The notes under the pieces are model-generated. The model did not search any database and was not told the DNA's origin. It saw nothing but the letters and a program-made list of their open reading frames with translations. A program made the translations under genes and the position numbers. Shown piece by piece: positions 1 to 64,000 of a DNA stretch of 64,000 nucleotides; position 1 is the stretch's first letter, and each line of letters starts with the position of its first letter. This DNA comes from Hysterangium stoloniferum (Eukaryota > Basidiomycota > Agaricomycetes > Hysterangiales > Hysterangiaceae). The DNA lies in NCBI GenBank assembly GCA_015178975.1, contig WHVD01000282.1:1-64000 (forward strand), read 5' to 3'.

Positions 1-1850
1 CACCCAAAGCAACTTGAATTCTGTCCAATTGCAGTGAGGTGATCATATGCAAGCCTGCAAACATTTGAAATGTTGCCAAGGCACGGACACAGTGAACAAT
101 GGATGACTTGGGTGGAAACAATTGGACAATGCAAGGTACTGTTGTCTGTAACATTATCAGAATAAAAATGTCTGAATGGGAGTAAGCCTACCTTCAAAAT
201 ATCCCAAAATGTGTTGCCATCAGAAAAGTCCAATGTAATAACATTCTGAACATTTCTTCAAGCCAGGCCAACTGGGAATCTGGGACATGCTACATGCCAA
301 AGCCAGTTTGGTGAATTGGTTGAATGAAATTGAACCTACAATTCTGAATATTTCCCCCCTTGTTTCATGTTACCTAATACTTCCACCATTTTTGGAAAGA
401 GATGTTTTCCCCATTTTCCCAAATCATCTGAATGAAGAGTGTCATAGGAAACTGCAGAGTATGGATCTGAGTTGGCAATTGTCCAAAAGCATTCTGAATC
501 ACTATTTATAACAATTTGAAATCCAATAATTCAGAAATTACCCACATGTACTATATGAAGACCATTATCCTGGAGAATTTCTTCTCCTTTTTTTTTTGCT
601 CTTTGCCATTCTTGCCTGGTTTATAATGTCTAACATTGATTGTGTTGTGCGAAAGGGAAACACCTTTGTTAGCTTGGTGAGTTCATCTTTATGAACAAGG
701 CATTGGGGACAAGGATGAAGAGCCAAAGCACCCCATGTAGCACAGGTCCATGCTGCTTCTTCACCATCAACAGATTGGATGGTGATACCAGTTGTAAGAA
801 CCTGCTGAACAGAATTAGAACAAGTGACAGCTTCCCCATACAATGAAGGATGTTGGAGTGGTTGGAGGGCAATCCTCAGTACCTGATAATAGATTGATCG
901 CTTGAGAAATGCAAATGCAGTTTTCTGTGCTTCTGTCTGAGATTTGGGGTCATGTGGGTCCTCAACCTGTGATAATTGAACACAATGAGAATGTAGTCCA
1001 ATCAACATTACCAACCATATGACTTACCACAGGCATCATAAGAAATAATACTGCACCTCCATTCCCAGAGCCATTTCTAATATCTCCTGGAAGAAATCCA
1101 GCCCGAAGCAGCGCTGGATGTAATTTGACAGTTGTTGAGACCTTTCCCTTGTCAAGCCAGATATGCAAGGGGAGAAAGCAGTGGGGAAGGTCTGGATTAT
1201 GTTGCAGTGCATTCTAAAGAAGAGAAATAAGCTTGATCTCCACACCAAATTCTAACACTGAATTTACCTGAATGTTCCACCAGCTCTCTCCTGAATCAAT
1301 ATCATCATACAACTGAGTGACTATATTACCATCATTGGAAGGTGTTGGGGTGTTAGCATCATGGTAAATAAAATCATCAGGATGGCCTGAGTGGGAATGA
1401 TGCACAACCCTGATGTATGGTCCTGAGGATATCCGCTGCTCTGTGCTGTTAGAATGGTGGAGTTCAGGTTCATGTATGGAAGGTGATTCAGATCCAAAGT
1501 CATTCAATTCTTCAGACTCAAATGACATAGCACTACTGAAGGCAGCTGGAACTGTGTGAATGTAATTCTATAAAAGAGATAAGTGAACAGCATACAAGGC
1601 TCAGAGTGCAAGGATGGTTCTGAAACAAGCACATCAGGGTCCTGTCTAAGTTCACTAGCTGGCAGTTAATAAAATAGATATCAGTCAACATTTACCAAGT
1701 AGGAAATTCCTGCTTACCTTGGTGTGATTGTGATTTAAATTTCTCGGCAGCAGCAAAATCTTCCATTTTGTGCTTGCAGCTGTGGACATGATTTGAAAAT
1801 CCTTTGGTGTTCTTATAGGAGCTGCAGTAGGTGCATCAAAATGATCTTGC
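1..1850 (-). pseudogene. Plavaka-type DNA transposase remnant, truncated at left edge
   Basis: Read right to left, this is a decayed gene of the Plavaka family (basidiomycete DNA transposons related to CACTA/En-Spm). A C2H2-like zinc finger (C-x2-C-x11-H-x3-C-x2-H) lies near 1835-1770, then an acidic linker with the family phrase GPYIRVVHHSHSGHP (about 1430-1380), the core around SDQ/TEAQKTAF...LKRSIYYQVL (about 930-870), and the conserved HPCPQCLVHKDEL block (about 720-680). Beyond a stop near 570 the homology resumes with SDPYSAVSYDTLHSDD (about 470-410) and VITLDFSDGNTFWDIL (about 245-195), then leaves the window. Stops and frame changes separate the blocks, some possibly introns. I see no terminal repeats. 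Assignment is from remembered family phrases, so the family name is likely but not proven. Not expected to be active. Confidence 0.65.
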
Positions 1851-1989
1851 ATCAATGGAGCGTGAGTTATGATTTGGAGGATCTTCCATCAGGAGTGTTG
1901 TGTAATGGGATTACAATGAGGTGATAATATCACTGTTCTAAAACATGGAAAGTATTGACTCTGAAAGTTTCAAACTTAAACCTTCAGAC

Positions 1990-3740
1990 TCAAACCAAGC
2001 TTAGAGACTGTAGATGGTCGAGGATGATAACAGAGGACAACATACAGAGGGTGGTGTGGCTTTGGGCACAGGGTTTCAGTAGTTATTAGCTTTTAATTAT
2101 TTGTCAAAGTTTATGGTTCTATTAAGAAGCTTAGATATGGTGGGAAAATATTGCAATCTGTCCAGTTTGCTCCCTTCCACTACGATTATATCTCTCCAAA
2201 TGGAATGAACAAGGTGATATTTTCAATCCAGCCATAACCACACAAAATACATACCGAGTGTATGTGAGTGTGAGTGCCAACCTTGCGGCAGCAGATTATC
2301 CCACACATGAAAGACGGCGGTGTTGCAAATGTGTATGTAATCACCAAGATGACCAATAATATTTTTAGAGTGTCTTCTACCCCACATCACCATATTCCAC
2401 CTCAAGCTCCTCCTTTTCTACCACTGCTCATTCTCATTCAGGCCAGTCAGTCCCATCGGTGGAACAGTCGCTGGTCCAAGTCACAGTTGTTGCTCAGCTC
2501 CCGTTATTGATAGGTCCAGCCATGCAGAGAATGTCTCGAACTGATGTAAGGAGTATTGTATTTTATAGCTCTTCATTTGACACATTTTCATTTGTAGGAA
2601 TAATAACCACAGATCTGCATTCGCAATTGACATTGTTTTCAGTGTTCCAGCATCACAGAGTAGTTTGACTGAAAAGGATGAAAATGAAGCACATCTCTAT
2701 ATCTATTATGACTGTCTCAAATATTAATATTAGTTGATTTTAGATTACAAACCAGCTTCTCGTAAGCAATGGGTTGATCACCGATCCACAAGATTTGGAC
2801 CCACCTGGTAAAAAGCTTGGACAGAGGTTTCCAGTGACAGTGCGCAAAGCAGGGCACTTGCCCCCTCACCTTCACAATTCATGCCACCTTTCATTGATGT
2901 GGATGAAGCACTAAAATGGAAACAAAGGCCACCCAGAAGGTGGGCTGTATCTGTTCCAGCATTGCCTGACATTTTAAGGTCCAGATCTCCATACACAACC
3001 CTCCCAGCAAAAAAGAATTTAAATACTACAGATCAAGAAAAATGGTGAGTATCTTTTGAGTTGATCATTCATTCCTATCACCTATTGTTCAAAACTACAG
3101 GGGAACCAATCAACCAGGCAAAAACAATGAAGTGAGTATCTCTTTTGTCTTATTATGGCTCCATGCTTCTAATATACCTCAAAAAAATAGATGGCTCAAA
3201 CACCCTGGTCCTTTCCCACTACTCCACAGATTGTTTAGGTCACATGACAGGCGGAATCCACAGTTGAAGCAAACTTGGGAGCGTATGATGTCGTGTTGTG
3301 TGTTCTTAGGCCTCTCTGCACGGATGGTTGGTTTAGGGTGGTTATGCATTCATGTGACAGGCATTCCAGGAGTGGTGGGTAGGACAAGGGTAGGAAATGT
3401 TATTCTTTGCCCATCTTTTATTCATTCTATTCATTTCGTTGCAGCACTCTGATGCAACCAATGCATCACAAAATCTTTCAGCCCCACTGTAACAGAAGAC
3501 GCAGTTTCAAATCCGGCTACTATAGCATCCTGTTGCATCATCCTCTGGCCCTGTGTTATTGATGCTAACACTGCGTTCTCTATCACCCTGATATAAGAGT
3601 GCAAGAGTGTCCTCGACAATGTAGCAGCCCGATTGCTGATCGATCCTCTTCCAGCACAATATGCCAAGTTGGCTGGACTTGGTTCCCCAATGACCACCAG
3701 AGCTGGTCGCTTCATTTGGATAGGTTTAGTTTTGGGGTCC
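1990..3740. other. No recognisable gene
   Basis: AT-rich sequence with only short open frames. Around 2790-3030 the plus strand reads as a plausible protein fragment (FMPPFIDVDEALKWKQRPP), and 3431-3742 has a 103-aa minus-strand frame. I recognise neither and see no start, intron or domain that supports them. Confidence 0.3.
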
Positions 3741-4315
3741 ATCAGGTATTATCAGATGGACCCTGCTAAAATTATCTTTCAGAAGGCTAATGATCCAAAA
3801 CATACCTGCAAAAGGCAAAGGAATAGTTTGAAAATAATGGAATGACTGTCCTACCATGGCCTGTCCAATCTCCAGACCTCAATCCAATTGAGCATCTATG
3901 GAATTACTTGAAGAGAAAGCTGGGCCAGTATGCCACTGCACCAAGTGGGATTCTGGAGTTGTGGGTGAGGATAGAGAAGGAGTGGGAAGATATATCAGCT
4001 TCTGAGTGTCAGAGGTTAATTGAAGAAGGATTGAGGCAGTCATAAAAAGGCCAAGGGAGGGTATACCAAGTATTAAAATATAGCATATATTGCATCATAA
4101 TCATCAGCATCAAAACCTTTTCAATGATCAGGCCTGAATAAACCATTTTTAGCATACCCAAAAATGGATATTACATAATAATATTCTAGACACTGATTCT
4201 ACATATGTTTAACTGTATACTGTATTTTGTTGAGATATTTTGCTACTTTCTCTCCCCTGGTAGTGGCCCGCCAATATGCAAATGTCAAACATTGAAAAGG
4301 TTTTGAGAGTCACTG
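3741..4315 (+). mobile_element. Truncated Tc1/mariner element, subfamily A (3' half)
   Basis: The 5' half is missing. The remaining frame, with frameshifts at about 3805 and 3845, reads RYYQMDPAKIIFQKANDPKH...SPDLNPIEHLW...KRKLGQYATAPSG, which matches residues 226-330 of the intact transposase at 32522-33538. The catalytic second Asp is lost (QKAND instead of QQDND). The 3' non-coding tail and terminal inverted repeat match the intact copy and end in GAGTCACTG at 4315, followed by the TA target dinucleotide at 4316-4317. Immediately to the right lies the second half of a Gypsy LTR (family A), so this copy had inserted into such an LTR before its left half was lost. Confidence 0.85.
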
Positions 4316-4317
4316 TA

Positions 4318-4704
4318 CATTCCACAGTCTATATACTGTAGTCTGGCAGATGTTATACATACAGTCAGAAAATCAGCTTAGATCTCCCCAGTAATCTCAG
4401 TATAATTTCCACTCTATTCTTCTCTTTGAAACACACTGCTATTACCTCATCAGAGCCTGCAGACTCCAACCTATCTATCACTTGACCTCTGACCCATCAC
4501 CCCCCGACCTCTCAACCTTGTCAGAGCCCATGGGCTTCCCAACTGGTCCCAACCTATCAACTACACCCAGACTCTCCGGGTTTCCTGTCCACCTGTGTGA
4601 AATTGGACACTACAATCTCATGATGGTGCAGCCTATAAGCTGAAGCCAAGTATTACCTGGGTTTCTCCAGAAACCCTCCACTAAGCCCTGCATGCACCAT
4701 AACA
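4318..4704 (+). repeat. Gypsy LTR family A, 3' half fragment
   Basis: Matches the right half of the LTR at 39382-40208: the CTGGCAGATGTTATACATAC stretch, TCAGAAAATCAGCTTAGAT, the TATAAGCTGAAGCC core (about 4635) and the end CCATAACA at 4704. The left half was interrupted by the Tc1 copy that ends at 4315. Confidence 0.7.
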
Positions 4705-4734
4705 TAATGTTGATTCTACTGGAATTGATTTACA

Positions 4735-5331
4735 ATTGACACAGCATCGATATGATATAGCATTGATTGAGAAAAGGAGAATATTCATTAAGTATTCATA
4801 GAGAATTGATTAAGCATTGAAGAATCATTAATAGAGCATGGATTGAGTATTGATATATTGTATTGTATTTTGATATATTTTATTGTATTTAATTTATTGC
4901 ATTTTATTTTGATTTATTTGATTCTATTTTTAAACATTTTATTTTGGTTTTTCTGATTTATTTAATTTTGAAGCATTTTATTTTCATTTACTGTATTTTA
5001 TTTTATTTTTAAACATTTTATTTTCATTTGTTGTATTTTATCTTAATTATTCTGTGATTTCACTGAGATTTTCCCAGAAATCTTGTAGACCTCCAGGGAT
5101 TTGCAATATTACTCCAGGGAAATGGCACCACTTGTGTAAAATGTTTCTGTGAGGGGTGTGGGAAAGGCTTTCAGGGCAAATTGAATGGCTCCCACATCAC
5201 AAAAATGCTTCCACAGGGCATGGGAAATGTATCTGGAAAGGCCATGGGAAATGTGTCTATGAGTGGCATGGGAAAGTCTCCCAGAAAGGTCATGGGAAAT
5301 GTGTCTATCAGGGGTGCAGGAAATGCTTATG
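4735..5331. repeat. AT-rich block plus minisatellite, related to 9700-10380
   Basis: 4735-5060 is low-complexity with repeated ATTTTATTTT and TTTAAACATTTT. 5150-5330 holds diverged tandem units around CATGGGAAATGTGTCTATG (about 33 bp). The transition CCCAGAAATCTTGTAGAC at about 5075 and the GCTCCCACAT/GCTTCC motifs recur in the same order at 9940-10340, so both are copies of one unclassified repeat. No coding capacity. Confidence 0.5.
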
Positions 5332-5795
5332 TGTTACAATTGGAAATCCCACCGGACTCCGGGCACTAACTTACATGCACCCACACCCTATATGCACCCA
5401 TTATCGGTTCACCAGAATTCCCACTGGACTCCATACATCAGCCTTGTCTACGTTCAACTTCGTTACGTTGTGTTTCAGTCACCAGAATATTCACTGGACT
5501 CCATCTCTGTCTATGTCCAACCTCGTCCCGCACATCAGTCACTGGACCCCGCTCAGAATACCCATCATCCCTCTAACTGAGCCCCGTTCCCATTTTAGTC
5601 AAATGACCTGTCATGATTTGGACTCCGCTCCCGCTCCATTTCCCATTATGGTTTATGATTTGTCACTATTCGGACTCCACTCCGTTCTGTCCTGTTTTTA
5701 ACACCAATTTGGTGTTTACTATTCCCGTTTTATGTTTTGCTCATTTCGTCTCATTATTACTGGATTCGGTATGACATTTACTCCACGGTCTATTT
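5332..5795 (+). repeat. Gypsy LTR family A, 5' half fragment
   Basis: Starts with TGTTACAATTGG and runs through the diagnostic blocks GACTCCGGGCACTAAC, CATGACCTG-like TCATGATTTGGACTCCGC and the palindrome CACCAATTTGGTG (about 5704). At about 5795 it switches abruptly to LTR family B in the opposite orientation. Confidence 0.65.
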
Positions 5796-6435
5796 TATGT
5801 GCTGCGCCCTCGCAAGTATCTGTAGGGTGTCCTTAGATTTCGGATGGGCGAAGACTAAGCCTAAAGAGTTCCTTTCGGCGAGATACCGATCGGGACCGAA
5901 GGACAAGTTGAGTGTCAGGCCAAGGGGTCGGGGCTGGGAGTGGGCGAGCACACATGAAGGCAGATGGGGGATTCTTAGTATGAGACTGTTACAGACGTAT
6001 GAGGGTATTCTGAGTCGATATTCTGATTGCCTAGTAACTACAACTACAGTGGGTTCATATCCAAGTAACAGGCATCTAGAAAATACTAACAGGGAGAAGG
6101 GCGGAAAATGGTATTAACAATAAGCTTGACTAGGAACGGGAAGTTTATGATTAGTTCGGAGGCCGATGATAACCGAGAGTGGAATTATGATAAAAGGAAA
6201 TAGTTTGAGGACTACAAATATAGATAGACATATGTGAAACATAGGATAGAACGGATCAACATAATGAAAGGGACGTATCAAAGGTTTAACCAGACAATAC
6301 GAGTATTTTGATGTGGGTGTAAATGGAGTTTGATCATCACGAAAGCATACGTCAGCTTCGGGGGCTGATGGTTTCCGAAGTGGTGACTTGAAAACGTTGA
6401 TAAGTGGCGATAACTTGCGACATGGTCGTAACACA
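5796..6435 (-). repeat. Gypsy LTR family B fragment
   Basis: Matches 21162-22016: GTGCTGCGCCCTCGCAAG at the left, the block TCTGATTGCCTAGTAAC in the middle, and the terminal GTCGTAACA at 6435. The corresponding left part of the LTR (GCTTCAGCTTAT side) is absent. Directly followed by Gypsy gag coding sequence. Confidence 0.6.
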
Positions 6436-8587
6436 GGGTAAGAAACACGGCAAGTTCTTTGTCAAACAAAGCGACAAGAAAAGTGTCGCTAAACCCCCAA
6501 AGGAGTGCTGGATTTGTGGGAGTTTAGAGCATTTTAAGATTGACTGCCTCACACGGTAGGATGTCACACTATGTCTCTATTAACAAATGCTCCGTGCAGA
6601 ACCCAACTGAGGAGGTAGGATCAGAGGGCTTATGAAACGGTTTATGGATTAAGCATACAGGGACAAGTACATAATGTTGATGAGGAATCAATTTTCATTT
6701 CTGTCTACCTTCCTCAATCAGAGGACGACATTGTTTTAGATGTGATTTCATCCCCAAATGAGAACGAAGCAGCACAAGTCTATGTTTCTATATCAGACTG
6801 TGATTTCCTTGAGAAAGGAGACTGGCTGGACACTCATCGTCAGAACTGGAAAGGTCTGACTGAGATGGGAGCCTTATTGCAATCTAAACCTCCCACCATT
6901 GAGGAAATCGTCGACAAGGAAGTATTCATGAATGATCTAAAGAAATAAGTCAGACCTACATTATAGAAGACCCCTCTGAGTTAGAGGGATCAGAGGAGGA
7001 GAACTTCCCCTTCGACCCAGGGCAGTTACCCAACTTAATTCCTTATGAGGAATCAGATTCTGAAGCGGATGACCTTGTTCTGAATGTACCTAACGGTAGA
7101 CGTGTCAGGAGGGATGTCAAACTGGCTGTAAGAAAGGAAAGCAAAAGACCCAGGGTCCAATACCCACGATCCAGTCAGCTTATGAAAGAGGATTCAACCA
7201 TCATCTACTGCAGATGGGATCCCCCAGGTGGATACTCCAGCATTGGGATTTCAGCATTACACATCTACGGATGCATAGGGGACTCAGAAGCCTCTAATCC
7301 TATTAAAATCAGGTTGGATGCCACAGCCAATCTTTCCTTAATTTCGGAGGATTTCTATAAGGAACTAGTGGACTGCCCCAATCTCAAGCAAGGACTCAAA
7401 TTATGCCTCATACAGCTTACCAGTAATGCTAAAGTCTTAGGATATGTCAATATCCCCATTTACCTTGAAGATGACACCAGTATGCTCCTTAAATTTACCG
7501 CCAAAATGTACGTTGTCCGAGGCATGACTGTCCCGATTCTTCTCAGAGTGGACTTTCATGTGAGCTCTGAAATTGGAACACTACGCGACCAGCCGTTGGG
7601 CTCTAGATTGATTCTGCCAGGAAGGGCAGGGTCTATCCCAGCCAGTTCCTCCAAGGAGCCACAGCCTTTGGCCTTCTCGATTAGCAAGATCCCCCTTGAG
7701 GAATTAGCCAATGACTCACCTGAATTGACTTCGAAACCAGACAAAGGGGTGCGTACTGAAAGAGTCGCACGGGCCCTACAGGATTGTACTATAGAGCCGG
7801 AATCAGCTTGACTAGTACCAGTTTTTGTTGGCAATCTTATCAGTGACCAATGGATAGTCGAGGGAGTTGTGCTGCAGAATGACGATGGGAGTACATATAC
7901 TAGCCGCTCCCACCACTGCTATCTGTAGGGAAAGCGCTGTGATACCTCTCGCTAACCCCTCTCTGACCCCAAGAAGCATTAGATGAGGGGAAACGGTTGG
8001 ATTAATTCATGATGTGAATGAATGGGCCCAGATTCCTAGATATTCAACTGAGAAAGCATCAATGCAGTCAATGGCAACCAAGATCACTCACCTCATGGAG
8101 AGCCTATTGAGAATAGAAGAGAGCATGTCCTTAATCCTCGACCTTCCAGACAGCCCCCACAATGGGAAACTTGCAGACGATTTCGACCCAGCAGGCCCTA
8201 AAACATCAGAAGTCACCACCATGGAAACATTTCAAGTGGAGGACCTACATAAGTTGGTTAACTTAGGATTTGAAATTCCTGCTGATGTCTTCTCCCGCCT
8301 AGAGTCGGTACTGACTAAGAATGTCCAAGCCTTTGGAGTATATGGGTGTTTAGGACAAGTAGATGTCAATGTCAATGTCCCGTTGAAAGAAGGCATGCAA
8401 CCTATTTCAATGTCAATGTTTCCAACTTCCCCAGCCAATAGGAAGGTCATTGATGAACAAATGGATACTTGGTTCCAACAGAGAGTAATCGAACCATCCA
8501 AAAGTCCTTGGGAGGCACCAGCCTTCGTCGTCTATCGTAATGGGAAACTGAAAGTGGTTATTGACTATAGGAAATTGAATAGCACAT
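6436..8587 (+). pseudogene. Ty3/Gypsy gag-protease-RT remnant
   Basis: A zinc knuckle CWICGSLEHFKIDC (C-x2-C-x4-H-x4-C, about 6512-6553) marks the end of gag. An acidic linker follows (6742-7180), then a retropepsin-like domain (7300-7580: LDATANLSLISEDFYKEL and VVRGMTVPILLRVDFHVSSE), in which the usual D-T/S-G active site reads DAT. 8230-8587 is the start of reverse transcriptase: KNVQAFGVYGCLGQVD, PISMSMFPTSPANRKV, VIEPSKSPWEAPAFVVYRNGK, DYRKLNS. The frame ends there and joins a piece of LTR family B, so the palm active site, RNase H and integrase are absent. In-frame stops and frameshifts (for example 6948, 7811) show it is dead. Family assignment is firm; relation to LTR A or B is not established. 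Confidence 0.8.
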
Positions 8588-8659
8588 AAGCTGAAGCCAA
8601 GTTCTTCTGATCAGTCCCCATCGGCCAACCGACATCAGTCAGTTTTCTGTTCTTAACAA
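8588..8659 (+). repeat. Gypsy LTR family B, 3' terminal fragment
   Basis: ATAAGCTGAAGCCAAGT at its left end, then GATCAGTCCCCATCGGCC and the terminal TTCTTAACA. It is the reverse complement of the 5' end of the family B copy at 21011. Confidence 0.65.
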
Positions 8660-8994
8660 TATGGCCAATCATTAGAATTCACTGCAAATGATTGGAATTT
8701 ACTAAATTTGATTTTAATATGCTGGCAGAGACCATGAATAGTTTAGGACTTTCAAAGATTTTAGAAATTGCAATTGCCAATGGGATTAGAAAGGTTGAGG
8801 TTGTTAGGATCTCATCATTTCAGACCTCCACAACCCATTTTAGACTCAAAACCTTCCACCGACTCACTGTTGGAACCCCCACCTAGGTATCACTGCTTGC
8901 AGCATCTCTGACACTTATTTCATTATAAGAGTTAACCTTTTAGCTTTCCATTCCATCTCCATCCCATTCACTCCCCTGTCACTAAACCTGTTTG
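8660..8994. other. No recognisable gene
   Basis: Short frames only (for example 64 aa at 8692). No domain or repeat recognised. Confidence 0.3.
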
Positions 8995-9485
8995 AGATTC
9001 AAACTGGATAGTACATGAATATAGGAGACTCATATAGACTGTGAAATGTAATAATACCAAATCTGGTATTTATGAGGGGCAGAACTATTAAACATAAAAT
9101 GAAACAAGTAAATACCAAACTAGGTATTAGGGATGGAATGGAATGGGAGTGGGGTCCGAAACATGATAGGTCATTAGACCATAATGGGAGCAGGGTTCTA
9201 TGCTCTGTTAGAAGGGTTCCAGGAGTCTGGTCAGAGTCCAGTGACAGGCACAGAGAATCAGGTATAAACAGGTTGATTTGCAGGTCCAGCAGAGTCTGAG
9301 GACTTGTGCATGAGACACAGACAAATCATGACAGGTCATGGGACCATAATGGGAGCAGGGTTCTATGCTCTGTTAGAGGGGTTCCAGGAGTCCGGTCAGA
9401 GTCCGGTGACTGGTCTGTGAGATACAGAGTGTTTGGGTGAATATAGGGTGGAGTCCGGAGTCTGGTGGGCTTTCCGGGTCATAAC
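8995..9485 (-). repeat. Diverged Gypsy LTR of family A type
   Basis: Contains the family A order ACTGGATAGTACATGAAT, ATATAGACTGTG, a degenerate form of the palindrome (TACCAAACTAGGTATTA), CATTAGACCATAATGGGAGC, and the terminal GTCATAACA at 9485. The block ACCATAATGGGAGCAGGG is duplicated (about 9178 and 9347). Left boundary is uncertain. Confidence 0.5.
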
Positions 9486-11057
9486 AGAAGGTGCCTAGTC
9501 AGGGGGGAGACTGACAGAATGGGATGTGAGTCAAAGGGTACTTGAGGGATGAGGGTCAGGTTCCAGTGGATTCTGGATCTTGATAGTGGTCCAGAAGATG
9601 GTTCAGAACATAATATAATATCCGAAGGATACTCTGTGGAGTTCCCGGGAACGGGTCTTGACACAGAGTGACAGTGGAGAAAGACAGAATGGAACAGCAC
9701 AGAATAGAATGGAAAAATTAAATGTAAATTTACTGCAATCATTTTAAATTTATTGGAATTGACTGGAATTGATTGACAATTAATTGGATTTTATAGGGAT
9801 GGTCTCAGATTCATGAATTGGTAATTTTCGCTTATTTTATGTTTTTTTTTTGAATATCTTGGAATGTTTTTGAGCTTGTTTCATTTTCTAAAATTGTATT
9901 TGTATTTGTTGTTTTTTATTTTTATTTTTTCTGGATTTATTGTTATCTTCCCAGAATTTTTTGTAGACTATTCCAAAGATTTTGTGGTCCTTATGCGAGA
10001 AACGGGGTGTAATTTCCGGGAACTGGATGCCAAATGTTCCCACACTTGCAAAATTGCTTCTGTGGTGGGAACAAAGTTTCCTCACTGTCATGGATGTTAT
10101 AGTTGAGCTAAAAAGCTGTAAGGGTGACAGAAAAAATGATCTTTGAGTGGGAAAAATGCTCCCATGCTCCTACAATGCTCTTGCACTGCCAAAAATTGCT
10201 CCCCCACATTCACAAACCCATCTGTGCTGGAAAATGTGCATTTGCGCTGCCAGAAAAAATGTTCCTGAGCTTTTTAAATTGCTTCTGTGGGGGTGAAATT
10301 GCTCCCACATCGGCATTGCTTCCATGGTGCCAAAAATGCTTTCTTGCTATCAGAAATACTTATGCACCTGATTTTTCGAGGCTAAGCTGAATAACAACCC
10401 CCCACACACACACAAACAATGGTGGCACCACAAATCCACCAAGCTCCTTTACTATACAAGTGATGATCATGTATCCCACCTCTGTGCCCAAATTACATGT
10501 ACTATAACTAATCTGCATGGTGGAATGTAGCCCATTGGAGACCATAACCAACTAATGTGGCCTGTCCAACACCTGGATAGGGTAAGTCATACTGATCGCT
10601 TGTGTGCATGAGCACATCATGCTGATCGCCTGCACATGAGCACATCATGCTGATTGCCTGCACAAAGGCCATCATCACCATGAGTCAAAAGCTGGGTCCC
10701 TGGCCAGCCCCTGCTCTACCAAGTCACGCCTGATCACCTGTTCGGCTACACTGATCGTCAGATCAGCCTGTTTTGGTGCACCTTCATTCTTACCATACAC
10801 TTTTATAGCATACTCATGCACACTGTAGATTATTGGTGGGTACTTTATAGAACTCATCATACAGATATACCAGACTAAGATCATTGAAGTGGCCTCTTGA
10901 GTATACTCACAAGTCATACAGCAGCTTACTCAGACCAACATCACGACAAGCACAAGTCAACCAACCATCTCCAGTCCATTTGTCAGTAACATGTCTTACA
11001 CTTATCCTTATCACTTCACTCACTTTGTTAATAATAGCAAGTCTTCACATAAACCAA
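9486..11057. other. Non-coding, with second copy of the 4735-5331 repeat
   Basis: 9700-10380 repeats the unclassified AT-rich/minisatellite block seen at 4735-5331 (TTCCCAGAATTTTTTGTAGA, then repeated AAATTGCTCC/TGCTCCCA units). 10560-10670 holds three short repeats of GAGCACATCATGCTGAT. No gene recognised. Confidence 0.4.
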
Positions 11058-11492
11058 GATCCAGTAATGATGAAACGAAATGAGCAAAATATAAAACAGG
11101 AATAGTAAACACCAAATTTGGTGTTAGGAACAGGACGGAATGGAGCAGAGTCCGAATAGTGACAAATCATAAACCATAACGGGAAATGGAGTGGGAGTGG
11201 AGTCCAAATCGTGACAGGTCATTTGACTAAAATGGGAATGGGGCTCTGTTAGAGAGGTGACAGGTTTTATGAGCGGGGTCCGGTGACTGATGTGTGGGAT
11301 GAGGTCAGACATAGACAGGGGCGGAGTCCGGTGGGTTTTCCGGTGACTGAAACACAACATAATGAAGATGAATGTAGACAAGTCTGACGTACGGAGTCTG
11401 GCGGGAAATTCGGTAAACTGACAATGGGTGCGTATAGGGTGCAGGTGCATATAAGTTAGTGCCCAGAGTCTGGCGGGATTTCTGGTCGGTAA
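11058..11492 (-). repeat. Gypsy LTR family A, 5' half fragment
   Basis: Matches 24520-24940: the palindrome CACCAAATTTGGTG at about 11110, GTGACAGGTCATTTGAC, GTCTGACGTACGGAGTCTG and GTTAGTGCCCAGAGTCTGG. Its right side abuts Gypsy integrase coding sequence at 11493 on the opposite strand. Confidence 0.65.
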
Positions 11493-11965
11493 ACCCGCAC
11501 AACCTGAAACCTATTTTCACGAATCAGCAACTTACCGCATCAGTCTGTGCAACTTTCCTCGTCCATCCCATTGTCCGTGGAATTATCATTATGGATATTG
11601 AGAAGCTACATCAAGATATTCTATCAGCAATTCCGCTAGACCCGATTACTAAAGCACACCTTGACAATCCCCTGGACCCCGATCAACCTCGGTGGTCTCT
11701 TGATCAGCATGGTTTCATTAGACTTGACGATCAGATCTATGTACCAGACTCTGATGGCCTCTGCCTCAGGATCCTTCAATACAAACATGATCATCCACTC
11801 TCAGGACATTTCAGGTACAACAAAATTCTATCATTAATAAGAAGAGAATACACTTGGCCTGGACTCTGTGGATTCATTAAGCACTATTGTAAATCTTGCA
11901 CTACTTGTCCCCACTCAGAATCTCAGCAACACAAGCCATACAGCCTTTTGAAACAACTGTCACAC
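11493..11965 (+). pseudogene. Ty3/Gypsy integrase N-terminal fragment
   Basis: The frame NPHNLKPIFTNQQLTASVCA is the linker after RNase H. It is followed by the integrase zinc-binding domain: RILQYKHDHPLSGHFRYNK, RREYTWPGL, CKSCTTCPHSE (H-H-C-C pattern), and ends at KPYSLLKQL. The D,D,E catalytic core is missing, because a Copia LTR fragment follows directly. The reading frame is open over about 155 residues, so this piece is less decayed than the gag-RT remnant at 6436. Confidence 0.8.
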
Positions 11966-12175
11966 ACATATATATTGGGCATCAATTATAGCTTTGCCTC
12001 AGTCTGTAATACTACAAATAAATGAGACTGAGGTGAGCCGTCTATTTATCAAATAGACCATTTCCTTAACTAATCTTGCATGTACTAGAACTACATTCTA
12101 GGTACCTATTGCAGAGTCCATTATACTACGAATATACAAGACTGAGAACTACATTCTAGGGTATCAATTTTAACA
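11966..12175 (+). repeat. Copia LTR 3' fragment
   Basis: Carries the hairpin signature CCTCAGTC...GAGACTGAGG at 11998-12036 and a second GAGACTG-type half with a TTATACTACGAATATAC core (12118-12145), then ACATTCTAGG and a terminal TTTTAACA. This matches the organisation of the LTR at 60670-61009. Left boundary uncertain. Confidence 0.5.
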
Positions 12176-12489
12176 CACTGCAGGTTGTTCTTGGTCTCCA
12201 GCTGGGCTGGAGTGTTTTTCCAGGCCTTCTGTCATTCATAAGTCAGTTGTATATCTGCTGAGGACTGCACACTTACCCTTCTGTGTTCAGTCACTTTTAC
12301 TTATTCCACTTACCTAGTTATTATTATTGTATCTGGGTAAACCTATATAGCTATTCGGCATACTATGTGCAAATGCTGAGGTATTATTCTTGTATCTAAC
12401 ACTACTTCTCACATTGGTTACGCACCTTGTGTTGAGAGTTGTCAACCATTTCCATGAAATTGTCAACTTTGCCATCACCATTTTCACCT

Positions 12490-13090
12490 TTTAATGTTTC
12501 TTTAATGTTTCTTTAGGGAGCTTCTGATATTCTGGTTGGTATTTCATCTCAAAGCATTTTAAAAACATTCAGGACAATTTGGTTGGTATTTCATATGAAA
12601 GCATCTTCAGAACATCCAGGACAATTTCAGGTGAGGTTTGGATTATTCTGATCATGTTTTTGATTTTTATTTATTAAAACTTCACTTTTTAAATATCTTT
12701 TTAATGTTCTGTTAGGTGGCCTTCTTATCTTTTGGTTGGTATTTAATCCCAAAGCATCTTAAACATGATAATTCCAGGTGAGCTTTGGATGATTCTGATC
12801 ATGTTTTTGATTTTTATTTATGTAAATTTCACTTTTTTAATGTTTTCTTAATTTGTTTTCAGAGCTCTTCTGATTCTTTGGTTGTTATTTCATCTCAAAG
12901 CATCTTCACAATATTCAGGAAATTTTCAAGTGAGTTACATGTTATTTTGATCATGTTTTTGTTTTTTCTTTATGTTTTTTGAATATTTTAGGGGGATTTC
13001 TTATTTTTTTGATAGTCCTTTCATCTCACAACATCCTTCCAATATCGAAGATAATTTCAAGTGAGTTATTAATTCACTTATATCATGATA
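12490..13090 (+). repeat. Four tandem ~150-bp exon/intron-like units
   Basis: Each unit has a pyrimidine-rich stretch ending in AG (TTCTTTAG, CTGTTAG, GTTTTCAG, ATTTTAG), then about 65-95 nt containing TTTGGTTGNTATTTCATC and CAAAGCATCTT, then a donor-like (CAG)GTGAG or AAGTGAGTT, then an AT-rich stretch with TTGATCATGTTTTTG. Spacing of the TGATCATGTTTTT motif (about 12650, 12797, 12945) gives a period near 150 bp. The conserved parts can be translated (SSDSLVVISSQSIFTIFRKF) but the units do not keep a common frame. It lies upstream of the Helitron gene. Confidence 0.55.
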
Positions 13091-13602
13091 TATTTGTTAT
13101 TCTAAATACACCTCCTTTTTAAAATATATTTTCCTATTATTCTTTCACTTTTCTTTAGGGTTTTTTACTCATTGCAGGTATGTAAGACATGATACAAATA
13201 CTATTTAATCTTTCTGATGCTTTTGGACTAGACTAGGAACATAAGACATATTGTAAGTGAATGTTTAAATGATATCTTCATATTTTAGCATGTTTTTTAC
13301 TTTGTTAAGTACTTAGATTCTTTTGGCTTTGTTCACATTGATTCACTCCAGTATAGCTGGAGCTCCTCAAATGCAATTCAGAAGGCATTTTATAAAGGTA
13401 TGTTTACAATCTTTTCTATGGTTACTTGGTATTGACTGAATATTGTCAGGTTCCACTTTTTTCCTTATTGGTAACTTGCATAGTAATGTAAGTCTATCCT
13501 ATTCTTCATTCAATTCCTAATCTATTTAGGGATCTACCTTCTAAACCTTCTACACCTGAACACAATTGGCAGAATGTATGTGCTCAGGACCATCAGCAGC
13601 AT

Positions 13603-14669
13603 TTGGTAATGATCCCACACACTGAGTGCCTCCACCTGAGACATGATGGTGTTTCTCAGCAGCATGCTATTCCTGCCCCTGGACCATTTCTCTTTGCCCC
13701 TCCTGCCAATCCTCTTACTAACAATCAGCAGGATCCATTTGCTATTACTGGATCATCACTTAATATATATGGTCCTGCCAATCCTCTGCCTATCAATCAG
13801 CAGGATCCATTTGCTATTGCTGGATCATCACATAATGTAGATGGTCCTGCCAATCCTCTGTCTATCAATCAGCAAAATCCATTTGCTATTACTGGATCAT
13901 CATATAATATAGATGGTCCTGCCAATCCTCTGTCTATCAATCAGCAGAATCCATTTGCTATTGCTGGATCATCATATAATATAGATGGTCCTGCCCTATC
14001 AATCAGCAGAATCCATTTTCTATTGCTGGATCATCACATAATATAGATGGTCCTGTTCTTACTCCTGGCACTGTTATAGCTAATATATGTGCACAATTGG
14101 CAGATGGACCACAATCTACTGCATTACAGCATCCTGTTACAGTGGGCAGAAGAGCATTCACTGCTTTACAAGTTCAGGCAGCTGCCCTTCCATTACAACA
14201 GGCACCCTCCCAGAATCCTCAGATTATTCCTGCTTTCCCTATCATACCTTTATATCATGTTCCTATTAATCCTATTGTTCCTGTACCAATGGATGAGGAT
14301 GCATTACCATTACCACATAATCCTGAGCATTCTGAACCTGTTCCACCACCTCCTGGACCCCCCTGGGCCTCTCCCCCTGGCCAGGTGTCCAATTGATGAG
14401 GACAATCCACAGCTACAGCCACATTATCTGGGAACAATGACTGTATTGTGTTAAAAATGCAATGCATTACATTGGATAGCAGATTGTGTTCACCATTCCT
14501 CTAATAACAATCTTCTTTTTGGAGGTTGTTGTCTATCTGGAAAGATCAGATTACCTATACTTGAAGATGTTCCTCAATCATTACATCATCTACTAGAGAA
14601 TCCTGAGGATGCATATTCTAAAGAGTTTTGTAAAAATATCTGGGCATATAATTCTGCTTTAGTATTTAC
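13603..14669 (+). pseudogene. Helitron Rep/helicase gene, N-terminal part
   Basis: A Pro/Asn/Gln-rich N-terminal region with five 24-residue repeats (13702-14054) leads through two frame changes into PQLQPHYLGTMTVLC, an in-frame TAA (14453), then KCNALHWIADCVHH, CCLSGKIRLPILEDVPQSLHHL and EFCKNIWAYNSALVFT. These are the zinc-binding and Helitron-like N domain phrases found before the Rep domain in basidiomycete Helitrons. The reading frame is cut at 14669 by the Copia insertion and continues at 17407 with SLGASMDRPLIDGEHGPCVF. The gene is broken by the stop, frameshifts and insertion. Confidence 0.75.
13702..14054 (+). repeat. 72-bp coding tandem repeat (4.9 units)
   Basis: Units start at 13702, 13774, 13846, 13918 and 13990 and encode PANPL-(x)5-QQ(D/N)PFAI(T/A)GSS-(x)3-DG, 24 residues each. 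The fifth unit has lost about 7 bp, which shifts the frame. Part of the Helitron N-terminal region. Confidence 0.85.
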
Positions 14670-14892
14670 TGTTGGAATGTATACTGTACATCATGAACAA
14701 TGGATTCGAAGATCAGCATCTATTTTTAGGATACATGATTGTAGATACACGAAAGGACATGTCATCCCCTTGTTCCACATATGGTCATTATTCACTGCAC
14801 AATATTTAAAATTTGTGGTCACACCATCTACACCTCAGTCCACTATATGCTAATACAAGACTGAGATATATACTAGAGTTGCATTTTTAACA
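14670..14892 (+). repeat. 5' LTR of Copia copy 2
   Basis: 223 bp, TGTTGGAATG...TTTTTAACA. Contains the hairpin half-sites CCTCAGTCCACTATAT and CAAGACTGAG near 14830-14860. Confidence 0.88.
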
Positions 14893-14971
14893 GGTTATGC
14901 CCTGACTCATCTGTATAAGTTGACTATACCTTGTGATGAATTAAAAATTGCGACTTCATTCTCTATTTTAC

Positions 14972-17113
14972 ATGGCTTCCTCTATAACAACATCTACAGA
15001 CGACCTTGCTCCATCTATCACAGCACTCTGCACCAACATAGTTTACTCTGGGCCGAAGCTAGACAAACTCCAGTCCAACTATCAACTATGGCTTCATGCT
15101 GCCACTTTATTCCTCACTCTCACTGGTTTCCAGGGCTCTGCCAAGGGACTTGTCCCTCAGCCAGGCCTTGACTGCCCTCATGCTCAGGCCAACTGGGACA
15201 GTAACAATTCCCTTTCTGCTGCTCTTATTGCATCCACCCTTGAGGCATCAGAATGGGAGTACATTGACTTTGACCTTGGGGTGAAAGCCTGTTGGGATGC
15301 TTTACAACTTTGCCACAAGAGTGAGGGACACATCCAACAGGTCCAATGACTGCAGAATGCTCTACTCACTCAATTTTCCCACAGCACACCTCTACCCACA
15401 ACTGCTGAAACCATCTGCACTATGGTTGACTATGCCTATGAACGAAATTTCCCACGACCTCTTCAAATGCATTGCTCTTCTCAATGTTTTGGGCATGGAC
15501 TTCCAACACCTCCATTCTATCATCACCCACAACATTACCCAATCCATCAAGTCCAGCTCAACTCTGCCGATACAGCTCAATGGCAACAGGGTTACCTTGA
15601 TGAACTTGCTTCTCTCAAAGCTATGGGAGTCTACAAATTAGTTCCCTGATCTGATGTCCCACAGGGCTGTAAAATATGCAAGGGTCGACCTGTCTTTCAG
15701 ATTAAACAGGATGAGACAGGCAAGGTGACCCAATGGAAAGTATGCCTGGTTTTCAAGGGGTTTGAACAAATCTACAACAAAGATTATAATAAAACAAGCT
15801 CATCAACACCATGCATGGAATCTTGGAGGATCTTGCTACATATCGCTGCTCCCCTAGGATGGGATGTCCAGCAAATCGATATCAAGATAGCATTCCTATA
15901 TGGCATCCTCCCTGAGAATGAGACACAGTATATGGAACAACCAGCCAGTTTCAAAGAGCCTGGCAAAGAGAACTGGGTATGGATGTTAAGGTGAGGTATT
16001 TATGGCATGAAACAGAGTGGATTATGGAATCAAACAATGAATGAACAAATGATCTCCTGGGGTTTTACAAGACTTGGCTGTGAATCATGTATCTATTACC
16101 ACAAAACTTTCACTGGGATCATCATAGTGACTGTTCATGTCAATGATTTCCTCTCCATTGCAAGTTCTTTTGCAGAAAATAAGCATTTCAAGGAACAAAT
16201 AAGCAAAGTCTGGACTTTCTCTGACCTTGGGAATGTGTATTTTGTAGTTGGTATCACTGTCGAGTGAGACTGTCCCAACAAGTCTGTTTATTTATCCCAG
16301 ATCACCTTTATTGACAAGATCATTTGACAATTTGGCCAAACCAATGCTTCCATTGCATCCACACCCATGGACCATAGCTCAAAGCTTTGACGAAGCAATC
16401 ACATAACTTCTTCCGAAACTGAACTTGACACCCTGTTGAAACTCCCCTACAGGTCTTTAGTGGGTTGTCTACTTTATCTAGCCATCTCAACCCATCCCGA
16501 CATTTCCTATGCTGGTCAACAACTCTCTCAATATCTTGACTGTTACTCCATGCCCCACTGGCATGCTGCCATTCATGTTGTTTGTTATTTAAAGGGCACC
16601 TGAGGACTTCACTTACACCTAGGTGGTGCCAATGCAATTAATCTACTACGATACACTGACTCTGATTCGGCCAGTTGTCTTGACACTCATCATAGCATAG
16701 GTCGTTATGCCTTCACCTTGGGTTTTGGCATTATCTCTTGGACTTCTAGAAAACAAAAAACAGTTGCAGCATCCTCCTGTGAGGATGAATATATTGTGGC
16801 ATTCAAAGCCACCAAGGAAGGCAGGCAGTTGGCTTTGTACACTATTTACAGGCCTCCAATTTCCTCCCTCAGCTCCTACTGTAAAACTCTCCTTTGTGAC
16901 AACAATGCCATCATCACACTTTCTGAGGACCCACTCTTATGCTCTTGGGTCAAACACATTGATATCAAATACTATTTTCTTAGGGAGTGTGTCTTAGCAG
17001 GAGGCTTTACCTTAAGCTATGTCAACACCAAAGATAACCTCACTGATATCTTTACCAAGGCCCTGGACACCTCAAACTTTTCCTGTCTTCACCCCTTCCT
17101 CGGTCTCATCTAA
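14972..17113 (+). pseudogene. Copia polyprotein, gag joined to RT-RNase H, dead
   Basis: Gag (14972-15470: MASSITTSTDDLAPSI, SGPKLDKLQSNYQLWLHAA, GVKACWDALQLC) is followed after a deletion at about 15540 by the RT thumb-side start QWQQGYLDELASLKAMGVYKLVP. RT blocks include LGWDVQQIDIKIAFLYGIL, GIYGMKQSG and the active-site block TVHVNDFLSIAS (16139-16147), where the first catalytic Asp is Asn. RNase H covers 16700-17113 (KTVAASSCEDEYI, LCDNNAII, HIDIKYYFLRE). There are at least eight stops or frameshifts (15647, 15993, 16266, 16326 and others). Zinc knuckle, protease and integrase are missing. Confidence 0.85.
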
Positions 17114-17193
17114 CCTGATTTCCATGCAAGGAGGAGCACATATTGTTTTTCCTAAGGAGGAGGCCATTAACATTTGTCCATGCTGAGGTGGAG

Positions 17194-17401
17194 TGTTGGA
17201 ATGTATACATCATGAACAATGGATTCAAAGATTAGTATCTATTTTTAGGACACATGATCATAGATACACGAAAGGACATGTCATCCCTTTGTATTATTCC
17301 CCCATGATATTTAAACTTCATGGTCATGCCATCTACACCTCAATCCATTTATAGACTAATATGAGACTGAGATACATATATACTAGAGTTGCATTTTTAC
17401 A
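17194..17401 (+). repeat. 3' LTR of Copia copy 2
   Basis: Begins TGTTGGAATGTATACATC after the purine-rich GCTGAGGTGGAG (17182-17193). Ends at 17401 before target duplication TTTAC. Shows several small deletions relative to the 5' LTR, so the insertion is old. Confidence 0.85.
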
Positions 17402-18300
17402 TTTACTTCCCTGGGTGCCTCAATGGACAGGCCATTGATTGATGGGGAGCATGGTCCTTGTGTCTTTAAGCTCCATGGGGAACTTAGACATAATCATGGT
17501 GCTCTCATTCCTAATGAGGTTCAGGCACCTTCCTAGTGCTCAGCTCTACTTTTATGAAACAGATGCTGCTTTAGAGCATAGGTATGCATGTAACCAGGAC
17601 AAAAGAATCAATGCTACAACTCTTTCTGGGTTACAGGATATGATGTTAAAATGTAACCCTTTTGTTCACATCTATAAACAGGCCATGACATGTCTGAGAG
17701 ACCAACCAATCACTCCTCAGCTCCAGGTCAGGCTAACATATAAGGCTCATACAGATCCAAGGCAATACAACATTCCAACAGGGGATGAATTGGCAGTCAT
17801 CCTCCCAGGGGATGGTACTTCTACTGACAGAAAGGACATTGTGCTTAATTATCAGGGGTGGAGGATTTAGAAGAATCTTTGAAACTGATCCTTTATATGC
17901 CCCACTCCATTATGTGCTATTCTTTCCAAGAGGAGAGCAAGGTTGGAGCTGGATATTCACTATGCAAATGAACCACTCCCTGCTGAGATAGCCCCAGCCC
18001 CAGAAACTATTGAAGAGATTGCTCCAGAGCCAGAAGTCTTTGAACCAGCTCGTGAGGACATAGTATCTGACTTGCCAGAGGTAGTAATCCCTCAACCTGA
18101 AGTGGTTCCCCAAGTTGTACCTCTCCCACCTGAGCAAATAGATATTCCAGGTTGATGATGCTATGCCACCTCCTGAGCCAGCTATGGAGCAGGATGAGGT
18201 GCAGGGAATTACTGAAGAACTTGAAACTGAACAAGTGACAGAGGATAGGCAGAAGAAAATGCAGACAAAAGTCTCCCAGATAAAGTATTATTCATATTGA
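17402..18300 (+). pseudogene. Helitron gene, middle part (Helitron-like N domain)
   Basis: Continues the frame interrupted at 14669: SLGASMDRPLIDGEHGPCVFKL, HGELRHNHGALIPNEVQAP, AQLYFYETDAALEHRYACNQ (17439-17870), YNIPTGDELAVILPGDG, then after a frame change RRIFETDPLYAPLHYVLFFPRGEQGW (about 17865-17945). A Glu/Pro-rich linker (17943-18240) and KVSQIKYYSY follow. These phrases are the standard order in Helitron Rep/helicase proteins just before the Rep catalytic HUH region. Frameshifts make it non-functional. Confidence 0.8.
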
Positions 18301-18895
18301 CTCTTTCAAATAATTGGTGAACCAACTACAATTTTTAGGGGTGGTAAACTGCTTCAGCAATACATTGTAGATGCATGGGCAGGCCATTCTCTGTCAAATA
18401 CAGATGTAGAACAAATCAATGACATGCTCTTTGAAACATTTACAGGGGTTGGGAAAACCTACTACAGTGCAGACAGTGTCAACGATGGAGCCAATGAGAC
18501 ATTATATCCTCCTGAGTACTTAAACTCAATCAATGTTGGAGGATTGTCACCAAGTAAATCATTTAAAACCTGGAGTGCCATTGATGCTTCTTCAAAACTT
18601 GGATCCAGGACAAGGACTCTGTAATGGAACAAGACTGTGGTTAATATAAATGACCCACAGAGTACTTCAAGTAAAGATCATTACAGGACCTTCAGCAGGA
18701 GAGCTGTCATTCATCCCCTAAATAACAATTATTCCAACTACAAAACAAGTGCCATTTGAACTGCATCAGTTGGCAGTTTCCAGTCAGGCTAGCATTTTCT
18801 ATGACTATCAATAAGTCACAGGTCAATCTTTAAAATTAGTTGGATTAGATCTGGGTAGTTCTGTGTTCTCACATGGACAGTTTTATGTTGGTGTT
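18301..18895 (+). pseudogene. Helitron gene, C-terminal helicase part after internal deletion
   Basis: GKLLQQYIVDAWAGHSLSNTD (18340-18400) is the last N-domain phrase. By about 18440 the sequence has jumped to the helicase C-terminus: YYSADSVNDGANETLYPPEYL, NSINVGGLSPSK (18460-18550), GLCNGTRLWL, KIITGPSAGEL, GQSLKLVGLDLGSSVFSHGQFYVGV (18820-18895). The HUH nuclease and the helicase motifs between them, well over 700 residues in full-length relatives, are gone. The frame is then cut by the solo LTR at 18896. Confidence 0.8.
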
Positions 18896-19429
18896 TGTTA
18901 CAACCCATTCCCAAGATGTTTCAATATCTGACTTCCGACTTCCGACTATGGAACATCATAGTTACCACATCTTCCATAATCTTCCCTTGTTCTGCATTTG
19001 GTAATTTGTCCATTGACAAGTATTCACTCTTTTGTTTATTATATTCCCATTTTGGAATAATGTCTCCCCAATTCGTCTTATTGTATTCCTGTTTCGGAAT
19101 ACTTCCATTTCCATCTTATTGTGGTCTTAGTTTGTAGTACAATAAGGACAAGACTTATATTAGTTTCCACGAATTTGTACTTTACTTTAGATCTGATATC
19201 GACTTAGTTTCTTATTCCCTCTTCCATCTTTCTATATGCTTGATATTCGGAACTCTGGATATCCGTATCTTCCAGCATGAGTCCTGCCTTTGAAATTAAG
19301 GACTTCCAAGCATTTGTGTAGAGGTGCAGCACATAAGCTGAAGCCGACGTCCTGACCCTATCCGATAGTTTCCGAGTTCTGAGTGACTTTCCGATAGTTC
19401 TGGAATAAGTTCCACCACGGCACTTAACA
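18896..19429 (+). repeat. Solo LTR, Gypsy-type family C
   Basis: 534 bp from TGTTACAACCC to CACTTAACA with target duplication GTGTT at 18891-18895 and 19430-19434. It interrupts the Helitron frame exactly: YVGV before, TRGTNWGIVKILL after. It shares the GCACATAAGCTGAAGCC core (about 19328) with LTR families A and B, although the rest differs. Direction is inferred from that core. Confidence 0.85.
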
Positions 19430-19658
19430 GTGTTACAAGAGGGACAAATTGGGAATAGTAAAAATTTTACTCCATGATACTGATATGACTGCAAATGTAG
19501 TGTTTAAGGATGTTATTATTGATCCATGTGTAAGTATTCCACAAGGTTCCAAAAGGAGACTGACTTCTATTGTTTTAGGTTCAGTGAATTTACAAAAGTA
19601 TATAGTATATATAATTCTGAATAATGTAAAATTTAATCACTTAAAAATAAGTCACTGA
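19430..19658 (+). pseudogene. Helitron gene, C-terminal tail
   Basis: After the LTR target duplication the frame resumes (TRGTNW, then with a one-base slip GIVKILLHDTDMTANVVFKDVIID), which matches the usual Helitron ending NIKVLL...NIVYKEVL. The frame runs to 19656. Downstream at about 19755 the phrase DQVFEDIIIDPPG resembles this tail again, perhaps a second decayed end. Confidence 0.65.
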
Positions 19659-20468
19659 ATGAGAATAAATGGGAAGCTGAAATGTACAGAAGCATTCAAT
19701 ATAACATAGTCACAGGAGGTAATATACAAAACTTATGTGATCAAGTATTTGAAGACATTATCATTGATCCACCAGGTTGTGAAGTGACCAAGTAAAGTTG
19801 TGGGGTGGTGGCATGGTGGGGGGTTGCCCCCCACAGGTCACAACCTTGTTTCCTTTTAACTTCACATACTCAAGGCTTCGAATGATGTCACATTACATAG
19901 TTGAAGTCTAGAGCAGTTGAGAGATATATTCTTAATAAGCCAGTTTATCTATTTTTTAGGTGACCAGGTTTTTATTGTATTATATTGTTAGATATATGTG
20001 CATTATTGTACCTTGATCACATGACATGTGATGACAACACAACAATGTGTTCACAAGTCATTGCATATAGTTTTCACAGCTGCCCAGGCATGTCTTCTCA
20101 CTCAAACAGTTCACATCTTCAAGTCAGGTGAGAGCTATGATATCATAGTGGAATTATGGAAAATTGTAGAAGCTTCTAATAATTTCCTATTTAGTTATTT
20201 CGATATTATTAAGCAAAACTGTTTACATGTATAAAAGAAGGCCTAAATATTGAATAGAGAACAATATACTTTACTACTATCAACAGCACCAGCTCAGAAG
20301 CAACAGCCTTCATACTAAAGGACAGAATAATAGCCTTAGTGTGAAATTATCTAACTGCAAGCACCTACACTTGCAGAATCTTGAACTCTTTGTCAGCACT
20401 CTTGCACTTATCTAATTCATCTAAGTTCCCTCAGCTTCCTGGAAATCTTTAGGCTTACTAATCACATA
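19659..20468. other. No gene; perfect hairpin at 19816-19834
   Basis: GTGGGGGG-TTG-CCCCCCAC is an 8-bp perfect stem with a 3-nt loop. No CTRR follows within about 12 nt, so it does not qualify as a Helitron 3' end. Otherwise AT-rich with nothing recognised. Confidence 0.4.
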
Positions 20469-21010
20469 CAATGACTCACAAAATGTATCCAATGTTTTGC
20501 AGTGTCAACTTATGTATATACTGTATACCACAGTAGATAAAGTAGTAGAAATCACCAAAATATTTGTCAACATGCTCTATCATGCATAGTTTGATATTGT
20601 TAAGGGTATGTGCACAGCAGGTTTCCGGAGAAACCCGCAGGAAATCCGGTAGGACTTGGCTTCAGCTTATAGGCTGCACCCTTGCGAGATCGTGTTGTCC
20701 AATTTCAAATGGGTGGATGGGAATCCCGGGGAGTTTGGGCAGAGTTCGTGGGTTGAGGGGTTGTAGGTCAGAGGTCGTGGGTTGAGAGGTTGGGGAGTCG
20801 AGAAAGATAAGTCAGAGGTTGAGAGATAGATGCATCAGAGCCCATGGGCTCCGACTAGCAAGAGTGGTGTAATTCAAAGAGGAGTTTAGAGTGGAAAATG
20901 TAGTAGATTACTGGGGAGAATCTAAGCTGATTTTCTGACTGGATTGTATGTACAACATCTGCCAGACTATATAGACTGTGGAATGAATAACATGCCAAAT
21001 CCAGTAATAA

Positions 21011-22341
21011 TGTTAAGAACTGAAAACTGACTAGTGTCGGTAGGCTGATGGGGACTGATCAGAAGGACTTGGCTTCAGCTTATGTGTGTTAAGAGCGGAA
21101 ACGGACTGATGTCGGTGGACCAATGGGGACCAATCAGAAGGACTTGGCTTCAGCTTATGTGCTGCACCCTCGCAAGTTACCATTGGGTGTCCTTAAATTT
21201 CGGACAGGCAGAAACTAGTCCTGTTGAGTAAACCTCTCGGTAAACTACTGATCGGAAACTGAAGGATAAGTTGAGGGTTGGGTTGAGGGGTTGGAGACCA
21301 AGAGTTGGAGACTGAGAGTGTCAGAGACTGAGAGTGTCGGAGACTGAGAGTGTCAGAGACTGAGAGTGTCAGAGACTGAGAGTGTCGGAGACTGAGAGTG
21401 TCGGAGACTGAGACAGTTGGAGACTGAGAGTTGGAGATTAGAGGTTGAAGTCATAAATGTAGGTTGAATCGTAAATCGGATGGAGTCGGAATGTGGTGGT
21501 TGTGAATAGATAATGGAGTCGGAAATTAGAGGGTATCTAAGTTGATCTAAGTCGATATTCTGATTGTCTAATAACTACATTTACAGCGGGTTTATATATG
21601 AGTTGTCGGGTCTAGAAACTACTAACTAAGGGAAGCGCAGAAACACTATTTGACAAATAGACTTGACTAGAAACTGGAAGGTTACGATAAGATCGGAAGC
21701 CAAGATTTAGCCGAGAGCGGGGTTACGAGAAAAGGGAATAATAGTCCACGGGCTACAAGTATATATGGGCATATGTGAAACATAGAGTAAAACAAATCAT
21801 CATAATGAAAAGGGACGTATCAAAGCATAACCAGATGGTACGAGTATATTTTGACAGGGGCGTAAATGGGGTTTGATCGCCGTGAAGGTACATGTCAGTG
21901 TCGGTGTTCCAAAGGTTGCTGAAATGATGACTTGATCAATAACTTGGAACATCAATAGATGGTAGTATTCTCGGAGACCATTGGGTTGCGACATGGGTTA
22001 TGACACGGTTGTAACAATGTGCTGTGCCCTCGCAAATATCTGTTGGGTGTCCTTAAATTTTGGATGGGCAAAGACTAGTCCTAACAAGTTCCTCTCGGCG
22101 AGCTGCTGATCAGAAATGAAGGATAAGTCGAGTGTCGGGCCAAAGGGTCGGGGACTGAGAGTGGGCTAGTGCACACAAAGGTGGATAGCGGGATACTTAG
22201 TATAAGACTTCTAGAGGTGTAAGAGGGTATTCTGAGTCAATATTCTGATTGACGGTAACTACAACTACAGTGGGTTCATATACAAGTATTCAGTGTCTAG
22301 AAAATACTAACTAGGAGTTGGGTTGCGACACGGTTGTAACA
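21011..22341 (-). repeat. Gypsy LTR family B, nested, partly duplicated
   Basis: A 76-bp partial copy (TGTTAAGAACTG..., 21011-21086), a complete copy 21087-22016 (TGTTAAGAGCGG...CACGGTTGTAACA, 930 bp) and a 3' partial copy (22017-22341, again ending CACGGTTGTAACA) lie head to tail. Flanks are AATAA and AATAC, a target duplication with one change. The arrangement suggests unequal recombination between tandem LTRs. Confidence 0.7.
21295..21430. repeat. 16-bp minisatellite inside LTR B
   Basis: About seven units of AGACTGAGAGTGTCRG. Not present in the family B fragment at 5796-6435. Confidence 0.85.
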
Positions 22342-22920
22342 AATACTGAAAAAATGAAACTAGCAAACATAAAACAAGATAAGTAAACACTAAATTTGGT
22401 GTTAGGAACGGGACAGAACAGAGTGGAGTCCAAATCGTGACAGGTCATAAACCATAATGGGAAATGGACCAGGAGCGGAGTCCAAATCGTGACAGGTCAT
22501 GTGACTAAATGGGAACTGGGCTCAGTTAGAGGGATGATGGGTTTTCTGAGTGGGGTTCGGTGACTGATGCATGGGACGAGGTCAGACATAGACAGGGTCG
22601 GAGTCCAGCAGGTATTCTGGTGACTGATACAGGACGTAACAAAGTCAAACGTGGACAAGTCTGACATACGGAGTCTGGTGGGAATTCCGGTCATACTGTA
22701 ACAGATATGACATAATGTCATTGTGTAATCTCCATATATGAATATTTTCATATAGAAGGTTCATTGGATACCTTTTGTTTCTGAGAGGGTCTTGTATGAA
22801 AATCATGCACTATGTTGATTGTTTGTATTTATTTATGTTTTTTCAACATGTTATGTGATCATGTTGTGCTAAAGTATAAGTCAAAGGGCTCTCACAGCTA
22901 AGATTCTCCTAATTCCAACT

Positions 22921-23922
22921 ATGCATCCCCTTTCCCCTGCTGCCTAGCATGAGATCCTTTCTCTACTTGATGCTGGCTATTCTGTGAAACACATTTCACT
23001 TTCTACTGGCTATGGCTTTGCTACTGAATCTAAACTTCACTCTGAATATGATTCCCACCTTTCTATGGCCTCTGGTGGTCACCCTTCCAAACTCTCTACA
23101 GCCAACATCTATTTTGTACGATGCCTTATCAGCTCTGGGAAGGCTGACACAGCTGTAGATGCAACAAAGGCACTTTGAACTATCACTAATTAGTCACTCC
23201 ATCCTCAAACAGTGCATTGTAGACTCAAAGCAGCTGGGATGAAGCCTGTGGTCAAGAAGAAAGGCTTCTTCTTTCTAAGAAGCATAGGAAGGAGAGGATG
23301 GACTTTGCTTTGGTACATCAGAATTGCACTGTGGAGGACTGGAAGAATGCAATGTGGTCTGATGAGAAAAAAATCTATAGGCTGGGGTCAGATGGTAGGA
23401 AGTGGATGTGGAAAAGGCAGGAGAGGACTTGAGTGACAGCCTGGTTGAGGGAACCCTGAAGTTTGGTGGTGGATCTTTGATGGTATGGGGGTGTATGCTG
23501 TGAGGGGGGCTTGGGTAGGCATGCAGGATGGATGGATGGATGGATGGGGATCTCTACATACAGATTCTGGAGGATAACCTGCAAGCCAGCCTTAGTGACT
23601 ATGAAATCTGCAGCTTCCAGCAGGATAATGCCCCCAAGCACACCTGCAAGATAGCCCAGAATTGGTTCCAATAAATGGTTTCAGGGTTCTCTCGTGGCCA
23701 GTGCAGTATCCTGACCTAAATCCCATTGAAAGTTTATGGAATCACCTGAAGAGGAGGTTGGCAGGGTATGAGAATGCACTCCAGGGGAAGGAAGAGTTTT
23801 GGGAGAGGGTGGTGAAGGAATGGTACAAGATTGATGCAAAGGTGTGTCAGGATTTCATTGCACATATGCATAGGAAAGTTTCAGATACATTAAAGGAAAA
23901 GGGTGGCTATACCAAGCACTAA
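22921..23922 (+). pseudogene. Tc1 transposase, subfamily C, dead
   Basis: Starts MHPLSPAA* (stop at about 22945) and follows the intact 338-aa transposase at 32522 along its length: GHPSKLSTANIYFVRCLISSGKADTAVDATKAL, KAAGMKPVVKKK, KFGGGSLMVWGC, CSFQQDNAPKHTCKIAQNW, YPDLNPIESLWNHLKRR, KEKGGYTKH. The second Asp and the Glu of the DDE triad are still present, but several stops and frameshifts (23176, 23260, 23395, 23670) disable it. A (GGAT)n run sits at about 23528-23547 inside the frame. Confidence 0.85.
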
Positions 23923-23971
23923 ATACAAGTAATTTCCCACCTGACCTTGTCAGCAACAAAAGGTATCCAAT

Positions 23972-24952
23972 TGTTAGGGTGCGTACATGGCAGGTTCCTG
24001 GAGAAACCCATGGAATATCTGGTAGGACTTGGCTTCAGCTTATAGGCTGCACCCTTGTGAGATCATATTGTCCAATTTCAGATAGGTGGACGGGAATCCT
24101 GGGGAGTCTGGGCGGGGTTCATGGGTTGAGGGGTCGTAGATCAGAGGTCGTGGGTTGAGAGTCAGAGGTCATGGGTCGAGAGGTCATGGGTCGAGAGGTC
24201 ATGGGTCGAGAGGTCATGGGTCGAGAGGTCATGGGTCGAGAGGTCATGGGTCGAGAGGTCATGGGTCGAGAGGTCATGGGTCGAGAGGTCATGGGTCGAG
24301 AGGTCATGGGTTGAGAGGTTGCGAGTCGAGATAGATAGGAGAGATAGATGCACTGGAGCCTGTGGGCTCTGACTAGCATGAGCAGTGTGATTCAAGTAGG
24401 AGTTTAGAGCGGAAAATGTATTAGATTACTGGGGGGAATGTAAGCCAATCTTCTGACTGGATTGTATGTACAACATCTCCCAGACTATATAGACTGTGGA
24501 ATGAATGACATACCAAATCCAGTAATAATGAAACGAAACTAGCAAAACATAAAACAGGAATAGTAAACACCAAATTTGGTGTTAGAAACGGGACAGGACG
24601 GAGCAGAGTCCAAATCATGACAAATCAAAAACCATAATGGGAAACTGAGCAGGAGCAGAGTCCAAATTGTGACAGGTCATTTGACTAAAATGGGAACGGG
24701 GCTCTGTTAGAGGGATGACGAGTTTTCCGAGCAGGGTCCGGTGACTGATGTGTGGGACGAGGTCGGACATAGACAGGGTTGGAGTCCGGTGGTTATTCAG
24801 GGTGACTGATACACAACATAACGAAGTTGAATGTAGACAAGTCTGACATACGGAGTCCAGTGGGAATTCCGGTAAACTGACAATGGGTGCGTATAGGGCA
24901 CAGGTGCATATAAGTTAGTGCCCAGAGTCCAGCGGGAAATCCAGTCGTAACA
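23972..24952 (-). repeat. Gypsy LTR family A, complete solo LTR
   Basis: 981 bp from TGTTAGGGTGCGTAC to GTCGTAACA, target duplication CCAAT on both sides (23967-23971, 24953-24957). Contains AGCTTATA (core promoter in reverse, about 24035), a minisatellite (24166-24316) and the palindrome CACCAAATTTGGTG (about 24570). Inserted in the inner right repeat of the Tc1 element. Confidence 0.9.
24166..24316. repeat. 15-bp minisatellite inside LTR A
   Basis: Ten near-identical copies of GAGGTCATGGGTCGA. Other family A copies have one to three units here, so this is a local expansion. Confidence 0.92.
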
Positions 24953-25389
24953 CCAATGAACCTTCTCTATTAAAATATTACATGATAGAGCATATTGACA
25001 AATATTTTGGTGATTCCTACTATTTTATCTAGTGAGGTATAACATATTAAGTTGAAACTTCAAAACATTGGATACATTTTGTGAGTCACTGTAACTAAAT
25101 CTAAAGTCTTAATACTGAAATCCCTGCCCATTTAGGTTATTCAAGAGCCTACATTAACAGGACAGTTAATCAATCTTTAAAAAAACACTTGGATATTTGA
25201 CTCTCAGACAATCTCTCTATTTATAAATTATTTAACAGCTTGTCAAATCTTTATAAATAGTAAACCAAAAGCTACAAGAAAGCGAAGGCTTACAACAAGT
25301 TTCTGCCAACTTATTGCACATACATTCAGCTCCCAAACCTTTATTCAATATTTTTGGTGTGGTCAGACAACAATAGTTTGGTCAAACAA

Positions 25390-26515
25390 CAATGGTGTGG
25401 TCAAACAACAATGGTGTGGTCAATGTTTTGAACAAAGGCCAATCATGCAGCAAGGAAACAAACAAGATTCTAAAAGAAATTTACAAATTGTTAGCCACAA
25501 ACCAAATACAGCTGACAGCTATATACATACCATCAATGTTTCAGATGCCCTCTCACAAGGACATATTAGCAAGTTCCTCAAAGGTGTTCTGAAAGCAAAG
25601 CAGGCCAGAGTAGATATTCCCAGGCACTTAATACATCAGATCTGATTACTGTAGCACCAGCATTGACATCCACTATTTTCCCCACCATTACAAGCATCAG
25701 CACTAATACAGCTGAAAGGAACTCCATGAGTGCTTAGACCACCATGTAAATCAAGCAAGAGACTATTCAGATGGAGAGGGATCAACATCCCACCACCATC
25801 TACAGTACAGCAGCCAGTCTTGCAGGCGATCACATCCTTAGCCTCAGAGGCATTGCTTAGGGAAGCAAATGGTTATGGAGCCAGCCTGCACAAGTTGCAC
25901 ATCTTCTGTGACATTTTCTCTGTGGCCAAATCAGACAAGCTCCGAGCATCCTTTCCAGTCTTACACTTGTTTTCATTATAGGCCCCAGCAGGCCCATCAT
26001 TTCTGTGAGAGGAGCTAGCTGCTGGGACCGCCTTTGAAACAATATCAGTCAGTGTGACGCAAAAATATCTGTCAGCAATTAGAGCCTGGCACATAGCTCA
26101 AGGTTGGCCACTGCCGCTGTCAGATGATGAGTGGGCAAGAGTAGAATGGTCACTGCGGGGGCTAGATAACATACAGGGTAGTGTGCATAGACAACCTCCA
26201 CGACCCCTAGTGAAGCTGAACATGTTGTTCACGTTAAGGACAACCTTGAATCTATAGGACCTTGTTGATGCCTGCATTTGGGCAGTATCAACATGTGCCT
26301 TTTGGGTACTGATGCATTTGGAAAAGTCACAGTAACATCTAGGTTGCATTTTGACACCGGAAAACTGAAGCAAAGAATGCCCTGATTAGTCGAGACGACA
26401 ATGGAAAGTGCTACACACACTTAGACTTACCTGCAGTGAAAACCACCAAAGCTGGTAGCACACAATCGGTATTCTTGACAGAGAAACAAGGAGCTTGCCA
26501 GGCAGACAAGAAATA
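25390..26515 (+). pseudogene. DIRS-like retrotransposon remnant (RNase H end and tyrosine recombinase)
   Basis: 25392-25600 reads MVWSNNNGVVNVLNKGQS, KETNKILKEIYKLLA and, in the next frame, SDALSQGHISKFLKG, typical of the RNase H end of DIRS/Ngaro-type pol. A tyrosine recombinase follows: TVQQPVLQAITSLASEALLREANGYG (about 25800-25870), TQKYLSAIRAWHIAQGWPLPL, SDDEWARVEWSLRGLDNIQG (26055-26180), NMLFTLRTTLNL, then in shifted frames DACIWAVSTCAFW and VTSRLHFDTGKL. The catalytic R-H-R-Y part is truncated. Multiple frameshifts; no inverted or split direct repeats seen. Assignment rests on remembered fungal relatives. Confidence 0.65.
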
Positions 26516-27457
26516 AGAAGATGTGCTGCTTGACGCCTCCAAATGGAAAAATTTAATGTCGGACAATGTTTTCATCTGTCGATAGCCTATGACACCAAAA
26601 TCATGTCGGGAAGGTAAATTTAATCAATCACTAGGTTATAATACATTGTGCCAAGGTAATAAGTACTTCTGGGTCTTACTCAATTTTTAGGGGGAAACGT
26701 TCATAAGACTGGACACCCTCCCCCCTCGCCCAGATGGGTAGCAAACCCCACCTATCACACCGGTGTGACGTTGCCTATGTTCCACTGGCTTGATTTCACT
26801 GTAGGCATTTATTCAATTTTTAGAAATAATGGCTTGAATTTCTGGGTTATTTCCCCCTGCCGTCATTTTTTATTGACGATGCTATGGGTTTCAAATCAAA
26901 TTTCTAGTTGATTTGGCTTGCTTTGTGAAATTTCTGTCGTGTTAATATCTTGTATCCATTTTTCTTTGCTCTTATTTGTGATTTTGCACTGACAGTGGGG
27001 CGGCACAGCAAACTCGGAATTCTTTTTTTTCAATGTGGACCCTCCCAAAATGCAATTGCGGTCCACTGACCTATTTCTATTTATTTCATTTACCACGAAT
27101 TATTACTTAATGCGTAAATATTTAAATGATTTATGTATCCCAAAGAAGACATGGTGTCCGGAGGCCTTTCCAAAGAAAGCAAGACGTTATCCGAGCTTGA
27201 AAACCCCCAAAATAGGCGTGTCTCCTGACTATTTGCTGTGAGAACACATACTATATCCTGTGACATACTTACCCATTCCCACCACGACAAAGAAGCAGCG
27301 CCTGGGAAGGAGTCAACGCGTGTGAGAAATTCAGAATCACCGAGGATTTCCGACTCATAGTAATGCTCCGGGTAGCTGGACGATTGTGCGCACTAGTGAT
27401 CGGACGATATTTAAATTACGGGTCACCCTTTCTACTCAACTCTCCCTGTTGTAGCCC
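26516..27457. other. Non-coding stretch upstream of the P450 gene
   Basis: No gene recognised. GATATTTAAATT at 27408-27419 lies about 45 bp before the P450 ATG and could act as an AT-rich core promoter element, which is a guess. Confidence 0.3.
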
Positions 27458-29937
27458 ATGAATTCACTCCATATCTTCTCTCTATCCGGCCTCATCACAG
27501 CTCTATGGCTGTGCTACCTGTTTCGGGACCGTTCCCGCGGTGCAGGCGTAAGACAGCTTCTAGGCCCACGATCTCCTTCGTGGCTCGTTGGTAATTTTGA
27601 CCTCTATTCTGACAAGCTACCTTCTCTCCTCAGCGTAATTTTTTCAGGAAACCTTCGCTCATTCTTCTGTGTTGAAAACGTTGGCGATGACGATTTCAAC
27701 TGGCTAAAGACCTATGGGTCGTCTTTGTGTATTAAAGGACCATTTGGTGTATGTTTAAAGACTCCTATAAGGCATTTACCATATCCACTAATCCACAATT
27801 GCGATGGCAGCGCAATGTCCTGTACACTGCAGATCCCAGAGTAACTACTCCAGTCACATCGTCATCCGCCCACCCTGACGTATCTTTTCTTTGGCAGGCT
27901 ATGCAATATATCCTGAACACTTCTGGCTATAGGTTTCCAAAATCCCCAGAATTTCGCTTCCTCATAGAGCTTGTAACAGGTAGAGGGATCATTTGGGCAG
28001 ATGGTCTGTTAGATAAATTATTCCTCATCTGCCATTGCTCACAGTGACTGGTAGGTCAACAGCATGCCCAGCAGCGAAGAATAATGGCGCCATCCTTCTC
28101 GCAAAGCTCAATCAAAGGCTTTCTACCAATGTTTCGCGAGACAACGCAACGTGTGCGACTTTCCATTTCTGCTGTTTATCTTTATTCAATTGCTCGATGA
28201 GAGAAGGCTATCGAGATGTGGCAAGACCTTGTTCTACAAGATATGAAAACATCTTCAGTAATCGATGTAAATGCATGGTTAGGGCGACTTGCATTGGATA
28301 TCATAGGAAAAGGTGACTGTGGTAGTAACGCTGTCAGCTCAAGCTCACCCAAAGTGGTGGCATTTAGCTATGCACTATGAATTCAACTCACTTTCCAATG
28401 ACTCGGATAATGAGGTGGTCAAAGTATATAGAAGCCTATTGTAGGGAAATATTGGACTTTGGACTTTTTCTCAAAGCTCACCGCCTTGCTCGTTGTAGCG
28501 CCGACCTTCATCACAAACCATCCGATTATCAACTTGCCTTCCGAGATTTCTGTGGTTATCTCCCAATGTGGATGATTACCGTCCTACAATGAGCACCCGG
28601 GAAGAGCTCCAAGAGACTCCGGGACTACTTCAAAGCAACTAATCGCGTCGGTCAGACCATAATTGACCGTCAGTTAGAGTCGCTGGCTGCTGGCAATGAA
28701 GGAGGCAAAGATCTCATGGGTCTCTTAGGTCTGTCGTTAACGTATCCCACTTTCTGGACGAGTAACTCACCGGTTACCCCAGTGATAAATAATTGTGCTC
28801 AACATGAGAAAATCAGATTAGGCAACACGGAGCTTCTTGCGCAAATGACGTGAGAACATACCTAATAGATGATGAACAATGCTAATTCAGTTCAAGATCG
28901 CTCCTCCTCGCTGGGCATGACACCGTCAGTTCCGTGGTAAGCTGGATTCTTTGGGAACTTTCCAAAATCCCCGCCTTGCAGGCCCAACTTCGCGAAGAAA
29001 TAATAAGCACGCGTAACCGGGCAATTCAAAGAGGTCAAGACGGGTTATCCAATGTTGACTTTGATTCAATGCCGTATTTGCTTGCGGTGATCAAAGTCAG
29101 TTATCCTTCAAGCTCAACGGTTATTAAATATCAAACCATTTATACTGCAGGAAACTTTGCGATTCCATCCGCCTGTGCCACAGATAACAAGGTTTGCAGC
29201 TGATGATGAGACCACTCCGTTTTCCATGCCACAGAGAACCAAGGATGGCGGCCTCGTTACTGAGATATCTGTCAGTAAAGGTCAGAGAATTATGATCGGC
29301 CTTGCAGCTTATAATAGGTGCGTTGGGGAGCTACTAAAATCTTTTTCAGGACTGAATTTAAATTTCGCCTAGGCTTGAGACTGTTTGGGGCTCTGATGCA
29401 AATGAATGGAACCTGAACGGTTCTTGGATGGCAGTTCCAAAAATGAGAAGACTGGATTAGGTGTGATTGCAAATGTGTAAGTTGTGGTCCCATTCTATGT
29501 CTCATAAGTCCTCGGAACTGCGATTAATGCACACAATAATTGTAGTTCGACGTTCAGCAGTGGGGAAAGAAACTGTATTGGGTGCGCAAATATATATTTT
29601 TATATACTAAGGAATCAATGTGATAAATCACTTTTTTAGCTGGAGATTTGCGTGAGTTTTCATGATGGCGCCTCAGAGTGCCAGGAGTATATGATATACC
29701 ACAGGATACTCGAGTCTCAAGTTATCTTGTCCGAACTCGTAGGGCACTTCAACTTCTCCCCGCCGCCAGGTAATATTGAAATGATCAGGGCGCCGACTCT
29801 TGCAATGAGTCCAATGTGAGTGGATTCCATTTACATAGAGGAAGACAGGGTTCCAACAGTGCCTACTGATACATAGGGTGAAGGGGGCTAAAATCTCTAG
29901 CGTTGGATTGCCTCTGACGATCACACCCTTGAAGTGA
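27458..29937 (+). pseudogene. Cytochrome P450 monooxygenase, 16 exons, two lesions
   Basis: A haem-thiolate monooxygenase with an N-terminal membrane anchor (LSGLITALWLCYLF), hence ER membrane. Exons joined by eye: 27458-27590, 27648-27748, 27811-27840, 27898-28003, 28055-28152, 28204-28312, 28368-28440, 28499-28728, 28793-28849, 28891-29095, 29151-29317, 29373-29476, 29546-29581, 29640-29651, 29705-29815, 29901-29937. All introns are GT-AG, 41-85 nt. Marks: I-helix AGHDTVSS, K-helix ETLR, ERF, haem loop FSSGERNCIG with the Cys ligand, C-terminus LPLTITPLK. Lesions: TGA at 28590-28592 (CGA to TGA would explain it) and one missing base at about 29411 just before ERF. Everything else is in phase, so it is a recent pseudogene, or an allele or assembly with errors. 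Substrate unknown. Confidence 0.85.
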
Positions 29938-31819
29938 CACAGTCGAGCCACTGCCGGTCACCAGTGCGGGGACACTGCAATATGAATCAATCGTAACCTG
30001 TATACTAGTTACTATATAACACGTCTCTTCGTCAGCTGAACATGAAACATCTTGGAATTAGGCTTACACCGTGAAAACTCCTCTTTCCAAAAGATTTTAG
30101 GATGCGTAGTAGAGCCTTATCTTATGTATCTAAACTCCAATAATCTCTATTGGATCCAAAAGGTAGTGGAGGGTGATCAGGTGTACATAGGATCATTTAA
30201 GCATCAACCATATCAATAAATATAAACTACTTCAATTTGTATAGTCCAGTGGGGTTCTGTATCCCTTTATCTTTCCTGTGACTTGTCAGAGGATGATCCA
30301 GTTAAAAATCCACAAAACTCCCAGATGTGGTTGCAGGATTTAACATCACAGAACATGTGCATAATCAATCAATTTGAAATCCCATTCACATCCCTGAATT
30401 TGATGGAATTACAAAATAATATAGAATCTGTTAGATGGTCCACAATTGAGTTAAACTCTCCTTTGTTTCAATATAAACACTCAGACAAATATTGAATTTA
30501 TTTTCTCTACAAAACCAAGAAGATAGCACTTGATAAGTTCCAACAGACAGATTAAGCCACAGAGGCCAAACCGCATCTATAATATCTTTTATTTTATTCC
30601 ATTCCGAGCTTCTAGGCTTGATTTAAAATAAGCCTCATCCTGTTTCGAAACATATATACAGATATTTGATTCAATAGGCACTGGAGACGTAATAAAATGC
30701 CGTATTAGACAGCTTTTGTATTTCCTGCACAACAAACATTGAAACCAGCTCCAGTATAGGGTGAATTAAGGAATCAAGGACACTTTCCGCTCATGATGTG
30801 TATCAGCCGATACATTCTTGACCTACACAGCATGTTTAACCATGGATATTCATACACAGCACAGTGTGAGAATAGAAGATAGAAAGACACAGAAGTAACC
30901 AGGAGTGACCAAAGTCTGACTCTGACTCATAGATTTACAACATGTAGATTCCACTATGGTAAGTACACGTGGGTACATATGGGGCTGAACCACACACAAC
31001 TACAATGCAGGTGGCATATAAGGATGACTAGAGTGAGAAAATGATGGCAAGAAGTTGTGTCACCCATGATTGTGAGGCTCACCCATTGATCACTCCTCCT
31101 CCATCTCACACAATCTTGTTAGTTTGTCCTTCCCCAATTCCAGTTAATCTTTGAATGCCCCCACTTTCACCCTGCACCCTTTCCACCACTGCCAGCATTT
31201 CTTGCTTCATATCCTCTAGGTCCTTCTTTGCCATATGTATCTCACCCAACATGAGAACTCACCACATCACCACCTTGCCGCATAGTCAGAATGATGTGAG
31301 GCATTGTCAATATTTGCCCTCATTAATGTTTGACCTTCATAATAAGTGGGGCTAGGGGGGGTAAGCAGTACACATTAGTCTGAATTTTCCACACTCTGAT
31401 CCCATGACACTCCATACATGAAGATCACATTATCCATCTGATCATCAACCATGTGTTTGGATTTCCACACATTGAGGATGCAACTTGGCAAGAAGGAGGT
31501 CATACAACAATGATACCCCACTCCCAGCACACCATTCTCCACATGGAAATGGGATTGCCACAGTTGGCACTGGCACTGACCCTCCCACCTCCACCCCCCT
31601 TTCCCTCTGCTACCTGTGTACTTTACACTGGCTCATGAGTGCTGGTGCATCATAGGAAAATTGGCATCACAGGAATAAGAGGCTCAAATTGGTGTATGAG
31701 ATAGCACCTGAGCCTCATAGCACCAATTGAAGAGATGGAGAGATACTGGCTCTGCCTTGTGGTGTGTTAAGAAATGGGGGTATTCCAGGGACTAACCATG
31801 TCAACAGAAGGCAAGGAAA
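29938..31819. other. No recognisable gene
   Basis: AATAAA at about 30215 could serve the P450. Otherwise only short frames (for example 70 aa at 30283) with no recognisable domain; 31100-31640 is C-rich on the plus strand without a clear gene. Confidence 0.3.
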
Positions 31820-32172
31820 GTGGCTCCAGTCTGCCTACAAGCAAAAAATGATCCTCAGTGCTCTGGTTGTAATGACTGGAACACTGACTGCCATTGGAAG
31901 TCTGGGTGGGGACTGGGCTGTTCGCAATGTGTGCACCTCAAAGCAAGGTGCTTACTTGTCCACAAGCCCACACGGTCTATGGTGCAGGAAGAGAGTGGGT
32001 CGGACAGGCCCATGGACTTGGAGGAGGTTTTGGGATGGATAGCTGAGGGCATAGAGGCCCAGAATGAGTTGCTTGAGAAGAGCAACCGGGTGCAGGTGGT
32101 TACAGCCAAAAATCTCCAGGTACTCCACAGAGAGTTTTGGACATTCCTGGTGGAGTACAGCGGGTATGTATA
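31820..32172 (+). CDS. Zn2Cys6-like ORF cut by Tc1 insertion
   Basis: The frame from 31820 contains C-x2-C-x6-C-x9-C-x2-C-x6-C (CSGC...DC...CSQC...RC, about residues 13-43), which fits the spacing of fungal binuclear zinc clusters. An acidic helical segment follows (DLEEVLGWIAEGIEAQNELLEKSN...LQVLHREFWTFL). The usual basic residues between the first cysteines are absent (NDWNTD), so DNA binding is doubtful. The frame then enters the Tc1 terminal repeat at 32173. Past the Tc1 element (from 33778) it would read VCRTAKLLKAEEIW and stop soon. I do not know the family; a transposon-encoded gag-like or accessory protein is possible. Confidence 0.4.
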
Positions 32173-32400
32173 CAGTGACTCACAAAACCTTTCCAATGTT
32201 TGGAGTTTGCATATTGGCAGACTGCTACCAGGGGAGAGAAAATAGCAAAACATTTCAAAAATTCACACTGGATAGCTAGACATGTATAGAATCATGGTCT
32301 AGAGTATTATTACATAATATGCATTTTTGGATATGCTACAAATAGTTTAGTCAGGCCTGCTCATTGGAAAGGTTTTGTGGCTGATGATTTTGATACAATA
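32173..32400 (+). repeat. Left inverted repeat of Tc1 subfamily A
   Basis: Outer part CACAAAACCTTTCCAATG (32180) and an inner copy in the opposite orientation, CATTGGAAAGGTTTTGTGG (about 32372). The right end mirrors this at 33568-33590 and 33750-33770. Confidence 0.85.
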
Positions 32401-32521
32401 TATACTATATAAACTGGCCAAATCACATGTCTTTGTTGATTCTATTAAATATGGTAACATGACTTGTTGATCTATAGTCAATTTTGATATTACTGTCTCT
32501 TCACATTGCCAGCAATCCATC

Positions 32522-33538
32522 ATGCACTCCCTCTCTCCTGCTCAACAACAATATATTATCTCTCTACTTGAAGCTGGCCATTCCACTCCATCCATTGCCT
32601 CAATCACTGGTTTTGGCATTGGTACTATCTCCAGACTTCGCTCTAAGCACCTTCCTACCCTTCCCAAATCAACTGGAGGTCGTCCCAAGAAGCTCTCTGC
32701 TACCAACATCTGTCATGCAGTCCATCTAATCACATCTGGAAAGGCTGAAACTGCAGTGGACATAGCCCAGAAACTTCAGACCATCACCAACAACCCTATT
32801 TCAGCTGAGACGGTTTGGAGGAGCTTGAAGAAAGCAGGGATGAAAGCAGTTGTGAAGAAGAAGAAGCCACTTTTGTGCAAGAGACATATGAAGGAGAGGC
32901 TTGACTTTGCTTTGGCCCACCAGCACTGGACTTTAGATGACTGGAGGAGGGTTGTGTGGTCTGATGAGACTAAAATAAATCACCTTGGCTCAGATGGGAG
33001 GAAATGGGCATGGAAAAAGACTGGGGAAGGCCTGAATGAGAGGCTTGTTCAAGGGACAGTGAAGTTTGGTGGAGGATCAGTCATGGTTTGGGGGTGCTTC
33101 ATGTGGGAGGGTGTGGGATATGCCACCAGGATTGAGGGTAGAATGGATGGGGAACTTTACAGGAGCATCTTGGATGAAGACCTCCAAAACAGCATCAGGT
33201 ATTACCAGTTGGACCCTGCTAAAATCATCTTTCAGCAGGATAATGATCCAAAACATACCTGCAAAAAGGCAAAGGAATGGTTTGAAAATAATGGAATGAC
33301 TGTCCTACCATGGCCTGCCCAATCCCCAGACCTCAATCCAATTGAGCATCTATGGGATTACTTGAAGAGAAAGCTGGGACAGTATGCCACTGCACCAAGT
33401 GGGATTCTGGAGTTGTGGGAGAGGATAGAGAAGGAGTGGGAAGATATACCAGCTTCTGAGTGTCGGAAGTTAATTGAAAGCATGCCAAGGAGGGTTGAGG
33501 CAGTCATAAAGGCCAAGGGAGGGTATACCAAGTATTAA
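32522..33538 (+). CDS. Tc1/mariner DDE transposase, intact, 338 aa
   Basis: Cuts and pastes the surrounding element at TA sites. N-terminal helix-turn-helix pair (residues 1-105: QQQYIISLLEAGHST...GIGTISRLRSKH; GGRPKKLSATNICHAVHLI). Catalytic domain with D148 (VWSDETKINHLG), D240 (FQQDNDPKHTC) and E275 (SPDLNPIEHLWDY), 34 residues between the last two, i.e. the DD34E pattern of Tc1. GGYTKY is the C-terminus. The length is normal for the family (about 340 aa). The start is the first ATG (32522) in frame, about 120 nt inside the inner repeat. No stop or frameshift is visible. Truncated or dead relatives lie at 3741, 22921, 38160 and 57697. Confidence 0.95.
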   Translation: MHSLSPAQQQYIISLLEAGHSTPSIASITGFGIGTISRLRSKHLPTLPKSTGGRPKKLSATNICHAVHLITSGKAETAVDIAQKLQTITNNPISAETVWRSLKKAGMKAVVKKKKPLLCKRHMKERLDFALAHQHWTLDDWRRVVWSDETKINHLGSDGRKWAWKKTGEGLNERLVQGTVKFGGGSVMVWGCFMWEGVGYATRIEGRMDGELYRSILDEDLQNSIRYYQLDPAKIIFQQDNDPKHTCKKAKEWFENNGMTVLPWPAQSPDLNPIEHLWDYLKRKLGQYATAPSGILELWERIEKEWEDIPASECRKLIESMPRRVEAVIKAKGGYTKY

Positions 33539-33549
33539 AATATAGCATA

Positions 33550-33777
33550 TATTGCATCATAATCATTAGCCACAAAACCTTTCCAATGAGCAGGCCTGGC
33601 TAAACTATTTTTAGCATGCCCAAAAATACATATTATGTAATAATATTCTAGGCCACGATTCTATACATGTTTAGCTATCTAGTGTGAATTTTTGATATTT
33701 TTTACTATTTTGTCTCCCCTGGTAGCAGTTTGCCAATACGCAAACTCCAAACATTGGAAAGGTTTTGTGAGTCACTG
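33550..33777 (-). repeat. Right inverted repeat of Tc1 subfamily A
   Basis: Complement of 32173-32400: CCACAAAACCTTTCCAATG inside (about 33570), CATTGGAAAGGTTTTGTG outside (about 33752), ending GAGTCACTG at 33777. Confidence 0.85.
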
Positions 33778-33779
33778 TA

Positions 33780-34335
33780 TGCCGAACTGCAAAATTGTTG
33801 AAAGCAGAAGAAATTTGGACATCAAGTTTGCTTACAGGTCAAAAGTTTAGTAGTTGAAAAATATTCCAAATTCTTGTGATTGGTAATAAGGTCAACTGGA
33901 ATTGTGGAACCTTTGAGATAGTGCCACCCTCAAAGATAGCCAAAAGTTCCTAATAATGAACATCATAGTTGAGTTCTGAAATTGAAAGTGTCTGGGAAAG
34001 AAATGTGACCAGGTAAATCTCACCATTGGAATCTTGGATGGAAAGAATTGTGGTGATTGCATAATCAGAAGCATCAGTTTCCACAATGATTGTAACATCA
34101 GGTTTCCAGTGAGATAGAATTAGAGTAGAAGTAAAGGCATCTTTTTAAAGTCTGAAAGGTGGAGTGACATTTATTGTCAAAAACCCATGGTTGAGATTTA
34201 CAGGTAAGCTAAGTGAGCAGTATTGTAATATCCAAATAGTTCAGAATAAATTAACAGTAGAAATTTGCAAAGCCTAGGAAGGATTAGATATCCTTGACTT
34301 TCTGTGGTTCGGGCCAATCATGGACAACTTGAATG
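33780..34335 (-). pseudogene. Ty3/Gypsy RT C-terminus and RNase H fragment
   Basis: Read right to left: HDWPEPQKVKDIQSFLGFAN (about 34330-34270) is the RT connection, then TFQTLKRC and VETDASDYAITTILSIQD (RNase H first Asp), VTFLSQTLSISELNYDVHYQELLAIFE, and after a frame change VDLITNHKNLEYFSTTKLLT (about 33895-33840). The fragment ends where the Tc1 element was inserted. Stops and frameshifts; 5' part of RT is missing. Confidence 0.8.
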
Positions 34336-36920
34336 GCAGTGTATTAGCAGTGGGGGGTGTGTTGGGACAAGCTGAGAGAGTGGCATTGGGGGTGCTTGAG
34401 AAGGGTGGGGAGAAGACAAAGAATGTAGTGGTGTGGCCTCAGTATTAGGGATGCATAAAAGGGAGAGGGCACATGAAAAGAGCACAGGGGTAGAAGTGTG
34501 CCCTGTTTGGTTGGAAGCTGCACTGTACCTCTTGAACTTCAATGCTGCCAGCAGACAAACTGATGGGCTATGGCACAATGGGTGCAGAATTCAATGTTCC
34601 TGTATAGTACAAGATGGTGAATGTATTTGTTGAATGATAGAATTAATTGTAGGTATTTCTCTGGTTATCGCTCAAAGTGAAGCTATACTGTTGGCCAGGT
34701 AAAATGGGAATCAAGTCGACTACACATGACCTAAGATGGATAAAATTGCATGGCAAGTTGTAAATAGTAAATATGTGCCTACCATGTTTCAATTGAGTGT
34801 TGAGATGTATCTCAGTGTGCATGTTGAGATGAGTAAGGAAGGAGGGGACTAACTTAGATGATAGTCTTGAGTATACTTGATTCCCCCTTTTATTTCTTTC
34901 TCTTTTTTCTCTTTGGCTTTTTGGGTGTTTGCAATGCTAATTCTAAAATTTATTTTGAAGTCCCAACTGAGGTCATGTTCATGACCAATAAACAGATGCA
35001 GTGGCTGCATTATCTACATTCACCAGTAATTGCACTGGGGTAACTAATGTCTTCTGTGCTATTGCAATGGTAGATGAGTCACTCAATGTGTGCAAGCATG
35101 CAGGCCCCAAGTGGCTGTGCATATTGTATATAGATCCATCACATTTCTGTTAGAGTATGATACTACAGCTCTAATATAGTCTATTATGTTACCTATATTT
35201 CTCTATATTTTTCTCATATTTGTAGTGTTTTTCCCAGCACTGTAGGTGCAGTATTTAGTGAGTTATTTAGTTTGGTAACTCCTATGTGCTTAGATAGTAG
35301 AATACTCTGCTGTGGGTGTGGGAAAGTGTCCTTAGTGTTTAATTTCCAAGCACACACTCACAGGGTGTTCTGAAAAGCATTATTCAACTGTTTCAATAAT
35401 TGCTTGATATTGAATCTTTGCTCTTTACAGTGGTGTTAACCATGGCCCGAGTGGCGCCCATCTCAATCCTGGCCACAGCAAAAGCACATCTAATGACCCC
35501 ATCTGGAGACTTGTCTGCTGTTGAAAATATACACTGGGTTTTTGTGTGGGTGAAGGGGGGGTGACAAAAGCCCCTTGTAAAATACAACTGATTATTAACC
35601 CGCCGTAAAGTACTATTTAGCTGATTATCCATCAAATAAATTCAATATCCACCTGATAATATAGTATAACCCAAAGCAGAGCATAAAAAGACCACGAGCA
35701 CCATTAATAGTTTGCAACATACTATATACTAATAAATCCCATGTCTGGTTCCCCTTTTATTTCTCATCTCTCACCCCTTTGAACCTGATGTTATCATTAT
35801 CATTACACTAACTATCTCACACCATTCTCACAATTGCAGGAATATCAAATCCAAAAATCCATCTCCCTCCGATGTCTATCCTTCCCCTCTTCATCCAACC
35901 AGGAACATCATTTGGAAAATATAGTTATGCATCAAGTCTGTAGTTATAAAGAAACACATTGGTGAAAGTGAAGTAATATGAGGATGGATGTATGTACTTA
36001 TTACCCCTGGTGCACTTAAATGTCAATCATGATTTGGGCACCATTGATTTTCACACCGACATTAATGTGGGGTAGGGCAATCTAACAATGGATAATACTT
36101 TTGTGTAAGAAATTAAGGAGGTAATTTGAGAGTGTCTTAGCGAGTGCATGTTCAATGAGTGTGAACAGGGCTCCGTCTTCCTGGTGCCATTGTAGCACAG
36201 CTTGCCTTTGTGCTGTGGATGTACAGGAAAGCTCAACTGCCCTAAAATATAGCATTGAAGAACTAGGAAGGGTCTACATTATGTGGTGCCGGCTTGTCAC
36301 ACTATTCCCAGTTGCCATGTGTGTTGTCTGCAGGAGATGATCTAATGAGATCAGGAATAAGTGTAGAGAATAGTAAAGTAACATGAGAGTATCCTTTTTG
36401 TATTATTGAAGACATATCAGTGGACCTTCAAGTTGTTTAAAAGGAAGGTGTGAACTAGCATGTATCCTGTATGAGCACGGTCACAATGCCATACTTGAAA
36501 ATCACTGTCCGGCTAAATGCAAATCAACAGTGCAGCATCCCCTTCTGGTATGACCACAACCGTTAACTGCCAATGACAACTTCAAACAAGATGACTATGA
36601 GGAGCCAGGATATCATCCCACTGAAACCCTCTTACAAGATGTTGAGTTGCTACAACACTGGGGTCCCAGTTGTATTGTCGAGTGTTGTAAATATTGCAAA
36701 GTTCCCATCGTTGGGTTGTTGAAACACATGTATCTCTATCACGTACTCGAGTAGCAGAAGACCCTCGCAATCGCTCAGTAATAACAGTTTTAGTATCTCA
36801 GCATCAATACAATTGCTGTATTATACAATACCTAATAGACATGTTTTTATATGTTTTCAAATGTGTACTCAGACAACTGTCCAAATGCTCCATCGTTTTT
36901 AAGGGTATTATTGCATAAGC
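34336..36920. other. No recognisable gene
   Basis: Short frames only (80 aa minus at 35393, 74 aa plus at 36694). No domain recognised. Confidence 0.3.
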
Positions 36921-37600
36921 TTCTAAAACTGAGAGGGGGATTCTAATGGGTATCCCAAGTCAACATTTAAACTGAAGGGTAATAGTGCACAAGATGGGAT
37001 TTTATACTAAAGTAAATGGAAGCATGGAGGGCTGAAAATGGAGATTCGATATTAACAGAACAAAGGAAATTGGAAAGATGGAACAGGTGTGAAGAGTAGT
37101 ATAAGTTCTGACCGTTCTATATACAAAGAAATGAGTAGAATGGGAAGATGGATGATTCGAGTGGAGGCCTCGACTGCTATAGTTCGAGGCCTGAAGTGTT
37201 AGATAGCTCAGATAATGCTACCTATGTGGTAGCTGACACAGTACCTTGATCACCGCTTATAGTAGACCTAGTTTATGTCTTACGAGTGGTGGTGCTTGGA
37301 TAAAAGTGTGTCTGAGTTTCATTTGGTGCCGAGTGCACCCACAAGTATACACAAAGCTTCCAACTAATGAAATGGTGCAATATTCGAAGAATATAAAGGA
37401 TAGAAAAATATGAATAAAATGTGTAAAATATAAATAAAATAAAAGGAGTGTTTTACCATAACAAAACTGTGGTAAAAGCATACTCCTCACAACAGGAGAT
37501 CAAGAAAAGGAATACAGGATAACAGAAACAAGATAAATACTCTGAAGGAGCAGATGATGTGGTGAAGTAATGCAAGGAATAATGGAATGCCATCAGAAGG
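36921..37600. repeat. Dispersed non-coding repeat, related to 40920-41830
   Basis: Shares blocks such as GAGAGGGGGATTCTAATGGG, CAAGATGGGATTTTATACTA and AAGATAAATACTCTGA with 41360-41830 (GAGAGGAGGATTCTACATGG, CAAGATGAGATTTTATCCTA, AAGATAAATACTCTGA) in the same order. Probably LTR-element 3' regions, but no paired ends found. Confidence 0.4.
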
Positions 37601-37799
37601 GAAATGGGATAGAGTGGCTAGAAAACAAAGTCATTATGTGGGTGTGTTGTCAGTACACTGTCATCAGAGAGGCTGCTATCAAGAACACCAATGTCAGGAT
37701 GCCAGAGGACAGTATAGGTTGAAAACACATATAAGGGCCTGAATGACATGGTTCCTAACAGGAAGGATCAATATTCAAACTGGAGATTAGTAGAATATA

Positions 37800-39381
37800 C
37801 AGTGAACCAAAAAAGGGTCTGGATGTTTGGTGAAATTGGAAAGAGGGGTTCACAGCTCCAGAAATAAAATAGATCAAAATCAGAAGTAATCAGAAGTAAT
37901 CAAAAGTAAGAGGTATACATCTGACCTATATGATGACATAAGCATGACATCATAGCTTTCCCCATCAGGAGAGTAAAAAATGATCAATGGACATGGTGCA
38001 TCCAGACACTTGTTTTGCTCTGTCAACTGATATATGAAACTCAGCTAAGGTTCATATGACTGTGGGAGTTTCTGGTTAGGTTTAACAAGGTCATGTGACC
38101 ACATGTTTAAATAATATATTTATATAAACCTTTGCCTCATTTCACCTTCTCACCACATTATGAAGAAGCACTCTGCTGAAACAAGACTCTCTGTCATTTC
38201 CCTTCTCCAGGAAGGTCACTCCTGCAGAACAATTGCTTCTAAAATTCATATTGGGCACTCTACAGTATCAGAAATTCACTCCCAACTCCCTGGTCCACTT
38301 CCAACACCTTTCAGAGGTTGTCCTCCCAAGCTCTTACCCCAGGATCATCACCACCTGGCTTGTTCTATCATCCATGGCAGGTTGATAATGCCTCCCAGGT
38401 CAAGTCCCACCTCTCCCTCAATGTCTGCACACAGACAATTCACAATGCATTGAAGAAAGAGAATTTGAAGCTGTGGTGATGGCCAAAAGACCCCCTCTTG
38501 CCTCTTGACACATCAAGGCTCAATATGAGTTTGCTCTCAAGTACCAGAATTGGACTGAGGAGGGCTGATTTAGGGTTATCTTCTCAGATGAGACCAAAAT
38601 CAATCATTTGGGCTCTGATGGGAGGTTGTGGGTGTGGAAAAGACCAGGTTCTGCACTCACTCAGCAGCATATCAATGGAACTATCAAATTTGGAGGGGGA
38701 ATCTGATGATTTGGAGATGCATGACAGCACATGGTGTGGGGTACATGTACAAGGTAGATGGGAGGATGGATGGGGAGATGTTCAGGGATATATTGGAGGA
38801 CTATATCTTCAAAACAATGGAGTATTATGGGATGGACAGCAAAAGGTTTGTCTTCCAAGAGGACAATGACCCTAAACATACTTGCAAGTTGGCCAAGGAT
38901 TGGTTCAAGGACCATCAGGTGGAGGTTTTAGACTGTCCTGCACAGTCTTCTCCAGACCTGAATCCAGTAGGGCACTTATGTATGGTGGGAGTTGAAGAGA
39001 AGGCTTGGAATATACCCTGAGGCACCTAAGAGCATGTTGGAGCTCTGGGAGAGGGTGGAGATGGAATGGGAGGGCATTCCAAGGGAGGAATGCCTTGAAT
39101 TGATCAAGAGCATGCCTAGAAGGGTTTCTGTAGTGCTAAAGGCCAAGGAGGGATACACTAAATACTGAAACAGGTAAAAACTGGTAGTTAATTACAAGAG
39201 TGAAAAAAGTATCCAGATACACCATGTCCATTGTTCATTTTTTACTCCCCTGATAAGGAAAGCTATGATGTCATGCTTATGTCATCATATAGGTCAGATG
39301 TATACCTCTTACTTCTGATTTTTATCTATTTTATTTCTGGATTTGTGAACTTCTCTTTCCAATTTCACCAAACATCCGGAC
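37800..39381 (+). mobile_element. Tc1/mariner element, subfamily B, right end lost
   Basis: Left terminal repeat CAGTGAACCAAAAAAGG starts at 37800 after TA. The element parallels 57348-59602 to near its right end (CACCAAACATCCGGA at 39366-39380), where a Gypsy LTR (39382) replaces the last ~20 bp of the terminal repeat. The missing repeat end is not found on the far side of that LTR. Confidence 0.8.
38160..39168 (+). pseudogene. Tc1 transposase, subfamily B, dead
   Basis: Starts MKKHSAETRLSVISLLQEGHS and follows the frame of the copy at 57697-59362, with stops and frameshifts at about 38340, 38507, 38567, 38705 and 38945. First Asp block IFSDETKINHLGSDG is retained. The C-terminus ELKRRLGIYPEAPKSMLELW...GYTKY is readable at 38990-39168. 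Confidence 0.85.
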
Positions 39382-40208
39382 TGTTACGACCAGAAAACCT
39401 GCCAGACTCCAGGCACTACCCTATATGCACCTGCACCCTACATGCACCAGTTATCAGTTTACCAGAATACCTGCCGGAACCTGGACATCAGACCTGTCCT
39501 TGCCCAACCTTTGTTATCTCATGTACCAGTCACCAGAATACCCACCCAGACCCTGCACACGTCATCCCTGTCTATTCCCAACCCTGTCCCATGCATCAGT
39601 CACCAGACTCCACTCAGAAAACCTGACAGCTCTCTAACTGAGCTCCATTCCTGTTATGGTCAATTGACCTGTCACATTTTGGACTCCCCTCCCGCCCCAT
39701 TCCCATTATGGTCTAATGACCTGTCACATTTTGGACTCCGCTCCACTCCATTCCATTCCTAACACCAATTTGGTGTTTACTTATCTTGTTTCATGATTAC
39801 TAGTTTGGATTTCATTATTACTAGATTTGGTATGACATACATTCTACAGTCTCTATAGTCTGGCAGATGTTGTACATACAATCCAGTCAGAAAATCAGCT
39901 TAGATTCTCCCCAGTAATCTCAGTATATTTTCCGCTCTATTCTCCTCTTTGAAACACACCACTCTTACTTGTCGGAGCCCATGGGCTCTGACCCATCTAT
40001 CGCTCAACCTCTGACCTATTCATCTCAACTCCCTGACCTCTCAACCTATGAACCCCGCCCAGACTCCCTGGGATTCCTGTCCACCCATTTGAAATTGGAC
40101 AAGATGATCTTGTGAGGGCGCAGCCTATAAGCTGAAGCCAAGTCCTACTGGCTTTCCTGCAGGTTTCTCCAGAAACCCTCCAATAAGCTCTGTGTATGCA
40201 ACTTAACA
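39382..40208 (+). repeat. Gypsy LTR family A, complete, no matching target duplication
   Basis: 827 bp from TGTTACGACC to CTTAACA. Contains the palindrome CACCAATTTGGTG (about 39762) and TATAAGCTGAAGCC (about 40128). The five flanking bases differ (CGGAC against TTTAT), so recombination or deletion followed insertion into the Tc1 end. Confidence 0.8.
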
Positions 40209-41889
40209 TTTATCCACTCAAGTATATATGTATATTTATGTTATTGCTGTAGAATGAATATTTCATCAAATTAAATCCACCTGGTGACACTCTGGAAAAT
40301 AAAGAAATATTGATATTTATCTTGCAATCTGATAAAAAATAGTCAAACAATCATATGTAGATTATCCTTTTGGGGATAAATTCCACAATATAGATTTGAT
40401 AGACCAGATAGTTCTGGTTAAGTTTCTAAATCAAATAAATTTAAATTATATGAACCATATTTGAAAGTTTGCATATATACAAGATTATGTATCTTATTCC
40501 AAAGATCGGGTTTAAACCCAAATAATTTTGTTTAACCATGACATTTGTGGATAATTTATAAGTCACACAGATACCAGAGAATGCATTTTATCCCAAATAT
40601 TAGGTAACAACCTGGATAATCTTGTTTAACCATGACATTTGTGCATATTTTAAAAGAGCATACAAGTCTGAAAGATAAAATTTTGGGGTAATGAAATATA
40701 AACTCATAGAATATGACATCATAGCCAGGAGACATTGTCTTACTTAAAAATATGAGGACTTTTTCAAAACATTTTGTATATTCAATAAATTGTGACTATC
40801 CTTCTAAGAGTTAGAGAATACTAAGCCACGGTGAGGCCAAACACTTAGAGAAGGTTTGTAGCAGTCCAAAACAATACTTCAGGGGTCTAAGGATATTACC
40901 CTGCAAGCTTGAAAGGCAATAAGGGAATTCTACATCAATATTCAAACTGAAGACAAGTAGTTCACAAAACAATGAGTTACATATACTAAAGAAATCAATA
41001 TAAAAGAGGTGAGTAGAATGAGAAATATGGAAATGGAATGTGTATACAAACTAAATGGAGGTCTAGAATATACAGGAGCCCTCAATGTAATGTGACCACA
41101 TAGGTTATATGTCATGAAAGATAAGTGGAGCTTGGCTTTGACATATGTATAGCACCCTTGCACAAAACTGTCAGATACTCAAGTGCTGTGAAAACAGGCA
41201 AGAAACTATGTAGCAGGATGTATAATGACACTTCGCTATAAACTGGGGGTCCAGAGGCTAAGATTGCAAAGGTGATAAGTCTTGGGCTGGCAAGACACTA
41301 GTAAAAGGATTAACCAGGATGAACAGTTACTTCAAAATAAATGAAGGTATTATTACATAAGATTCTACATGTGAGAGGAGGATTCTACATGGGTAGTCTG
41401 AGTCATTATTCAAACTGAAGCTCCTGTTGGAATATGTAGTTTGGAACCCTAAGTACCCACATGTATCCATAGTAGTCCTTATCCATGTTTGTGATTCTGT
41501 CCAGCATGCGGTCATCTGAGTTTGGTTACTTCTGGTAACCAGTCTGTGTCTGTGTCTGAGTGGTGGTCTATTTGTCCACTAGGGTCACTATTGTGTGCCC
41601 TGATCCCCCTTCTATTCTATCCTTTTAATAGTTCCATGGGTGTCATCCCTCCCCCTCGAGTAGTGTACAAGATGAGATTTTATCCTAAAGTAAACAGAAG
41701 GAGAGATGGCTGAACATGGAGCTTTGGTATTAATGGTACAAAGACAATTAATGGAACAGGAGAACAAGAAAAGGAATGAGACAACAGAAAAAAGATAAAT
41801 ACTCTGAGGTGGCATATCATATGGTTAAGTGACACGAGGTGGTGGGGTGGTGGGGTTGACCCTCATGGGTCATGGCCTTGTCTACATAC
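40209..41889. other. AT-rich non-coding, with repeat family of 36921-37600
   Basis: 40920-41830 shares ordered blocks with 36921-37600. TGTTGGAATATGTAG at 41423 resembles a Copia LTR start, but no end or second LTR is found. Confidence 0.35.
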
Positions 41890-42700
41890 AGTGCTCAAAT
41901 GCACTGGTATGATGAACTGTCAACCAGTTTGGATGCTATTAGCCCACAATTCAAGGCTAACATCAGAAACCCCAAATTCGAATGGAAATGATCCCATCAT
42001 GCCAGAAATGACAATTGAAGGAAAACAAGTATCATCCCTTACTGTGATGGGTTCAATCATGTATACCATGCTTGGAAAATGACCTGATCTGGTTTACTCG
42101 GTGGGTCTGCTGAGTCATTTTAGTGCAGCCTCTAAACATTGTCATTGTGGGGCTACAAAACATATACTCAGGTACCTTTGGGCCACGATAGACATGGAGC
42201 TCAGATATGTTGGATCTAATGGATCTATCGACATGAGCTTCCATGAATATATGGACTCTGACTGGTCTGAGAGACTTCTTAATGGTTGGAAATGTCTGTT
42301 AATGAGGTAAACACCGTACATCAATTATGGTCGCACATCATTGCACTACCTTTTCCTGCCAAATTACCACAATCACAATGTCACAAGAGAAGGTTATTTA
42401 ATTTGATTTAATGGACTGGTCTGACAAATGCCACAAGCACAGCACAATGATGAGAGAGCTATTTTTGAAGGAGTAACAAGTGAATAATACAGTTGAAAGG
42501 AACATCAGATTCAGCGAGTTTTTCCCTGTACACCTGAGCCAATCATGCCAAAAAATGGCAGAAGATGTAATAGTAATAGTACAAGTACAGTAGCCTAGTT
42601 GGTGGTTACCATAACCCCAGGGTTGAGATATAGGCTCTTTTCCTAACACTGAAATTTGACTGTGCAAGGAGCTTACATGTCTTTACTGCCATTATATCCT
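41890..42700 (+). pseudogene. Copia RNase H fragment and 3' region (family 3)
   Basis: Frames give SSLTVMGSIMYTMLGK, PDLVYSVGLLSHFSAASKHC, ATKHILRYLWATIDMELRYVGSNGSID and HEYMDSDWSERL, the Copia RT/RNase H junction. 42310-42640 is a non-coding tail that matches the complement of 61250-61620, where it also follows the same RNase H region. The copy here has many TG/CA where the other has CG. Confidence 0.75.
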
Positions 42701-43325
42701 GCTCTACTAGCTGACACAATCACATTCATTCTGATTAGTGTACTCTGTGACAAAGGTTACTGATGAGTAAACACATTTGAATAGGTACGCTTCACAAGCC
42801 CAATTCACTAAGTCTGTATCGGGTGGACATCAGGTGCCATTCGCTAGAGAAAACAAAATGTATTGTGAGTGACATTGTCTCATTGGAACACTATGGAGGG
42901 TGTTTATAATTACTATAATCTCAAATAATTACTAATAAAAGTCTTATTTTTACAAAACTCTATCTTTAAATAGTGATATCTATTCTGAAACAATTATATC
43001 ATCAAAAAACAACCATCAGAAATAGTTCTCCATATTAAACCCATAGTTATTTACAAATTCCATTGTATATAATTTCCTTCCTTTTACAGATGCCTACTAA
43101 TACTTTTATTAGTACTTTGTTTTTTAAAAGTTGTAATGTAGTTATTTCCATGTAAAATATGTAAAATATTATTGGAAATTCTTCATACCACAGCTGTCTT
43201 TATTAAGTAAAACCCCCTATATATTCTGGGTATGTTGAATCAAATAGAAATCTGTTCAGATTGACAGATCCATTCCAAAGTAATACATATGTATTTAGAG
43301 ATACCAATGATATACATATGCATGG
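42701..43325. other. No recognisable gene
   Basis: AT-rich, short frames only. Confidence 0.3.
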
Positions 43326-44906
43326 TGTTAGGGTACGTACACAGCATGTTTCCGGAGAAACCCACAGGAAATCCGGTAGGACTTGCCTTCAGCTTATAGG
43401 CTACACCCTTGTGAGATTGTGTTGTCCAATTTCAGACAGGCAGATGGGAATCCCAGGGAGTCTGGGTGGGGTTCATGGGTCGGGGGGTCGTAGAGAGGTC
43501 GGGGAGTCGAGATAAATAAGAGAGATAGATGCATCGGAGCCCGTGGGCTCTGACTAGCAAGAGTGGTGTAATTCAAGGAGGACTTTAGAGCAGAAAATGT
43601 ATTAGATTACTGTGGGGAATCTAAGCCGATTTTCTGACTGGATTGTATGTCCAACATCTGCCAGACTATATAGACCATTGTTAGGATACACACACAGGGC
43701 GGGTCTCCGGAGAAACCCGCGGGATACCCAGTAGGACTTGGCTTCAGCGTATAGGCTGCACCCTCGCTAGATTGTGTTGTCCAATTTCAAACAGGTGGAC
43801 GGGAATCCCGGGGAGTCCAGGTGGGGTTTGTGAGTCATAGGTCATAGGTTGGAGGTCGTGGGTCATGAGTCAAGATAGTTGAGAGAGATAGATGTGCCGG
43901 AGCCCGTGGGCTCTGACTAGTGCAAGCGGTGTGAATCAAGTAGGGTTTTAGAGCTGAAAATGTTATTAGATTACTGGGGGGAATCTAAGCTAATTTTCTG
44001 ACTGGATTGTATGTACAACATCTGCCAGTTTATATAGACCATGGAGTGAATGACATACCAAAATCCAGTAATGATGAAATGAAACTAACAAAACATAAAA
44101 TGGGAATAATAAACACCACGTTTGGAGTTAGGAATGGGATGGAATGGAGTGGAGTCCGAATCGTGAGAAAGCATAACCCATGACGGGAAATGGAGCGGGA
44201 GTGGAGTTCAAATCGTGACAGGTCATTTGACTAAAATGGGAATGGGGCTCAATTAGAGCGGTGATGGGATTCTGAGTGGGGTCCAGTGACTGATGTGTGG
44301 GACGAAGATGGAACATAGACAGAGACGGAGTCCGGGGGAAGTCCGGTGACTGATATGTGTCGTAATGAGGTCGAACGTAACAAGTCTTGATGTACAGAGT
44401 CTGGGCAGGAAATCCTATAAACAGACATTTGGTGCTTGTAGGGCGTGATGGCGTACAGGTTAGTGCCCGGAGTCTGGCGGGATTGTCCGGTTGTAACAAC
44501 CGTGGAATGAATAACATACCAAATCCAGTAATAATGAAACGAAACTAGCAAAACATAAAATTAAAATAGTAAACACCAAATTTGGTGCTAGGAATGGGAT
44601 GGAACAGAGCAGAGTCCAAATCGTGACAGGTCATTTGACTAAAATGGGAATGGGGGCTCACTTAGAGGGATGATTGGTTTTCCGAGCGGGGTCCACTGAC
44701 TGACGTGTGGGACAAGGTCGGACATAGACAGGGATGGAGTCCGGTGGGTATTCCAGTGACTGATACATGACATAACAAAGTTGAATGTGGACAAGTCTGA
44801 CATACGGAGTCCGGCAGGAATTCCAGTAAACTGACAATTGGTGCGTATAGGGTGCAGGTGCATACAAGTTAGTGCCTGGAGTCTGGCGGGAATTCCGGTC
44901 ATAACA
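43326..44906 (-). repeat. Gypsy LTR family A, solo, containing a nested LTR A
   Basis: TGTTAGGGTACG to GTCATAACA with target duplication CATGG at 43321-43325 and 44907-44911. Without the nested copy it is about 756 bp. Confidence 0.88.
43679..44498 (-). repeat. Gypsy LTR family A, solo, nested in LTR A
   Basis: 820 bp, TGTTAGGATACAC to GGTTGTAACA. Flanks ACCAT (43674-43678) and ACCGT (44499-44503) are a target duplication differing by one CpG transition. Same orientation as its host LTR. Confidence 0.83.
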
Positions 44907-44911
44907 CATGG

Positions 44912-46389
44912 AATGGACTATCTAAAGGTATCTATTTTTTTAAAGTATTAGTGTTTCAAACTACTAATTTCTTTTATTGTCTACTCATGTCCGGAAAGAT
45001 TCTTTAGTTTGTAATGTATGAGAGAGATTAAACCCACAGTGGGCCCATCCACCTTCCCTAACAAAAGATAATTTCATACATAAATACATACAAGGGGGGT
45101 AGACATATAATTTGGCAGAAGGGGTTTTTGGATAAACCCTAATTTGTGGGAAAAAAAATGGATCTTTTGTGTGCATGTGTGGAAATAATACATATATGTA
45201 TATAATATAATATAATATACAATATTGGAAACTTCAAAAGACTGAGATGAGAGGTCTTGGCAGTGAACTGATTTTGGAGTGTGTGACGGATTTCCTGAAG
45301 AGGATCTACCTGCAAATTCTTCCTACTTTTCATTAGGAAATCAGTAAGAATCACTCCCTGTAAGCTAAGTGGGGGAGTGCTGGGGCCATATGATGTCACC
45401 ATGTTAAACCAGTGGGTAGATGTATATTTAGAAATTGGGCACTAGTACAGGGACAGAGGCCCTGCATTGATGCCCATCTCACATCCCTGGGCAACAGACA
45501 CTCACCTTTAGCTCAGCAAGTTGTGGCTCCTGGCAGGCATTTGTTCAACAACATTTGTGGAAGACAAGACCTGTTCCAAATCTGCACCCAATCAGTCACC
45601 TGTTTTCTTTATTTATCTTATGAGTATAATATAAATCACAGCCTCGACCAATGCCCGTTCAACTTGCCACTAACATCCCACACAGATCTTCTCAAGTGTC
45701 CCAAACAATTCAATCTTATTTGAGAAATATTGAAATACTACACCTGAACCAGCCCCAAGTGTTTATGAATGGAGCAAATTTGCTGCAGATGGAGATAGGT
45801 GTGATATATTTGTTTGAATGGGGGGGGGGGGCTTCTTCTGGAAGCCAACCAGATCAAAAGCTGGTTTATTGATGTTACAGGAAGACTGAAAGACTTACAG
45901 AACAAATTCTGGCATATCTACAGACAGTTCCCTCATCACTCCTCCGAGTGGGTCTAGGATGGGGCAAGGATCAAACAACAATACATTTATGTGGATCTGC
46001 AGGGAAAGTTGTTTACTTGAAAGGTTAACATATCCAGAAATGTGATTTTGCTAGACCAGCAAGGCAGAAATCTCTGTCCTATACATAACCCCATTCTGTT
46101 TTGCTGTCGCCTAACAAGGAAAGCTGGGTGGCAAGACTGCTTTGGGGTAAGAAAGATGTACACATTCCTTCTTAAGTTCAGATTTCTCAGGAAATACTCC
46201 AGGAATTAGATATGTCCTGTAATCACAAACTGCTGATGGTGACCTCCTGCTTCCCCATGATCATATCTTCCCCCCTCAAAGGAATCCCCCACCACACCCC
46301 AACTCCAATTTCCATGTCAATGTATGTCCAGATGACATCCTCACCATACTCCATTGATGGATGCACATGCCCCACTCTCATCCAGACGG
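44912..46389. other. No recognisable gene
   Basis: Short frames only. An 11-G run at about 45820. Confidence 0.3.
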
Positions 46390-47370
46390 GTTCCTTTTGA
46401 AGCAAGTTTTATACTGTCATCCAAAAGTGGTGATATCAAAGCTCCTGGTTCCATCTTTTGGCTCTGAGCTGCGAGTGAGTGTATCCCGAATAGCCTCCAC
46501 ACCCTCGCCCAGTACTTCCATACCCAGCAGCCACTGACTTCACTTCTCCTCCTTTAATGGCATTCACCGTGAAGCCGAGAAACATCCCAAGTGAGAACTT
46601 TGAGAGGAGAAGTCAGACAGTCTTGTGGAGAATGCTCACACTCACCTGGAATTGGTCCATTGCAGCCACAAGCTCTTTCTGGTAGTCTTCTAATTTGCTT
46701 TTCTCGGAGTCTACGTTCATAGCTCCTTTCACAAAATTCTTGACTACCTCCCAGTGGGCTCTCAGGGGAGCATCTTCGGACAGCAAAAAATAGTCCTCCA
46801 TAATCTTCACCACCTACCTTTCGAGCATTCTATGAGCAGATCAATCACTAGGATGACTTAACAAACATCTCTGCTTACTTAGAATAATGTTTGACAGGTC
46901 CGAGAAGAGGCGATTCGTGATCAGGTACCATATCCTCAACTTCCAGTCGTTTTAACTGATCATTGAACTCCTTTTGGTGGTCGTCGATGGTCTTCAGTAA
47001 ATCTTGCTATTCCTGTCCATTTTCTACCATTTTCTATAGTGTTTCTGCTACTTACTTAATATGGGGCCTGCATGTACAGCACAATGACAGACCTTGAGGA
47101 CACCTAGCACTTCTTTAACTTTTCCCAAGAGACTGAGACCTGCCGGTGAAACTGGTAGTGCCCCTCCTGCCACCTCCATGCCTAGCCAAAAAAAGCTCTA
47201 CAACTTTAATGCACATGTCAAGCATGTCTTTCCTCTTCTCTGCATCAAATGGCTCGTTTGAGATTCATGTCAAGCCATGTGGTGACAAAAGTTTCGGGTT
47301 GAGGTTTAACTTGTTCCTTCCTTTGAGCAACAGCTCCCCATGCTTGCAGCCAAAAACAAAGCCTTGGATG
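46390..47370 (-). CDS. Unrecognised multi-exon gene, partial model
   Basis: Several minus-strand blocks look like exons separated by short GT-AG introns. About 47360: MGSCCSKEGTS, which would fit N-myristoylation/palmitoylation. 47250-47200: AEKRKDMLDMCIKVVELF. 47170-47085: MEVAGGALPVSPAGLSLLGKVKEVLGVLK. 47010-46885: DLLKTIDDHQKEFNDQLKRLEVEDM. 46810-46645: IMEDYFLLSEDAPLRAHWEVVKNFVKG...LVAAMDQFQ ending at GTGAGTG. 46560-46440: GGEVKSVAAGMEVLGEGVEAIRDTLTRSS. The helical, amphipathic character resembles N-terminal regions of some fungal NLR-like proteins, but I do not recognise the family and the joins are unproven; at least one stop interrupts the first block. Confidence 0.35.
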
Positions 47371-47399
47371 GTAAAAAGAAGAGTCCTAGGTAAGTAAAA

Positions 47400-47770
47400 G
47401 TGGAGTCTGAGCCTAGCAGCCATCAATTCATGTTCGTTGCCGTATCCTATGGTGGTGTCACAGCATTGGGCTCGCAACCTGATGACAGGATTACCGCGAT
47501 GTCCCACGAAATATCTGGGCGAGTAGTCGGTCCCATCAGAGTAGAGGATTTCTTGAATGTATATCTCCCTAAAGTTCCCAAACACTGTCCAAAGCGTACC
47601 ACCGAAGCACTGCAAAAACACACAACTTTCAGTGAACTCCGCGACGATGAACAGGATGACACTGGCGAATGACTCCAGGCGGTTCTCAATATAACAGATC
47701 CTGCAATTTACAACTTTGTAACACGCGACTGAGATCACGAACTCTAGATGAAACACTACAATCACTCGTC
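47400..47770 (+). pseudogene. Possible protein fragment, perhaps FunK1-like N-terminus
   Basis: An open frame of 90 aa (HEISGRVVGPIRVEDFLNVYLPKVPKH...) continues past stops at 47670 and 47731 (both consistent with CGA to TGA) as LQAVLNITDPAIYNFVTRD. The phrase GPIRVEDFLNVYLPK resembles the start of fungal-type FunK1 kinases; no kinase domain is present. Weak call. The minus strand also has a long frame here. Confidence 0.3.
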
Positions 47771-48734
47771 CAAAAGTTACAGTGGTAAACAGGTCACCTT
47801 GGTCATGGACCTGAGCAAGGACGGGACAAGTTCACTGATTAGCACACCGGTGGTATTATTATGTGTTACTAGCATAGCATTTTAACTTTCCTACTTTAAG
47901 GTATGATGGGCTGTCTGCAGCTCCCGGCACTGTTCCACTATCGTCACAGGATACCCATTGTATTGGCACTTGGATTCTTTAGGTTTGTCATGGAGTGAAC
48001 TGGGTGTAGTGTGACGATCTGAATGCAAGGAGGGTTAAACAAGGTTTACCCACGACGATGAATACAGTGGCATGTTAAATCCAGTGGAAAGAGTTGGGGA
48101 GACTCCCAACATACGTCCTTCAAATAACAATGGCGCACCGCGACCGGGATTATCCATGCAGTGGATGGAGAATGTCCCAACCGGCGGTCAAATCATCACC
48201 AAACCGTTACAACGCCAGATGATGGGTCGAGTCCTTTCCAACTTCAAACTCCAAAGTTGACAATGGCTTTTTAACCTGACCAGCTACTACACCGGGCCGA
48301 TTTCGTCCGCTTGCTTCGTTGACTATTGTTTGCTAATTGTAGTATAAGATAAAAATGCCTCTTTTGTTCAAAGATCGTTTGTCATCGACAATCCATAATA
48401 AATATTAGTACCGTCTGAATATTTCACACCCCACATGGATCAGATATCTGTCTGTTATGACACAGTTCTCAGTTTCGGGCATGGTTTTTTTCCAATTTCA
48501 ACTAGACCTGGCGTCCGTACTCAAGTTTGGCACAATGCTTTTAAACGTTCTCCGCCATCCACAGATATCTGCCGGTAAACTAAGCAGAGGTTACAATTGT
48601 CCAAATTAAAAAGTCCATTGGCAAGGCCGGTCTTTGGCTACATCTCGTCCAAGTCATCTCCCGATCCAGCTTTCAGATACGAACGGTCTATTAAGTCGTT
48701 CATCGCCGGATAATTCACCAGAGGAAAAGGAGCC
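47771..48734. other. No recognisable gene
   Basis: A 62-aa frame at 48072-48260 is not recognised. Composition is richer in CpG than the transposon areas. Confidence 0.3.
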
Positions 48735-49185
48735 CTAAAGGTAGGTAGAGAGGAGAAAGGTATAGAAGTAGCGGGTTGGGGGGGGGGGGGGCAGGAGGGT
48801 CGAGAGAAGGATGGGGGAAGGCAGGGAGGATACAGAAAGAGCCTGGGGTGGGGAGAACTGACGAAGGTGCGAGGGAGAAAAGCGGTGCTGATGTCTTACG
48901 GAAGGCGTTGGAGGCGGCAATAAATTCGGCCAGGGCTTCAAGGCCTTTGTGGGTGCCGAGGATGATGGCGGGTGACAGGTCTTGGGAGGCAGAGAGGAGG
49001 GTGTGTCAGTGCTCCTCATAGAGGGGGCACTCAGAGAGGATGTGGAGGCGGGACTGGGTGTCCGCGGTGCCACAGGGGCAGGAGGCGGGGAGGTCGGGGA
49101 GGAAACGGTGGTAATAGGTGCCGTAGAAGCTGTGGCCTGTGAATTTTCTTTTATTTTTTGGAGGTAGCCAACAATCAAATGCGAC
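48735..49185 (-). pseudogene. LINE (Tad-like) pol C-terminus, 5'-truncated
   Basis: Read right to left: RKFTGHSFYGTYYHRFLPDLPASCPCGTADTQ...RLHILSECPLYEEH, stop TGA, HTLLSASQDLSPAIILGTHKGLEALAEFIAASNAFRKT. The C-x-C-x(n)-H-x4-C pattern and the ILGTHKG...FI..S.AF phrase occur at the end of basidiomycete LINE pol proteins. It starts abruptly at about 49160, as expected of 5' truncation. The stop is explained by CGA to TGA. A run of 14 C (minus strand, 48778-48791) encodes prolines near the end. Confidence 0.6.
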
Positions 49186-49879
49186 TAACAACACATTGCG
49201 CTGATGCAGTATACAACCCTCCCAGGAAGAAATGCATTGATGCAGACCCAATGTGGGTACTGTGGGGCTCCACGCCACATGCAAACCCACTAAAACTCCC
49301 TGGTGGCTTTGTGGGATTTTAACCCACGATCTGAACAGGCGGTCGGCATAACGCGAGACCAGGATTGACAACATATGCCACTTAGCCGTTGCACCCTCTC
49401 TTGTTTGATACGCACCTGTCATGTCTGAGAAGATGTATTATAAAGAAAGGAACGGATGGTAAAGACAAAGGATGCTTAACCTTCATTCATGATCATTGGT
49501 TTTTGGACTGCTCCTGTAGTTTTGAATAATAAGCGAAAGGAATGAAGGGTTGACTCAAACGATACTCAGTTCATTTTTGTTCCTTGTTAGTTGGTTCCCC
49601 TGTAGTTTTGAACAATAAGTGAAAGGAATGAACAGTCAACTCAAAAGATACTCACCTTTTTTGAGCCATTTGGTGAGTTGCGAAGAACTACGTGAGTAGG
49701 GAATATATTAACACAACGACTCCTCACCTCCAGTGGTAAAGTTCACATTGAAGGTGAACCATAGGTTGAGGAAACCCCATGCCAATCTATAATAAATAAG
49801 AAGCACACTATTAGATAAACATAGCAATGGATAGGTTTTAGTACACGGCACTGGGAGTTCATTGAGGTGATGAGGAGCA
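49186..49879. other. No recognisable gene
   Basis: 49500-49660 has two diverged copies of CCTGTAGTTTTGAAYAATAA (about 100 bp apart). Nothing else seen. Confidence 0.3.
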
Positions 49880-50270
49880 GCAGCTCAGTGCTAATCATAT
49901 GAGTAATGAATTTAAACAGACAGTCGAAGACTGTCAAGGGACAAGAGTGTACAGTGTGAGGTCAGTGGAGCAGTGGCTCAGTGCTAATCGTAGTAGTAAT
50001 GAATTGAAGCGGACAGCCGACGACCGTCAAGGGACAAGTGTGTCCAGCATGGATTTGGTGGTGCATTGGCTCAGTGCTAATGGTAGCAGTAATGAATTCA
50101 AGCGAACAGTCAAAGACCGTAACTTTTATCCATTGATCCTCGTCTATTCCATGTTATAGCGGTGCTAATTGTAGCAGTAATGAACTGATGTGGACTGTCG
50201 AAGACTGTCAAGGGGCGTGTGTCCAGGATTGGGTTTGAAGAGCAGCAGCTCGGATTAATGAATTTTAGCG
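49880..50270. repeat. ~92-bp tandem repeat, four units
   Basis: GTGCTAATYRTAGYAGTAATGAA recurs at about 49889, 49981, 50074 and 50162 (spacing 92, 93, 88), each followed by a GACAGTCGAAGACTGTCAAG-like palindromic stretch. Units are joined directly without unique spacers. Confidence 0.85.
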
Positions 50271-50701
50271 GACGATTACTCGATGGGCATAGGATGCAAA
50301 AAGTAGATGGAGGGGTACCTACCCCAAGATAGACTGATAGAATCTGCATTACATGATGTGGACATTGGGAATGAATGTGAAGATTCAGCCAATGGCACGG
50401 CCAAAGAATGAAATAGGTATGGGACGACATGTATGGTATGTTAGGATCTGGGTTAGATGGTCTCTTCAGGCGAAGTTGGAGCTCCGCTACATGGTAAGTA
50501 ATCTCCGCTTTAAATAATTTCTAATATCACCAAGTCCCACTTCATCACCATCATCACAGTCAAACAATAGCAATAAACACCATTCAAAAAGGTATAATAG
50601 AGTATTTGCAACTAATATGATATACTCATCATGTACTATCTGGGGGAAGCTCTAATGTAGAACAGCATACTCAGCATGCGATTGCTGAAGGGAAGAGACC
50701 T

Positions 50702-51076
50702 ATGAGGTCACCATCTGGGAGAGGACCAACTACGACCACGTCGCTACTCCCATCCGGGGTTGGCCCTGTTCCATCATCTAGCACCCGTGCAGCTTACCGT
50801 CTGACTACCACAACGCCTAATACCAACCGTATTACAACCCCTCCTCGAAGTCCTCGCCTCGTCCAAGTCGCCACTCCTCTGCCTCATCCAGCCGCGCTCC
50901 CACATCGTATGCATACTCTCTCCCCTCGTCAAACTCGTCAGCCACACATTCCCGATCCTCATCCGCACCTCACACCTCAGCCACTGCCTGCCTCAGCACT
51001 ATCGATTGCTCACCGATATTCCATGCCTGGGTTGACAGCTTTAGCTCTAAAGCATATGATGAATGAGTGCCCGTGA
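50702..51076 (+). pseudogene. Host gene fragment, perhaps BTB-like C-terminal region
   Basis: Ser/Thr/Pro/His-rich frame ending in LSIAHRYSMPGLTALALKHMM, a phrase like those after BTB domains in Agaricomycete proteins (ADKY.LP.L..LAL.H). No BTB fold visible upstream. Weak call. Confidence 0.3.
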
Positions 51077-51968
51077 GGCTTCTGTTTTGAACATACCATG
51101 ACGATCCTCGTCGCTGATCATTGTATGATACAACCATCGAGTGCGTTTCCGTTGTTATTGGCATCCTCAAAATGGGACAATTTGCATGCACATTAAGTGA
51201 CCTACAAGGCCTAATTAAGTTAACCAAGCTTAATTTTAAGGCAAATTTTAAGGAATTTTAAGGGCTCGCATCAATGAACCAGGCAATTTTACAGTACAAG
51301 GATGGCTGGTTTTCTCTACTATTAAAAAGCCAAACCCCCATTTTATATAATATGGGAAGTGCAATACAGGCCCAACACATCAAATAAGTTTCATCCAACG
51401 GTCTGTGGCCTTAAGTGCGTGTCGAAGAATATAAGCTGGCCCATTTTGTACGACTACTTCTTTAACAAACAATTTTAAGTCAGTCTAAGAAAGAAATAAG
51501 TGGGAAATAAGTGGGGTCTTCTGCCTAATTTCATGCTTATTTCACTTAATGGGCGATAAGCATGACAAGGAGACATTAAGTCGGTTTAAGTGAACTTCGG
51601 TTTTCCTGATGCATTCTGGCACTGCTGTCAGTTTTGTAATCCATGCCACCTTGTTGTCTTGTCCAGGGGTCCTGCATACTTATTTTGGAAATCTAATATC
51701 TTGTGTCTACCTAACACACAGTACTGGGGAACCTGGATACCTATTTCCACTGCTGCGTATCTAATGTATACCCACACATTTGTTTTGGAAGAGAGTCATA
51801 AATCCTTGGCGATACGAGCTCTATAAGGTGCCATCAACTGCTCTGATCGAGAGCCGTACACCAGCCCCTTACGCTGGATTATCTTAGCGCTCTCCTGCTG
51901 TTGTCATTAGGTAATAAAATTGTGCTATTGACAATTTTATAGATACATACCAACCGCATCTTCTACTG
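51077..51968. other. No recognisable gene
   Basis: 51190-51590 has repeated AATTTTAAGG/CTTAATTTTAAG motifs but no paired terminal repeats. Confidence 0.3.
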
Positions 51969-52033
51969 AATATTGTTGGAATTCAAGCATCATGAACAAC
52001 ATCAAACTCTGAGACAAATAGCATGGCTATTTT

Positions 52034-52153
52034 TGTTAGATTACGTTGTATTGCAAGCCATTGATGCGTTTTACGCTCGGCTATTTCGTACTTTACAGTA
52101 GCTTAGTCATCGTACATAAACCTTGTCTGTTTTCCTTACGCTGTCATCGAACA
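52034..52153 (+). repeat. 5' LTR of gag-only element 1
   Basis: 120 bp, TGTTAGATTACG...CATCGAACA. Confidence 0.92.
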
Positions 52154-52167
52154 GGTTATGGGCCCCG
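52154..52167 (+). promoter_or_regulatory. Primer-binding site (half-tRNA iMet type)
   Basis: GGTTATGGGCCCCG. GGTTATGGGCCC is complementary to the anticodon stem-loop of initiator tRNA-Met (GGGCCCATAACC), the site used by copia and Ty5, which prime from a cleaved tRNA. Confidence 0.75.
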
Positions 52168-52210
52168 CCCCGTTGCTTTAAAAGTCACACTAATACTATC
52201 TCATCATCTT

Positions 52211-53008
52211 ATGTCTAATATCAATGCCTTACTTGCGAGTATCCCAAAACTCTCAGGTGATAACTACCACGAATGGAAGTTTTCACTGTCAATGGTTTTG
52301 CGGCATGCTGGATCATGGAGTGTTGTTAATGGTGGAACAAAGGCACCTAAGGATGAGAATAGCAAGGAGTATTTGGATTGGGCAAAGCATTCGGAGGATG
52401 GTTACACGGCAATTGGATTGACAATCACGTCAAACCAACAATCGTATATTTGGGATTGCACCACTGGACCAGAGGCATGGCAAGCGCTTGCAAAAATCTA
52501 TCAGGCAAATAATCGGGCCAATCAGATTTCATTGAAACGCCAGCTCTATATGTACCAGCATGATGTCAAAAATCCAGTGATGGAATATGTCCATGGCATT
52601 TTGACTCTGGCTTCGCAGCTTCGAGCGATTGGAGTCGAGTTACGTGATGAGGATGTGCCGGATGTCCTCATCTATTGTTTGGCTCCAGAATTTGGTGCGG
52701 TAGCAACTGCTCTTATGCAGCGTGTGGGATCACTTACAGTCGAAGAAATTTCCGCGGCACTGGTAGAAGAAGAAAGCCATCTAAAAGGGCGGAAAGAAAA
52801 TGAGAGTCAAATTGCCATGAAAATGAAAGTTGACTCACCAAATATGCGACAGCCGAAGAATTGCTATAGATGCAACAGCGAAGGTCACATTGCGCGTTTT
52901 TGTCCCGCCCCGAGGCCGGTTGTTTCGTCTTCAAGTGGATTATCTACCGAAAACCAGGAGATCCCCACTGATAGTGCAGGGATGAGTGCTTATATTTTAC
53001 GCACTTGA
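52211..53008 (+). CDS. Copia-type Gag, 265 aa, intact
   Basis: Capsid-like protein that would package the element's RNA. Residues 8-200 fit the DUF4219/UBN2 type (IPKLSGDNYHEWKFSLSMVLRHAGSW; WDCTTGPEAWQALAKIYQ; QLYMYQHDVKNPVMEYVHGI; VEEISAALVEEESH). A CCHC zinc knuckle lies at residues 218-231 (CYRCNSEGHIARFC). The start is the ATG at 52211, 57 nt after the LTR; the open frame upstream (from 52046) is LTR sequence. No stop or frameshift. It lacks any downstream pol, with about 340 nt of non-coding sequence to the 3' LTR. Capture and upkeep of an intact frame suggests recent activity or cis-benefit of its own Gag. Confidence 0.9.
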   Translation: MSNINALLASIPKLSGDNYHEWKFSLSMVLRHAGSWSVVNGGTKAPKDENSKEYLDWAKHSEDGYTAIGLTITSNQQSYIWDCTTGPEAWQALAKIYQANNRANQISLKRQLYMYQHDVKNPVMEYVHGILTLASQLRAIGVELRDEDVPDVLIYCLAPEFGAVATALMQRVGSLTVEEISAALVEEESHLKGRKENESQIAMKMKVDSPNMRQPKNCYRCNSEGHIARFCPAPRPVVSSSSGLSTENQEIPTDSAGMSAYILRT

Positions 53009-53141
53009 AATTATCACGTGGACTAGGAGTTGCGGGTAGGGCTCCAAGGTCCAGCATTTGTTTGTCATCTGGGAGGTTGGGGGGACGCATTCTAAGAGCG
53101 AGGATGCTCTGAGGTTCGGTTCAACGCCAAATGTACCAGAT

Positions 53142-53275
53142 GAATATTGCGTCTAGTGGGCGCAGCGGGTTTCTCAAAAATTTTGAGCGGATTCTGCATC
53201 TAGTGGGCGCAGTGGGTTTTTTCGTGTCAATTTTCGGATGGGTTTTGCATCGAGTGGGTGCAATATTTTGTGTTA
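53142..53275 (+). repeat. ~50-bp tandem repeat in gag-only element
   Basis: Three units beginning TTGCGTCTAGTGGGCGCAG (53146), TGCATCTAGTGGGCGCAG (53197) and TGCATCGAGTGGGTGCAA (53246). Confidence 0.8.
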
Positions 53276-53345
53276 AAACTGTTTTATTTCTCGTTTTTCG
53301 TGTGTATGGTCTTACTGCACACTTCAATGACTTGCAAAGTGGGCA

Positions 53346-53465
53346 TGTTAGATTACGTTGTATTGCAAGCCATTGATGTGTTTTACGCTCGGCTATTTCG
53401 TACTTTACAGTAGCTTAGTCATCATACATAAACCTTGTCCGTTTTCCTTACGCTGTCATCGAACA
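53346..53465 (+). repeat. 3' LTR of gag-only element 1
   Basis: 120 bp. Compared with the 5' LTR: ATGTG for ATGCG, TCATAC for TCGTAC, TCCGTT for TCTGTT. Confidence 0.92.
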
Positions 53466-53750
53466 ATTTTTAGCCACACAATGGGACTGCTATCCCTTGT
53501 GCCACTCGTATTGTCTCTACTATCTCCATTGTTCTTTTGATATATATTAGTCGTGCTTCCTATCGTACTAAACCTCAGTCCGTTATACACTACCATTATA
53601 CGAGACTGAGGTGAGCAGCTCTTTAATATTAATGCCTAAATATTTATACTAATAATGTATTAGCTACAATATTTAGGTACTTAATTTAGTCCGTTATACA
53701 CTACCATTATACGAGACTGAGCTACAATATTTAGGTCTTGCTTTCTAACA

Positions 53751-53763
53751 GGTTATGGGCCTT
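53751..53763 (+). promoter_or_regulatory. Primer-binding site of Copia copy 1
   Basis: GGTTATGGGCCTT directly after the LTR; complementary to the initiator tRNA-Met anticodon stem-loop as in the gag-only element. Confidence 0.75.
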
Positions 53764-56700
53764 TGCTTTTGAGCAAGATTATTTTTTTTTGAAAACCGAT
53801 GACTACCCAAACTTCCACGGATGCTCTTGTGCTGTCTATTACTCTCATCCGTACCAACATTAGCTACACGGGGCCCAAACTCAATAAACTTAAATCAAAC
53901 TATCACCCTTGGCTCCGTGCTGCTGACCTTTTTATTACACTCACCGGACTTTCTGGCTATGTTGATGGTACAGTCCCGGAACCTACTGATACTGAACCTC
54001 ATGCCAGGGCTAACTGGCTGGCCAACAATTCTCTGGCTGCTGCTCTCATTATCTCCACTGTGGAGACTTCTGAGCAAGAATACCTTGACCACAAATTAGG
54101 TGCCCAGGCCTGTTAGGAAGTTATCCGCAACCGCCACCAGAGTGAGGGACCCATTCGCCAGGTTCAATTACTACAGGAAGCCCTTACAACTCGTTGTGCC
54201 AGAACTACTCCCCTGCCTGTCACAGCTGAGAAGATCTGTTCTATGATTGACTGGGCCTACGAAATGGGTGACATTTCTAAGGACCTTCTCAAATGTATTG
54301 CCCTCTTAGGTTCTCTTGGCAATGACTTTGGAAATGTACGGTCCATTATCACTCGCGACATTTCTGCCTCCACCGACTCTACCCCCTTTACATCAACTCA
54401 ACTTCGTGTTTATCTCGATAATGAGCAGAACCTCATTAACTCTGATAAGGTCACTTCTCCCGATTCAGTCGCCTTGTTTGCCCAACAGTCTTCGAAGTCC
54501 AGTGCCGTTATCTGCTCTAACTGCAAGCGCCATTTCCACGAGGTGGAGTATTGTATCCGCCCTGGTGGGGGCATGGCTGAGAAATCCCTTGATGAGTCCA
54601 AACAAGCTCGTCGCCTTGCTCGTCACCCGAAAACAGGGAGCTCTACTACCACACCCACTCCTGTTGTTCCTGCCTCTAGAGCACAGAAATTTCCTGTGAA
54701 GTTACAGGGTGCTGATGGTCGTATCTATGTCGTCAATATGGATTCCTCCGATTTTTCTTCCTCGGAAAGCCCTGCTGCCAACTTGGCCATCTTCTCATCC
54801 CCCACTCCTCCCTCTCAACCACTTTCGACCCCTTCTTCTTCCCTCACTTTAGCACACGATGTGATGGAGTATGATGGCTGGATCGTCATTGAGGAGGAGT
54901 TAACAACGAATTTAGATTGGTCCAAGTATAGTGTTCCGTCTACCATGACAACCACCCATACCTCTGATATCTCACCGGTCTCTCAGTCCACTCGCACACC
55001 TATTTCAAATTCACTCCCATTCTGGCTAGATAGTGGTGCATCGGTCCATGTTTCCCCAGATCGTACTGATTTCATGACCTTGAGAGCTGTTACCCCTCGA
55101 TCGGTCAAAGGGGTGGGTGGTTCCTCAATCTGGGCAATAGGTATCGGCGATATCAAACTTCGCATAGGCCGGGGAACACACTTAATCTTACGGGATGTTC
55201 TTTATATACCAGATGCCACGGTGCGGTTGATTTCAATTCACTGCCTTACAAAGGATTCCAATGTTATTGCACACTTTGATGATACTTCCTGTTGGCTTAG
55301 TTCCAAATCATCTGGCATAGTTCTTGCTCGGGGCAACTTACTTTCACAGAAAAGCCTCTATTCCTTGAACATCTATCCAGCCCAGGCTGAACACATTCTT
55401 GTCACCCACCACACTCCTACACTTGATACTTGGCATCGTCGTCTTGCCCATGCGAATTATCAGTCTATTCATGACATGTTCAATAGTGGCCTTCTCAAAG
55501 GTATGACGCCAGCCTCCTTCACGGCTCATCCTAAATGTGATTCCTGTATCCTTGGAAAACAGAGTAAAACACCTGTTCCTAAGAAGCGTGAGGAAGGAGT
55601 GGGCCATCAGGCAACAAGGAAGCTGGAAAAAGTATGGGTGGATTTATCAGGGCCGAATCATGTCACTTCACGTAGTGGATTCAACTATGCTATGAATATT
55701 GTAGACGACTACTCTAGTTTCACCTGGACAATCCTATTAAACTAAAAAGCGATGCCTTTGTCCAACTTCAAAATTGGGAATGTGCTTGTGAAGTTGAAAC
55801 TGGACTCAAAGTTGGAGTATACCGAACGGACAATGGCAAACTCAAAAGCCACGACATGGCAAACTGGTTAGCCTCACGAGGAACAGACCACCAATATACT
55901 GCCCCATATACATCAGCGCATAATGGGCGTGTGGAATGACTACACTGTACCTTAATGGCAAAAGCAAGAACCATGCGTATCTATGCAGGTTTGCCTGTGT
56001 CTCTATGGGACGAATTTTACCTTACTGCCACTCACCTACATGTCAAAACAACTACCAAATCCCTTGAAGACAAAACACCTTGGGAACTGTGGTATGGTCA
56101 TCCCCCAGATTATTCCTATCTGCATGAAATTGGATGTCGGGCTTTCGTTTGGATTCAGAACAGAACAAATCCTAAAATTTATGAACGGTCAATCGAGTGT
56201 ATTCTTGTCGGTTATGACAGTAAATCGAAAACATACAGGTGCTATGATCCGAAAACTAAACAAATTTATAGTTCTTATCATGTTCGATTTCTGGAAAGCC
56301 ATGATGGACACCTCTGTACCTCCACAATCGAACCAAATATCGACATGACCAATAGTCCTGGTACACCACTTGAGCCCACCTCCTCTGATATATATTCCCC
56401 CCCTCTATGGACTGAGGTTCCCACTGATCTTCCCCTAATATTCCCACATGTAGAACCACCAGTCAATGACCCTGTCCACGACCCACCTCCTCGACGTTCA
56501 AGTCGTACCACTGCTGGACAGCCAGTTTCAACAGCAAGACTTGACAACGCTGTTCAGGCCTCTAAAGACAGTGCTGAGAGGTTACGATTGCAACGACAGG
56601 ATCATCTGCACACCATTGCTGATTTACATCGCACTATTCCAGATCCTCCTATGCCGACTATGGATAATGATGCATTGCAACAGGCTCTTTCATCAATCCA

Positions 56701-57755
56701 ATTCGCATTAGACTTACCGGGTCTAGATCTTAACTTAGCAACTACCTCTGATACCCTTGGTGTCAATCCGTTAACATGTAATGATGAACCACAGACATGG
56801 GCCGAAGCTCTCCAGTCAGGTGATGCCCTACGATGGCGAGCTGGATTCCAGGAAGAGCTCGATTCCCTCAAGACCATGGCGGTCTACAAACTTGTCCCTC
56901 GTGCCGAGGTTCCTCCAGGATGTAAAATACGCAAGGGGTGGCCAGTTTTCCGAATTAAAAGGGATGAATCTGGCAAAGCAATACGGTGGCAGGTGTGATT
57001 AGTTTTCAAAGGTTTTGAACACGTTTATGGTAAAGATTACCATAAAATGATGTCCCCTACCGCACGAATGGAATCTTGGCATATTTTGCTCCATATTGCT
57101 GCCACTCTCGGTTGGGACGTGCAGCAAATTGATATTAAGACCGCTTTCCTTTATGGCTTGCTCCCTGAGGATGAAATACAGTTTATGGAACAACCCGAAG
57201 GATTTCTGGAACCCAGAAAGGAAGATTATATTTGGATGTTACTCCGAGGTCTATATGGAATGAAACAGAGTGGTCGTATCTGGAATAAAACGATGAACGA
57301 ACAGATGCTGGCTTGGGGCTTTACCCGACTGACACCAGAATCTTGTACAGTGACCCAAAAAAGCGTCCGGATGTTTGGTGAAATTGGAAAGATGGGTTTG
57401 CAGCTCTAGAAATAAAATAGATAAAATTCTGAATAAATAAGAGGTAAGAGGTATACATCTGACCTACATGATGACATAAGCATGACATCATAGCTTTCCT
57501 TATCAGGGAAGTAGGAAATGAACAATGGACATGGTGCATCCGGACATTTTTTTTGCTCTGTCAACTGATACATGAAACTCAATAAGGTTCATATAACTGT
57601 GGGAATTTCTGGTTAGGTTCAACAATGTCATGTGACCACATGTTTAAATAACACATTTACATGAACCTTTGCCTCAATTTACCCCCCCACCACATGATGT
57701 AGAAGCACTCTACTGAAACAAGGCTCTCTGTCATTTCTCTTCTCCAGGAAGGTCA

Positions 57756-57999
57756 TGTTAGATTATATAATACCAACCATTGTTCCAACTGGGACCATAT
57801 GGTGTACAGCTCTGAGTCCAGTGTGTATATGATCTAATAGGAATGGCACTTAGGGTTATATCCTTAAGTACAGTGTAAGACCAAACCTATCCAAGGTCAG
57901 ATGGTGTAGTGGTTAACACCTTCGTTATGTAATCAAGAGATCCTGGGTTCAATCCCCAGTCTGGCTATTCATTTTCTACATTACTTATGTTTTCTAACA
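57756..57999 (+). repeat. 5' LTR of TRIM
   Basis: 244 bp; TATAATACC near its start, tRNA-like 57895-57967, TTTT at 57972-57975. Confidence 0.93.
57895..57967 (+). tRNA. tRNA-like sequence in TRIM 5' LTR (Thr-UGU-like, pseudo)
   Basis: Folds as a 73-nt cloverleaf. Acceptor GGTCAGA/TCTGGCT (7 bp, two G-U), D-stem GTGT/ACAC with loop AGTGGTTA, T-arm CTGGG-TTCAATC-CCCAG (perfect), discriminator A. A box TGGTGTAGTGG and B box GGTTCAATCC fit the Pol III consensus. Anticodon loop TATGTAA puts TGT at 34-36, but position 33 is A instead of T and the stem has C-A and T-T mismatches, so it is unlikely to be a working tRNA. No intron or encoded CCA. A TTTT Pol III terminator follows 5 nt downstream. Confidence 0.75.
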
Positions 58000-58012
58000 T
58001 GGTAGCAACTCC
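58000..58012 (+). promoter_or_regulatory. Primer-binding site of TRIM
   Basis: TGGTAGCAACTCC abuts the LTR. TGGTAGCA is complementary to the 3' end (TGCTACCA) of initiator tRNA-Met-like tRNAs. This differs from the half-tRNA site used by the Copia and gag-only elements here. Confidence 0.65.
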
Positions 58013-58156
58013 AAGGTTAACTTGGTTTGGCTGTATTTGTGTGTATGGTATAGTGGACAAGTCTGGACGAAAAAGAGCCAGAGAGGACCTATACTGGCAT
58101 ATGATATAGTTAATGCCCAAGATCGAACCTGGAGTGTAGAATGAACAATGCTGGCA

Positions 58157-58167
58157 TTAAGGGGGTG
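58157..58167 (+). promoter_or_regulatory. Polypurine tract of TRIM
   Basis: TTAAGGGGGTG directly before the 3' LTR. Confidence 0.6.
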
Positions 58168-58411
58168 TGTTAGATTATATAATACCAACCATTGTTCCAA
58201 CTGGGACCATATGGTGTACAGCTCTGAGTCCAGTGTGTATATGATCTAATAGGAATGGCACTTAGGGTTATATCCTTAAGTACAGTGTAAGACCAAACCT
58301 ATCCAAGGTCAGATGGTGTAGTGGTTAACACCTTCGTTATGTAATCGAGAGATCCTGGGTTCAATCCCCAGTCTGGCTATTCATTTTCTACATTACTTAT
58401 GTTTTCTAACA
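58168..58411 (+). repeat. 3' LTR of TRIM
   Basis: Identical to the 5' LTR except G for A in AATCGAGAG (58341 region), a CpG transition. Confidence 0.93.
58307..58379 (+). tRNA. tRNA-like sequence in TRIM 3' LTR
   Basis: Same as 57895-57967 but with C-G restored at position 29-41 of the anticodon stem, so this is the better-folding copy. Confidence 0.75.
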
Positions 58412-60660
58412 GGTCACTCCTGCAGAACAATTGCTTTTAAACTTCATATTGGGCACTCTACAGTATTAGAAATTCGCTCCCAACTCCCTGGTCCACTTCC
58501 AACACCTTCCAGAGGTTGTCCTCCCAAACTCTCCCCCAGGGATCATCACCACCTGGCTCGTTCTATCACCCCTGGACAGGTTGATAATGCCTCCCAAGCC
58601 AAGTCCCACCTCTCCCTCAATGTCTGCACACAGACAATTAGAAATGCATTGAAGAAAGAGAATTTGAAGGCTGTGGTGAAGGCCAAAAGACCTCTTCTTG
58701 CCTGTCGACACATCAAGGCTCAATATGAGTTTGCTATCAAGTACCAGCATTGGACTGAGGAGGACTGGTTTAGGGTTATCTTCTCAGATGAGACCAAAAT
58801 CAATTGTTTGGGCTCTGATGGGAGGTTGTGGGTATGGAAAAGACCAGGTTCTGCACTCACTCAGCAGCATATCAATGGAACTATCAAATTTGGAGGGGGG
58901 AGTCTAATGATTTGGGGATGTATGACAGCACATGGTGTGGGGTACATGTGCAAGATAGATGGGAGGATGGATGGGGAGATGTACAAGGACATATTGGAGG
59001 ACTATATCTTCAAAACAGTGGAGTATTATGGGATGGACAGGGAAAGGTTTGTCTTCCAGCAGGACAATGACCCTAAACATACTTGCAAGTTGGCCAAGGA
59101 TTGGTTCAAGGACCATCAGGTGGAGGTTTTAGACTGGCCTGCACAGTCTCCAGACCTGAATCCAATAGAACACTTAGGGTGGGAGTTGAAGAGAAGGCTT
59201 GGAACATACCCTGAGGCACCCAAGAGCATATTGGAGCTCTGGGAGAGAGTGGAGGTGGAATGGGAGGGTATTCCAAGGGATAAATGCCTTGAATTGATCG
59301 AGAGCATGCCTAGAAGGGTTGCTGCAGTACTAAAGGCCAAGGGGGGGTACACTAAATACTGAAACTGGTAAAAACTAGTAATTAATTACAAGAGCAAAAA
59401 AAGTGTCCGGATGCACCATGTCCATTATTAATTTCCTACTTTCCTGATAAGGAAAGTTGTGATGTCATGCTTATGTCATCATGTAGGTCAGATGTATACC
59501 TCTTACCTCTGATTTATTCAGAATTGTATCTATTTTATTTCTGGAGCTGTAAACCCATCTTTCCAATTTCACCAAACATCCGGACGCTTTTTTGGGTCAC
59601 TGTATTTACTACAGACGCAGTGCCACCGGTATCATTATCGCTGCCGTGCATGTCAACAATTTCCTTTCCATTGCTAGCACCGCTATGGAAAATGAAACCT
59701 TCAAGCGGGAGATGCGTCAGGTATGGACTATTTCTGACCTTGGTACTGCCCGTTTCATTGTAGGAATTGCTGTTGAATGGGATCGACCTAACAAGTCTGT
59801 CTTTCTTTCTCAAACTGCACTCATTGATAAAATTATACGACAATTCGGACAAACTACAGCCTCCACTGTTTCTACCCCTATGGCTCACAGTCTTAAACTC
59901 CGCCGTTTTGATCACATGCCCTTATCCAAAATTGAACTGACTGACCTGCTTAAATTGCCCTATCGCTCTTTAGTCGGGTGCCTGCTTTACCTGGCCATTT
60001 CTACGCGCCCTGATATCTCTCATACTGTTCAACAGCTGTCCCAATTTCTTGACAGCTATTCGACTCTACATTGGGCTGCAGCAATTCAGGTTGTTCGTTA
60101 TTTAAAGGGCACCAGGAACCTTAAGTTACACTTGGGTTGTTCAAGGGACCTCAACCTTACTGGCTACACAGATTCTGATTGGCTAATTGCCTTGATACCC
60201 GCCATAGTATTAGCGGCTATGCCTTTACTTTAGGTTCCGGCATTATCTCATGGGGCACCAAGAAGCAGAAAACTGTTGCAGCCTCATCATGTGAGGCCGA
60301 ATATGTCGCTGCTTTCGAGACAGTCAAAGAGGGCACTTGGATCCGTGCCTTACTCAATGGCATTTGCTTCCCTTGTACGACCTCCACAACCATTTTTTGT
60401 GATAACAATGCGGCTATAAATTTATCTGAAGATCCACTACTCCATTCCCGTGTCAAACACATCGATATTAAATATTACTTCCTCCGCGAACGTGTACACG
60501 CAGGTGATTTCACTCTTCAATATGTCAACACGAAGGATAATCTCGCTGACATTTTTACCAAACCCCTTGAACCATCCAAATTCATACGCCTTCGTGGATT
60601 CTTGGGGCTGTGCTAACTTAACCCTCCCATGCGTGAGGAGGAGCTGATGTTGTCCACGCT

Positions 60661-60669
60661 GAGGAGGAG
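60661..60669 (+). promoter_or_regulatory. Polypurine tract of Copia copy 1
   Basis: GAGGAGGAG directly before the 3' LTR. Confidence 0.7.
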
Positions 60670-61009
60670 TGTTGGAATTCGAGCATCATGAACAACATCA
60701 AACTCCGAGACAAATAGCACGGCTATTTTTAGCCACACAATGGGACTGCTATCCCTTGTGCCACTCGTATTGTCTCTACTATCTCCATTGTTCTTTTGAT
60801 ATATATTAGTCGTGCTTCCTATCGTACTAAACCTCAGTCCGTTATACACTACCGTTATACGAGACTGAGGTGAGCAGCTCTTTAATATTAATGCCTAAAT
60901 ATTTATACTAATAATGTATTAGCTACAATATTTAGGTACTTAATTTAGTCCGTTATACACTACCGTTATACAAGACTGAGCTACAATATTTAGGTCTTGC
61001 TTTCTAACA
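60670..61009 (+). repeat. 3' LTR of Copia copy 1
   Basis: 340 bp, uninterrupted. Hairpin modules at about 60832-60870 and 60952-60980. Confidence 0.95.
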
Positions 61010-61249
61010 AATATAGCTTTGCAAATGCAATAAACAATTCTTCTACCGAGAAAACGTCCTTGAGTTTTGATCCGACTAAAGACAACATACATCTAAGAAT
61101 TGCTAGGCAGTATAAGCTCCGAGGGCTCAAGGTTTAAACGTTAGCAAGGTCGTACGATAGTTCGACTGGTGGGTATATTACTCTTTCTGCCCCGGAGAAA
61201 GCGGGGGACGCCTGCAGCGCCTGAACCCTCAAAGAAGCTGTTGTGGGCG

Positions 61250-61870
61250 CTCTGACTCAACCCTGGGTTACGGTAACCACCAACTAGGCTACTGTACTTG
61301 TGGTATTACTGTTACATCTTCGGCCGGTTTTTGGCGTGATAGGCCCGGGTGTACAAGGAAAAACTCACCGATTCTGATGTTCCTTTCAACTATATTTCTC
61401 ACCTGTCGTTCCTTCAAAAGGAACTTTTTCATCATTGTGCTGTTGTTTGTGGCATTGTCAGATGCGACCCAACCAGTCCGTTAAATTAAATAATTTTTTC
61501 TTGTGACGTTGTATTTGTGATAATTTGGCACGAAAGGGTGGCGCGATGGCGCGTAGGGAGGACCGTAATAGATGTCGTGATGTCCAACGGTTGTTTAGAT
61601 CATTAACATTTTCGACCATTACATAAGAAGTCTCTCACATCCCAACGTCCGATCCATCGAATTTGAGTGTCACGTCCGTTGTCGCCTTTAAATAGCGCAA
61701 CGCACACTTCGCAGCCTCCCAATGGCCATTTTTTGGGGTTACGCTATAACGTCCGAGTGGCTGTATTATATGAGATTCCCACACCAATAGGCGCTGCGTG
61801 CGCATCTTACGATTTGGTATACTCAATATTTCTCAGTACCGCGTGGTGCCAAGATATAGATTTCCAAAAC
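61250..61870 (-). pseudogene. Copia RNase H fragment and 3' region (family 3)
   Basis: 61635-61826 minus reads PLGRYSVTPKNGHWEAAKCALRYLKATTDVTLKFDGSD, the Copia RT/RNase H junction. 61620-61250 (read leftwards) is the same non-coding tail as 42310-42640. CpG sites are largely kept here, so this is the younger or less methylated copy. No LTR boundary identified. Confidence 0.7.
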
Positions 61871-62485
61871 TGAATATGCAGGAACCGCGATAAGATCTTC
61901 AGCTCGATGGGCCTCGGCCGAAGATATATTAGTCTGTGGGAGTTACTACAAAAAATAGCGCGTGGGAAAGTTACATAGTGCCGTGTGGCTGTCGAGATAA
62001 TTGTGATCCACTCAGTGATGGCGTCTTACCGGGATCGTGTCGCTAGGGATTTAAGATTACTCGTGGTGGCGCGATGAGACGCATGCTCGATTGTCGATAC
62101 TGCTGTATATATACGTAGTAATTTATGTTTCTCGAGTCCTTTCACTTGCTTGGCTGACCACGTGAGTCAAATTCCCATGGGGTTGGGTGGACTCCAGTGT
62201 CGCCCTTCGGTCCTGAGGTTCATAAGTCAAGGTACATACATGTGGATATGTATATCAAGCAGTGGGAATGTGTGGCATATCGATACACTACAAAAGGCAA
62301 ACAGCCTGACCTTATGGTTTTTGATCATTTTTGCTCTATAGTTGGCCAAGCCTAAGGTGAAGAATGTCAGTTTAGAGCGCTGACGGACCGTGCGTCCTGG
62401 TGAAAACCATACGGCAAGGCTGGCAAATCAGGATGTTTCAGTCGTTGGTGCCGCCGAAGATGATAAGGACTAGTTGAGGACTTCG
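61871..62485. other. No recognisable gene
   Basis: Short frames only; CpG-rich compared with the central window. Confidence 0.3.
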
Positions 62486-62651
62486 TGTTGAAGTTATGGC
62501 CGCTCGGTAATAATCTCAACGTAATGACATTTGTGGGTCCTAGAATACTTCATGCTAAACTACGTAATTATGTATAGTAGCTTAGTAATCCTAACGCTTT
62601 TTGTTCGCGTCCACGGTGTACCGACGTATACCCCCCCCCTTTGCGTCAACA
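62486..62651 (+). repeat. 5' LTR of gag-only element 2
   Basis: 166 bp. Shares TAGTAGCTTAGT with the LTR of gag-only element 1 (CAGTAGCTTAGT), otherwise different. Confidence 0.85.
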
Positions 62652-62665
62652 GGTTATCGGCCCCG
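62652..62665 (+). promoter_or_regulatory. Primer-binding site of gag-only element 2
   Basis: GGTTATCGGCCCCG, one base off the half-tRNA iMet site of the other Copia-type elements. Confidence 0.65.
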
Positions 62666-62737
62666 CAGACTTATCGTTCGGATTCGTCGTCGCGCATTTT
62701 CGTTCCTTCGAGTAGTTACTCGTCGTATCGTTTTAGG

Positions 62738-62900
62738 CGGCCGTATAGAAGGGCATAGAAGCCGCAGTATTCGCACGGGAAGGGCTCCGGGGCGATACAG
62801 TGAACTTGCAGGAGTGAGCGGCCGTATTAAAGGGCTTAGAAGTCGCAGTACTCGCACAGGAAGGACTCTGGGGCGGTACATTAAACTCTGCAGTTCGTAG
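62738..62900 (+). repeat. ~80-bp tandem repeat, two units
   Basis: GGCGGCCGTATAGAAGGGC (62739) and GAGCGGCCGTATTAAAGGGC (62817), each running through CGCAGTAYTCGCACRGGAAG. Confidence 0.8.
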
Positions 62901-63073
62901 ATTCTCGTGGGAAGGACTCCACAGTATCTGTTTGGTCTATTTTAGACTGCTCGGTGTGTTTTGAACCACCGGGAGTGCGCTGACTTTATTGTTTGGCACT
63001 AGGCTTTTTTTAGCCACATTTTCCATTTTTCATTCTTTCACCATTCTAAATCGGCGTCAACTACTTATCCAAA

Positions 63074-63940
63074 ATGGGAAATGAGAACCACTTCCAAAAA
63101 TTAGGTGAGGAGAACTACAGCACATGGTGCGTCTACATGAAAGCACTCCTCACACGCAAGGATGTGTGGGATATCATCAACGGTTCGGAAACTCAACCGC
63201 CCGGCTCACCCTCCTCGAAATTGGTCCGCGCATTTATTAAAAAGCAACAACTCGCACAAGCCGAACTTACTCTTGGCATCGAACCGGAGCAAATACCTCA
63301 CCTCCATGAAAACGACCCCGCCATTTCTTGGGAAAATCTACGCCAGGTACACGTCGCTCGTGGATTCGCGTCTCGTCTCGCCACTCGCCGCCACTTCATA
63401 ACCATGAAGAAAGACGACTCACAAAGTATGCAGCTATGGATCGCCGCTGTGAAGCACGCCTCGCAACGTCTCAGCCATGCAACCAGCCCTCCATCAATTA
63501 ACATGGATACCGCCCTTCGTCATTGGCTCAAAACTCGCGAAGATGAAGAAATGATTTTGGTGCTCACCAACGGCCTTGATGAATCTTATGACAAGTTCGT
63601 TGTTAGCTTGGACTCCATTCCACCTGAACAACTCACTCTCGAATACGTCATCAACCGCCTACTGAACGAAGAGTCACGACAGCTTGGTCCTCGCACATTA
63701 ACTATTACCAGTAAAAACGTCGAAACTCAAGCTTTTTCCACTACCCGAGGCCACACAGTTAAGCGTCCTCCCAACGTTCAATGTTTTAATTGCGGCGGAC
63801 GAGGTCATTATGGGACCGACTGCCCCAGCTCTAGGACTTACTCCAATGCAAACGTTGCCGACTCCCGCGATATCAATGGAACCAGTAACACCGTAGATTA
63901 TGGGATGAATACGTATCAAGATGTTGACTTCGCATTCTAA
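63074..63940 (+). CDS. Copia-type Gag, 288 aa, intact
   Basis: Capsid-like protein of the non-autonomous element. N-terminal HFQKLGEENYSTWCVYMKALLTRKDVWDIING is the DUF4219/UBN2 start; ENLRQVHVARGFASRLATRRHF...SMQLWIAAVK and LVLTNGLDESYDKFVVSLD follow; CCHC zinc knuckle at residues 237-250 (CFNCGGRGHYGTDC). The ATG at 63074 is in good context (AAAATGG) and is the first after the primer site with a long frame. No lesions; codon use keeps CpG. The frame ends 36 nt before the 3' LTR. Confidence 0.92.
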   Translation: MGNENHFQKLGEENYSTWCVYMKALLTRKDVWDIINGSETQPPGSPSSKLVRAFIKKQQLAQAELTLGIEPEQIPHLHENDPAISWENLRQVHVARGFASRLATRRHFITMKKDDSQSMQLWIAAVKHASQRLSHATSPPSINMDTALRHWLKTREDEEMILVLTNGLDESYDKFVVSLDSIPPEQLTLEYVINRLLNEESRQLGPRTLTITSKNVETQAFSTTRGHTVKRPPNVQCFNCGGRGHYGTDCPSSRTYSNANVADSRDINGTSNTVDYGMNTYQDVDFAF

Positions 63941-63976
63941 GGAGTGTCATTGACACGTTTTCGATTAAAGGAGTGT

Positions 63977-64000
63977 GTTGAAGTTATGGCCGCTCGGTAA
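63977..64000 (+). repeat. 3' LTR of gag-only element 2 (start only)
   Basis: The last 24 bases, starting TGTTGAAGTTATGGCCGC, equal the start of the 5' LTR. Confidence 0.85.

Follow-up and report, generated by a model that had tools for sequence, protein, structure and literature searches.

Introduction

TRIMs with tRNA-derived LTRs were named Helenus by Kojima (2024), and their hosts, as given in the accessible part of that paper, include Agaricomycetes (PMC10886601). In the same part, the tRNA-like sequence was judged to be non-functional as a tRNA, and Kojima's idea that it serves as a Pol III promoter rests on the conservation of the boxes (PMC10886601). The element analysed here lies at 57756-58411 of a 64-kb stretch of DNA, hereafter the window, and is almost certainly a Helenus-type TRIM. 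The original prediction had supposed that tRNA-bearing TRIMs might have been mentioned elsewhere and that novelty had to be checked. This caution was right, since the kind is already in print as Helenus, in what is accessible of PMC10886601. Known since 2024, it gains here a well-preserved new example and not a new kind. No second report of tRNA-bearing TRIMs was found by title or abstract start, and PMC10886601 was the only one for Helenus. Furthermore, the accessible part of PMC9674265 held nothing on TRIMs, and megB1 was rejected as a match because it is an Alu-like element in the literature.

Structure of the element

The features, in window coordinates, are the following.

53466-61009, plus strand: Copia element around the Tc1-like element; repeats 53466-53750 and 60725-61009, 99%; outer limits of the LTRs provisional
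57346-59604, plus strand: Tc1/mariner-like element entered by the TRIM; TIRs 57346-57559 and 59391-59604, 95%
57756-58411: whole TRIM, 656 bp, two LTRs and 168 bp between them
57751-57755, no strand: left target-site duplication, GGTCA
57756-57999, plus strand: 5' LTR, 244 bp, TGTTAG...TAACA
57764-57771, plus strand: TATA-like word TATATAAT in U3, a possible Pol II promoter that counts against the Pol III reading
57895-57967, plus strand: tRNA-like sequence of the 5' LTR; A box 57902-57912, B box 57946-57956
57972-57975, plus strand: TTTT, 4 nt 3' of this tRNA-like sequence, a possible weak Pol III terminator, not above shuffled tails
58000-58013, plus strand: primer binding site (PBS), 14-nt complement of the tRNA-iMet 3' end plus CCA
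58028-58116, plus strand: domain common to two other repeat families (85-92%), core hairpin within 58044-58102
58114-58139, plus strand: 26-nt segment identical to the internal region of family D (L119)
58159-58167, plus strand: polypurine tract (PPT) AAGGGGGTG, by reading, directly 5' of 58168
58168-58411, plus strand: 3' LTR, 1 base apart from the 5' LTR
58307-58379, plus strand: tRNA-like sequence of the 3' LTR
58412-58416, no strand: right target-site duplication, GGTCA

The span 57756-58411 is a short LTR element without proteins of its own (TRIM). Repeat alignment and reading confirmed the 656-bp TRIM, the 244-bp LTRs, the GGTCA duplication, the primer site and the purine tract that had been predicted; the predicted lack of an ORF also held, the longest ORF overlapping the TRIM being 68 aa. 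Five anatomical features of Helenus were tested, namely the lack of proteins, the tRNA-like sequence in the LTR, the PBS, the PPT and the 5-bp duplication, and all five were present. Another TTTT begins at LTR position 235.

Copies, insertion history and age

The genome searched comprised 111 Mb, and the element of the window is called family A. The full 656-bp span was covered by at least 14 genome matches (best 40 of 418 candidates scored), and the 40 matches listed in the LTR search, a lower bound, were 98-100% identical. The exact 13-nt PBS occurred at 28 genome sites and at none for the reversed control: 18 were in family A, 2 in an insertion in a Copia gene (L109, see below), 6 in family D (five fetched, one on C157 assigned by prefix only) and 2 elsewhere (L110, L116). 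LTR-PBS junctions of family A numbered at least 18. The 20-nt D-arm pattern with up to two mismatches gave 332 sites, which may include family B, and none when reversed; exact D-arm (A-box) sites numbered at least 100, all of those listed being exact. When 20 D-arm sites outside the best LTR matches were inspected, all 20 lay in family A LTRs (18 whole, 2 partial). We collected 53 different complete LTRs together with their flanks, leaving out partial copies; 36 of them were solo, 9 stood before a PBS and 8 after a PPT. A perfect 5-bp duplication flanked 31 of the 36 solo LTRs and 7 of the 8 full-length copies with flanks; among the remaining 5 solo LTRs, two had a one-base mismatch in the duplication and one had a ragged end. 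Family A is thus multi-copy with target-site duplications, against the single copy without relatives that would have refuted the original prediction.

When the flanks of the TRIM were joined at one GGTCA, they gave an unbroken match to window 37808-38611 (89%, 806 columns) and another to a second place on C410 (L021; 97% over 433). These two places are empty sites in other Tc1-like copies. The arrangement of the TRIM is therefore not due to chance, given the 14 full-span matches, the 5-bp duplications in the copies and the uninterrupted pre-insertion site. The Tc1-like element has TIRs of 214 bp and a DDE_3 ORF at 58649-59362, and the ORFs on either side of it carry Copia-type domains (gag_pre-integrs, SH3_retrovirus and RVT_2). 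The empty sites, together with the position of the Tc1-like element between Copia ORFs framed by repeats, indicated that the TRIM entered the Tc1-like element, itself inside the Copia element. Named matches of the window Copia protein came from six Agaricomycetes (Panaeolus, Sphaerobolus, Agrocybe, Coprinellus, Rhodofomes and Amanita) at 36-54% identity; the top-ranking named matches, at 49%, 49% and 46%, were incomplete proteins assigned to a metagenome bin labelled 'Chlamydiales bacterium', and plants contributed four weak matches. Going by the six Agaricomycetes, the genome is probably that of an Agaricomycete. As a separate observation, remains of a second Copia-like element lie at about 14667 to 17430 of the window; its LTR-like ends start with TGTTGGAATGTATAC and its primer site with GGTTATG.

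The LTR pairs of 6 of the 8 full-length copies were identical, and the others were 1 (the window copy) and 4 columns apart. The sole difference in the window copy, an A/G at LTR position 180 over 244 nt, is a CpG transition. CpG transitions are the fastest change in methylated DNA. The true age may therefore be less than the approximately 2 million years that one difference per 244 bp gives at a substitution rate of 1.05e-9, the value in the accessible part of PMC5689174. The original prediction had argued that mobility was recent because the LTRs differ at one base; recency stood, given the six identical pairs, whereas the argument itself was weakened by the nature of that base.

Related families and the shared hairpin

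Family B has an LTR of 128 bp and an internal region of 157 bp (TSD GGGAC, L086), and five tandem pairs with a 283-285-bp unit occurred among the 90 hairpin places. Family C consists of 244-245-bp units (TGTTAG...TAACA) with TSDs GAGTG (L082) and TTTAC (L080) and the hairpin inside; by reading it has the A- and B-box motifs of another tRNA-like sequence, and ARAGORN gave no tRNA call on the family C units. Family D has an LTR of 206 bp, an internal region of 109 bp, the TSD CCAAC (L119) and a tRNA-like sequence read as Thr. Two side observations belong here. At C520:240900-242300 (L073), a tandem array of family B has LTRs of about 66 bp without A and B boxes and with the tRNA-like 3' part kept. 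Many 94-95-nt tRNA-like genes were also seen, a number of them read by ARAGORN with the anticodon TTA (stop), possibly forming another repeat family; in several places they were paired about 370-450 bp apart, with a T5 stretch 3' where read. They were located at C112 (0.91-1.22 Mb), C68, C98, C290, C410 and C526 (several of L044-L068, L114, L115, L120 and L121), and we take them to resemble intron-bearing tRNA-Lys.

Families A and B had the tRNA-like sequence, the hairpin and the PPT side in common (69% over 284 columns). Families A and D had the LTR end and the PBS in common (74% over 74 columns) plus the 26-nt block (100%), and a two-sequence comparison of B with D found nothing shared at E 0.1. 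The simplest reading would be that family A is a mosaic; a loss in B or D would explain the pattern as well. The hairpin core, about 45 nt long, is part of the internal region in both A and B and also occurs within C, with 90 exact genome matches and none when reversed. In 29 different sequences its stems were nearly constant and its loop was variable in length; there was no covariation support for the hairpin, because the stems hardly vary. Of 200 shuffles, 199 folded less well than the window copy (z -3.15). We read the hairpin as a candidate packaging signal.

Primer tRNA and candidate helper

The 3'-end pattern of the initiator tRNA-Met had 3 matches in the genome and 0 in the control, and one of them (L117) was called Met-CAT by ARAGORN. 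The genome tRNA-iMet ends CCTGGAGTTGCTA, and with CCA added its complement begins TGGTAGCAACTCCAGG. The PBS of family A matched this 3' end perfectly over 14 nt, and that of family D over 13 nt. Matches to the anticodon arm of the same tRNA were found in family B (15 nt), a hybrid element on C58 described below (15), a Copia element on C388 (14) and the window Copia (11, with its PBS at 53751). Both primer modes are reported for fungal Helenus in the accessible part of PMC10886601.

An autonomous element sharing the 3'-end PBS of family A was not found at any of the 28 exact 13-mer sites, and the L110 and L116 sites had no ORF above 135 aa in the 2 kb read. The genome pattern TCNANNCNNNNGAGTTGCTA gave 1 match vs 4 in the control. 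Three PBS-like sites with a single mismatch (L071, L072 and L074) were rejected, as all three represent the same coding sequence, which encodes an integrase zinc domain (PF17921 in L071). As an observation in its own right, L110 (C101:735400-737400) holds a short TGTTGG...CCAACA unit adjoining an iMet 3'-end primer site, with no ORF above 89 aa in 2 kb, and may be a further miniature element.

The young and abundant Copia of C388 is the best candidate for a partner. Its LTRs are 305 bp long and 99.7% identical, start with TGTTAG and end with AACA, with the TSD CAATC; the best 40 of 108 candidates were all 97-98% identical to a 182-bp stretch of its RT gene. It was considered as a helper because of its TRIM-like LTR ends, 5-bp duplication and iMet priming, although the position of its PBS differs. 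In a tapeworm TRIM paper, a helper was argued to need the same PBS (accessible part of PMC4558846), an argument that would disfavour the C388 Copia with its anticodon-arm PBS. In the pieces compared (1.6 and 2.7 kb), it lacked the hairpin, its LTRs were not similar to those of the TRIM families, and its sole match to these families was the PBS of family B.

Insertions bounded by primer binding sites

At C146:597300-600300 (L109), a Copia RT gene (RVT_2, 4.8e-62) is interrupted by a family A unit in the order PBS, internal part, PPT, one LTR and a second PBS, with apparently another LTR nested in the internal part. The joined flanks were matched across the junction by all 40 scored Copia relatives, 39 of them over the whole query, indicating that the second PBS came with the insertion. 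Judging from this order, L109 is likely an inserted reverse-transcription intermediate without completed plus-strand transfer, with a recombined one-LTR circle as the alternative. At C58:157586-161865 (L123, L130), a family B internal-LTR unit stands between two PBS copies within a 4.3-kb Copia-like element, whose LTRs are 186 bp long with 2 differences and which has the TSD AATAC twice; no ORF above 125 aa was present in its last 3.7 kb. By its make-up, this element is read as a TRIM-Copia hybrid.

Taken jointly, a tentative and rather doubtful reading would be that several tRNA-bearing TRIM families parasitise the same Copia particles, with the hairpin as a packaging or dimerisation signal, and that TRIM-Copia template switching builds mosaics and leaves PBS-internal-LTR-PBS fossils of interrupted reverse transcription. 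As part of the same tentative reading, family A would have its primer site and 26-nt block from D, and its hairpin and tRNA-like sequence from B.

The tRNA-like sequence and the production of RNA

ARAGORN made one tRNA call of 73 nt in each LTR. Rfam RF00005 (cut-off 29 bits) scored 43.9 and 49 bits over the full model length (E 4.9e-6 and 1.9e-7 for 64 kb), and these two sequences were the only matches above any Rfam family cut-off in the window. The A box has the consensus TRGYNNARNGG and the B box GGTTCRANNCC, and both boxes fitted exactly. The predicted 73-nt tRNA-like sequence with A and B boxes in each LTR was thus recovered, with scores well above the cut-off and not at background. As RNA, the 73-mers had only a weak folding advantage over shuffles (z -1.23 and -1.40; 23 and 17 of 200 shuffles did equally well), and in the fold predicted for the 5' LTR copy the anticodon stem did not form in tRNA style; because of this weak folding, the tRNA claim is carried by the covariance-model score. 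A 5S-type element was rejected, as the window had tRNA matches only and no 5S match over the cut-off.

Between family A and family B (L086), the acceptor, D and T arms differed at 4 of 51 positions and the anticodon and variable part at 11 of 22 (Fisher p = 1.3e-4); the comparison covers a single pair of related sequences, and the boundaries between the parts were drawn once the alignment had been seen. The promoter arms are thus conserved between two families and the anticodon part is not, in contrast to bases varying freely between copies. This pattern fits a retained Pol III promoter whose anticodon part would be free to change, and the Pol III-type promoter sequence that the original prediction placed in each LTR was supported as anatomy by the boxes and the arm conservation. 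Within family A, minor cells made up 0.009 of the tRNA-like sequence vs 0.0077 of U3, i.e. the former was not less variable, in a sample where 18 of 53 LTRs had been picked by the exact A-box pattern and which was therefore biased towards no variation in that region. This within-family test of selection is weak, because the family is too young and has too little divergence. The placement of T4 was rejected as proof of Pol III termination, since T4 occurred in 92, 82 and 53% of shuffled tails (families A, B and D); its absence in between was not significant either (P(0) 0.62, 0.88 and 0.44), the family B row being unreliable throughout because its LTR was wrongly delimited.

The tRNA-like sequence is probably the TRIM's own switch for RNA production. 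Pol III would start near the 5' end of the tRNA-like sequence in the 5' LTR, continue past the weak T4 stretches, traverse the internal region and end in the 3' LTR, and the resulting RNA would have repeated ends (R) made of the tRNA-like sequence plus a short tail. Copia-element proteins would then package this RNA, initiator tRNA-Met would prime the cDNA, and Copia integrase would insert it. We regard it as likely that the element is a Helenus-type TRIM with Pol III RNA from the LTR tRNA-like sequence, packaged and integrated by Copia proteins and primed by tRNA-iMet; the Pol III step, considered separately, appears probable. This explanation builds on the observed TRIM anatomy, multi-copy insertion with 5-bp duplications, iMet PBS and conservation of the arms with the A and B boxes. 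The T4 just 3' of the 5' tRNA-like sequence counts against it, as it could stop Pol III before the PBS.

That same T4, at 4 nt from the tRNA-like sequence, would favour a different source of RNA, in which Pol II transcribes the genomic RNA from U3 and the tRNA-like sequence serves TFIIIC binding, for insulation or against silencing, or acts as a handle for packaging. The word TATATAAT at 57764 in U3 and the TATATAAG of the Copia-type LTR at C58 are in keeping with this, and so is the conservation of the acceptor, D and T arms, which extends beyond the boxes alone. However, the family B LTR is without this TATA-like word, and AT-rich DNA commonly contains a single word of this kind. Moreover, Cassandra, the only validated relative, reportedly starts and stops in its 5S parts, according to the accessible part of PMC10886601. 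We consider Pol II transcription from U3 unlikely, though worth weighing.

A working tRNA gene dispersed by retrotransposition is very improbable. ARAGORN did read Thr (TGT) in 44 of the 54 family A tRNA-like sequences, but 2 were read as Tyr (one of them the 5' LTR copy at 57895-57967) and 8 had a 4-base anticodon. In tRNAs, position 33 is near-universally U, and in family A it is A; furthermore, in the 53 copies, 31 of 35 minor cells of the tRNA-like sequence fell in the anticodon stem, at two CpG sites, all of them CpG transitions. With U33 lost and the anticodon stem decaying, a functional tRNA gene was rejected, and the A at position 33 and the anticodon-stem changes make a translation-competent tRNA unlikely. 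Accordingly, the predicted spreading of tRNA-like genes stood as regards the sequence but failed as regards genes. Finally, copies of a plain tRNA SINE that landed by chance in an unrelated LTR element are extremely improbable, for although a SINE insertion is Kojima's proposed origin of such LTRs (accessible part of PMC10886601), all 20 D-arm-pattern places lay in family A LTR sequence (18 whole, 2 partial) and 31 of 36 whole solo LTRs, partial copies excluded, had integrase-like 5-bp duplications.

Comparison with known systems

The TRIM shares its promoter type with the tRNA-derived SINEs (SINE2), which have a tRNA-derived Pol III-type promoter as well, but SINEs are without LTRs, PBS, PPT and integrase-type duplications. 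Ajax of nemerteans is, as far as its description was accessible, also a TRIM with a small-RNA promoter and 5-bp duplications; it differs in being 5S-derived and in having an animal host. Cassandra of plants is likewise a TRIM with a Pol III-type promoter in its LTRs. Its tandem LTR-internal arrays, described in the accessible part of PMC7215508, have their counterpart here in family B. However, Cassandra is 5S rRNA-derived, unlike the element in our window, where no 5S sequence scored over the cut-off.

The closest system is the fungal branch of Helenus, with which, on the accessible part of its description, the element agrees in TRIM size, in the tRNA-derived sequence that brings an A and a B box into both LTRs, in the PBS and PPT, in the 5-bp duplications, in the initiator tRNA-Met primer and in the solo LTRs. 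Copia is the likely helper in that description; here the C388 Copia is a candidate with similar LTR ends, duplication length and primer tRNA but an anticodon-arm PBS. This locus thus provides a well-preserved and recently active Helenus family outside rusts, together with its primer tRNA, its nested history and, from the same genome, a candidate helper. The boxes kept and the anticodon arm lost between families add one comparison to the Pol III promoter idea, and the conserved hairpin makes it testable how a helper recognises a TRIM without protein or LTR similarity. The accessible part of PMC10886601 describes Helenus without the cross-family hairpin, the apparent mosaic make-up and the hybrid and PBS-bounded insertions seen here.
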